Virus record (IMG/VR): IMGVR_UViG_3300033153_003750 | Location: 1-35,680 of that record | Length of the DNA stretch: 35,680 nucleotides | Strand: one strand, 5' to 3' | Source of the DNA: a virus | Shown here: positions 1-35,680 of the stretch, one piece after another | Layout: each line of letters opens with the position of its first letter | Position numbering within the stretch: position 1 is the stretch's first letter | Notes under the pieces: model-generated | Databases searched by the model: none | Told to the model about the DNA's origin: nothing | Seen by the model: only the letters and a program-made list of their open reading frames with translations | Made by a program: the position numbers and the translations under genes

Positions 1-1599
1 CAAAACGCACTAAACAACATTAATACATCAACAGGTATCATATTGCCTCATGGTGTGAAAATGGAAAGTGAGTACCCTGCTAACAACGTTGCATTTAAGG
101 AGGCTATTGATGACTTTGATACAGCGATTGCAAGGGCTTTGCTTGTGCCAAATTTGCTCGGAGTATCGCCTCAGGGTAATGTCGGTTCGTATTCCCAATC
201 AACAAATCAGCTTGAAGCTTTCTTGTGGACATTGGAAGCTGATGCAATACGACTTGAAGAAACAATCAACGAGCAATTGTTTAGACAGTTGGCAAAGGTA
301 AACTTTGGTGATGATGGATACCCTCGCTTTAAATTTAAACCTGCATCAGGAACTAAGAAGCTTGAACTTATAACTTCATGGAAAGAATTAGTTAGTGCCG
401 GTGCTGCTAAACATACTGAAAGTGATGAAGAACATTTACGTGAGCTACTTGATTTTCCAGAAGCAGGTGAGGAGATTAAACCTAATGTTGCAGATGTCGG
501 TAGAATTGGAAACGAAGATAATAATCCAGATGGTGAAAGTAATAACGATGATAATAGTGATAGCAACAATAACGATGATGGTGATGTAGAAGATAAAGAT
601 CCATTAGACGATGAAGAAGATATGGCTGCTAAAGAAAAAGCCGAAAAGGAAAAGCAAGCCAAAACTGATTCAACTATTATTGGTAAAGGTCTGGTTACTG
701 TTGGTGCATTTAGTAAAGCATTAAAACGTGTTGACTTTGCAGCTATTGCTAAAAAGACTGATACTACTACAGAAGAATTTACTGCTCGTACTGCAAGCGT
801 GATGGATAGCATTATTGATGATCTAATTACTAAAGCTAAAAGTGGTGGTGATTTAAGTGAAGACATTACTAATAACATTAAATTATTAAAAGTTAACCCT
901 AAACTAAAACGTAAACTTAATACTGCACAAACTGCAATGCTTCGTTCAGGTTTTAAAGAAGGTACAAGTGAAGCAAGTAGTGAAGTTAACAAAGCAAAGA
1001 ACTCAGACTTTTCACGCAACATTGATATGGAACGTATTAATTTAATTGCTGATGATTACTTTAAGATAACTGCATTTAAGATAACAGGTAACTTAACAAC
1101 TGATGCTGTTAGCATTATTGAACAGGCTATCTTGAATGGTGCGCGTTATGATAAAACGTGGAATCAAGTTGAGACAGATATATACCAGACCTTTGCAACT
1201 AAAGGTATGATTTCACCTGAACAGGCAGTGGAAGCTTTAGGTGAGGCATTAGGTGTTGATAATCCTGATGCACGTTTACGAACTATTACTAGAACTGGAA
1301 CGTTTGATGCTATTAACACTGCACGACAAGAATACTTTAATGATCCTTCGTTAGGTGGTTTTGTTGTTGGTTTTGAATACAGTGCTATATTAGATGATAG
1401 AACTACACAAATTTGTAGACATTTAGATGATGATGATCGTGGAAACCATAGTAAGAAGTGGTATGAAAGCAATGCAAGCTTCACTCCACCTAATCATTAT
1501 AATTGTCGTTCACTATTAATACCTGTTACAACGGCTGATGAAGAAACGTTTGTTGAAGGTGGTGAACCTGAAATGCAGCCTCAAGAAGGTTTTCGTTAA
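1..1599 (+). CDS. Portal (Mu gp29/DUF935-like) fused to MuF-type head morphogenesis protein, 5' partial
   Basis: The frame is open from base 1, so the N-terminus lies outside the window; 532 residues are visible. Residues 1-120 resemble the C-terminal part of Mu gp29-type portals, including the stretch IARALLVPNLLGVSPQGN and a following helix with LEETINEQLFRQL. Residues about 160-205 form a very acidic Asp/Glu/Asn linker. The C-terminal part ends in a MuF (Mu gp30/SPP1 gp7) signature: LDDRTTQICRH (C472, H474) followed by PPNHYNCRSL (H499, C502). In Mu these two functions are separate genes; here one uninterrupted frame carries both. The portal is the DNA entry channel of the capsid and MuF proteins are minor head proteins needed for assembly. 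Family assignment is strong; the fusion could only be doubted if a sequencing error joined two frames. Confidence 0.85.
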   Translation, partial: QNALNNINTSTGIILPHGVKMESEYPANNVAFKEAIDDFDTAIARALLVPNLLGVSPQGNVGSYSQSTNQLEAFLWTLEADAIRLEETINEQLFRQLAKVNFGDDGYPRFKFKPASGTKKLELITSWKELVSAGAAKHTESDEEHLRELLDFPEAGEEIKPNVADVGRIGNEDNNPDGESNNDDNSDSNNNDDGDVEDKDPLDDEEDMAAKEKAEKEKQAKTDSTIIGKGLVTVGAFSKALKRVDFAAIAKKTDTTTEEFTARTASVMDSIIDDLITKAKSGGDLSEDITNNIKLLKVNPKLKRKLNTAQTAMLRSGFKEGTSEASSEVNKAKNSDFSRNIDMERINLIADDYFKITAFKITGNLTTDAVSIIEQAILNGARYDKTWNQVETDIYQTFATKGMISPEQAVEALGEALGVDNPDARLRTITRTGTFDAINTARQEYFNDPSLGGFVVGFEYSAILDDRTTQICRHLDDDDRGNHSKKWYESNASFTPPNHYNCRSLLIPVTTADEETFVEGGEPEMQPQEGFR

Positions 1600-1808
1600 T
1601 GCTAACTGATAAGCAACAGAGCCAGTTAAGGTACGAATTAAAACGTAGGTTTATGCTTAACGTTGAACAAGGTCTTGATGATGCTATTAATCAAGTTATG
1701 TTTAAAGGAATTAATTTAGGAGATATGGTTACAATAGAACTAAGATTGCAATCACACGTACTAGGTAAAACTAAAGAAGGTCAAATACAATTGGAGCAAG
1801 TTAAGTGA
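1599..1808 (+). CDS. Small hypothetical protein in head operon
   Basis: 69 residues, not recognised. The start ATG shares a base with the stop of the portal/MuF gene (TAATG), and the end overlaps the next GTG start, so it is translationally coupled on both sides. It is a soluble, mixed-charge protein with no cysteine, signal or membrane segment. An N-terminal amphipathic helix (QQSQLRYELKRRFMLNVEQ) is likely. It may be a small head accessory protein, but nothing visible proves this. Confidence 0.75.
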   Translation: MLTDKQQSQLRYELKRRFMLNVEQGLDDAINQVMFKGINLGDMVTIELRLQSHVLGKTKEGQIQLEQVK

Positions 1809-2329
1809 TTATTATATGTCCATCAGTACCACATACAGGACATCACTTTATGAAGTCTCGTATATTTAAAAGCTATGATGTTAGATCGCCTTTAGATGAT
1901 ACGTTAAGTAGCAAGTGTGCTCTTATGGGACATTTTGATTATAAGTTTTCATTAGCATGGGGATACTGGATGCAACAAGAAAACGTTCAAATTATAATCC
2001 CATTAAGGCATCCCGCTAGATGTTTAGCTTCATTTAATAAAAGAAACACTATTAACTCAACATACGAAAGTTATTGCAGACAATGGGATACGCTTATAAG
2101 TATGACTCGCAAATTAAGTAACATTATGTATCTGCATTTAGATGATAAAGTAATTAGAGATAAACAAGCAAAAGCTATTCTTGAAGTAATAGGGTTGAGC
2201 CATGATGTTGATTGGTCTGTTGCAACTGAAACAGGTTCAAAGCATGGTACACATGAAATAGAGATAAGCGATACACTGTTAGAGAATGTTCCAGAAAAAT
2301 TTATTAACTTTTACAATAGCAAAATGTGA
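1805..2329 (+). CDS. Sulfotransferase-like P-loop protein
   Basis: 174 residues, starting with GTG at 1805 that overlaps the previous stop. The N-terminus IIICPSVPHTGHHFMK resembles the 5'-phosphosulfate loop of sulfotransferases (consensus near PxxGTTW), and IIIPLRHPARCLASFNKR around residue 60 resembles the 3'-phosphate motif with its Arg, Pro and Ser. Enzymes of this family move a sulfuryl group from PAPS to a sugar hydroxyl or Tyr. The protein is short for the family (usually 250 or more) and the catalytic residue is not certain. It lies directly before two radical SAM genes and inside the capsid operon, which suggests virion or glycan modification. It could instead be another P-loop nucleotide-binding protein; the call rests on two short motifs. 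Confidence 0.5.
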   Translation: MIIICPSVPHTGHHFMKSRIFKSYDVRSPLDDTLSSKCALMGHFDYKFSLAWGYWMQQENVQIIIPLRHPARCLASFNKRNTINSTYESYCRQWDTLISMTRKLSNIMYLHLDDKVIRDKQAKAILEVIGLSHDVDWSVATETGSKHGTHEIEISDTLLENVPEKFINFYNSKM

Positions 2330-2338
2330 GGCAGTTAT

Positions 2339-3022
2339 ATGAATACTATTCATCAAATTGAAATAACTTCACGTTGTAACTTACGATGTAAGTATTGCGT
2401 TCACCCGCACATGCAACGTACTAAAGAAGATATGAATTTAGAAACGTTTGAACGTTCACTGTATTGGGTAAAACGTTTTGTTAGTTATGGTACACAAGGT
2501 ACAGAACTTAACTTAGCTGGTATCGGTGAAAGTACTATGCACCCTGACTTCAACTTATACGTTGCAATGGCGCGTGAAGCATTAGGTAATAAACGAAACT
2601 TAATACTTGCTACCAATGGCGTTTCATTAACTGATGAACATGTTGAAACATTAAAACGTTATAACGTGTTTACATGGGTTAGTTTGCATCGTCCTGAAAA
2701 GGCTGGCATTGCTGTTAACATGTTGAAGAAAGCTGGTGTGTTGAAAGGTGTTAGTGCTGATCCAGCTATCGCTTCTGTTGATTGGGCTGGTCAAGTTGAG
2801 TGGGAAGTTACTGCTGCTAGTGGTGTTTGCACTTGGATAAGAGATAACATGTTTTTTATATATGCTGATGGTCGCGTTACTAAGTGTTGTTTTGATGGTG
2901 AAGGAAAAGGTGTTGTTGGTCATGTTAACGATTTAAACTTATGGACTGTTCACAATACACCTTATGAACTTTGTGATAAATGTCATTTAGATTCAAACAT
3001 AGCCAAGGTAGCTATAGCATGA
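2339..3022 (+). CDS. Radical SAM protein with SPASM-like C-terminus (copy 1)
   Basis: 227 residues. C13-x3-C17-x2-C20 in EITSRCNLRCKYC is the radical SAM [4Fe-4S] motif; LNLAGIGEST matches the glycine-rich GGE strand and ILATNG the next strand. The C-terminal part has C164, a DGRVTKCCFD segment (C183, C184) and CDKC (C212, C215), the pattern of a shortened SPASM or twitch domain holding an auxiliary cluster. SPASM enzymes usually modify peptides or activate proteins, and some act on sugars; the substrate here is unknown. The start ATG follows a GAGG-type ribosome site (gtgaggcagttatatg). The next gene, which starts inside its stop codon, is a paralogue. Fold assignment is confident; reaction is not. 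Confidence 0.9.
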   Translation: MNTIHQIEITSRCNLRCKYCVHPHMQRTKEDMNLETFERSLYWVKRFVSYGTQGTELNLAGIGESTMHPDFNLYVAMAREALGNKRNLILATNGVSLTDEHVETLKRYNVFTWVSLHRPEKAGIAVNMLKKAGVLKGVSADPAIASVDWAGQVEWEVTAASGVCTWIRDNMFFIYADGRVTKCCFDGEGKGVVGHVNDLNLWTVHNTPYELCDKCHLDSNIAKVAIA

Positions 3023-3714
3023 GCGTTCAAGTAACAAGAATACATCAAATTGAAATTACAAATGAATGTAATCTTGCTTGTGAATATTGTCCACACTCTA
3101 AAATGCAACGACCTAAACAACACATGAACTTTGAAACGTTTAAGCAAGCTATGGCTCATGTTGATTACTATGATAAAAAAGGTACACAACCTGAACTAAG
3201 TTTAACGGGTATGGGCGAAAGCTTTTTAAACCCACTGTTTATTGATATGTGTCATATAGCTAGAGAGACTTATCATAAACGTATATTACTTTCAACAAAT
3301 GGTATTAAGGTCAGTGAAGAAGAAATTAAAGAACTTGCTGATTTAAATATTGAATTATATGTATCACTACATAGACCTGAACGAGCAAAGAAAACAATCG
3401 ACTTAGCTATTAAGCATGGTATTTTAAAAACAGTTAACGCATGTTTCGTAACATCATCACTTAACTGGGCTGGTCAAGTTGAGTGGGAAGAAACTGCACC
3501 CGTTGTAGATTGTATTTATTTAAAAGAAGGCTATGCTACTGTATTAGCAAATGGTGATATAACTACATGTTGTTTCGACTATGAGGGTTATCACATATCA
3601 GGCAATGTTAATAATAAAGTTGGAAATTTATTAATAAATCAGGGTAAACTGTGCAAAGACTGTTCACAAGTCATACCCGATAACATTAATGATGAACAAG
3701 TTGCGATTGCATAA
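3019..3714 (+). CDS. Radical SAM protein with SPASM-like C-terminus (copy 2)
   Basis: 231 residues from the ATG at 3019, chosen because it overlaps the preceding stop as ATGA; the frame is open further upstream to a TTG at 2980 but that lies inside the paralogue. C17-x3-C21-x2-C24 (CNLACEYC) binds the catalytic cluster; LTGMGESF is the GGE-like strand; DITTCCFDYEG and a final CKDC correspond to the auxiliary-cluster region of copy 1. Both copies share IHQIEIT, YVSLHRPE or WVSLHRPE, the distinctive WAGQVEWE segment, and a terminal VAIA. They clearly arose by duplication and have since diverged. They may form a heterodimer or act in sequence on one substrate. It ends 12 bases before the protease gene. 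Confidence 0.9.
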   Translation: MSVQVTRIHQIEITNECNLACEYCPHSKMQRPKQHMNFETFKQAMAHVDYYDKKGTQPELSLTGMGESFLNPLFIDMCHIARETYHKRILLSTNGIKVSEEEIKELADLNIELYVSLHRPERAKKTIDLAIKHGILKTVNACFVTSSLNWAGQVEWEETAPVVDCIYLKEGYATVLANGDITTCCFDYEGYHISGNVNNKVGNLLINQGKLCKDCSQVIPDNINDEQVAIA

Positions 3715-3726
3715 GAGGTAATTACT

Positions 3727-4746
3727 ATGGAACTTACTGCTGAGATATTTGCCGTTGGACAATGGAACGGTATGAATTTTGAAAAAGAAGATTTGAATTT
3801 AATGTCTGCTGCATTTAATTCATTAAAGGAAGTTCACAAAGTACCTTTGAAATTTGGTCATAATGATGAACAACCTTTTACTGATGGCCAACCTGCAATT
3901 GGATGGGTTGGTGAAGTATGGGTTGAAGGAACTAAGCTTATGGCTAAGTTCATTGATATTCCAGAAGTCGTATATACTGCATTGCAGAATAAATTATATA
4001 AACATGTATCCGTTGAATTGGATATGGGAGTTGAACATAAAGGAAATTATTATACATGGGTGTTGTCTGGTGTTGCGTTGCTCGGTGCGGATATACCGGC
4101 TGTTAATACGCTTGCTGATTTGACAAGCTTTATGAGTAAAGATGATGAACTATCCTTTAAAAAACGTGTTGTGTTTACTGCAACATATATTGAAACTAAA
4201 AAAGAGGACAAAGTTATGTCTGATAGTGAAGAAGTAATTGCACTAAAAGCTCAACTAGCCGCTTCACGTGTCGAAACTGAAAAGTTAGCTACAACAAATA
4301 TGTCTCTTGAAAAAGATCGTATTGAAAATAAAGCTAAGTTTGCAGCACATGAAAAAGCTGAATCACATCGTAAAGATGTTGAATCACGAAGCTTATTAGC
4401 TGCTAAGTTAGATGCAATGGTGCAGGATAAAAAGATTGCTCCGTTTACTCGTGAAGATTTTCTTAACGAATACGACAATGCAAAAGATAAATCAATGGTT
4501 GTATTTTCAGTTGATAAACTTGAAAAAACTATTGATGCTAATCCTGCTTATTTTGGTGCTGAACAAGCACGTAACAAAGCTGATAAGCTTAAAAACGAAG
4601 ATGGTAAAACAGCAAGTGAAATTGTTGTTGAACGTACTCGTGAATACATGGCTAAGAATGGTGAGAAGAACTTTGCAGTTGCTAAGACCGCAATCCTTCA
4701 AGCTGATTTAGAATTAGCTAATAGCTACACTAAGATGGAGGGTTAA
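3727..4746 (+). CDS. Mu gpI-like prohead protease with C-terminal scaffold
   Basis: 339 residues. Residues 1-140 match the Mu gpI protease type: LKFGHND with H45 and KHVSVEL with S95 are the likely catalytic His and Ser, in the family order and spacing. Residues 164-339 are charged and helical (ALKAQLAASRVETEKL and onward), typical of scaffold. The protease cleaves scaffold and itself during head maturation. An in-frame ATG at 4216 (residue 164) is preceded by AGAGGA, so the scaffold half can be made alone, as with gpI/gpZ in Mu. The gene starts at an ATG after AAGAGGTAATTACT. Confidence 0.85.
   Translation: MELTAEIFAVGQWNGMNFEKEDLNLMSAAFNSLKEVHKVPLKFGHNDEQPFTDGQPAIGWVGEVWVEGTKLMAKFIDIPEVVYTALQNKLYKHVSVELDMGVEHKGNYYTWVLSGVALLGADIPAVNTLADLTSFMSKDDELSFKKRVVFTATYIETKKEDKVMSDSEEVIALKAQLAASRVETEKLATTNMSLEKDRIENKAKFAAHEKAESHRKDVESRSLLAAKLDAMVQDKKIAPFTREDFLNEYDNAKDKSMVVFSVDKLEKTIDANPAYFGAEQARNKADKLKNEDGKTASEIVVERTREYMAKNGEKNFAVAKTAILQADLELANSYTKMEG
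4216..4746 (+). CDS. Nested scaffold protein (internal in-frame start of protease gene)
   Basis: 176 residues beginning MSDSEEVIALKAQLAASRVE. The ATG at 4216 lies 7 bases after the AGAGGA at 4203-4208, an excellent ribosome site inside a coding region. The product would be the helical scaffold half only, as in Mu gene Z nested in gene I and lambda Nu3 nested in C. Family precedent plus the ribosome site support it; expression itself cannot be seen. Confidence 0.6.
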   Translation: MSDSEEVIALKAQLAASRVETEKLATTNMSLEKDRIENKAKFAAHEKAESHRKDVESRSLLAAKLDAMVQDKKIAPFTREDFLNEYDNAKDKSMVVFSVDKLEKTIDANPAYFGAEQARNKADKLKNEDGKTASEIVVERTREYMAKNGEKNFAVAKTAILQADLELANSYTKMEG

Positions 4747-4749
4747 GCT

Positions 4750-5097
4750 ATGAGTTATTTAGAAAGCATTCCCGTTATTGCTGGTGCTGACTTAACAGCA
4801 AAGCAATATAAATGTGTTGCTGTTGCTGGTACTATTGCGGCTGATGGAACTGCAATTGGATTACTACAAAACAAGCCTAATACTGGTCGTGATGCTACGG
4901 TTGGTTATGCAGGTCGTTCACGTTTTGTTGCTTCTGATACGGTTGCGGCTGGTGCGTTGTTAACACCAACAACAAATGGTTTCATGGTCACGGTTGGTTC
5001 TGGTGATCCATGTTTTGGACGCGCACTAAGCGCAGTTGCATCAGGTGGTATTGGTGAAGGTATTTTTAACTTTGCTAATGGCTTACTAATCGCTTAA
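4750..5097 (+). CDS. Head decoration/capsid cement protein
   Basis: 115 residues, small, rich in Gly, Ala and Thr, with no charged helices: the profile of lambda gpD/DUF2190-like capsid cement proteins. The segment LTAKQYKCVAVAG and later GDPCFGRALSAVASGGIGEG fit that family. It lies between protease/scaffold and major capsid, the standard place for decoration proteins. The start follows GGAGGG at 4737-4742. It probably binds the capsid surface after expansion to stabilise it. The fold family is inferred from composition and position. Confidence 0.75.
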   Translation: MSYLESIPVIAGADLTAKQYKCVAVAGTIAADGTAIGLLQNKPNTGRDATVGYAGRSRFVASDTVAAGALLTPTTNGFMVTVGSGDPCFGRALSAVASGGIGEGIFNFANGLLIA

Positions 5098-5111
5098 TAG
5101 GAGTATTCATT

Positions 5112-6068
5112 ATGGGTGCTACATCACAAGACTTACATATTGACACTGCTCTTTCAGAAGTAGCGTTAGGGTATCGACCAGAAGGCTTTATTGCCGATAT
5201 GATCATGCCTATTGTAAATGTCTCTAAACAATCTGATCACTACGTTATTTGGAGTCGTGCTGATCGTTTACGAAAGCATGATACTAAACGTGCTCCTGCT
5301 ACAGAAGCAAAACGTATCGAAGAAAATGTAAGTTCAGAAACGTACTACGCAAACAACTACGCATTGAAATCATCAATTCCAATTGAAGACTTTAAAAATG
5401 CTGATCCAATTTACCTTGATAATTTAAACAATGGTAAAACTGAATTAGTTATGGATGGTCTGTTAATTGATTGGGAAGTGCGTGTTGCTAACCAAGTAAC
5501 TTCTGGTTCAAACGTTGGTTCATACAGTGCTGTTGCATCTGCATGGAACGATGGTGCGGCTGGTTCAGATCCAATTGGTGATATTAATGTTATGTTAGAT
5601 AACGTTCAATACTCAACTGGTAAACGTCCTAACCGCTTAACGTTTGGTTTAAAAGCTTGGCAAGTATTCCGTCGTCATTCCGATGTTCGTAACATTATCT
5701 TCGGTAATAATAACGGTGGTGGTTATGCATCTATCGCTCAAGTCAAAGATTTATTTGAAATCGAAGATTTGCAAGTTGGTGGTGCTTTCCAGAATACGGC
5801 TGGTGAAGGTTTAACTGAAAACTTATCTGCAATTTGGGATGATCATATCTTAGCTCACGTAACACCAATGAGTGCAAGTAAAGATCGTCCTTCGTTTGCT
5901 TATTCGTTCCGTTGGAATCAAGCTGGTTTACCTAACTTTCAAGTTGAGCGTCACCCTTACGATACTAAACGTAAGGCGCAAGATTTGGAAATTGGTTACT
6001 ACCAAGATGAAAAAGTTACTGGAGCAGAGTATGGCTTCTTGTTAACTAACGTAACAAGTTCTTCTTAA
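5112..6068 (+). CDS. Major capsid protein
   Basis: 318 residues after a strong AGGAG site. The opening (LSEVALGYRPEGFIADMIMP), the DHYVIWSRADRLR strand and the central segment NRLTFGLKAWQVFRRH are characteristic of major capsid proteins of Mu-like and marine siphoviruses with the HK97 fold. Length fits (typically 300-350). There is no long N-terminal delta domain, consistent with a separate scaffold. A hairpin terminator follows directly, which would give abundant short mRNA for the capsid genes upstream. Confidence 0.9.
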   Translation: MGATSQDLHIDTALSEVALGYRPEGFIADMIMPIVNVSKQSDHYVIWSRADRLRKHDTKRAPATEAKRIEENVSSETYYANNYALKSSIPIEDFKNADPIYLDNLNNGKTELVMDGLLIDWEVRVANQVTSGSNVGSYSAVASAWNDGAAGSDPIGDINVMLDNVQYSTGKRPNRLTFGLKAWQVFRRHSDVRNIIFGNNNGGGYASIAQVKDLFEIEDLQVGGAFQNTAGEGLTENLSAIWDDHILAHVTPMSASKDRPSFAYSFRWNQAGLPNFQVERHPYDTKRKAQDLEIGYYQDEKVTGAEYGFLLTNVTSSS

Positions 6069-6083
6069 TAACTTGTTAATATT

Positions 6084-6121
6084 GGCCTGTATGGTTTGGT
6101 TAAGCTATACAGGTCTTTTTT
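6084..6121 (+). terminator. Rho-independent terminator after major capsid gene
   Basis: A perfect 7-bp stem CCTGTAT (6086-6092) with ATACAGG (6107-6113), extendable by G-U and G-C pairs on both ends, is followed by TCTTTTTT. It lies 16 bases after the capsid stop. It probably reduces but does not abolish transcription into the genes downstream, as no clear promoter follows. Confidence 0.85.
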
Positions 6122-6143
6122 AAAATAACTCTGGAGAATTGTT

Positions 6144-6314
6144 ATGGCACTGGCAAAACATGATTTAGATAAACCTGTTGAAGAAACTGTTGAAGAAGAA
6201 GTTGTTTTAGAAACTGAAACTGAAACTGAAACTGAAACTGAAACTGAAACTGAAACTGAAACTGTTGAAGAAGACGTTGCTTTAGAAAATAAAACTGAAA
6301 CTGAAACTAAGTAA
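6144..6314 (+). CDS. Small acidic protein with (Glu-Thr)9 repeat
   Basis: 56 residues: MALAKHDLDKPVEETVEEEV, then nine Glu-Thr dipeptides at residues 23-40 and an acidic tail ending in more ET pairs. The ATG follows CTGGAGAATTGTT, a good ribosome site, and the stop is followed at once by the AAGGAG of the next gene. The dipeptide run is encoded by an exact tandem hexanucleotide. The protein is strongly negative and probably unfolded. Function unknown; its place after the capsid gene suggests a head accessory or linker role. Confidence 0.75.
   Translation: MALAKHDLDKPVEETVEEEVVLETETETETETETETETETVEEDVALENKTETETK
6210..6263 (+). repeat. Tandem repeat (GAAACT)x9
   Basis: Nine perfect copies of a 6-base unit in frame with the 6144-6314 gene, encoding Glu-Thr each time. 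Further imperfect copies lie at 6295-6308. Because the unit is a multiple of three, slippage would change length without shifting frame. Confidence 0.97.
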
Positions 6315-6325
6315 GGAGAACTATC

Positions 6326-6496
6326 ATGGCACTTACACCAAGTCACTCTGACGAAAACCGAAGTAAAGTTCTTAACTCAATTAAAAAGATTGGAAAAGAA
6401 GGCACTGCACAAGCTGCTGATAAGTTGAAAGAACAATTTAACATCGGTGATAAGCAGAACATTGCTACACCTAATAACAAAATTATTAAAGCTTAA
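6326..6496 (+). CDS. Small basic hypothetical protein
   Basis: 56 residues, starting MALTPSHSDENRSKVLNSIK after the ribosome site AAGGAGAACTATC. Helical and Lys-rich, with no cysteine, signal or membrane segment. It sits 11 bases after the acidic Glu-Thr protein, has the same length and shares the MAL opening. The opposite charge of the two neighbours could allow pairing, but this is speculation. Not recognised. Confidence 0.7.
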   Translation: MALTPSHSDENRSKVLNSIKKIGKEGTAQAADKLKEQFNIGDKQNIATPNNKIIKA

Positions 6497-6521
6497 ATTT
6501 ATATTAACTGGAGAAAACATT

Positions 6522-9500
6522 ATGTTTATTGTCATACACTGTATGGGATTACCGTTTAATGGTGAAACGATTAAAACAAAATCGTTAGGTGGAAGTGAAA
6601 CTGCTGCTTACTATGTAGCGAAAGAACTTGCTGCCAAAGGTAACAAAGTTACTATGTTCACTAACAGCCAAGAAGAAGGTGAATGGGATGGAGTTAAATA
6701 TGTCTTTGCAGGTAACTCAACTGAGCAACAACCTTTAGGAGATCGCTTTCATTTCTACGCTGAAAACACTCCGCATGATGTACTGATAATTCAGCGTTAT
6801 CCTGCTGCGTTTCAATATAACTGGGCTGCTAAGATGAAGTTCTGGTGGGTGCATGACTTAGCACAAGTCCGTTCACAACCTCAAATAGCTTCTAACCTTT
6901 GGAACATTGATGGAATCCTTACGGTGTCTGACATGCATAAACAACAGTACGTTGAAGTGTATGGTTTAAATCCTGATATTATTTACCCAATTCAAAACGG
7001 TGTTGATTTAAGTTTGTTTGAAAAAGACTTAACAAAAGAAGATGCTGTTTACTTTACGTTCCCTGAAAATGAATTAGATAGTAAAGAAAAAACTAAGCTA
7101 CTTTATTCGTCACGCCCTGAACGTGGTCTGGCTCACTTAGTTAAGCCTGATGGAATTATGGAAAAGCTTGCTGCAATTGATAGCAAGTATCATTTATATG
7201 TTTGCGCTTATGAGAATACTACTGCACAAACTGAACAATATTACTTAGCACTTAAACAACGTTGTGAAGAATTACCGAACGTAACTTTACTTGGTTCATT
7301 AACAAAACAAGAACTTGCTGATGTTATGCGGCAATGTGATGCAATGGTTTACCCAACACCAGATAACAAACAGCCTAACTTTGAAGAAGTAAGTTGCATC
7401 ACTGCAATGGAATGTATGGCTGCTGGTTTACCGTTCATTAGTTCAAAGCGTGGTGCATTGCCTGAGACATGTAAGGACTCTGGAAGCCTTTTAATTGACA
7501 CTGATGATAATGGCTTTCCAGATGTTGATGCTTTCGTTGCAGCCATTACAGGCATTCCGTTTGGTCGTATGGATGGAATTAAGGATATACAAATGGCTCA
7601 ATTAGCGGCTGCTAAGAAGTATAGCTGGAACGTGGCTGCTGAAATGCTGTTAGGACACATTGAGACAGCCAAAGCTAAGAACACCTCAAACGGCTCTAAA
7701 ATGCGTTACATGCTACAAATGAGCGACATTTACGCACTGAAAGCATTCGTAGAAGCTGGTAATGTTGATACGGCTGATGCAATTCAAGCTCGCGTTGTTG
7801 AAGAATTGGATGAATGTTATCGGTTTGCCTTTGATAATAAGTGGGCTGAACACTATGCCAGCTATTATGATTATGAAAAAGATAGAGGTGTTAATTATGG
7901 TGCGGAAAATTTGGATAACAATCCTCGTTATGAGCATGTCTCCAGTATTATTAGTAACTTGCCTGCTGGTAGTAGCGTTATTGATTATGGTTGCGCTCAC
8001 GGTCACTATACGATCAATCTGGCAAAGCGATTCCCCGATAAGCTTTTTACAGGTATTGACATTACTCGAACAAACATTGAAAAAGCGAGCGAGTGGTGTG
8101 AGCAAGAAGGTATCACCAATGCAAAATTCATACATGGATCAATCCCACAAGGAAACAGTGCAGGCATCATCAAAGTACATGCAGAGTCAGGTGCAGAAAT
8201 CGGAGCAATACCATTAGCCGATTGTGTTATTGCTGCCGAAGTAATTGAGCATGTTGGTGATGCTAGTTACTATGTTGATACGTTAGCTAAGTATTTAAAA
8301 GATGATAAGTCTATTATGATACTTACAACTCCATTCGGTGCATGGGAAGCAATTGGTTATGAAGAACATCATCCGTGGCGAGCACATGTACACCATTTTG
8401 ACCGTGAAGATTTAGCTGACTTATGGGGACATTTTCCTAAGTTTAATGTTGCTGTAACTCCATCAGGTCATTCACTTTGGGGTTCAGGTTTAGGCAGTTA
8501 CATTACAACGTTTGAAAACCCTGCTGGTTTAGTTTCACGTAAAGTTAATTATGATCGTAAGTTTGAAAACATGGTTGGCAGACAGACTTTATCAATGTGC
8601 ATGGTTGTTAAGGATGCAGAAGATACTTTAAAGCGTTCACTTGATTCATTAAGTATTCAGTCTGGTAAGTCTGTTCATTATGTACCTGATGAAATTGTTA
8701 TTGCTCTTGATGAAACAACTACTGATAGAACTTATGGTGTTATTAACAAGTGGATTGAAGATCGTAAAGGTAATTTTCCAATTGTAAAAGTAATTAACAT
8801 ACCTTCCCCTATGGAAATAGGCTTTGACGAAGCTCGTAACTTATCTATTAATCAAGCTGTTGGTGATTGGATTTTATGGATGGACTCAGACGAAGTAATG
8901 ATACACCCTGAAAACATTTTTAAGTATTTACATAATAACCAGTTTAACGGTTATGCAGTAAGACAGCATCACTTCGCTATTGAGCCATTAGGTGTTTTGA
9001 AAACTGATCTACCTTGTCGCTTATTTCGTAATCATAAAGGTGTTAAGTTTTTTGGTGTTGTACATGAGCATCCTGAATTAGAAATTAATGAAGGTGTTGG
9101 TGCTGTTCAACTATTACCTGATATTGAAATTGCACATCATGGCTATACAACAGAACGTATTCGTCGTGGTCGTTTTGATCGTAACATTGCATTGTTAGTT
9201 CGTGACCGTAAAAAGTATCCTGAACGTAAGTTAGGGAAGTTCTTATGGTTACGTGACTTATCGCAAATGTGTAAATATGAATTAGAAGTTAATGGTGGTC
9301 GTGTAACTGCTGATATGCGTGAACGTGCCAACGAAGGTATTAAGATTTGGGAAGAACTGCTTGCTGCTAACGAGTTAAGAATGTTAGTTGATGGTATAGA
9401 CTTTTATAGTCTGCTAACTAAAGTTATTGGTGGTGGTTTTGAAATGGGTTTTACGTTGGATACATCAAAAGAAAACGGTGGCATCCACATGGATCAGGCA

Positions 9501-9602
9501 AAGCCTGTTATTGCGAACTTCGCTAATAAACAACATGCAGAGGATTTACTTCAAGCATTATTTAACGAAAAGGTGAAAAGTTATGACTCAAAATACTTTT
9601 GA
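6522..9602 (+). CDS. Trifunctional glycosyltransferase (GT4-like) - methyltransferase - glycosyltransferase (GT2-like)
   Basis: 1026 residues from the ATG at 6522, chosen over an upstream in-frame start at 6447 because ACTGGAGAAAACATT lies directly before it. Residues 1-390 are a GT-B enzyme of the GT4 type: KSLGGSETAAYYVAKELA near the N-terminus and an E289-x7-E297 motif (FEEVSCITAMECMAAGLPFI). Residues about 450-680 are a class I SAM methyltransferase with motif I VIDYGCAHGHY (486-496) and a later CVIAAEVIEHVGD. Residues about 690-1000 are a GT-A enzyme of the GT2 type with LSMCMVVKDAEDTLKRSLDS and a DxD-type site D788-S-D790-E. No membrane segment is seen, so it acts in the cytoplasm. It probably builds and methylates a short glycan; acceptor unknown. 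It overlaps the next gene by 20 bases. Confidence 0.9.
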   Translation: MFIVIHCMGLPFNGETIKTKSLGGSETAAYYVAKELAAKGNKVTMFTNSQEEGEWDGVKYVFAGNSTEQQPLGDRFHFYAENTPHDVLIIQRYPAAFQYNWAAKMKFWWVHDLAQVRSQPQIASNLWNIDGILTVSDMHKQQYVEVYGLNPDIIYPIQNGVDLSLFEKDLTKEDAVYFTFPENELDSKEKTKLLYSSRPERGLAHLVKPDGIMEKLAAIDSKYHLYVCAYENTTAQTEQYYLALKQRCEELPNVTLLGSLTKQELADVMRQCDAMVYPTPDNKQPNFEEVSCITAMECMAAGLPFISSKRGALPETCKDSGSLLIDTDDNGFPDVDAFVAAITGIPFGRMDGIKDIQMAQLAAAKKYSWNVAAEMLLGHIETAKAKNTSNGSKMRYMLQMSDIYALKAFVEAGNVDTADAIQARVVEELDECYRFAFDNKWAEHYASYYDYEKDRGVNYGAENLDNNPRYEHVSSIISNLPAGSSVIDYGCAHGHYTINLAKRFPDKLFTGIDITRTNIEKASEWCEQEGITNAKFIHGSIPQGNSAGIIKVHAESGAEIGAIPLADCVIAAEVIEHVGDASYYVDTLAKYLKDDKSIMILTTPFGAWEAIGYEEHHPWRAHVHHFDREDLADLWGHFPKFNVAVTPSGHSLWGSGLGSYITTFENPAGLVSRKVNYDRKFENMVGRQTLSMCMVVKDAEDTLKRSLDSLSIQSGKSVHYVPDEIVIALDETTTDRTYGVINKWIEDRKGNFPIVKVINIPSPMEIGFDEARNLSINQAVGDWILWMDSDEVMIHPENIFKYLHNNQFNGYAVRQHHFAIEPLGVLKTDLPCRLFRNHKGVKFFGVVHEHPELEINEGVGAVQLLPDIEIAHHGYTTERIRRGRFDRNIALLVRDRKKYPERKLGKFLWLRDLSQMCKYELEVNGGRVTADMRERANEGIKIWEELLAANELRMLVDGIDFYSLLTKVIGGGFEMGFTLDTSKENGGIHMDQAKPVIANFANKQHAEDLLQALFNEKVKSYDSKYF

Positions 9603-10119
9603 AGAAAAGTTGCTTGGAGATTTCAAACAAGCAATAAACGGTAACATGGCAGATGGTTTAAGTGTTAAAGGTAAATGGAAGTTTACCATTACACGCGCAG
9701 ATGGTTCTATTGAAGAACATGTATCTGAAAACATTGTTACTAAAGATGGTTTAAATGCAATTGCTGAACTTATGTTAGGTGATGCAACTGGTGCGAATAG
9801 CGGATTTCAATATATCGCTATTGGTACAGTTACAACACAAGGTTCATTAGGTTCACTTCAATCAGGGCTTGGTGAAGTTAGTCGTAAGATTGGTTCTATT
9901 ATCGCAAGCTCAGGTGAAGTTGCGATACTAGTTGCTACGTGGGCTGGTGATACTGATACCTTAACAGGCATTGCTCTTGGTACTGCTGGTATCATTAACC
10001 ATGCTGATTCAGGTTCAGGTGTATTTGGTAATCATGTTAACAGTGTTGATGCTACTTTAAATGCTTCTGATTTCCTTAAGGTACAAATGGAAATACAAAT
10101 CGGTTCGCATAACTTGTAA
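9583..10119 (+). CDS. Putative phage structural protein (head fibre or tail accessory)
   Basis: 178 residues; ATG inside the end of the glycosyltransferase gene, after AAAGGTGAAAAGTT. The middle part (VTKDGLNAIAELMLGD, then YIAIGT, a Gly/Ser-rich stretch and a final QMEIQIGSHN) follows a pattern common in small beta-rich phage virion proteins. No enzyme motif, cysteine or membrane segment. Being translationally coupled to the glycosyltransferase it is a candidate substrate or partner. The exact role is not recognisable. Confidence 0.7.
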   Translation: MTQNTFEEKLLGDFKQAINGNMADGLSVKGKWKFTITRADGSIEEHVSENIVTKDGLNAIAELMLGDATGANSGFQYIAIGTVTTQGSLGSLQSGLGEVSRKIGSIIASSGEVAILVATWAGDTDTLTGIALGTAGIINHADSGSGVFGNHVNSVDATLNASDFLKVQMEIQIGSHNL

Positions 10120-10152
10120 GTTATAGCCCTTTAATTAGGGCATAACTTTTTA
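10118..10152 (+). terminator. Rho-independent terminator
   Basis: AAGTTATAGCCCT (10118-10130) pairs with AGGGCATAACTT (10137-10148) apart from one bulged A, with loop TTAATT and a T run to 10151. It starts at the stop codon of the preceding gene and closes the glycosyltransferase transcription segment. Confidence 0.85.
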
Positions 10153-10173
10153 ACTACATATGGAGAAGTGGTA

Positions 10174-10488
10174 ATGGCACATTCAAAAAGTTTAACATGG
10201 GCGCAAGCTGAACGTATTGTTGAGCAACATTGCAGAAATGTTTTAACCACTGTTGCACTTGCAGAAAATGCTTATCAGGACTTACTTGAAGCCTTTAGTG
10301 CTAACGGTGGTACAGATCAATTATTCGCTGATTCATTATTCGGTGATGTAACTGCAAGCGCGGATCAGGTTGAGCAAGTTACTGATATGAAAAATGCAAT
10401 GGTATCTATTCATAAGCTGCATGACGTTTTAAATAATGTTTCTGTAACTGCTGCGGATAGAGTACAAGATTTATATAGAATGGCCTGA
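10174..10488 (+). CDS. Hypothetical helical protein
   Basis: 104 residues. The ATG at 10174 is preferred to an in-frame GTG at 10168, since TGGAGAAG (10161-10168) gives proper spacing only for the ATG. The sequence is almost wholly alpha-helical (AQAERIVEQHCRNVLTTVAL and onward), acidic to neutral, with one Cys. Its stop overlaps the next start as TGATG. Unknown function; it lies in the stretch between capsid and connector genes. Confidence 0.75.
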   Translation: MAHSKSLTWAQAERIVEQHCRNVLTTVALAENAYQDLLEAFSANGGTDQLFADSLFGDVTASADQVEQVTDMKNAMVSIHKLHDVLNNVSVTAADRVQDLYRMA

Positions 10489-10850
10489 TGATTAATTGGT
10501 GTATATATTATGGTGATGGATCTGTCTTTAGTGATGAAGATGGTTTGCCATTAGATGCACCACGAACAAACATTCAAATAATTGTTTTCAAAAATAATCA
10601 AATGGGATGGGAAGTTTTAAGTCAATCTGATTACTATTATTATGAAAGTGATGGTCATGGTTGGTGTATTGCTGCCGATCAATTTAATGTGTTTGATGTT
10701 TTAACAAGGGTCAGACAACCACTTATTTTATTTGGTAGATGGTTGTCACAAGATGATTTTAGAAAAATTGTTTTAAAAATGCTAGATGATTTACCTGAGC
10801 CGAAAACATTGTGGCGAAAAGGTGAACCGTCTTGGCTTAAAGGTATTTAG
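10488..10850 (+). CDS. Hypothetical protein
   Basis: 120 residues, translationally coupled to the gene before it (TGATG) and 2 bases ahead of the next. Rich in Asp, Trp and Tyr, with a run of four Tyr near residue 50. The opening INWCIYYGDGSVFSDEDG recalls small phage proteins of unknown function that describe no known enzyme. Not recognised beyond that. Confidence 0.75.
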   Translation: MINWCIYYGDGSVFSDEDGLPLDAPRTNIQIIVFKNNQMGWEVLSQSDYYYYESDGHGWCIAADQFNVFDVLTRVRQPLILFGRWLSQDDFRKIVLKMLDDLPEPKTLWRKGEPSWLKGI

Positions 10851-10852
10851 CA

Positions 10853-12592
10853 ATGGGTCAACCAGTCAATCCAGTATGGGTATCAGGTCACTATCGTTTT
10901 GAAGATGATGATGGAACGCTTGACGGTTCTACTTTCCTTGCTGCCGAAGATACTACTATAACTCAAGATGTTGATAGTAATTTTCGTTTGCGTATTAACT
11001 GGGGTGAAAGCGCGGGGCAAAATCAAGATGATAATCTCACCGCACAATTACAATTTAGAATTAATGCAGGTACATGGACAACAGTTGGAGCAGCAACAGA
11101 AATACAATATGCTTCAAGCGGAAATGAAACAGATGGTAACACGTCAGCAACAGAACGATTAGGTACACCTCCAACAGGTGCAGCAACTTATGTAGAAACT
11201 GAATTTGATTCTAATAATACAACAACAGATAACATTCCTATTGATCAATATTATGAATTAAGTTTTAACTTATTAATTGATTCAGCACAGGTTGCAAATA
11301 ATGACACTATAGATTTTCAACTTATAGATGGTAATGCAGTAGAGACATTTAGTACTACTGATACAGTTCCTACTTTAACTGTTAATGAAGCTGTTGTACC
11401 AACTAATTATGAACGTACTTTAACAAGTGAAGTTGATGCACAAGATCAACAACAGGCTTATGAAAATAAATTAAGGCATTTATTAAGTACACTTGATGTA
11501 GCTGATAATATTAGTAGCGTTGTAAGCGTTCCCCCTATATTACGTGTATTAAGTAGTAACTTAAATGTTAGTGATGAAATAAGAGCAACATCACTTCGCT
11601 ATGTTAATTTAGCTTCACAACTTAATATTCAGGATAGCTCTGTTGTTGGTGCTTTACTTGCTAGGGCATTACTTAGTTCATTAGATGTCGATGATGTTTT
11701 AGTTAGGACTACTACTACTGTTGGTGAAGTTGTAGAACGGTTCTTAAGTAGTGAGTTAGAAATTAATGATGCTTTAGTTAATGAAGTTTTAGCTGAACGT
11801 TTATTAACTGACAATGTTGAACTGTTCGATTTAATTATTAGAATAGTTTCACAAGCACAAGTTGTACATGATCGTTCATTAATCAGTGCTATTGATGTTA
11901 ATGATTCATTAAGCCGTGATGCTTTACTGGTTAGACTTTTATTTAGTAGCATTAATGCTAATGACACTACACAAATTGAAAAGCTTTTATACCGTAAGCT
12001 TAATGATAATGCTGAATTAACAGATGCAATAGTTAGCTTAATTCAAGGTTTAATAGTAACCCGCGTATTATCAAGTGAAGTAAATGTAATTGATTCAATA
12101 ACGTTAATAGCTAACCTAACCAGACAGTTAATTGAACCTGTTGATATTAATGATGTAATTGTTGAAGGTGCTTTGTTATACAGGTTGCTAGGTGATGTTA
12201 CTGATGTAATAGACTTTATTCAAAGCGGTGTGTTCACTGTCCTTGAACGTGTACTAGGTAGCTCAATTGATTTAGACGATGCTGCTTTATTGCAAAGAGA
12301 ATTATCACGGTCTGCTTTAAGCTCATTGTTAGTGGTTGATAACCTGATACGTGAGCAAAACCTTAGTAGATTGCTGGTTGATAATCCTGATATACTGGAT
12401 GCAATAATACGAACTATTACCTTACCACCTCAAGGCTTTGTTCGTATTCTATCTGATAACATTGATTTACAAGATGCAATATTAACTCAGGTGGCGAACT
12501 TATTACGCGGTTACATTTTGATGAACATTGAAGGTTCACCAATAATAACCGATACTAAAACAAGCGATATAATTATTGATACTAGGGAGTAA
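10853..12592 (+). CDS. Large repeat protein, putative virion surface or tail-associated
   Basis: 579 residues. Residues 1-175 form an N-terminal beta-rich domain (HYRFEDDDGTLDGSTF, NFRLRINWGES). Residues about 185-560 are about 17 degenerate repeats of 19-27 residues with the consensus R-x-L-x-S-x-(I/L/V)-x-(V/I)-x-D-x-(I/L), for example RFLSSELEINDALV, RVLSSEVNVIDSITL, RVLGSSIDLDDAALL and RILSDNIDLQDAIL. Repeats are acidic, contain no Cys and lack the spacing of known Ca2+-binding RTX repeats. A modular elongated structure is likely. Between capsid and connector genes it may be a head fibre or surface adhesin. No known family recognised. Confidence 0.8.
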   Translation: MGQPVNPVWVSGHYRFEDDDGTLDGSTFLAAEDTTITQDVDSNFRLRINWGESAGQNQDDNLTAQLQFRINAGTWTTVGAATEIQYASSGNETDGNTSATERLGTPPTGAATYVETEFDSNNTTTDNIPIDQYYELSFNLLIDSAQVANNDTIDFQLIDGNAVETFSTTDTVPTLTVNEAVVPTNYERTLTSEVDAQDQQQAYENKLRHLLSTLDVADNISSVVSVPPILRVLSSNLNVSDEIRATSLRYVNLASQLNIQDSSVVGALLARALLSSLDVDDVLVRTTTTVGEVVERFLSSELEINDALVNEVLAERLLTDNVELFDLIIRIVSQAQVVHDRSLISAIDVNDSLSRDALLVRLLFSSINANDTTQIEKLLYRKLNDNAELTDAIVSLIQGLIVTRVLSSEVNVIDSITLIANLTRQLIEPVDINDVIVEGALLYRLLGDVTDVIDFIQSGVFTVLERVLGSSIDLDDAALLQRELSRSALSSLLVVDNLIREQNLSRLLVDNPDILDAIIRTITLPPQGFVRILSDNIDLQDAILTQVANLLRGYILMNIEGSPIITDTKTSDIIIDTRE

Positions 12593-12597
12593 TTATA

Positions 12598-12870
12598 GTG
12601 AGCATTAAACAACATTTAATTGGCGATACAATTCAAGTCACTATGATTAATTCAGGTGTATCACCTTCGGCTGTTCAAGCTAATGTATATGATGAAACTG
12701 AAACGTTAGTTGGTTCAGGTGCAATGGTAAGTTCAGGCAATGGTCATTACTATTATGATTTTACGATACCTGATACTGCTAGTTTTTATGTTGCTGAAAC
12801 ATTAGCTACTATCAACGGTAAACCATATAAAAACCGTAAACGTTTTCAAGCTATTAAGAGTGAGGTTTAA
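12598..12870 (+). CDS. Small beta-sandwich-like hypothetical protein
   Basis: 90 residues starting at GTG 12598 after TAGGGAGTAATTATA. The alternating pattern (DTIQVTMINSGVSPSAVQAN, then HYYYDFTIPDTASFYVAE) suggests an Ig-like beta-sandwich. It lies between the repeat protein and the connector protein, so it may be a small head or neck decoration. No enzymatic motif. Confidence 0.7.
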   Translation: MSIKQHLIGDTIQVTMINSGVSPSAVQANVYDETETLVGSGAMVSSGNGHYYYDFTIPDTASFYVAETLATINGKPYKNRKRFQAIKSEV

Positions 12871-12872
12871 TT

Positions 12873-13319
12873 ATGGCACGTTATATTAAATGGTCTGAAG
12901 CTGTTGCACGTTACCCTTCACTTAATTCTGTTGGTGGTGCTGCTGAAATGGAAGAAGCTTGGATACATTATGTAGAAGATCAAGTACAAGGATTACTTGC
13001 ATCTACTTATTCATTGCCACTTGTAATAGGTCATACAGTTAAAGACCTTTGCATTGAATTACTTTATATTCGCGTTGGTAAGATAAGCGTTGAAGAAACT
13101 GCTGACTTACGTGAAGCCTTTATGGAACGGATTAACCGTATTGTAAATGGTGAAGAATCAATGATTGATAATAACCATGAAGTTATTTTGCCTAATGGAA
13201 TTGGTAATGCTGTTTATAGTAACACTGCTGATTATAACCCTGTCTTTAATTTAGATGATGCTATTGATCAAGAAGTCGATCCTAATTTATTAGAAGCTAT
13301 AGCAGATGCCAAGCTCTAA
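12873..13319 (+). CDS. Head-tail connector, Mu gp36/DUF1320-like
   Basis: 148 residues. The opening ARYIKWSEAVARYPSLNSVG followed by a helix (WIHYVEDQVQGLLASTYSLP) and a second helix with VKDLCIELLYIRVG is the pattern of DUF1320 (Mu gp36), an adaptor that docks beneath the portal. Length is normal for the family. The downstream virion morphogenesis gene begins 14 bases before its stop, the usual arrangement of neck genes. Confidence 0.8.
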   Translation: MARYIKWSEAVARYPSLNSVGGAAEMEEAWIHYVEDQVQGLLASTYSLPLVIGHTVKDLCIELLYIRVGKISVEETADLREAFMERINRIVNGEESMIDNNHEVILPNGIGNAVYSNTADYNPVFNLDDAIDQEVDPNLLEAIADAKL

Positions 13320-13761
13320 CGAAAGCCCAGTTAAGATAGTTGTTAAACCTACTTTAAAAAAGTTGGAGAAACTACAAACTAAACGTGCTAAGAAAATAAG
13401 TAACATGGAAACACCTTTTAAAAAGGTTGCCATATTTTTAGATAGATGGGTTCAGGTAAACTTTAAAACAGAAGGTGGAAAAGTTGGTAAGTGGAAACCT
13501 TTAGCATTAGGTGGTCGTTTCTATGGTGGTGGTTTTGATAGTAATGCAAAGCTGTTACAGGATACAGGCAGACTTCGTGCTTCGTTCTTACCGTTTGCAA
13601 GTAAGAACAATGCAGGTATAGGTTCAAAGTTACCTTACTCTAAAAAGCATGAAGAAGGTTTAGACGGTTTACCACAACGAAGAATATTACCTGTTAAGAA
13701 TGAAGTTATTAAAGATGTTACTAAGATTATGGAAAAACATGTTAAGGATAGTTTGAAATGA
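13306..13761 (+). CDS. Virion morphogenesis/tail completion protein (Mu gpG-like)
   Basis: 151 residues, overlapping the connector gene by 14 bases. The signature is W(K)PL followed by a Gly-rich stretch and LLQDTGRLRASF, then YSKKHEEG and LPQRRILP, as in phage virion morphogenesis proteins (PF05069) and HK97 gp10 relatives. These complete the neck so that tails can attach. A basic N-terminus (KKLEKLQTKRAKK) is visible. Its end overlaps the next start as ATGA. Confidence 0.85.
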   Translation: MPSSNESPVKIVVKPTLKKLEKLQTKRAKKISNMETPFKKVAIFLDRWVQVNFKTEGGKVGKWKPLALGGRFYGGGFDSNAKLLQDTGRLRASFLPFASKNNAGIGSKLPYSKKHEEGLDGLPQRRILPVKNEVIKDVTKIMEKHVKDSLK

Positions 13762-14204
13762 TTAACTTAAGTATTATTACTAAAGCATTACAAGATCAAT
13801 TGAATAGTAATGTTGATGTTAAAGAGTTTTTAAACGGTAAAGAAGTTATCCGTGGTGAAGTAATAAACATGGACGTTAATGAAACTCCGTGGGTTGGTGT
13901 TTACCGTGGCAATGTTAAGTATGAACCACGTACATTAGGTTCAATGAATAACTGGGAAGCTTCACCAAGTATAAGAGTTATTGTACAAGCTTCACATTTA
14001 TCAAGTGCTGAACAATGTGAAATTGATTTAGAAGGTTATGTACAAAAGATTTTAGATGCTGTTATTGATGATACTACTATTGGTGGTACTGTTGATATGA
14101 TTAACAGTTATGATGTTGAAGTCGGTTACATTGAAACAGACCGTTCAACAGTACATTTTCAAGGCGCAAGTATTACTTTTAATATGGAGGTATCAACATC
14201 GTGA
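13758..14204 (+). CDS. Putative tail terminator protein
   Basis: 148 residues. The helix-then-strand opening (LSIITKALQDQLNSNVDVKE), a VGVYRGNVKYEPRT segment, and a C-terminal ITFNMEV strand resemble tail terminator (lambda gpU-like) proteins of Mu-like siphoviruses. Position between neck protein and tail tube supports this. Coupled by ATGA to the preceding gene and by overlap with the GTG at 14201. No motif decides it alone. Confidence 0.65.
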   Translation: MINLSIITKALQDQLNSNVDVKEFLNGKEVIRGEVINMDVNETPWVGVYRGNVKYEPRTLGSMNNWEASPSIRVIVQASHLSSAEQCEIDLEGYVQKILDAVIDDTTIGGTVDMINSYDVEVGYIETDRSTVHFQGASITFNMEVSTS

Positions 14205-14389
14205 AACAAGTAAAGTGGATTGGTGAAGAACGTATGATCCCTAGTGTTGGTATCGGCACTAAGGGAAAACTTTTAAACATGCCAACTGAAATGGCAATTA
14301 GTTATATTAAACAGGGTTTAGCCGAAGCGACTAATAGAGAAGTTACGAATAAGCCTATAAAACAAGTGTTAAAGAAGGAGGATAAATAA
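14201..14389 (+). CDS. Small hypothetical protein before tail tube
   Basis: 62 residues from a GTG at 14201 that overlaps the previous stop, and TAATG overlap with the tail tube gene at its end. KWIGEERMIPSVGIGTKGK and EMAISYIKQGLAEA resemble a common small phage protein found next to tail tube genes. Lys-rich tail. Its last codons contain the AAGGAGG used by the tail tube gene. Confidence 0.75.
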   Translation: MKQVKWIGEERMIPSVGIGTKGKLLNMPTEMAISYIKQGLAEATNREVTNKPIKQVLKKEDK

Positions 14390-15357
14390 TGGCTTACGGT
14401 CAAAAAAGTAACGTTGGAATTATATTCCAAAATTCGTTTGATAGTGTTGGTGATGTAGGTTCAGTTCATTTCATCCCTAACTTATCAGAAAGTCTAAAAA
14501 TAAATAAACCACCAATGTATTCTGAAAACATGCGTGGCGTGTTTGATGAAGGCGATTCTTATGAAGGTTTAAATACTGTTGATGGTGAGATTGATTGTGA
14601 AGCACAACCTATAGCTTTAGGTGCAATGCTTAAATCAATTCTTGAAGAAACAAGTGTCATTACTTCGGAAGCACTTTATACACATGTGTTTAAACCTCGT
14701 GCCAGTGACTTTGATGAACTGTCTGCTAACAATCCTGTTACTGCTTATGCTTACCGTGATACTGGTTCAGCAATGTTATACAGTAACTTGAATGGTGCTA
14801 CGTTAGAACTGGCAATTGCTAACGGTGAGTTCTTAAAAGCTAAAGTTGGTTTTGTTGGTGGTTCGTTTCAACAAGCTGCTTCGGTTGCTGCAAGCTATCC
14901 AGTTGGTAAACGTTGGACATGGGATACAGCATCGTTATCGTTTGGTGGTGCGGCTGTTCCTGAGGTTGCTGCACTAACTGTAACGCTTGATGATGGTGGT
15001 CTTGAAGCAATGGGTACTTTCAACAATAGCTTATATCCTTCACGCATTAAACGTACTGGGTTTCGTACCATTGCAATTGATGGAACATTAAAGTTTGATA
15101 ATCAAGATGAATATCAAGAGTTCATTAGCCAATCAGAACGTGAATTGCTTTTAACCTTTACAGGTAAAACAGAAGTTCAGTCTGGTTACTATGAGCAACT
15201 AACTTTGAAGTTACCTGCAATGCGCTATGAAGAAGCTGCACCAACTGCCGAAGGTGCTGGTGAAATTGAAATGTCTGTTACTGCTCGTGGTAAGTATCAC
15301 GTTGGATCAGGAACAGGTTTAGAAATTACTTTAACCAATACGCAAGCTGCGTACTAA
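14389..15357 (+). CDS. Major tail tube protein
   Basis: 322 residues. The start MAYGQKSNVGIIFQNSFDSVG, the SENMRGVFDEGDSYEG segment and the late VTARGKYHVGSGTGLEITLTNTQ match phage tail tube proteins with a two-domain beta-barrel form (about 300 residues). The strongest ribosome site of the region, AAGGAGG (14375-14381), precedes it, fitting a product needed in many copies. It polymerises into the tail tube around the tape measure. Confidence 0.85.
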   Translation: MAYGQKSNVGIIFQNSFDSVGDVGSVHFIPNLSESLKINKPPMYSENMRGVFDEGDSYEGLNTVDGEIDCEAQPIALGAMLKSILEETSVITSEALYTHVFKPRASDFDELSANNPVTAYAYRDTGSAMLYSNLNGATLELAIANGEFLKAKVGFVGGSFQQAASVAASYPVGKRWTWDTASLSFGGAAVPEVAALTVTLDDGGLEAMGTFNNSLYPSRIKRTGFRTIAIDGTLKFDNQDEYQEFISQSERELLLTFTGKTEVQSGYYEQLTLKLPAMRYEEAAPTAEGAGEIEMSVTARGKYHVGSGTGLEITLTNTQAAY

Positions 15358-15374
15358 CTAAGAGGAATTACTCA

Positions 15375-15794
15375 ATGAGTAAGTTTACAAAACAATTTAG
15401 AACTACTTACAACTTTGAAGGTGATGTTGTTAATGTCACAATGACACGTTTGAAACGCAAGGATGCGATCAAGCTTGCTCCATTTATGACTGAACCAGAT
15501 GAAGACGGTAAAGTTACAATGGCATTGGAAGACTCAATGAAATTTGCTGATGCTGCTAATGTTATTTTAGTTAATTGCATCACTGAATTTGAAGGGTTAA
15601 AAGATGCTGGTGGAAATGCTTTAAGTAAGGAAGATGTTTTTGGTGCTGAGTCAGAAGCTTATTTTATGTCGTTAACTTCTGAAATTATATCTGACTTAAT
15701 GGATGCTAGTTTCGTTGGAGCAGATGATGAAAAAAAGTCAAACGAGCATCACAAAGATACTTCAACGGAATTGGAGGAACAGACTCATTCTTAA
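15375..15794 (+). CDS. Tail assembly chaperone, zero-frame product (gpG-like)
   Basis: 139 residues. Located between tail tube and tape measure genes, the fixed place of lambda gpG-type chaperones. It begins SKFTKQFRTTYNFEGDVVNV and is acidic at the C-terminus. It contains a slippery A AAA AAG near its end, where a fraction of ribosomes shift to make the longer form. The chaperone wraps the tape measure during tail assembly. Confidence 0.85.
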   Translation: MSKFTKQFRTTYNFEGDVVNVTMTRLKRKDAIKLAPFMTEPDEDGKVTMALEDSMKFADAANVILVNCITEFEGLKDAGGNALSKEDVFGAESEAYFMSLTSEIISDLMDASFVGADDEKKSNEHHKDTSTELEEQTHS

Positions 15795-15973
15795 TTGATG
15801 ATATTTGTATTGAGCTATGGCTTGATGCTTTTCATCACTGCCATGAAAACGGTGCGAATGGTTTGGTGCGTGTTTGTTGGCCTGATGGAAAAAGTTATTT
15901 AGATCAGGAAGCAATCGTTGTTTCTATGTTTGGTATTATACGAAGCGAATACGGGAAAATAAACAATGGCTAA
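15375..15973 (+). CDS. Tail assembly chaperone, -1 frameshift product (gpGT-like)
   Basis: Join of 15375-15737 and 15737-15973, 199 residues. After the slip at A AAA AAG the -1 frame stays open through the zero-frame stop at 15792-15794 and adds 78 residues, including LIDDICIELWLDAFHHCHE and VCWPDGKSYLDQEA. It ends 8 bases into the tape measure gene. This is the lambda G/GT arrangement; the extension binds tail tube subunits. No ribosome site or start exists for the extension alone, which supports frameshifting. Confidence 0.85.
15717..15737 (+). promoter_or_regulatory. -1 ribosomal frameshift signal
   Basis: Slippery heptamer A AAA AAG at 15731-15737 in the correct phase (gaA AAA AAG in frame 0). 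A GGAG at 15717-15720 ends 10 bases upstream, matching the spacing of the stimulatory Shine-Dalgarno element at dnaX. I see no strong downstream stem-loop. Confidence 0.85.
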
Positions 15974-18017
15974 TGTTATTGAGTTTTCAATTAAAGGTAC
16001 TGTAACAAGTGCCGTTAGTGCTATGAAGAAAGTTAGCCAATCTATTGCTAAGATGGGTAAAGCTTTAATCAATGCAACTAAGTGGGCGGCTGCTTCGGCA
16101 GTTGCTTTAATTGGTTTCGTAAAGATTGTTAATGATGGAATTGATAAGACAGCTAAGTTCGCTAGTCGATTAGGATTAGCTGTTGACCAATTATCAAAGA
16201 TGCAGTTCGTAGCTAATCAAGCTGGTATCAGTACTGAACAATTCAACATGGCTACGCAACGTATGACTAGACGTGTAGCAGAAGCAACACAAGGTTTAGG
16301 TGAAGCTAAAGGTGCATTGAATGAATTAAACATTGATGCAAATTCTTTTCAACAGATGTCACTTGATAAACAGTTTGAACAATTAGGTGATAGTTTAAAT
16401 AAAGTTGAAGATCCTGCACAACGTTTACGATTAGCATTTAAGTTATTTGATAGTGAAGGTACAAGTGTACTTCAAATGCTTAATAAAGGTTCTGCTGCAA
16501 TGCGTGAAACTGCTCGTGATGCTCAATTCCTTGGTTTAGTTATTGATAAACAAACGGCTGCTAACTCAGAAAAACTATCTGATGCTATGGGTAGAGCAAC
16601 AGGTTCAATGAAAGGTTTAAGCCGTAGTATATCTGGTGAACTTACTCCTGTAATGACAGGGTTATCAAATGCCTTTGCAAACTTCATTGCTAAGAATCGT
16701 GAGGGCATTGCTAAGTTTGTTAGTAAGACAATTGAACACTTTTTTGTATTTATTGAAGTTATTAAACAAGTGTTCGCAAACTTTAAAAAGATACTTACTT
16801 CGCGTGAAGGCTTTTCAGCGTTCCTCGATAACATTGGAACTTTTGTTACTGCATCATTTAAGATGTTTGTTTCATGGGCTAAAGTATTAGGCATTATATT
16901 TATTGAAGCGTTTAAAGTTGCTGGTCAAGTTGTTACTGGTTTTGGAACATGGCTTGGTGAGTCAATTGCTAATTGGGCTAGTGGCAAAGAAATGGAAGAC
17001 TTTTCAGAGCGTCTATCAAATAACATTGCAAACGCTTTAGCTAAAGCAGGTTCAAGATTAACAACTGAATTAGCTGCACCTTTAGAAGAATTTAAAAATA
17101 GAGTTGATGAAACAGGTAGTGCGGCTGCTGAGTTGTTTGGTATTAGTATGGATGGTGCTAGAGAAAAAGCAGCATTAGCAATTCAATCATTATCTGAGTT
17201 TGGGACAGTTGCACAAGAACAACTTGCTACAACTGGTGAAAGTGTTAGTGAGTTAATGGCTGCAATGGAAGAACGAAGTCGAACTTGGTTAACTTCATTA
17301 GGTGAAAATTCAAAACAGTTTGCAGAGTCATTCTTTACTTTAATGAATACAGTTATTGATTCAATTTCTCAAAGCATGTCACAAGTTATTGTTGATGGTG
17401 GGAACATGGCGAAGATGTTCCAAAACATTGCAAGCATGGTATTGAAACAATTGATTGCTATGTTGATCAAGATGGGTATCCAAAGATTGATACTTGCTGC
17501 TACTACTAAGGCTGCTGTTACTGCTGAGACATCTGCGGAAGGTGCTCGTGCAGTTGGTACAGCAACAGCAAACGGAATTGCATCATGGGCGGCTGCTCCT
17601 TGGCCTGTTAATCTAGGTGCTCCCGCGTTTGGTGCTGCTATGGGTGCGGCTGCTGCATCTGGTTTAAGTGCAGGTATCGCAACGGGTGCAGGTATCGGTG
17701 CAACTGCTGGCGCGGCTCACGGTGGTTTAGGTAACGTTCCTCAAGAAGCAACTTACTTACTACAAAAAGGTGAACGTGTTTTAAGCCCTAACCAGAATAG
17801 TGATTTAACTTCGTTTATTAATAATGAAGGTGGTGGTGGTGGCTCAACTGTTATTGAAAATTTAAATATAAGTATTTTAGAAAACGCTACCAACATTGAT
17901 TCATTATTAAACTTAAGCGAACCTGAAATGGAAGAACTTGTTGCTGGTAGAATTATAACTGCATTAAATAATTTAGATGGTCAGGGTGTTCGACCTGTCT
18001 TCGCTGAAAGGGGTTAA
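15966..18017 (+). CDS. Tail tape measure protein
   Basis: 683 residues, long and mostly helical, with hydrophobic stretches near residues 38-56 and 295-325. The C-terminus has the tape-measure hallmark AHGGLGNVPQEATYLLQKGE followed by RVLSPNQN. Located just after the frameshifted chaperone, overlapping it by 8 bases. Length sets tail length; 683 residues at about 1.5 angstrom per residue predicts a tail near 100 nm (inference). The ribosome site is weak (GGGAAAAT), so coupling with the chaperone may matter. Confidence 0.9.
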   Translation: MANVIEFSIKGTVTSAVSAMKKVSQSIAKMGKALINATKWAAASAVALIGFVKIVNDGIDKTAKFASRLGLAVDQLSKMQFVANQAGISTEQFNMATQRMTRRVAEATQGLGEAKGALNELNIDANSFQQMSLDKQFEQLGDSLNKVEDPAQRLRLAFKLFDSEGTSVLQMLNKGSAAMRETARDAQFLGLVIDKQTAANSEKLSDAMGRATGSMKGLSRSISGELTPVMTGLSNAFANFIAKNREGIAKFVSKTIEHFFVFIEVIKQVFANFKKILTSREGFSAFLDNIGTFVTASFKMFVSWAKVLGIIFIEAFKVAGQVVTGFGTWLGESIANWASGKEMEDFSERLSNNIANALAKAGSRLTTELAAPLEEFKNRVDETGSAAAELFGISMDGAREKAALAIQSLSEFGTVAQEQLATTGESVSELMAAMEERSRTWLTSLGENSKQFAESFFTLMNTVIDSISQSMSQVIVDGGNMAKMFQNIASMVLKQLIAMLIKMGIQRLILAATTKAAVTAETSAEGARAVGTATANGIASWAAAPWPVNLGAPAFGAAMGAAAASGLSAGIATGAGIGATAGAAHGGLGNVPQEATYLLQKGERVLSPNQNSDLTSFINNEGGGGGSTVIENLNISILENATNIDSLLNLSEPEMEELVAGRIITALNNLDGQGVRPVFAERG

Positions 18018-18022
18018 CTGAA

Positions 18023-18376
18023 ATGGCTTTTAGATTATTTGTTGATAGTGATAACGGGGTTACTGTTGAACCTGAATGGGATTTAAAAGAGAAAGACAGT
18101 AAGATTGAAACCCGTAACCGTACTCGTTCAGGTGCTGAGTATGTTTATAAGTGGGGAGATTACCAGACAACTAAGTTTTCAGTTATGTATGTTAATAGTG
18201 ATTTTAAATCTATTGTTAATAGTTACTGGAATAATAATGTTGATCTATTATGGATGGAAGAAGGTGGCTCTATTGTAACTTCTGTTCATATTGTAAATAA
18301 GAACACTCCTATCGGTGGCTACATTAAACCTTACAGTGATACTTTCAAAGGTACTATTGAGTTGAGTACTTACTAA
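18023..18376 (+). CDS. Minor tail protein, tail tip
   Basis: 117 residues after the tape measure gene. Beta-rich (RLFVDSDNGVTVEPEWDLKE, then TTKFSVMYVN and GTIELSTY). The position immediately after tape measure and before a hub-sized protein corresponds to lambda gpM or distal tail proteins. No specific motif. Stop overlaps the next ATG as TAATG. Confidence 0.65.
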   Translation: MAFRLFVDSDNGVTVEPEWDLKEKDSKIETRNRTRSGAEYVYKWGDYQTTKFSVMYVNSDFKSIVNSYWNNNVDLLWMEEGGSIVTSVHIVNKNTPIGGYIKPYSDTFKGTIELSTY

Positions 18377-19554
18377 TGGCTTATGATGTTACAAGCTGGT
18401 TCGTAGAACAGACGTTACTTAAAACGCCTCAAAACTTAGTGCGTAAGTTTACTATAGGTTCAAGTGATTATAGTGAGCGTGTTATTACTTGGCCTAAATT
18501 TAAAACAGTATGGAATGATATTCGTTCAACTAAGTTAAATGTTAAATTAGCTAATCAAGATGCTGGCATGAACTTCATGCGTGAAGATAAAACATTACTT
18601 CGTCAAAACGTAAAGTTTGAATTTGGCTATACTCACCCTACTAGTGGTGATGAATTAATAACGTTGTTTGCTGGTAAGTCTGAACGAGTTAAGTATCAAA
18701 AAGAAACAACTGAAATGACTATTGTTGATAAGTTTAAGCAATTGTCAGACCGTGTAATGGGTTCAAGTGATGTACCTATTGATTATACTAGCAGTGATTA
18801 CTTACCTGCTGATATAGCTTGGTATGCAATAACGTCTTACGGTGGTTTCGATACAACTGCTGATAGTAATAATGTTGATATTAATTATGAAAGCTGGTTA
18901 GAGTGGGCTAGTGTGTTTAGTGCTGATGGTGTTCACATGAACGCTTTGTTTAGTGGTACTAAAGTTTCAGAGGTGCTTCGTAAGATAGGAAGGCATACAC
19001 TTTCTGCTGTATATATAGCAGAAGACAAACTTAATTTTCATCGCTTTAGTCAAGCAGATACTAATGTTACTTCATTTGATAATACTAATATTAGTGATTT
19101 AATTTTAGAATTTAATGATGCTGATATAGTTAACAAGCAATATGTATCTGCTGTTTATGATGTAACAAGTAAATTCCACACTGTAACTGTTAATGATGTT
19201 TCAACTTCATCTGTTAATAGTTTTGGCTTACGTGAAGATACAGAAGAAGATAAAAACATTTGGTATGTCAACAGTGCATCAGCAATTAATCTCGCACAAA
19301 GAAAAATACAAACTGGTGGTGAACCATTTGATTCTTTATTATTAAAAACTAATTTAACAGGCTTCACTCGTTTAGTTGGTGAAACTATTTCAATCATTGA
19401 TAGCTTTCATTCCATTAATGATAGCTTTCGTATTATGAGTCAGAAAATTGATATGGATAAAGCCATTGTTGATTTCGATGTTGATAAGTCACAATTTACT
19501 TCGCCATTTATTTTAGATACTTCTAAATTAGATAGTGCTGATGTTTTAACCTAA
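18376..19554 (+). CDS. Tail hub/baseplate-like minor tail protein
   Basis: 392 residues. Beta-rich protein with SSDYSERVITWPKFKTVWND and FEFGYTHPTSGDELITLFAG, features seen in tail hub proteins of siphoviruses with short tail tips. It follows the putative distal tail protein (TAATG overlap) and precedes the collar fibre. It would close the tube and connect receptor-binding parts. No lysozyme or peptidase motif visible. Confidence 0.65.
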   Translation: MAYDVTSWFVEQTLLKTPQNLVRKFTIGSSDYSERVITWPKFKTVWNDIRSTKLNVKLANQDAGMNFMREDKTLLRQNVKFEFGYTHPTSGDELITLFAGKSERVKYQKETTEMTIVDKFKQLSDRVMGSSDVPIDYTSSDYLPADIAWYAITSYGGFDTTADSNNVDINYESWLEWASVFSADGVHMNALFSGTKVSEVLRKIGRHTLSAVYIAEDKLNFHRFSQADTNVTSFDNTNISDLILEFNDADIVNKQYVSAVYDVTSKFHTVTVNDVSTSSVNSFGLREDTEEDKNIWYVNSASAINLAQRKIQTGGEPFDSLLLKTNLTGFTRLVGETISIIDSFHSINDSFRIMSQKIDMDKAIVDFDVDKSQFTSPFILDTSKLDSADVLT

Positions 19555-19570
19555 AAAAGAGGATATGGCA

Positions 19571-19795
19571 ATGCCAACTTTAAGAACTAATAAATGTGAT
19601 GTGTGTGGTTTTTCTCAGACCGAACTTGATTATGGTACAGGTTGGAAAGGTTGGAGTATTATTAGCGGTATAGCTGCTAAAGAACCTGTAGTTGGTGAAG
19701 CACTTACACATGAAAATATGAACATGGCTTTATGCCCTAAACATACTTTGCAATTAACAGACTTATTAACTGTTATGCAGAAGGAGAATGAGTAA
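19571..19795 (+). CDS. Small Cys-motif (zinc-ribbon-like) protein in tail region
   Basis: 74 residues from the ATG at 19571, favoured because AGAGGA (19558-19563) gives 7-8 base spacing; an in-frame ATG at 19565 is too close. C-x2-C (KCDVCGFSQ) near the start and CPKH near residue 57 could bind a metal ion, although a full fourth ligand is a His at best. Lies between the hub and collar genes, so it may be a small tail tip component. Confidence 0.75.
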   Translation: MPTLRTNKCDVCGFSQTELDYGTGWKGWSIISGIAAKEPVVGEALTHENMNMALCPKHTLQLTDLLTVMQKENE

Positions 19796-20325
19796 TGGCT
19801 TGGACAGGACAAACTTTTTCAGTTGGTCAAATACTTACCGCTGCACAAATGACAAACTTGCAAGGCGATATACTTGTTGCTTTAACAGTTGGTGAAATAG
19901 TTGCGTTTGCAGATGATGTTGAACCTGATCAATGTTTAGAGTGTGATGGTGCAAGTTATGATACTACTACTTATGCAGCTCTGTTTGCAGTTATAGGTTA
20001 TACCTATGGTGGTTCAGCCTCTAATTTCAATGTACCTGATTTACGTGGTGAGTTTATACGTGGGTGGGCGCATGGTGATGTAACTGATCCAGATAGAGCA
20101 GCACGTACTAATTCAGGTGGTGGTGTTACTGGTGATAATGTTGGTTCTAAGCAAGACCATGAACTAGATAGTCATAGGCATTCATTTTCACAATCTTCTT
20201 ACGCTTTTCCTAATCCTGTTATATCAGAAGCTAATAATGGCTCAGGTACTGCTTACACTGGGTACACTGGCGGCAATGAAACCAGACCAACTAACGTTTA
20301 TGTTATGTTTTGTATAAGGTATTAA
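19795..20325 (+). CDS. Tail collar domain fibre (receptor-binding candidate)
   Basis: 176 residues. Residues about 35-90 are a phage tail collar domain (PF07484): ECDGASYDTTTYAALFAVIG, then NFNVPDLRGEFIRGW. A H-x-H pair in SHRHSF and the final RPTNVYVMFCIRY resemble T4 short-fibre-like C-terminal domains that bind iron. It is short compared with other tail fibres and starts almost directly with the collar domain. Likely the host-recognition tip. Coupled to the previous gene through TAATG. Confidence 0.8.
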   Translation: MAWTGQTFSVGQILTAAQMTNLQGDILVALTVGEIVAFADDVEPDQCLECDGASYDTTTYAALFAVIGYTYGGSASNFNVPDLRGEFIRGWAHGDVTDPDRAARTNSGGGVTGDNVGSKQDHELDSHRHSFSQSSYAFPNPVISEANNGSGTAYTGYTGGNETRPTNVYVMFCIRY

Positions 20326-20329
20326 TATT

Positions 20330-20872
20330 ATGAAAATTTATAACTATGATAAAGTTACAAACGAATTCTTATATGAGAGTGATGCTAAGTTAAGCCCCGC
20401 TGATTTAAAATTAGATAAAGAAGTCCATAGGGTTCCTTCATTTGCTACCAAGATAAAGCCACCTAAAGTTTCAGAGTTTCAGGCTGCTGTTTTTATTGAG
20501 GGTGAGTGGGCTATAGTTCCTGATTATCGTGATGCTGAATTATATATTATTGAAAGTGGTGAGTTAACTAATTTAGAATTAGGTGAACCGCTTAATGATT
20601 CCATTGATACTTATATACATAAAAAAGCACAAGATAAAATTAATGAAGTTAAACGTATAAATGATATAAATAGTAAAGGTCTTTCACTAATTAGAAAAAT
20701 ACTTCCTTATATAGTTAGCTTGAATGAAATTAAATTTGGTTATCTAATTTACAGTTCTATTAACGTTGATAGTAATAGTGATGAACTTATTAAAACTTTT
20801 TTAATTTATGAAGTTACACTTAATACTATTGCGAATGGAACGGCTGTTGATGCTGTTGCGTGGCCTGTATGA
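20330..20872 (+). CDS. Tail fibre assembly chaperone-like protein
   Basis: 180 residues, 4 bases after the collar fibre. The opening KIYNYDKVTNEFLYESDA, the FATKIKPP segment and AVFIEGEWAIVPDYRDAELY follow the pattern of tail fibre assembly (Tfa-like) and similar N-terminal modules. The second half is helical and unfamiliar. Location directly after the fibre supports the call. It overlaps the endolysin start. Confidence 0.7.
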   Translation: MKIYNYDKVTNEFLYESDAKLSPADLKLDKEVHRVPSFATKIKPPKVSEFQAAVFIEGEWAIVPDYRDAELYIIESGELTNLELGEPLNDSIDTYIHKKAQDKINEVKRINDINSKGLSLIRKILPYIVSLNEIKFGYLIYSSINVDSNSDELIKTFLIYEVTLNTIANGTAVDAVAWPV

Positions 20873-21435
20873 TCCTTATAAGTGCAGGGCATCACCCAAC
20901 TAAAGCAGGTGCTTGTTATGAAGACTTTTGTGAGTTTGATGAAGCTGCAAGGTGGGCTAAGTTAATCACTGAAAACATAGGGGAAGAACATGCTCTATTA
21001 GTTCCCTTCGGTGTGCTTAAAGATAAGGTTGCGTTTATTAATGAACGTGCTCATAACAGCATAGCAATTGAGATACATTTTAACAGTGCAAAGATTTGGG
21101 AAGATTTAGATAACGATGGGCTAGTTGATGAAGGTGAAATGATTAATGTTGGACGTGGTGCATTGTCATTGCACTACCCTAATAGTGTAAAAGGTGTTCG
21201 CCTTGCAATTGATATGCAGGACTCTATTCAACCTTTGTATGGTAAACATTGGAACGGTGTTATGGCTGGTTACTATAGAATGAATCCTAAATTTGGCGTA
21301 GATTACTTCTTAGCTAAAACACATTGCCCTTCTGTTATTGTTGAACCTGAGTTTATTCATCATAAAGATTTGATACAGAAACATCGTGAAGTTGCTTGCT
21401 TTAATATTGCACAAGCTTTAATGGATTTTAGTTAA
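20869..21435 (+). CDS. Endolysin: N-acetylmuramoyl-L-alanine amidase (Amidase_3-like) with EF-hand-like loop
   Basis: 188 residues from the ATG at 20869 (overlaps the preceding stop as ATGA; an in-frame GTG at 20860 lacks a ribosome site). ISAGHHP gives the first zinc His (H8 or H9); AIEIHFNSA gives H70; VIVEPEFIHH gives catalytic Glu 159. These match Amidase_3 enzymes that cut the bond between MurNAc and L-Ala. Residues 79-90, DLDNDGLVDEGE, fit the 12-residue EF-hand loop exactly, suggesting calcium binding. No signal peptide, so release depends on the holins next to it. Confidence 0.85.
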   Translation: MILISAGHHPTKAGACYEDFCEFDEAARWAKLITENIGEEHALLVPFGVLKDKVAFINERAHNSIAIEIHFNSAKIWEDLDNDGLVDEGEMINVGRGALSLHYPNSVKGVRLAIDMQDSIQPLYGKHWNGVMAGYYRMNPKFGVDYFLAKTHCPSVIVEPEFIHHKDLIQKHREVACFNIAQALMDFS

Positions 21436-21449
21436 TAAGGAATGCTGTT

Positions 21450-21668
21450 ATGAGTGATGATGAAAAATTATTAAAATATCTTAAAGATAAGTATGGTATT
21501 ACTATTGAAGATTTAATATGGCTGAAAGATTACCATAGGTCATTATCAAAATACGGTGATTGGATTGCTAAGGTTGTTGTTACTTCTATTGTATTATCAA
21601 TATTATCTGGATTAGGTTATGTTGCTATAGAAGGTATTAAACATATATTTAAAATAAAGGGAGGTTAG
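21450..21668 (+). CDS. Small membrane protein, lysis cassette
   Basis: 72 residues with one membrane segment (about residues 39-60, WIAKVVVTSIVLSILSGLGY) after a charged helical N-terminus. It lies 14 bases after the endolysin stop and 2 bases before a three-segment membrane protein. Candidate holin or antiholin. The ribosome site is AAGGAATGCTGTT. Confidence 0.65.
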   Translation: MSDDEKLLKYLKDKYGITIEDLIWLKDYHRSLSKYGDWIAKVVVTSIVLSILSGLGYVAIEGIKHIFKIKGG

Positions 21669-21670
21669 AT

Positions 21671-22063
21671 ATGTCTCAACAAAAAATTGATGTTACTAAT
21701 GCAAGTGATTGGGCTAATCTTTTTATTAACTTATTTGATAAAGGTGAATGGAAAATATTGATAGTTACTTTAGCATTAACATACTCTATCACTTATGCTG
21801 CTAAAATTATTTACTTAATTACTGTACCTGATAAATTAGGTAGTTCACTTCATATAAGGTTACTAGCAATCGTTTCAGGTCTGTTAGCTGCGGCTATGTT
21901 ATGGCATGAGCATCATTTAGATATGGAATGGTATGCTGCTGGTTTGTTAGTAGGGGTACTATCTATAATGTTACATCATATCTTATATGGTGTAGTGAAT
22001 ATGAAAGCTGTTAAAACTAAACTACCTTTCTTATCTAAATTATTAAAAGGTACTATAAAATGA
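21671..22063 (+). CDS. Putative holin, three membrane segments
   Basis: 130 residues with hydrophobic segments at about 28-50, 61-78 and 87-107 and a basic C-terminus (KAVKTKLPFLSKLLKG). Size and topology match class I holins. It follows AGGGAGGTTAGATATG, a strong ribosome site. The position between endolysin and spanin genes supports a role in forming the lesion that releases the amidase. Which of the two neighbouring membrane proteins is the true holin is not settled. Confidence 0.7.
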   Translation: MSQQKIDVTNASDWANLFINLFDKGEWKILIVTLALTYSITYAAKIIYLITVPDKLGSSLHIRLLAIVSGLLAAAMLWHEHHLDMEWYAAGLLVGVLSIMLHHILYGVVNMKAVKTKLPFLSKLLKGTIK

Positions 22064-22380
22064 TTACCTTACTTAAAAGATATAAAATTATCATACTGGC
22101 TTTAGTTGCTGTATTACTTTTTGCATCAGGTGCGTTCACTGGTTACTCATATTGCAAACGTGCTCAAGATAAAGGTGTAATAAAACAACAGGCTAAAGAT
22201 GCTGTTATTGTTATGGAACATCAAATTAAAAAAGACGAGGCTGAAAAAAATGTTGATACTATCATCACAAAACTTATTAAGATTAAAGATACTAGTGGTT
22301 GCCTTGATAACCCTAACAATGATGAATACCTTAACTGGTTGCACCGCGCAGACAGTAGAGCGCAATCCAGCTTTAACTAA
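22060..22380 (+). CDS. Rz: Inner-membrane spanin (Rz-like)
   Basis: 106 residues with one N-terminal membrane anchor (about 9-31, KIIILALVAVLLFASGAF) and a periplasmic helical, charged domain (QQAKDAVIVMEHQIKKDE), the i-spanin plan. It overlaps the holin stop by 4 bases (ATGA) and contains the start of a lipoprotein gene in another frame. Together they fuse inner and outer membranes in the last step of lysis of Gram-negative hosts. Confidence 0.8.
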   Translation: MITLLKRYKIIILALVAVLLFASGAFTGYSYCKRAQDKGVIKQQAKDAVIVMEHQIKKDEAEKNVDTIITKLIKIKDTSGCLDNPNNDEYLNWLHRADSRAQSSFN

Positions 22381-22507
22381 GGATTGTAAGTGGGTTGATT
22401 ATGATCCAAAGGTACACAAAGAACCGAGACAGCGTGACGTTATAATGGTGAAACGTGGTTTGTCACTGGCTGAATGCACTGCACGTATGCGGAAACTAAG
22501 GAAATAA
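22250..22507 (+). CDS. Rz1: Outer-membrane lipoprotein spanin (Rz1-like), nested start
   Basis: 85 residues. The ATG at 22250 follows GAGG (22237-22240) by 9 bases and lies inside the Rz-like gene in the +2 frame relative to it. The signal sequence is LKILVVALITLTMMNTLTGC, lipobox LTGC with Cys31 as the likely lipidated residue, leaving a 55-residue mature protein with charged and Pro-containing segments. It extends 127 bases past the Rz stop. Alternative in-frame starts upstream lack a ribosome site. Confidence 0.8.
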   Translation: MLILSSQNLLRLKILVVALITLTMMNTLTGCTAQTVERNPALTKDCKWVDYDPKVHKEPRQRDVIMVKRGLSLAECTARMRKLRK

Positions 22508-22530
22508 AAAAGGGGGTTGTATGCCCCCTT
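22505..22530 (-). terminator. Convergent-unit terminator
   Basis: AAGGGGG (22510-22516) pairs with CCCCCTT (22524-22530), loop TTGTATG. Read on the minus strand the stem is followed by TTTT then ATTT, an intrinsic terminator for the leftward unit. On the plus strand only two T follow, so rightward termination is weaker. It sits precisely between the converging transcription units. Confidence 0.85.
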
Positions 22531-22545
22531 AAACAATCTGACAGG

Positions 22546-23085
22546 TTAAAACTCATGCGTTACACCTAACCATACAGAAGACTTCTTATAGCTTGTGCTA
22601 CCTGTTTGAAAGTTGCTACGAGTATTATTCACATTATCATAAGTTGATTGGGTAATGTTATGTTCAGCGTCATAAACATAATAACGTAACGTTACCAACT
22701 TATAATCAATACCTATCATAAGAGCATTAACATTAGTTGAGTCCTGTATGTTGCCATAAGTAGGTACTGCTACGATTGCTGTATCAGGTAAACTTGAAAT
22801 ACCTGTATAAAGTTTTAAGCCTGTTAATGGCTTTGTTTGTAAGTATAAGCTTGCACCCATATCTTTATCAGCAACTAATAACTCTATACCAACATACCCA
22901 ACAGCCATTCCAAAGGCTGCAAACACTTCATGTTCTTTCGGTTGGTCAGTACATTCACCACATATTGTATTCGCATTATATAAACTGACATAAGCATTAA
23001 CTTCATTCGCCTGTGCCACTGATACGGCAATCATTAAAGACATGCCTAATGCAATGGACAGTATTACATTATTTAACGTTTTCAT
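22546..23085 (-). CDS. Secreted outer-membrane-type protein
   Basis: 179 residues from the ATG at 23085 (AAAGGAGAAAGTAAA directly before it; an in-frame ATG at 23112 has no such site). N-terminal signal peptide: MKTLNNVILSIALGMSLMIA then VSVAQA with likely cleavage before Asn27. The mature part is beta-rich (alternating hydrophobic strands such as VNALMIGIDYKLVTLRYYVY) and ends in VWLGVTHEF; a C-terminal Phe after alternating residues is the signal recognised by the BAM complex. A CGEC pair (C42, C45) is periplasmic or external. This would be a host-surface protein made by the phage, for example one blocking receptor or altering envelope. Exact role unknown. Confidence 0.75.
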   Translation of the reverse strand: MKTLNNVILSIALGMSLMIAVSVAQANEVNAYVSLYNANTICGECTDQPKEHEVFAAFGMAVGYVGIELLVADKDMGASLYLQTKPLTGLKLYTGISSLPDTAIVAVPTYGNIQDSTNVNALMIGIDYKLVTLRYYVYDAEHNITQSTYDNVNNTRSNFQTGSTSYKKSSVWLGVTHEF

Positions 23086-23098
23086 TTTACTTTCTCCT

Positions 23099-23701
23099 TT
23101 ATAGGTTTTCACCTAACCAAGTGACAACGATATATTTATCACCTTTTATAATTTCTTCACCACAATGTTCGTGTGTCCACGATGATGAAAACATTACTAC
23201 CTTACCTTTTTCCGGTTTAACAGAAATATTTTGATGTTTAAAAGTTGTTTCACCACCTTCTTCAACATCGTTTAAATAAAAAACACATGTAACATTTCTA
23301 TAGTACATAGCTGACTTAGCTGCGTCTGAGTGCCATGAATAAAAACCTCCTTTATTATATTTTATTATTGTATAACCTTCATCACTTTTGATTAATGGTT
23401 TAAATCCTAAACCAATTAATAATTTAATACACTTTTCAACAGCATTAAATAATAAGTTATCAATTTCTTTTACATTGCTTACGTTTAGTGTAATGCAATT
23501 ACCAATCAACATACTCTTTGATTTTATAACTTTATTATTGGGTTCACCATAATCTTTATTACCTGCACTACTTTTTATTTGTAAACCTTTATTATTATCA
23601 AATATACTTTTTATTAAATTACATTGTTTATCTGTTAATACATTTTTAATTTCAAATATAAGTGAACCTTCCTTTACCTCATTTATAATTAAGTTACTCA
23701 T
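23099..23701 (-). CDS. Prolyl-4-hydroxylase-like Fe(II)/2-oxoglutarate oxygenase
   Basis: 200 residues. H124-x-D126 in YSWHSDAA and H179, ten residues before K189 (in HCGEEIIKGDKY), are the Fe ligands and 2-oxoglutarate Lys of the P4H type; EEGGETTFK matches the GGET element between them. These enzymes hydroxylate proline or other side chains, or nucleic acid bases in some phages. N-terminal helix region is also P4H-like. The ATG overlaps the stop of the 55-residue gene upstream (ATGA) and follows AAGGAGAAAGAAAA. Substrate unknown. Confidence 0.85.
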   Translation of the reverse strand: MSNLIINEVKEGSLIFEIKNVLTDKQCNLIKSIFDNNKGLQIKSSAGNKDYGEPNNKVIKSKSMLIGNCITLNVSNVKEIDNLLFNAVEKCIKLLIGLGFKPLIKSDEGYTIIKYNKGGFYSWHSDAAKSAMYYRNVTCVFYLNDVEEGGETTFKHQNISVKPEKGKVVMFSSSWTHEHCGEEIIKGDKYIVVTWLGENL

Positions 23702-23865
23702 TTTTCTTTCTCCTTCTTACTAATTAAAATCTTTAAAGCAAGTCTCCACCTTTTACCAAAAGGCATTAACCTTTGCCGTTCAATAACTTTATCAACTAAT
23801 TTAGTTAAATCTTTTTTCTGAACTTGGTTAGCCTTTCTAATTTGTTTAGCCTGTTTATCACTCAT
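23698..23865 (-). CDS. Small basic protein between helicase and oxygenase
   Basis: 55 residues, MSDKQAKQIRKANQVQKKDL then a basic helical stretch ending in KKEKEK. It starts as ATGA with the helicase stop (23865) and ends as ATGA with the oxygenase start, after the ribosome site AAAGAGGGTAAAGA. Two-sided coupling makes it a real gene. About a quarter of residues are Lys, suggesting nucleic acid contact. Not recognised. Confidence 0.75.
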   Translation of the reverse strand: MSDKQAKQIRKANQVQKKDLTKLVDKVIERQRLMPFGKRWRLALKILISKKEKEK

Positions 23866-25271
23866 TTCTTTACCCTCTTTGATATGCGTTTTTTCATTGC
23901 ATTTAAAAATGTTTTTTGTGATCTACTTTTTAACTTATTTGATTCCAGTACATCTTCATCAACTGAATCATCAATAATAAGTCGATGTACATTAACCCGT
24001 TTCTTTTGTCCTGACCGTCTGACACGTCCTAGAAACTGTATTACATCAGTAAGCTTATCCAAGTGACTATAGTTGATCATATTGTATCCTGACTCTTGCA
24101 GGTTCAGACCATGTGCAACTGAACTAACTTGCCCTAACAGTACAGGTATCTTTCCCATGTTCCACATCTTTTCAATTAATAGTTTTTCTTTTTTACTTGG
24201 TTTTTTACCTGCTAACGACTTACCGAAAAATGGAGCTTTAGGAAACGCCTTTAATAAAGCCTCTAAGTCATGTTTATATTCATAGCCTATTAATACGGGT
24301 GAACCTTTTAAACCCTTAACAATTTTATTAGTTGCATTAATTTTTAATCTATGAATATGAATAACGTTTCTATCAACATCATAAATGCTACCATTACAAA
24401 ATTGTTTTAACTTACCACGTTTCACCGCTGCATTAACGGCAGTGATAGTTCCCTTTTCATGTTCCAGTATAAACTCATATTCAAGTTCATTATATTCAGC
24501 ACGAACCTTCTTAGGTAGCTTTAACTTAATATCAATATACTTTGGTGGTGGTAGCTTGACACTGTTTTCTTCTGGCCTGTATATAATGTCTTTAATGGCT
24601 TTGTGTATACGTTCAGCACCATCATCTTGAAGTATATAGTTGTAACCCTTGTAACCTGTTGGGGTGAAATACTCATTACGGTATGCAGTTATATAACGGC
24701 CTAACCGTTCACCTTCATCTAATATATAAATTTGAGTGAATAGATCCATATAGCTTTGAGTATTTGGTGTGGCTGATAATAAATGTCTACGTGTAAATTT
24801 ACTTTTATATACCTCAGTAGTTCCTACATTGAATTGCAGCATCTTTTTAAATATTTTGAAACGTCCTGTTTTAAATGACTTCGCTTTATCACTTTCATCA
24901 ATAACTAACATATCAGCTTTTAAAGCTTTAATGTTTTGCAGTAACCAAGGCAATCCCTCAAAGTTTATAATGTAAATGTCACGATCTAGTTTTAAGTTCT
25001 TATCCTTATCCTTACCATGTAAAATAGTATAGCTAAAATCAAAGCCCCACTTCTTTATTTCTTTAGGCCATACTTCGTGATCAACAATTTCCATCGTAGT
25101 GATAAGTAACATGCCGTTAAACATTTTCTTATTACGAAGTACCTCCATGACCATGCAAGTGATTGCAGTTTTACCTTCACCAACATCTAAGAACGCACCA
25201 CTGCAAGGATTTTTGAGCATGAACTTTGCGCAATCAATTTGAACATCACGGGGGTTAAATACTTTGCTCAT
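23862..25271 (-). CDS. SNF2-type DEAD/DEAH superfamily 2 helicase
   Basis: 469 residues. Motif I LDVGEGKT (G31-x-G-K34-T), motif II DESD (125-128), motif III LSATP (165-169) and motif VI QFLGRVRRSGQ mark an SF2 SNF2-like ATPase. No accessory domain or zinc finger is visible, and the length fits phage SNF2 helicases. With the VRR-NUC nuclease (stop overlaps its start as ATGA) it may handle branched DNA in replication or recombination. Confidence 0.9.
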   Translation of the reverse strand: MSKVFNPRDVQIDCAKFMLKNPCSGAFLDVGEGKTAITCMVMEVLRNKKMFNGMLLITTMEIVDHEVWPKEIKKWGFDFSYTILHGKDKDKNLKLDRDIYIINFEGLPWLLQNIKALKADMLVIDESDKAKSFKTGRFKIFKKMLQFNVGTTEVYKSKFTRRHLLSATPNTQSYMDLFTQIYILDEGERLGRYITAYRNEYFTPTGYKGYNYILQDDGAERIHKAIKDIIYRPEENSVKLPPPKYIDIKLKLPKKVRAEYNELEYEFILEHEKGTITAVNAAVKRGKLKQFCNGSIYDVDRNVIHIHRLKINATNKIVKGLKGSPVLIGYEYKHDLEALLKAFPKAPFFGKSLAGKKPSKKEKLLIEKMWNMGKIPVLLGQVSSVAHGLNLQESGYNMINYSHLDKLTDVIQFLGRVRRSGQKKRVNVHRLIIDDSVDEDVLESNKLKSRSQKTFLNAMKKRISKRVKK

Positions 25272-25624
25272 AATTTATATTCCTTAAAAGGTTTAAACAT
25301 TTTCATAATGTTATTAGACCATGCAAGTTCATATTTAAATATATCTTTAGCTTGGTAAATATCATCAACTAAGTAAACATGTATTGCACGTTTTCTTAAT
25401 TCATTATGTGTATACTTTTGAAACTTCTCACCTTGTCGCTTACCGAACTTTTCAACTTTACCTTCACGCTTAAACTCAATGTAAAACATGTAACCACTGT
25501 TTAATATAACTGCTCTATCAGGCCATGACCTCTTATGAACCTTAATACAATCAAAGCCTTGTTTAGTTACCCAGTTAGTAAAGGTTGTTTCAGTACTGGT
25601 TTCAAGTTTTAATAATTCAGGCAT
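25268..25624 (-). CDS. VRR-NUC family nuclease (Holliday-junction-resolvase-like)
   Basis: 118 residues. WPDRAVI (D36), then FYIEFKREG with E50 and K52, and GKRQGEKFQ (Q64), are the PD-(D/E)xK pattern of VRR-NUC enzymes. Size is that of the stand-alone phage type, which resolve branched DNA. It sits between a small gene (overlap 8 bases) and the SNF2 helicase (ATGA), a common pair in phage replication units. Confidence 0.85.
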   Translation of the reverse strand: MPELLKLETSTETTFTNWVTKQGFDCIKVHKRSWPDRAVILNSGYMFYIEFKREGKVEKFGKRQGEKFQKYTHNELRKRAIHVYLVDDIYQAKDIFKYELAWSNNIMKMFKPFKEYKL

Positions 25625-25784
25625 TATAATCTCTCAAGTAACTTGCTACACCTCTATCGAATTCATCATTATTACTTTTAGCATATCGTTCTAAATGCTC
25701 TAATGTTTTTCCTAAATTATCTGATTTAAGAATTTCATTTTTAGCAAAGTTAAAACCGCTTTTAAAAATACTTTTACTAACCAC
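25617..25784 (-). CDS. Small hypothetical protein
   Basis: 55 residues from a GTG at 25784, selected because GGAGGTGATTGTA gives an 8-base spaced ribosome site; the in-frame ATG upstream is part of that site. Sequence begins VSKSIFKSGFNFAKNEIL (first residue Met) and is helical with no cysteine. It overlaps the Cas4-like gene by 8 bases and the VRR-NUC gene by 8. Not recognised. Confidence 0.65.
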   Translation of the reverse strand: MVSKSIFKSGFNFAKNEILKSDNLGKTLEHLERYAKSNNDEFDRGVASYLRDYNA

Positions 25785-26457
25785 TACAATCACCTCCATT
25801 CTTTTTATTACGGTTGCACGACCTGCACCACTTGTAAGGTGTTTTAATAAACTTCTTATCACCGTACATTTTATCAATGCGGTTCACCCATAGCTTTTTC
25901 ATTCTAGGTAAATCATTTTGATTATAATTAAATTCTTTAATACTGGTATCAGGGTTCGCATCATCTAAGTACCAAAACTCAACATTAATCTTATGCACAT
26001 CAGGGTTCATTGCCAACAGTGACATACTGTATGCGTGGCCTTGGTCTTGGTGGCTTGGATACTTTCTGCCTGTCTTATAATCAATGACCGTTAACTCGTC
26101 GCTAAAGTGTGCAAAGTCTGCAAAGCCAACGAACCAATCTGATGCACTTCTATTTGAAGGTGTGTGATCCATATTCATTGATATGTCTGGTTCGCAATAC
26201 CCACTACCTTTATTAAACTCACGCTTAAGACTTTTGAATTCATCTTTAAAATTTAATAGCGAATCAGGTAAGCCTTTTATTTTACCATTAACAAAGTTTT
26301 CAGCTTTAGCATGAATATCTAAACCACGTATCATAGCAGGGGATTGAACAAACTTATCCCGCTTTAATATATAACGCCATTCATACATTGAAGGACAATC
26401 GTGATAACAACTGTAACGACTGTATGACCATTTTTTTATAATTTGTTTCTTAGCCAT
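25777..26457 (-). CDS. PD-(D/E)xK exonuclease, RecB/Cas4-like with Cys cluster
   Basis: 226 residues from the ATG at 26457 (GGGAGAAATATTA before it; TAATG overlap with the gene upstream; an in-frame ATG at 26472 is not supported). SYSRYSCYHDCPSMYEWRY opens the fold; RGLDIH supplies H49; D114 and D126-Y-K128 of VIDYKTGR are the catalytic set. C21 and the C211-x2-C214-x9-C224 tail correspond to the Fe-S cluster of Cas4 and AddB-type nucleases. It probably processes single-stranded DNA ends in recombination. Confidence 0.85.
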   Translation of the reverse strand: MAKKQIIKKWSYSRYSCYHDCPSMYEWRYILKRDKFVQSPAMIRGLDIHAKAENFVNGKIKGLPDSLLNFKDEFKSLKREFNKGSGYCEPDISMNMDHTPSNRSASDWFVGFADFAHFSDELTVIDYKTGRKYPSHQDQGHAYSMSLLAMNPDVHKINVEFWYLDDANPDTSIKEFNYNQNDLPRMKKLWVNRIDKMYGDKKFIKTPYKWCRSCNRNKKNGGDCSG

Positions 26458-26648
26458 TAATATTTCTCCCATAAGTCACTAAGTTTTTGCAGTTGCTTAT
26501 CGGATAAGAATTTATTTTCAGTTACATAATGTTGCTCAATACTTGTCATAAATTTTAATTCCCACTCCGTAAGAAATAATCTATGACTTAGTAAATCATT
26601 AATAACAATTTTAATACTCTTATTATCATTTTTAAACGAAAGTTCCAT
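26457..26648 (-). CDS. Small hypothetical protein with E..F-LS..Q..L motif
   Basis: 63 residues after AAGGAGAGTTAA. The C-terminal half, WELKFMTSIEQHY to FLSDKQLQKLSDLWEKY, is a two-helix pattern found in many small phage replication-region proteins; another gene in this window (31231) shows the same pattern. Overlaps the next start as TAATG. Function unknown. Confidence 0.75.
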   Translation of the reverse strand: MELSFKNDNKSIKIVINDLLSHRLFLTEWELKFMTSIEQHYVTENKFLSDKQLQKLSDLWEKY

Positions 26649-26978
26649 TTAACTCTCCTTAAACAGTTCGGTAACTTTACCAATGGCATCACGTAAGCCT
26701 AAATTATATGAGGGCTTGTGAAACATTTTATTTCTTGTACCTGTCTCTTGTAACTTAACTAAATCATTTATAAACCTGTCAAGTGCTTGAGGATCTTTAA
26801 ACTCAATAGCAACTTGTCGTTCTGTTTGACTATCCTTTTCAACTTTAGATCCAATTTCTAAAGGTTCTTCAAACTGTCCGAATGATACTGTTGCTTTGTT
26901 ATCTTTAATTTGCATCATTAAATCAATAGTACCATGCCCCATTTCAATTATTGTTACATTGTCTTTTTTACTAATCAT
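26649..26978 (-). CDS. Hypothetical protein
   Basis: 109 residues, soluble, acidic to neutral. A beta-rich start (DNVTIIEMGHGTIDLMMQIK) and helical end with LDRFINDLVKLQETG. Starts at an ATG overlapping the exonuclease stop (ATGA) and ends directly before the next ATG. Unknown function in the replication unit. Confidence 0.75.
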   Translation of the reverse strand: MISKKDNVTIIEMGHGTIDLMMQIKDNKATVSFGQFEEPLEIGSKVEKDSQTERQVAIEFKDPQALDRFINDLVKLQETGTRNKMFHKPSYNLGLRDAIGKVTELFKES

Positions 26979-27556
26979 CTTTCAAACACTCCTTCTGTAG
27001 TGTAGATACCATGCTTGATATAGTTATAAGCGTTAGCCATAACCTTTGCTTGGTGTGCAGCATCATCAAGTGAGTCGTGTCGAACACCTTCAAACTTAAT
27101 ACGCTTTTTAATAAAGCCAACACTTTCAGCTAAGTCAACAATGGTTCGCATGTCGCGCACGTTCCAATACTTCCAAGGCTGCACAATTCTCTTAACACTA
27201 TAGGCATAATCTAAAATTGAAATATCAAACGTTGCACCGTTACCCCATACCTTTGAATGTTTACCATCCTGTATAAATTCATTCAGGTCATAAAGTGCCT
27301 GTTGTATAGGTACAGTCTGTTCTTCCTTACTGGTAAGCTTACCCCTTGCTTCGTCGCTTTGTTCAAGCCACCACATGACCGTTCCATAATCAATATTAAA
27401 CTTACTACCACAAACAACTTTACGTTTAAAGGCTGCTAACACTTCACCCGTTTCAATATTAAACTCAACACATGCAATAGATAATATATAACTATTGTAC
27501 TTAGTGCCTAACGTTTCTAAATCAAAACTATAATTCCTACTGTTCGCCATTGTCAT
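26975..27556 (-). CDS. DEDDh 3'-5' exonuclease (DnaQ-like)
   Basis: 193 residues. SFDLETLGT holds D12 and E14; GNGATFDISILD holds D111; H160 and D165 in HDSLDDAAHQA complete the DEDDh set. The opening (residue 1-60) and the exo III pattern match phage and bacterial exoribonuclease/RNase T relatives. The ATG at 27556 has GGAGTTAGAAA before it. Overlaps the upstream membrane protein by 20 bases and the next gene by ATGA. May trim DNA or RNA ends. Confidence 0.85.
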   Translation of the reverse strand: MTMANSRNYSFDLETLGTKYNSYILSIACVEFNIETGEVLAAFKRKVVCGSKFNIDYGTVMWWLEQSDEARGKLTSKEEQTVPIQQALYDLNEFIQDGKHSKVWGNGATFDISILDYAYSVKRIVQPWKYWNVRDMRTIVDLAESVGFIKKRIKFEGVRHDSLDDAAHQAKVMANAYNYIKHGIYTTEGVFER

Positions 27557-27770
27557 TTTCTAACTCCTTAGTGTGTATATGTTTTGAAAGCATTAACATT
27601 AATGCAAGTGGAAAGGTAAAGCATATTAAAACAATTTCTTTATATTCAATTTCATGTTCAAAGTTTTGAAACAATATAATAAACATAAAGCCAATTAGTA
27701 ACCAAGCATTTATAACTATTAAAAAACTAAATACAATTGATCCAGCTAATAAAATTTCATTAAGTATCAT
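27537..27770 (-). CDS. Small membrane protein, two segments
   Basis: 77 residues with two hydrophobic segments (about 7-36 and 45-61, LLAGSIVFSFLIVINAWLL and IVLICFTFPLALMLML) and a charged C-terminal tail. ATG after AATTAGG. Sits 2 bases after the previous stop and overlaps the exonuclease start. Could tie replication to the membrane or act on the host; unknown. Confidence 0.7.
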   Translation of the reverse strand: MILNEILLAGSIVFSFLIVINAWLLIGFMFIILFQNFEHEIEYKEIVLICFTFPLALMLMLSKHIHTKELENDNGEQ

Positions 27771-27771
27771 C

Positions 27772-28011
27772 CTAATTACCTTTCCTACAATACCAGCCTC
27801 GCAATCTTTTTAACGCATCCAACACTGTTGTAATATCTCTACGTGAAAGTTTTGTTTTAGCTTGTATTAAAATTATTATTGCACGTTCATTTAAGCCACT
27901 ATCTTTAGAAAGTTTATTCATAGCATCACCGATACGGGTTATGGCTTCCGCTAATATTTCAGTTGTTTCAGGTGGTTCACTTTTAATTACTTTTACATTC
28001 TTAGAAGTCAT
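27772..28011 (-). CDS. Hypothetical helical protein
   Basis: 79 residues. The C-terminal half, GLNERAIIILIQAKTKLSRR then TTVLDALKRLRGWYCRKG, resembles a small conserved phage protein. Likely helical throughout. Start overlaps the 49-residue gene upstream as ATGA. Function unknown. Confidence 0.75.
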   Translation of the reverse strand: MTSKNVKVIKSEPPETTEILAEAITRIGDAMNKLSKDSGLNERAIIILIQAKTKLSRRDITTVLDALKRLRGWYCRKGN

Positions 28012-28157
28012 TTCTTTTTGTCCTTTAATATTTTTGAATAAATTTGGTCATAAAGATATTCTTGTTCATCAATATAACCTGCCCTTTCAGCTTGCTTAAT
28101 AAGCTGCTTTGTTTTTGTTGTGCCGAAGTCCATTATATATTCACGTATCTTTTTCAT
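28008..28157 (-). CDS. Very small hypothetical protein
   Basis: 49 residues, MKKIREYIMDFGTTKTKQLI and a Tyr-rich end closing in DKKK. ATGA overlaps on both sides: start with the HNH gene stop at 28157, stop with the next ATG at 28011. Too short for most gene finders, but the double coupling supports it. Function unknown. Confidence 0.7.
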   Translation of the reverse strand: MKKIREYIMDFGTTKTKQLIKQAERAGYIDEQEYLYDQIYSKILKDKKK

Positions 28158-28642
28158 TTGCCGTGATTCTTATGAAAGCTATATTTTATGTTAGCCGCTT
28201 TTCTAATTCTAATAGCGTCTCCTAAGTTGCGTGATTGGCCTAAATACTTTCTTTTTTTATTTAAACTTATTTGCACTTTCCACACTTTAAAAGTATTGCA
28301 CCAATGTACCCCAGTGAATCCAGAAGAATTGTCTTTTCGTTTACAGGCATTTTTAACATTATCGGATTGTGGTCGATCAAATAAGTTGCACCATCTATTA
28401 TCGTCTTTAATACTATTATCATGATCAACCCCGTAGATAGACCATTCACCTTTTACATATAAAAAAGCTAATCTATGAGCCTTATAATACCCACCACCCA
28501 CACCTATATAAATGTAACCTTTAATGTGCTTGTACCCTGCAATATCACCTTTTTTACATCTTCCTGAATTTATATTTCTTTTGAATAAACCAGTAAATTT
28601 ATTATAAGTTAGATATTTTTTAAGTTGCTTTTGGTTAATCAT
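28154..28642 (-). CDS. HNH endonuclease with AP2-like C-terminal domain
   Basis: 162 residues. KAHRLAFLYVKGEW (H56), GVDHDNSIKDDNRWCNLFDR (D73, H74, N82) and the NVKN tail are the HNH_3 motif. Residues about 105-150, SSGFTGVHWCNTFKVWKVQI and beyond, are an AP2/NUMOD-like DNA-binding domain. Such freestanding enzymes spread by cutting a related genome near their own site. It overlaps the end of the polymerase gene by 8 bases, and the polymerase ends intact. Confidence 0.85.
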   Translation of the reverse strand: MINQKQLKKYLTYNKFTGLFKRNINSGRCKKGDIAGYKHIKGYIYIGVGGGYYKAHRLAFLYVKGEWSIYGVDHDNSIKDDNRWCNLFDRPQSDNVKNACKRKDNSSGFTGVHWCNTFKVWKVQISLNKKRKYLGQSRNLGDAIRIRKAANIKYSFHKNHGK

Positions 28643-30479
28643 TATATTTTAACATCCCGCCCCATGTAGAACCCATTTTACCATCAGTTAGCATATCAAG
28701 ATCAAATAATTCATCATGTTCCATCGCAGCTTTAAAGTCTGCCATTAGTTTTTTCTTTCTCCTTTTATCCCCGCTAACCATTATCTCATCATGCACCATT
28801 AAATTTATTCTTGAGTCGGGGTATTCAGATTTAAGCATGTCATCTACGTTAAGTAACGCACGTTTTGAATGGTCTGCTGCACTGCCTTGTATTAATGTAT
28901 TAAGTGCAACGTATTCAAAACCTTCTTCAAAGTCATACCAGCGACCACCAGCCGTTCTAAACATTTCATCTTTTCTAGCAAGTAACAATAATTCCTTTTT
29001 AAGTTCCTTAACTTCTGGCAATGCCTGACCATGCAATTTGAAAACATCAACAGCATCTTCAATTGTTATACCTGCATTTTTTGATAATGCTTTTGCACCA
29101 CCACCATATACGATTAAGAAGTTACAACCTTTTACAACAACGTGAGCCAGTATTATTCCAGACTGTTCAGCTATTAGATCACGAACAAAATCATGGCCTG
29201 ACATGTCGGGGTTTAACTGGTAAGCCATTAACAGACCACCATCCCCGAAGTGTGCAAGTATACGAATCTCTTGTTGTGAAAAGTCACGGTTGAAAAGTAA
29301 GTGTGATTTTTTATCTGGTATGATAAAGTTTCTTAAAAATGGCATACCTTTAAAAACTTCATTCGGTCTACGTGGTACTTGTTGAAAGTTAGAACTGAAC
29401 CGTCCTGTATACGTTCCCTTATCGTTATCACCTTTAATGGTATTAAACCAAGGATAAAAGCGACCATTGTTTTCTAAGGCACTGTTCAACCAAGGCTGCA
29501 TATAAGTACCAATTAACTTATCATACTTACTAAATATTTCTAATTGTTTAACCAGCTTTACATCAGTACACACACGCATTAATGAATCTATTGCTGTACT
29601 CGGATTACCTTTTTCAGTTAGTTCCCATTCATCAACTAAACCTAATCGCTCAAACGCTTCTATCTTTTGTGGTGCGCTGTTTAAATTAATGTCACCAAGT
29701 ACCTTAAATACAGCGTTTTCTGCACGTTGTTTTTTCTTCTTAGCTTTGACTAATTCAGGCTCAAGTAATTTATAATCAATTGGTACACCTTCACGTTCCA
29801 TTTCAATAGCTTTTATAACTGCACGTTTTTCAATTTCATATTGATCAAGCATACCCATATCACGAACATACTTTAAAAACTTAGTTGTTAGTTTCTTGGT
29901 GCGTATAGTATCGCCTTTCGCATAACGTCCTGCTAACGGCACTGGTGCATAACAAATGAACATACCTGTTTTACTAGGTGGTATTCTAAACCAGCCTTTA
30001 GGTTTTTTCTTTTGTGCCGTGTTAAATATCTTCACCTGACCTTTAGCACTTTTTTGTGAAGTGAATATATGTGTAAGTATCCAATCATCTAATTTATTCT
30101 TTTCAACTGCTGGCATGTTAAGCCACTTATCAGCTAATGGTTTTAACTTTAAATTAGGTTCACGCGGGTTATGTAAGAAAGCTAACAGCATTGAATCATG
30201 CCAGTTATGTTTAGGTATAAGCGGTAAGCCAAAAAACTTTTCACCAACTTCTAAATCAAACTTTCCATGATGGGTGTTAATTTGATAGTCTGCATACAGT
30301 TGTTTTAATCTACGTTTAGCTTGTGCCTTAGTGCAGTTGTTACCTTCTGGATGCCCCCATGCCATGTACTCAGATTTACCATCTGGCATAGTGATCGCAA
30401 GCCCAACTGGTTCAGGTGGGTAGTGTGGTCTAGGTTCAATGGGTTTAGTTTCAAAATCTATTGTTGCAATGGGTATCAT
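28635..30479 (-). CDS. Family A DNA polymerase with 3'-5' exonuclease
   Basis: 614 residues, with exonuclease motifs D8-F-E10 (IDFET), N68-x5-F74-D75 and Y186-x3-D190, and polymerase motifs: motif A RDFSQQEIR (D399), motif B with K450, F454, Y458-G459, QGSAADHSK (Q531), and motif C MVHDEI (H563, D564, E565). Palm TGRFSSNFQQVPRR is also visible. No 5' nuclease domain, as in T7 polymerase. One oddity: the residue four before K450, normally Arg, is His446. It overlaps a 68-residue zinc-finger-like gene (TAATG) at the start. Confidence 0.95.
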   Translation of the reverse strand: MIPIATIDFETKPIEPRPHYPPEPVGLAITMPDGKSEYMAWGHPEGNNCTKAQAKRRLKQLYADYQINTHHGKFDLEVGEKFFGLPLIPKHNWHDSMLLAFLHNPREPNLKLKPLADKWLNMPAVEKNKLDDWILTHIFTSQKSAKGQVKIFNTAQKKKPKGWFRIPPSKTGMFICYAPVPLAGRYAKGDTIRTKKLTTKFLKYVRDMGMLDQYEIEKRAVIKAIEMEREGVPIDYKLLEPELVKAKKKKQRAENAVFKVLGDINLNSAPQKIEAFERLGLVDEWELTEKGNPSTAIDSLMRVCTDVKLVKQLEIFSKYDKLIGTYMQPWLNSALENNGRFYPWFNTIKGDNDKGTYTGRFSSNFQQVPRRPNEVFKGMPFLRNFIIPDKKSHLLFNRDFSQQEIRILAHFGDGGLLMAYQLNPDMSGHDFVRDLIAEQSGIILAHVVVKGCNFLIVYGGGAKALSKNAGITIEDAVDVFKLHGQALPEVKELKKELLLLARKDEMFRTAGGRWYDFEEGFEYVALNTLIQGSAADHSKRALLNVDDMLKSEYPDSRINLMVHDEIMVSGDKRRKKKLMADFKAAMEHDELFDLDMLTDGKMGSTWGGMLKYND

Positions 30480-30685
30480 TATATTAGCCTTTTACTATTA
30501 CCAACTAAAACCCTTGCATCTAAATAGTCTGCATTTGTTAAAGGTTTATAACAAGCTTCATCAGGTATACCAGTATAATTGTCAGTATGTAATTCAAAAC
30601 CTAGTTCACATGTTTCAACATGTGGTTGTGATGTATAAATATTAGCTTTGCATCTATTACAATTTTGTTTTTTAGTTAGCTTCAT
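30479..30685 (-). CDS. Small Cys-rich, zinc-ribbon-like protein
   Basis: 68 residues. C-x2-C (NCNRCKAN) near the start and single Cys in ETCELG and EACYKP give four candidate zinc ligands. ATG after AGAGAGCTAATAAA. Stop overlaps the polymerase start (TAATG). May be a small DNA- or RNA-binding protein. Confidence 0.75.
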   Translation of the reverse strand: MKLTKKQNCNRCKANIYTSQPHVETCELGFELHTDNYTGIPDEACYKPLTNADYLDARVLVGNSKRLI

Positions 30686-30697
30686 TTTATTAGCTCT

Positions 30698-30925
30698 CTA
30701 TATTTCTTTTATAATTTGAAAACGTATTGCAGGTTTACAATAGTATCTTTCCAGTTTATTACTATCAGTGAAGTTTATAGTTAGTTCGTAAGTAACTATT
30801 ATATTATCATCTACATACATTTCATTTCTGTTTAATATATCAACTACACCTTTAGCTAACCAAAATGCACGTTTAATAACTTTGTAAAGTACAATAATAT
30901 ACAGTAACCTTTTATGGAATGTCAT
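30698..30925 (-). CDS. Small hypothetical protein with hydrophobic N-terminus
   Basis: 75 residues. The first 30 residues (KRLLYIIVLYKVIKRAFWLA) contain short hydrophobic, basic helices that could associate with membrane; the C-terminal part is beta-like (NIIVTYELTINFTDSN). Unknown function. Separated by 11 bases from the 30-residue gene upstream. Confidence 0.6.
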   Translation of the reverse strand: MTFHKRLLYIIVLYKVIKRAFWLAKGVVDILNRNEMYVDDNIIVTYELTINFTDSNKLERYYCKPAIRFQIIKEI

Positions 30926-30936
30926 TTACTTAGCCT

Positions 30937-31029
30937 TTATTTTTTAGTTAATATTACGAATATTATTACGGTCAAAAGTAAACCAATTCCAATTAACTTG
31001 CTATCTATGCTTTGCAGTAATTCAATCAC
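30937..31029 (-). CDS. 30-residue membrane miniprotein
   Basis: GTG start at 31029, with AGAGGG eight bases upstream, in the AGAGGGC context also used by genes at 31681 and 33465. Product is IELLQSIDSKLIGIG then LLTVIIFVILTKK (first residue Met), a single membrane helix with a basic end. It starts 4 bases after the stop of the neighbouring gene. Chance is possible at this length; ribosome site and membrane pattern argue for it. Confidence 0.5.
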   Translation of the reverse strand: MIELLQSIDSKLIGIGLLLTVIIFVILTKK

Positions 31030-31033
31030 GTTA

Positions 31034-31231
31034 CTAGCCCTCTAAAGTTCCATCACTTAAACTGTCATAAAGTTTTATAAGTGTATCGCGTTGGTGTTGT
31101 GAAATATTATGTTGACTTGATAATATACTTATAAAATGCGCTTCTTCTTGTTTAAGTTTACCGAAGTAAATTGTTTTAATTTCTACAATTATATTATCAA
31201 TTTCTAACTGGCTGTAATCTTCATAAGACAT
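31034..31231 (-). CDS. Small hypothetical protein with E..F-IS..QR..L motif
   Basis: 65 residues, ATG after CGGGAGAATTAATA. The segment EEAHFISILSSQHNISQHQR and DTLIKLYDSL matches the pattern of the gene at 26457-26648, so both may belong to one small helical family. Overall acidic, no cysteine. Unknown function. Confidence 0.7.
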   Translation of the reverse strand: MSYEDYSQLEIDNIIVEIKTIYFGKLKQEEAHFISILSSQHNISQHQRDTLIKLYDSLSDGTLEG

Positions 31232-31233
31232 TA

Positions 31234-31395
31234 TTAATTCTCCCGTTCAGCATTAAGTATTTCAACACGTAAGCAAATAGCTAAGTTATAACCTACATAC
31301 GCTGGTGAAGTCATGTAGCTAGGGCAATCAATAACCAGACATAATAATTCCAAAGCATCCATTTCTTTAATTTCTTTTTCAAGTTGATCACACAT
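31234..31395 (-). CDS. Small hypothetical protein
   Basis: 53 residues from the ATG at 31395, preferred over an in-frame ATG at 31425 because GGGAGAGAATAAAA lies just before it. It overlaps the end of the gene upstream by 8 bases. Two Cys (CLVIDCPS) lie mid-protein. Helical, unknown function. Confidence 0.65.
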   Translation of the reverse strand: MCDQLEKEIKEMDALELLCLVIDCPSYMTSPAYVGYNLAICLRVEILNAEREN

Positions 31396-31681
31396 TTTTA
31401 TTCTCTCCCATAACTTCATAGACATGGAAAACTAAAGCACCGTTCATCAACTGCACTGTATCTAAAAAAGCTAATCGTGATAGTATAAATAAATCTGATG
31501 GTAATTTTTGACCTGTTGCAAAGACAACAAACTTTCTAGTTTCCTTTACATAACTTGTATCATGCTGAACCCACATGCAGACTTTACCATTTTGTTCCTG
31601 CACTGAAAGTACATTTGCTTCAATAGGTAGTTCTAAATGAGTATCGCCAATTGGTAATTCATATTTATATATAATGTTCAT
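31388..31681 (-). CDS. DUF7352-like hypothetical protein
   Basis: 97 residues from the ATG at 31681 (AGAGGGCAAGTGCT before it; an upstream in-frame TTG/ATG set runs through a noncoding stretch). Its IYKYELPIGDTHLELPIEAN, VQEQNGKVCMWVQHD and final ALVFHVYEV match a small conserved phage family (DUF7352 type) of unknown function. First gene after a 190-base noncoding segment. Confidence 0.75.
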   Translation of the reverse strand: MNIIYKYELPIGDTHLELPIEANVLSVQEQNGKVCMWVQHDTSYVKETRKFVVFATGQKLPSDLFILSRLAFLDTVQLMNGALVFHVYEVMGENKNV

Positions 31682-31705
31682 AGCACTTGCCCTCTGTTTG
31701 TTTAA

Positions 31706-31745
31706 AGTTTTTAAAATACACTTGTTAAAATGTACTTTAAAAACT
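31706..31745. repeat. Inverted repeat in noncoding segment
   Basis: AGTTTTTAAA (31706-31715) and TTTAAAAACT (31736-31745) are exact reverse complements, extended after one mismatch by TACA/TGTA (31717-31720 and 31731-31734), loop 31721-31730. It lies 25 bases upstream of the 31681 start, within the only clear noncoding segment (31682-31871) of the leftward unit. No T tract follows on either strand, so operator or RNA structure is more likely than a terminator. Confidence 0.8.
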
Positions 31746-31871
31746 CCACCACCTTGCTCAACGGATAAAGAACATGTGGTGAAGAAAAAATACGTTTTAA
31801 ATAAGTTCTGGTACAACAACAAAACCTATCTAAATTGTTTAGCTACCCCTAGCAACATATTTTTATTTTTA

Positions 31872-32672
31872 CTATCGGCTAAATTTACTACGACCTTTTT
31901 TCTTACTGACTTTTTTCTTGCCAGCTTTTTTCTTACCTTTCTTTTTACCTTTGCCTTTAGGTGCAGTATAGTTTTTAGGATCGTAAGTTGTCTCGATCAT
32001 TTTTTCAGCCGCTTCTAAAGTACCAGCCAAAACGTTCAAGGTTTTTTCAGCCGTGATCTCACTTAAAAAATCAAAAGTTAATGGAGGTGATACCGCTGTT
32101 GAATCTTCATCAAAACCGATTCTAATACGGCATTGTAAAGTATGTAACCCCATACTTTCAACTTCATGTAAAAATGATTTCCAATTCTTAAGTGAAGTAG
32201 GTGCAATGTTAAGCGACTTAAGTTCAGCCTTACCATCGTGTTCAACAACAAGTGCCAAACGTCTACGATCAGAACATGCCTTGCCTTCGCCTTTGTCTGC
32301 ACTGCCCCATTCATTAAGTTCACAACCATCACAAGCATCGTTTTGTGGGACGGGTGAATCTTTATGTGGTGCAAGTTCATCTTCATCATAACCAATTGCA
32401 AAGCATACAGGACACGATGCCTCACCTTCAACAAAGTCGCTATCGTAACGTGACTTTTCAAAGTTCCAAGCAACAATAGTTGCATCAATAACGCGGCCTA
32501 ATATAACACCACCTAATGAAAACTTACTGCCTTTACTTGAAATGTAATCACCTGTAACAGGTTTTTCTTTTGGTGCTTTACCACCTTTCGCATGTTTAGC
32601 AAGTTGACCTTGCCAGCCTGTTGCAAGTGCCTTACCTGTTTTTTTCTTTGCTGTTTTCTTTTTTGCTGCCAT
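31872..32672 (-). CDS. ssDNA-binding-like protein with Cys cluster and basic tails
   Basis: 266 residues. The core has C87-x2-C90 (SCPVCF), C114-x2-C117 (ACDGCELN) and C133 (GKACSDRRRLALVVE), a zinc-ribbon arrangement found in a widespread phage protein often placed among ssDNA-binding proteins. Both ends are Lys-rich, histone H1-like: AAKKKTAKKKTGK at the start and a 30-residue KGKKKGKKKAGKKK type tail. The core folds around nucleic acid in family models; the tails would add non-specific DNA binding. Functional label is by context and resemblance. Confidence 0.65.
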   Translation of the reverse strand: MAAKKKTAKKKTGKALATGWQGQLAKHAKGGKAPKEKPVTGDYISSKGSKFSLGGVILGRVIDATIVAWNFEKSRYDSDFVEGEASCPVCFAIGYDEDELAPHKDSPVPQNDACDGCELNEWGSADKGEGKACSDRRRLALVVEHDGKAELKSLNIAPTSLKNWKSFLHEVESMGLHTLQCRIRIGFDEDSTAVSPPLTFDFLSEITAEKTLNVLAGTLEAAEKMIETTYDPKNYTAPKGKGKKKGKKKAGKKKVSKKKGRSKFSR

Positions 32673-32677
32673 GAGTT

Positions 32678-32896
32678 CTATTCTCCAATGGAGTTAAGTT
32701 TAGCGTTATCAACACGAACAGCGTTTGCAGCTTTAATGAAGTTTGCTAGTGCCTTGCGTGTATCCGCTGCATCAATAACTTCACCTTTCGTTGCAATGCT
32801 CATTGCTAATGTTAGTTTTGCTTTTGCATCTTTCATAACAATTTTATTGTATCGGATGCGTTCTTTTACTACTTTCTTATCTAATGGTCGTGCCAT
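32678..32896 (-). CDS. Small basic hypothetical protein
   Basis: 72 residues, begins MARPLDKKVVKERIRYNKIV after AAGGAGAAATAAAA. Helical and basic; alternating Ala/Lys pattern. Lies 5 bases before the ssDNA-binding-like gene and is probably co-translated. Unknown function. Confidence 0.75.
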   Translation of the reverse strand: MARPLDKKVVKERIRYNKIVMKDAKAKLTLAMSIATKGEVIDAADTRKALANFIKAANAVRVDNAKLNSIGE

Positions 32897-33024
32897 TTTT
32901 ATTTCTCCTTACTGTTATTAAATTAGTCTGGTTTTTTAAGTTTACATTAAACCTTTGGAAAGCCTGTATAAAATCAAAGTGGTTATTATCTTTAAGTTTC
33001 GCCACCACTCACGGCAACTATAAT

Positions 33025-33465
33025 TTAGCTTTTCTTAAAGCCGTATGTAATTTTCTTTTTGGTCATGTGTTCAATACCTTCAATTTGAATACCGTCTTCA
33101 TAATATTCACGAAGTAACCCTTGCCCTAATGCTTTATTAAGTAGACCAAAGTTTTTAGTTTTCAAAATATGTTTATAAATCTTACTCCAATCCTTTGCAG
33201 CAAATACATCTTCTTTTTTAATGTTAACCGAACCCATTTTAACGGTAACACCTGTTTGCTTTGTTGCTTCAATTGCAGGTATTAACATTTTTTTAAGTTC
33301 ACTCCTTTCTTCTTCAAGTGCCTTAACAACTTTGTTCGCTTTGGTAATTTTAGCTTGTAACTTTAAAAAGTCAGTTGCCATGTTACCAAGTTTAACTCCA
33401 ACTTTTTTAACTACGGTTTTTTTCTTAGCTACTTTTTTCTTGCTTACTTTCTTTTTAGCTGTCAT
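33025..33465 (-). CDS. Lys-rich tail, coiled-coil protein
   Basis: 146 residues. The first 27 residues are H1-like (TAKKKVSKKKVAKKKTVVKK). Residues 30-65 form a likely coiled coil (FLKLQAKITKANKVVKALEEE). The remainder carries DWSKIYKHILKTKNFGLLNKAL, recalling a family of phage proteins next to recombination genes. It follows AGAGGGCATTTAAT. A 128-base noncoding gap (32897-33024) separates it from the next gene. Confidence 0.7.
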   Translation of the reverse strand: MTAKKKVSKKKVAKKKTVVKKVGVKLGNMATDFLKLQAKITKANKVVKALEEERSELKKMLIPAIEATKQTGVTVKMGSVNIKKEDVFAAKDWSKIYKHILKTKNFGLLNKALGQGLLREYYEDGIQIEGIEHMTKKKITYGFKKS

Positions 33466-33466
33466 A

Positions 33467-33643
33467 TTAAATGCCCTCTTGTAAAATTAATGTTTTAGTT
33501 TCTGCTAACTGTCTCAGCGTATATCCTATTGCATGGTTAATAGCTGAACGGTTTGCATTAGGTTCTTCAAGTTCACGTTCCAGCATATTAATATCTTCTC
33601 TGATATTGCTGTATATGCGTTTTAATATATCTGACTTAATCAT
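33467..33643 (-). CDS. Small helical hypothetical protein
   Basis: 58 residues, MIKSDILKRIYSNIREDINM and NMLERELEEPNANRSAINHA and onward. ATG at 33643 overlaps the stop of the gene at 33640-33774 (ATGA), and its stop lies one base before the next ATG. The end supplies AGAGGGC for the 33465 start. Unknown function; helical, charged. Confidence 0.7.
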   Translation of the reverse strand: MIKSDILKRIYSNIREDINMLERELEEPNANRSAINHAIGYTLRQLAETKTLILQEGI

Positions 33644-33774
33644 ACCTGATAACCTTCTGGATACCTTGTTGTTAAAGGTCTATAGTTATCCTCCTTACCT
33701 TTACCACAGTGTTCACACTCATAGATAGCTGTAAAATCTCGACGGTTTTGATTTAGTATTTTTTGGATCTTCAT
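33640..33774 (-). CDS. Small C-x2-C hypothetical protein
   Basis: 44 residues: MKIQKILNQNRRDFTAIYEC then EHCGKGKEDNYRPL and a short end. C20-x2-C23 with H22 is a minimal metal-site half. The ATG follows AAGGTAACAATATT; the AAGG lies in a 13-base palindrome ACCTTAATAAGGT (33784-33796), which could mask it. Overlaps the next start (ATGA). Unknown function. Confidence 0.65.
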   Translation of the reverse strand: MKIQKILNQNRRDFTAIYECEHCGKGKEDNYRPLTTRYPEGYQV

Positions 33775-33824
33775 AATATTGTTACCTTAATAAGGTTGAG
33801 CCGTCCTTGGCATTGGTGGGGGTG

Positions 33825-34682
33825 TTAGGCTGCGTTTGTTTTAATATCTTTCATTTGCATAGCCATTTCCCAAAGTGCCTTGTTCAGTTTAATGTCCTTA
33901 TCAATGCTCTTGATCTTGCGTGTAGTATTGCGACGATAGCGACCTTTGTCATTCTGCTTAAGGACACATAAACCACCTTTCAAAGCTTTTTCCTGTACTA
34001 CGTTATAAGTAGACCATAGATCAGAACCTGTATCAGCACTACGTTTAGGTCGTAGCATTTGCTTAACCATATCATGTTCAGTCGTTATTACTTTCGCATC
34101 CCCTTCCTTAGCTTCAGGGGTAATGTAGTTCAATGCAGTTTGAGCAAATACTTCCTGTTCAAAAGGTGTGAGTTGAATATTTTGCATGTCTTCAACTTGG
34201 CTGGTTATTAAAGGTACTTCTTCAACAACACGGTAAACACCTTCTACAACGTCCTCCGCTGCATTTTGGTTATGTCTCACGCTTACCTTATTGAATGTGC
34301 TGTCAGCAATTACAATGCCATTAGCACAAGCCATACGAAATATTCCAGCATGTAAAACAAAGGCCGCTGAACGGTCATGTGAATTTGTTAATAATAATTC
34401 AACAGCACTATCACCAACAATAATATCATCATTAAGTCTGCGGAATCTTACTAGGTGTTTTGTTAAAAGTTTTTTGCTTTGGTCTTGTACATTTTTTTGA
34501 GTTGCGTCAACTGGAAACCATCCCTCATTTCGTAGTGCATCAATAATTTGAATGGTGGGTGTGAATCCATAACGTGCTGAAACTTCGTCATGTGGTTTTG
34601 TTGCGAAAATACTTGGTGCGGTTAATAACATAGCTTCATTTTCTAAAGCTGTTGAGTGTGGTTGTGTCATTTCTCTAAACAT
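33825..34682 (-). CDS. DUF932 family protein
   Basis: 285 residues. Pattern of the DUF932 family: SARYGFTPTIQIIDALRNEG then WFPVDA, KHLVRFRR, LLLTNSHDRSAAFVLHAG and FRMACANGIVIADSTFN. The family occurs in phages and plasmids close to replication or anti-restriction genes; its activity is not established. Full length for the family. Preceded by a clear promoter, so likely first of an early transcript. Confidence 0.85.
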   Translation of the reverse strand: MFREMTQPHSTALENEAMLLTAPSIFATKPHDEVSARYGFTPTIQIIDALRNEGWFPVDATQKNVQDQSKKLLTKHLVRFRRLNDDIIVGDSAVELLLTNSHDRSAAFVLHAGIFRMACANGIVIADSTFNKVSVRHNQNAAEDVVEGVYRVVEEVPLITSQVEDMQNIQLTPFEQEVFAQTALNYITPEAKEGDAKVITTEHDMVKQMLRPKRSADTGSDLWSTYNVVQEKALKGGLCVLKQNDKGRYRRNTTRKIKSIDKDIKLNKALWEMAMQMKDIKTNAA

Positions 34683-34685
34683 TGT

Positions 34686-34702
34686 TTTAGCCCTCTTGGT
34701 TT
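34686..34702 (-). repeat. 17-base leader repeat, copy 1
   Basis: On the plus strand TTTAGCCCTCTTGGTTT, four bases upstream of the DUF932 start; read on the minus strand it holds AGAGGG, the ribosome site. Identical to 35646-35662. Confidence 0.9.
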
Positions 34703-34710
34703 GTGTGTTG

Positions 34711-34740
34711 ATTATAACGCTTATTAAGTATTAATGTCTA
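34711..34740 (-). promoter_or_regulatory. Sigma70-type promoter for DUF932 gene
   Basis: On the minus strand TAGACA (-35, 34735-34740), an 18-base spacer and TATAAT (-10, 34711-34716). Transcription would begin near 34704, about 22 bases before the DUF932 start. Confidence 0.75.
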
Positions 34741-34760
34741 CAATTAATTTTAATTAATTG
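34741..34760. repeat. Perfect palindrome next to -35 box
   Basis: CAATTAATT and AATTAATTG arms of 9 bases around TT (34741-34760), immediately upstream of the -35 box and overlapping the stop of the 34929 gene. Could be an operator or an AT-rich UP element; no T run follows, so it is not a terminator. Confidence 0.8.
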
Positions 34761-34929
34761 TCTTTATTATGAAAATAGTTTGAGCTTTATTAGTCTTTAC
34801 TAATTTTCCAGCCATTCCGAAACGCCCTTTGAAATATGATAAAGCTTCATCATAATTCTTAGCCTGTATTTTTGCTTTAGGCATACCGACTTTATCAAAC
34901 TCACATTTAATTAATTTAACTTTATCCAT
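34750..34929 (-). CDS. Small hypothetical protein
   Basis: 59 residues from the ATG at 34929 (AAGGAAAATAAA before it); in-frame ATGs at 34956 and 34968 lie within the gene upstream and are not supported. Beta-alpha pattern (VKLIKCEFDKVGMPKAKIQA then NYDEALSYFKGR). Ends in the palindrome beside the promoter. Unknown function. Confidence 0.7.
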   Translation of the reverse strand: MDKVKLIKCEFDKVGMPKAKIQAKNYDEALSYFKGRFGMAGKLVKTNKAQTIFIIKTIN

Positions 34930-34939
34930 TTTATTTTCC

Positions 34940-35119
34940 TTATCGTTTTGACTCATAGTGTCCTGCATAACATTTGTTTAAAGCGTTGTAACTCGGCTTT
35001 GATTTAACCTTAATAATTTTTAACTCATCATAAGGTAAACCGATCACATTGCCTCTATTTTTAGGTCTGTTTTTTTGTTCAGCTTTTAATTGTTTAATAG
35101 TTTTAGTTGGTTTGTTCAT
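34940..35119 (-). CDS. Small basic hypothetical protein
   Basis: 59 residues: MNKPTKTIKQLKAEQKNRPK then a Lys-rich sequence ending in YESKR. Its stop supplies the AAGGA used by the gene downstream. Basic overall with one Cys. Function unknown. The ribosome site (GGTGATTAAGAA) is weak. Confidence 0.65.
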   Translation of the reverse strand: MNKPTKTIKQLKAEQKNRPKNRGNVIGLPYDELKIIKVKSKPSYNALNKCYAGHYESKR

Positions 35120-35151
35120 TTCTTAATCACCTTTTCAAAGTTATGAAGCTA

Positions 35152-35643
35152 TTATAAATAGCCTCGTTCACTAAATGAAGTACTATCTACACCACCAATA
35201 ATAATATGATCCAGTACTGTTATATCAAACAATGTTAAAGCATCTTTTAATTGTTTTGTGATGTGCCTGTCTGCTGTACTGGGTTCAGGTAGACCGCTCG
35301 GATGGTTATGTGCAAATATAACAGCCGCCGCGTTCACCTTTAAAGCTTGTTTAGCTACTTCACGGGGATGGACGCTTGCTCCGTTAATAGTGCCACGAAA
35401 CATTTCATCATATTGAATAAGCTGATGTTGTGTATCTAAAAACAATACACCAAAAACTTCATGCTCAAGGTTAGTCATTTTTAATTTTAAAAATGTTTTA
35501 ACCGTTTCAGGGTTCTGCATAAAATCACCTTTAACAACTAAGCGACTTTCTAAAGTAGCTAAGGCACTTTCAATCAACTGGTTTTCTAATTTAATAGTTT
35601 CATTATTGTATGTCGGTGAGTCTTCTGTATTTACTTTGCTCAT
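35152..35643 (-). CDS. RadC-like JAB/MPN domain protein
   Basis: 163 residues. Catalytic-type JAMM set: E62 in LEHEVFGVLFLD, H112 and H114 in AHNHPSG, D125 in EPSTADRHI, then LDHIIIGG. Only the C-terminal RadC domain is present; the N-terminal helix-hairpin-helix part of host RadC is missing, as in other phage and mobile-element copies. Role unknown. AGAGGGCTAAACC precedes the start. Confidence 0.9.
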   Translation of the reverse strand: MSKVNTEDSPTYNNETIKLENQLIESALATLESRLVVKGDFMQNPETVKTFLKLKMTNLEHEVFGVLFLDTQHQLIQYDEMFRGTINGASVHPREVAKQALKVNAAAVIFAHNHPSGLPEPSTADRHITKQLKDALTLFDITVLDHIIIGGVDSTSFSERGYL

Positions 35644-35645
35644 GG

Positions 35646-35662
35646 TTTAGCCCTCTTGGTTT
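35646..35662 (-). repeat. 17-base leader repeat, copy 2
   Basis: Same TTTAGCCCTCTTGGTTT (plus strand) as at 34686-34702, placed directly before the RadC-like start. The bases 35663-35680 beyond it run to the window edge and show no gene start. Confidence 0.9.
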
Positions 35663-35680
35663 TAGTTGTACCAACAAAGC

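Follow-up and report, generated by a model that had tools for sequence, protein, structure and literature searches.

Enzyme genes within the head operon

The window studied here, the whole of a 35.7-kb IMG/VR virus fragment, cuts a portal/MuF gene at its 5' end and continues through a set of head genes (Table 1). Three intact enzyme genes in the same orientation, encoding a sulfotransferase-fold protein and two radical SAM enzymes (RSAM1 and RSAM2), lie between the portal/MuF gene and the prohead protease gene, as an earlier note on this DNA had claimed; the intact reading frames and low dN/dS ratios bear it out. The same note described these genes as partly overlapping, which is true of RSAM1 and RSAM2 and of the GTG start of the sulfotransferase-like gene, which overlaps the stop of the 69-aa ORF, but not of the sulfotransferase-like gene and RSAM1, which are 9 bases apart. 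The start of RSAM2 is most likely the ATG at 3019, in a 4-base ATGA overlap with the RSAM1 stop, because relatives align from there; the listed ORF start at 2980 is probably too early. RSAM1 and RSAM2 are real genes under purifying selection, and their frames are not degenerate: against the nearest relative contig (G001, 53.6 kb), the dN/dS pairs are 0.19/0.99 for RSAM1 (ratio about 0.19) and 0.13/0.96 for RSAM2 (about 0.13), compared to 0.08/1.29 for the capsid gene and 0.22/1.46 for the glycosyltransferase fusion gene. This relative lacks the sulfotransferase gene and the 69-aa ORF, and its RSAM1 gene directly follows MuF.

Table 1. Genes of the head region in the window, with the matches on which their assignment rests.
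Feature	Position	Strand	Evidence
Portal fused to MuF-like head morphogenesis domain	1-1599	+	Pfam Portal_Mu 6.5e-21, Phage_Mu_F 5e-10; PHROG portal 3.5e-28; open at contig start
69-aa ORF	1599-1808	+	No Pfam or PHROG family matched
Predicted compact sulfotransferase-fold protein, 174 aa	1805-2329	+	HTGHH P-loop; LRHPARCLASFNKR 3'-phosphate-type motif; model and fold matches
Radical SAM/twitch enzyme 1 (RSAM1), 227 aa	2339-3022	+	Pfam Radical_SAM 7.4e-14; BtrN by profile and fold
Radical SAM/twitch enzyme 2 (RSAM2), 231 aa	3019-3714	+	Pfam Radical_SAM 5.1e-13; 42% identical to RSAM1; separate paralogue clade
Head maturation protease	3727-4746	+	PHROG 976, 7.9e-33
Head decoration/scaffold-type protein	4750-5097	+	PHROG 673, 1.1e-12
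Major capsid protein	5112-6068	+	PHROG 1005, 3.4e-65; C-terminus ...NVTSSS
GT4-SAM methyltransferase-GT2 fusion (GT-MT-GT)	6522-9602	+	Pfam domains; ORF opens at 6447
178-aa protein	9583-10119	+	PHROG tail fiber 1.4e-5; recurrent family F9 in corresponding place

Two tiny ORFs separate the capsid gene from that of the GT-MT-GT fusion, whose start is most likely the ATG at 6522 and not 6447, because a conserved MxIxxHxxGxPFNG start is found there. The nearest solved relatives of its GT2 domain in a PDB profile search are GmaR (4e-25), which transfers GlcNAc to flagellin (PMC9638930), and the peptide S-glycosyltransferase SunS (9e-21), and its DxD motif (D813 and D815) is invariant in 9/9 sequences. 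The phage GT2 domain differs from both in being fused behind GT4 and methyltransferase domains, and its protein acceptor is only predicted. In one relative (L025:6111-9341), the GT2 part does not align with its counterparts and seems to have been exchanged for unrelated sequence.

The interval between the capsid and GT-MT-GT genes contains a perfect GAAACT repeat of 9.2 copies (6210-6264), which gives Glu-Thr repeats in a small ORF (~6144-6314). We rejected a role for this repeat as a phase-variation switch upstream of the GT gene: it lies within the small ORF, the frame is kept, and no similar hexamer repeat was found at the corresponding place in relatives. Elsewhere in the window, all on the opposite strand, are a 2OG-Fe(II) oxygenase gene (23099-23701; PF13640, 7.4e-17), distant from the head genes, whose product may be a further modifying enzyme; a RadC-like JAB-domain protein gene in phage context (35152-35643; PF04002, 2.6e-45); and a gene for a 188-aa protein (22546-23112) without a Pfam match, which by eye has a signal-peptide-like start and an outer-membrane-barrel-like sequence. 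A phage-encoded surface protein would fit superinfection exclusion.

The radical SAM pair and the sulfotransferase-fold protein

RSAM1 and RSAM2 can be assigned by sequence to the radical SAM superfamily, and all seven of their cluster cysteines, those of CxxxCxxC and the auxiliary Cys 164, 183, 212 and 215, are invariant in 83/83 distinct relatives. The earlier description of these proteins as radical SAM/SPASM-like is thus right in its first half, which the Pfam matches and the CxxxCxxC motif confirm, but does not extend to a full SPASM domain, which has seven Cys and two auxiliary clusters: just four auxiliary Cys are conserved, and the Pfam SPASM matches (4.5e-4 for RSAM1 and 5e-3 for RSAM2) both miss the curated cut-off. 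The four auxiliary Cys fall in the region that aligns with the twitch domain of BtrN, and the C-terminal domain is therefore predicted to be twitch-like, with a putative single auxiliary cluster as in BtrN. The profile of the family matches BtrN at 8e-18 over positions 6-203, nearly its full length. BtrN is also the best Foldseek match (5e-12) of the RSAM1 model (pLDDT 96), and in VIA-align it comes first with a Z of 20.3 (2.9 A over 212 residues), followed by ChlB (Z 16.6), anSME (Z 16.2) and SkfB (Z 15.4), making it the clear nearest relative by profile and modelled fold. A role in 7-deazaguanine synthesis, raised by a weak PHROG match to QueE (1.2e-5), was rejected since BtrN is far closer.

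BtrN is a radical SAM/twitch 2-deoxy-scyllo-inosamine dehydrogenase that catalyzes the two-electron oxidation of this aminocyclitol and has four Cys ligands on its auxiliary cluster (PMC9012708). The phage enzymes resemble it in size, fold and cluster cysteines, but are only about 20% identical to it and are often encoded in a head operon as two anciently diverged paralogues. The NRGG segment of BtrN reads NWAGQ in the phage family, with Trp at the position of the NRGG Arg (Arg152, chain numbering) in 83/83 sequences, a figure biased by the inclusion of this Trp and the nearly invariant WAGQ in the search pattern. We take the Arg to have a role in substrate binding, and its replacement by Trp leads us to expect a substrate different from that of BtrN. 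Campylobacter phages such as CP20 and CPt10 also encode radical SAM proteins annotated as BtrN; these are only about 24% identical, come from genomes of about 175 kb, and are likened here on protein sequence.

The matches that rank after BtrN, namely ChlB, anSME and SkfB, bring in another explanation, in which both RSAMs act directly on a virion protein by side-chain oxidation, epimerisation or covalent cross-linking, in the manner of anSME or a peptide maturase, in parallel to and independently of glycosylation. Their genes adjoin capsid genes whose products they could act on, the most recurrent weak NCBIfam matches are to peptide, cofactor or enzyme maturases, and head cross-linking has a phage precedent in HK97. 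We nevertheless consider this explanation unlikely, since the clear nearest match by profile and fold is BtrN and not a peptide maturase, the NCBIfam matches fall far below their cut-offs and involve the core domain only, an RSAM of 227 aa has no room for a leader-binding domain, and the partner enzymes in the same slot are of glycan type.

The two copies do not stem from a recent local duplication, a possibility we rejected because the paralogues split into old clades. In one large group of the RSAM tree, all 18 'first' copies group together (support 100), as do the 'second' copies in a clade of their own (98). The two copies also occupy separate clades in the group of the window, and their order is swapped in two contigs (L033 and L035). 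The pair thus appears to be old and kept, which would fit two distinct or successive reactions.

The product of the gene at 1805 was not recognized by any sequence library searched, Pfam and PHROG among them, and the earlier suggestion that it is sulfotransferase-like is upheld at the level of predicted fold. Its model (pLDDT 85, pTM 0.84), built from seven sequences, has TPST1, TPST2 and SULT1C1 as top Foldseek matches (E 2e-4 to 7e-4), and in VIA-align 50/50 rows are sulfotransferases (Z 9.4-11.4; best 3.3 A over 165 residues). The protein is thus predicted to have a sulfotransferase fold. The 3'-phosphate motif RxPxxxxxSxxxR is present as RHPARCLASFNKR, its Arg and Pro being unchanged across seven relatives. 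The 5'-phosphosulfate loop reads PHTGHH in the window and HTGT or HSGT in relatives; its position fits the PKSGTT type, with His in the window protein where classical P-loops carry Lys/Arg. Compared to tyrosylprotein and other PAPS sulfotransferases, with which it has the fold, the P-loop position and the RxPxxxxxSxxxR-type motif in common, the phage protein is only 174 aa long, has His for Lys/Arg in the P-loop and lacks a sequence-level match. Relatives are encoded in the corresponding slot of L077 (46% identity) and L031 (26%), and L123, L127, L131 and L132 encode similar HTGT/HSGT proteins in the capsid-GT interval. The sulfotransferase is a sporadic member and not a fixed part of the cassette.

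Gene order and cargo across related contigs

When RSAM1 and the sulfotransferase were used as single sequences to scan viral contigs, no match was obtained, their patterns being too specific, and the IMG/VR scan for the RSAM family therefore used a profile from the alignment queries A1 and A2, which yielded 61 loci. Clustering of neighbour genes revealed a recurrent order of terminase, portal/MuF, RSAM, other enzymes in some cases, RSAM, protease, head protein, capsid and GT-MT-GT, and the order from portal/MuF to GT-MT-GT is conserved across divergent contigs. In 48/54 loci with a called RSAM gene, some near-duplicates included, such a gene is no more than 1.5 kb from a head gene or the GT fusion. 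The arrangement in the window is thus not a one-off, and homologues are not confined to sites far from head genes. Many contigs keep two RSAM copies; in others RSAM directly follows the GT fusion or lies between capsid and GT. The exceptions are L004/G002, with RSAM beside a polymerase gene, far from head genes, and capsid and GT elsewhere on the contig; L038/G017, with RSAM far from head genes; L041 and L042, with an RSAM locus without a head gene; and L005, which is also outside the pattern. RSAM contigs that extend beyond the capsid gene carry the GT gene, some only its start at the contig edge.

A scan for the GT fusion detected 212 relatives; the counts below are based on the 80 loci listed. 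Among these listed matches, capsid and GT are less than 1 kb apart in 61/66 loci holding both. This linkage bears on a further explanation, that the enzymes modify lipopolysaccharide, capsule or teichoic acid on the host surface during infection as moron-type functions, for example in superinfection exclusion, and are merely carried in the late operon. Phage glycosyltransferase, methyltransferase and sulfotransferase genes can act on host glycans, and the RSAM genes come and go. However, such close attachment of GT-MT-GT to the capsid gene over deep divergence is unlike mobile morons, the genes sit in the head operon, and the GT2 domain is nearest to protein and peptide glycosyltransferases; we think a host-surface role quite unlikely.

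Among the listed matches that contain portal, protease and GT genes, RSAM is present in 20/52 loci, ten of them with two copies, and missing from the other 32. Thirty contigs, nearly all from the GT scan and without RSAM near the GT gene, were searched whole; RSAM was found elsewhere in 2 and not at all in 28. We therefore rejected RSAM as an obligate partner of the GT; it is not needed for the GT-MT-GT core, since GT-MT-GT loci often occur without it. A 58-row GT tree, made with FastTree and rough in its branch detail, requires 11 changes in RSAM presence, at least 10 of these being forced by well-supported branches. GT-MT-GT is the core trait of these loci and the RSAMs are accessory.

The slot between portal and protease carries further modifying enzymes in relatives, including FkbM methyltransferases (3.6e-9 and 5e-11), Methyltransf_11 (1e-13) and Sulfotransfer_3 (1e-8 and 1e-9). 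Non-enzymatic and fibre-like genes are also present, and 75/151 genes in this slot are unassigned. Long, possibly fibre-like slot proteins are encoded at L033:3912-6383, L035:9390-11063 and L138:4362-6116; they are possible head fibres or glycan acceptors. Such mixed content, together with the at least 10 changes of RSAM presence on the GT tree, would be expected if there were no joint system and the RSAMs, sulfotransferase and methyltransferases were unrelated cargo in a tolerant slot. This is very unlikely in our judgement, as one set of enzyme classes (RSAM, methyltransferase and sulfotransferase) dominates the assigned cargo, RSAM pairs have been kept over long times, and RSAMs are also repeatedly found behind GT-MT-GT or in the capsid-GT interval, indicating that they track the GT and head genes and not a single site.

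In three isolated phages with homologous capsids, RDJL6, CRP-6 and RHph_Y60, a search out to about 7 kb from the capsid gene revealed no homologue of the RSAMs, the GT fusion, FkbM or the sulfotransferase. Among 50,697 isolated phage records no member of this lineage was found; tblastn detected there partial but no full-length GT-fusion relatives, remote relatives only of RSAM2, and none of RSAM1 or the sulfotransferase. The sole match in prokaryote genomes, L013 (MEWP01000162.1), is a 10.4-kb contig in a Zixibacteria MAG, apparently the same contig as L005, and offers a weak hint of the host.

A proposed model of capsid-linked glycosylation

A virion-modification system is the best-supported explanation of this neighbourhood, which is real, conserved and non-random and from which we infer the chemistry, the acceptor and the benefit. 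The joint system with the trifunctional glycosyltransferase that the earlier note proposed is well supported by genetics, because of the strong GT-MT-GT linkage and the further modifying enzymes in the same slot of relatives; its proposed membership has to be loosened, the sulfotransferase being sporadic and the RSAM pair accessory. More specifically, the region is probably a capsid-linked virion protein glycosylation module with modular glycan tailoring, a reading we hold with moderate confidence and in which substrate, order of steps, acceptor and benefit are all proposed from the genes. The GT2 domain would attach a sugar to a virion protein, the GT4 domain would add a further sugar, and the middle domain of the fusion would methylate the added sugar. 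RSAM1 and RSAM2 may use a 5'-deoxyadenosyl radical to oxidise a sugar carbon or remodel it in another way, an electron passing to the auxiliary cluster, and the two enzymes would be responsible for different or successive steps. Sulfation of the glycan or of a tyrosine may be the role of the sulfotransferase-fold protein, and in other family members FkbM or class I methyltransferases would act from the same slot. The likely benefit would be an altered particle surface (masking, stability or adsorption). It is possible, with chances that we put slightly short of even, that this two-enzyme radical SAM system in a phage head operon places radical-chemistry modifications on the virion, either keto, deoxy or epimerised sugars of an unusual kind or changes made directly to a protein, optionally combined with sulfation.

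The best acceptor candidates would be the conserved Ser/Thr C-terminus of the capsid protein, the head protein encoded at 4750-5097 and the product of 9583-10119. A capsid C-terminal [NTDG]S[STV]x ending occurs in 55/78 GT-lineage capsid proteins versus 0/11 GT-less relatives, an enrichment that is not independent evidence because one lineage is compared with just 11 outgroups, and the proposal of the capsid tail as acceptor is suggestive only. Genes of family F9, to which the 9583-10119 product belongs, often come immediately behind GT-MT-GT or the capsid gene, making this product a candidate virion acceptor or fibre.

The statement in the earlier note that such enzymes belong to no known head assembly pathway calls for caution, because phage capsid glycosylation is known. 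Mycobacteriophages encode glycosyltransferases, and carry glycans at the C-termini of capsid and tail-tube proteins that form a glycan shield (Freeman et al. 2023, as reported in PMC12619734 and PMC11256854). Phage-encoded glycosyltransferases are thus common to both systems, whereas the system described here differs in having a GT4-methyltransferase-GT2 fusion in a fixed position immediately after the capsid gene, in the radical SAM, sulfotransferase and FkbM genes within the head operon, and in being known from genes alone. A literature search that reached a minority of subscription papers yielded neither a description of such a tailoring set within a head operon nor a paper joining radical SAM, sulfotransferase or FkbM enzymes and phage genomes, and it gives weak support for novelty. 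Virion glycosylation is thus already known as a kind, and the composition and head-operon placement seen here appear to be a new variant.

If this model is correct, a widespread uncultured phage lineage would have capsid glycosylation as a core trait, with its glycosyltransferase hard-wired behind the capsid gene and its glycan diversified by oxygen-sensitive radical enzymes, sulfation and methylation. The dependence on radical SAM chemistry would suggest hosts that live with little oxygen. The gene arrangement would provide a searchable genetic signature for phage virion glycosylation, the capsid C-terminus a testable acceptor, and the 83 distinct sequences a large new radical SAM family with a likely role in carbohydrate modification.
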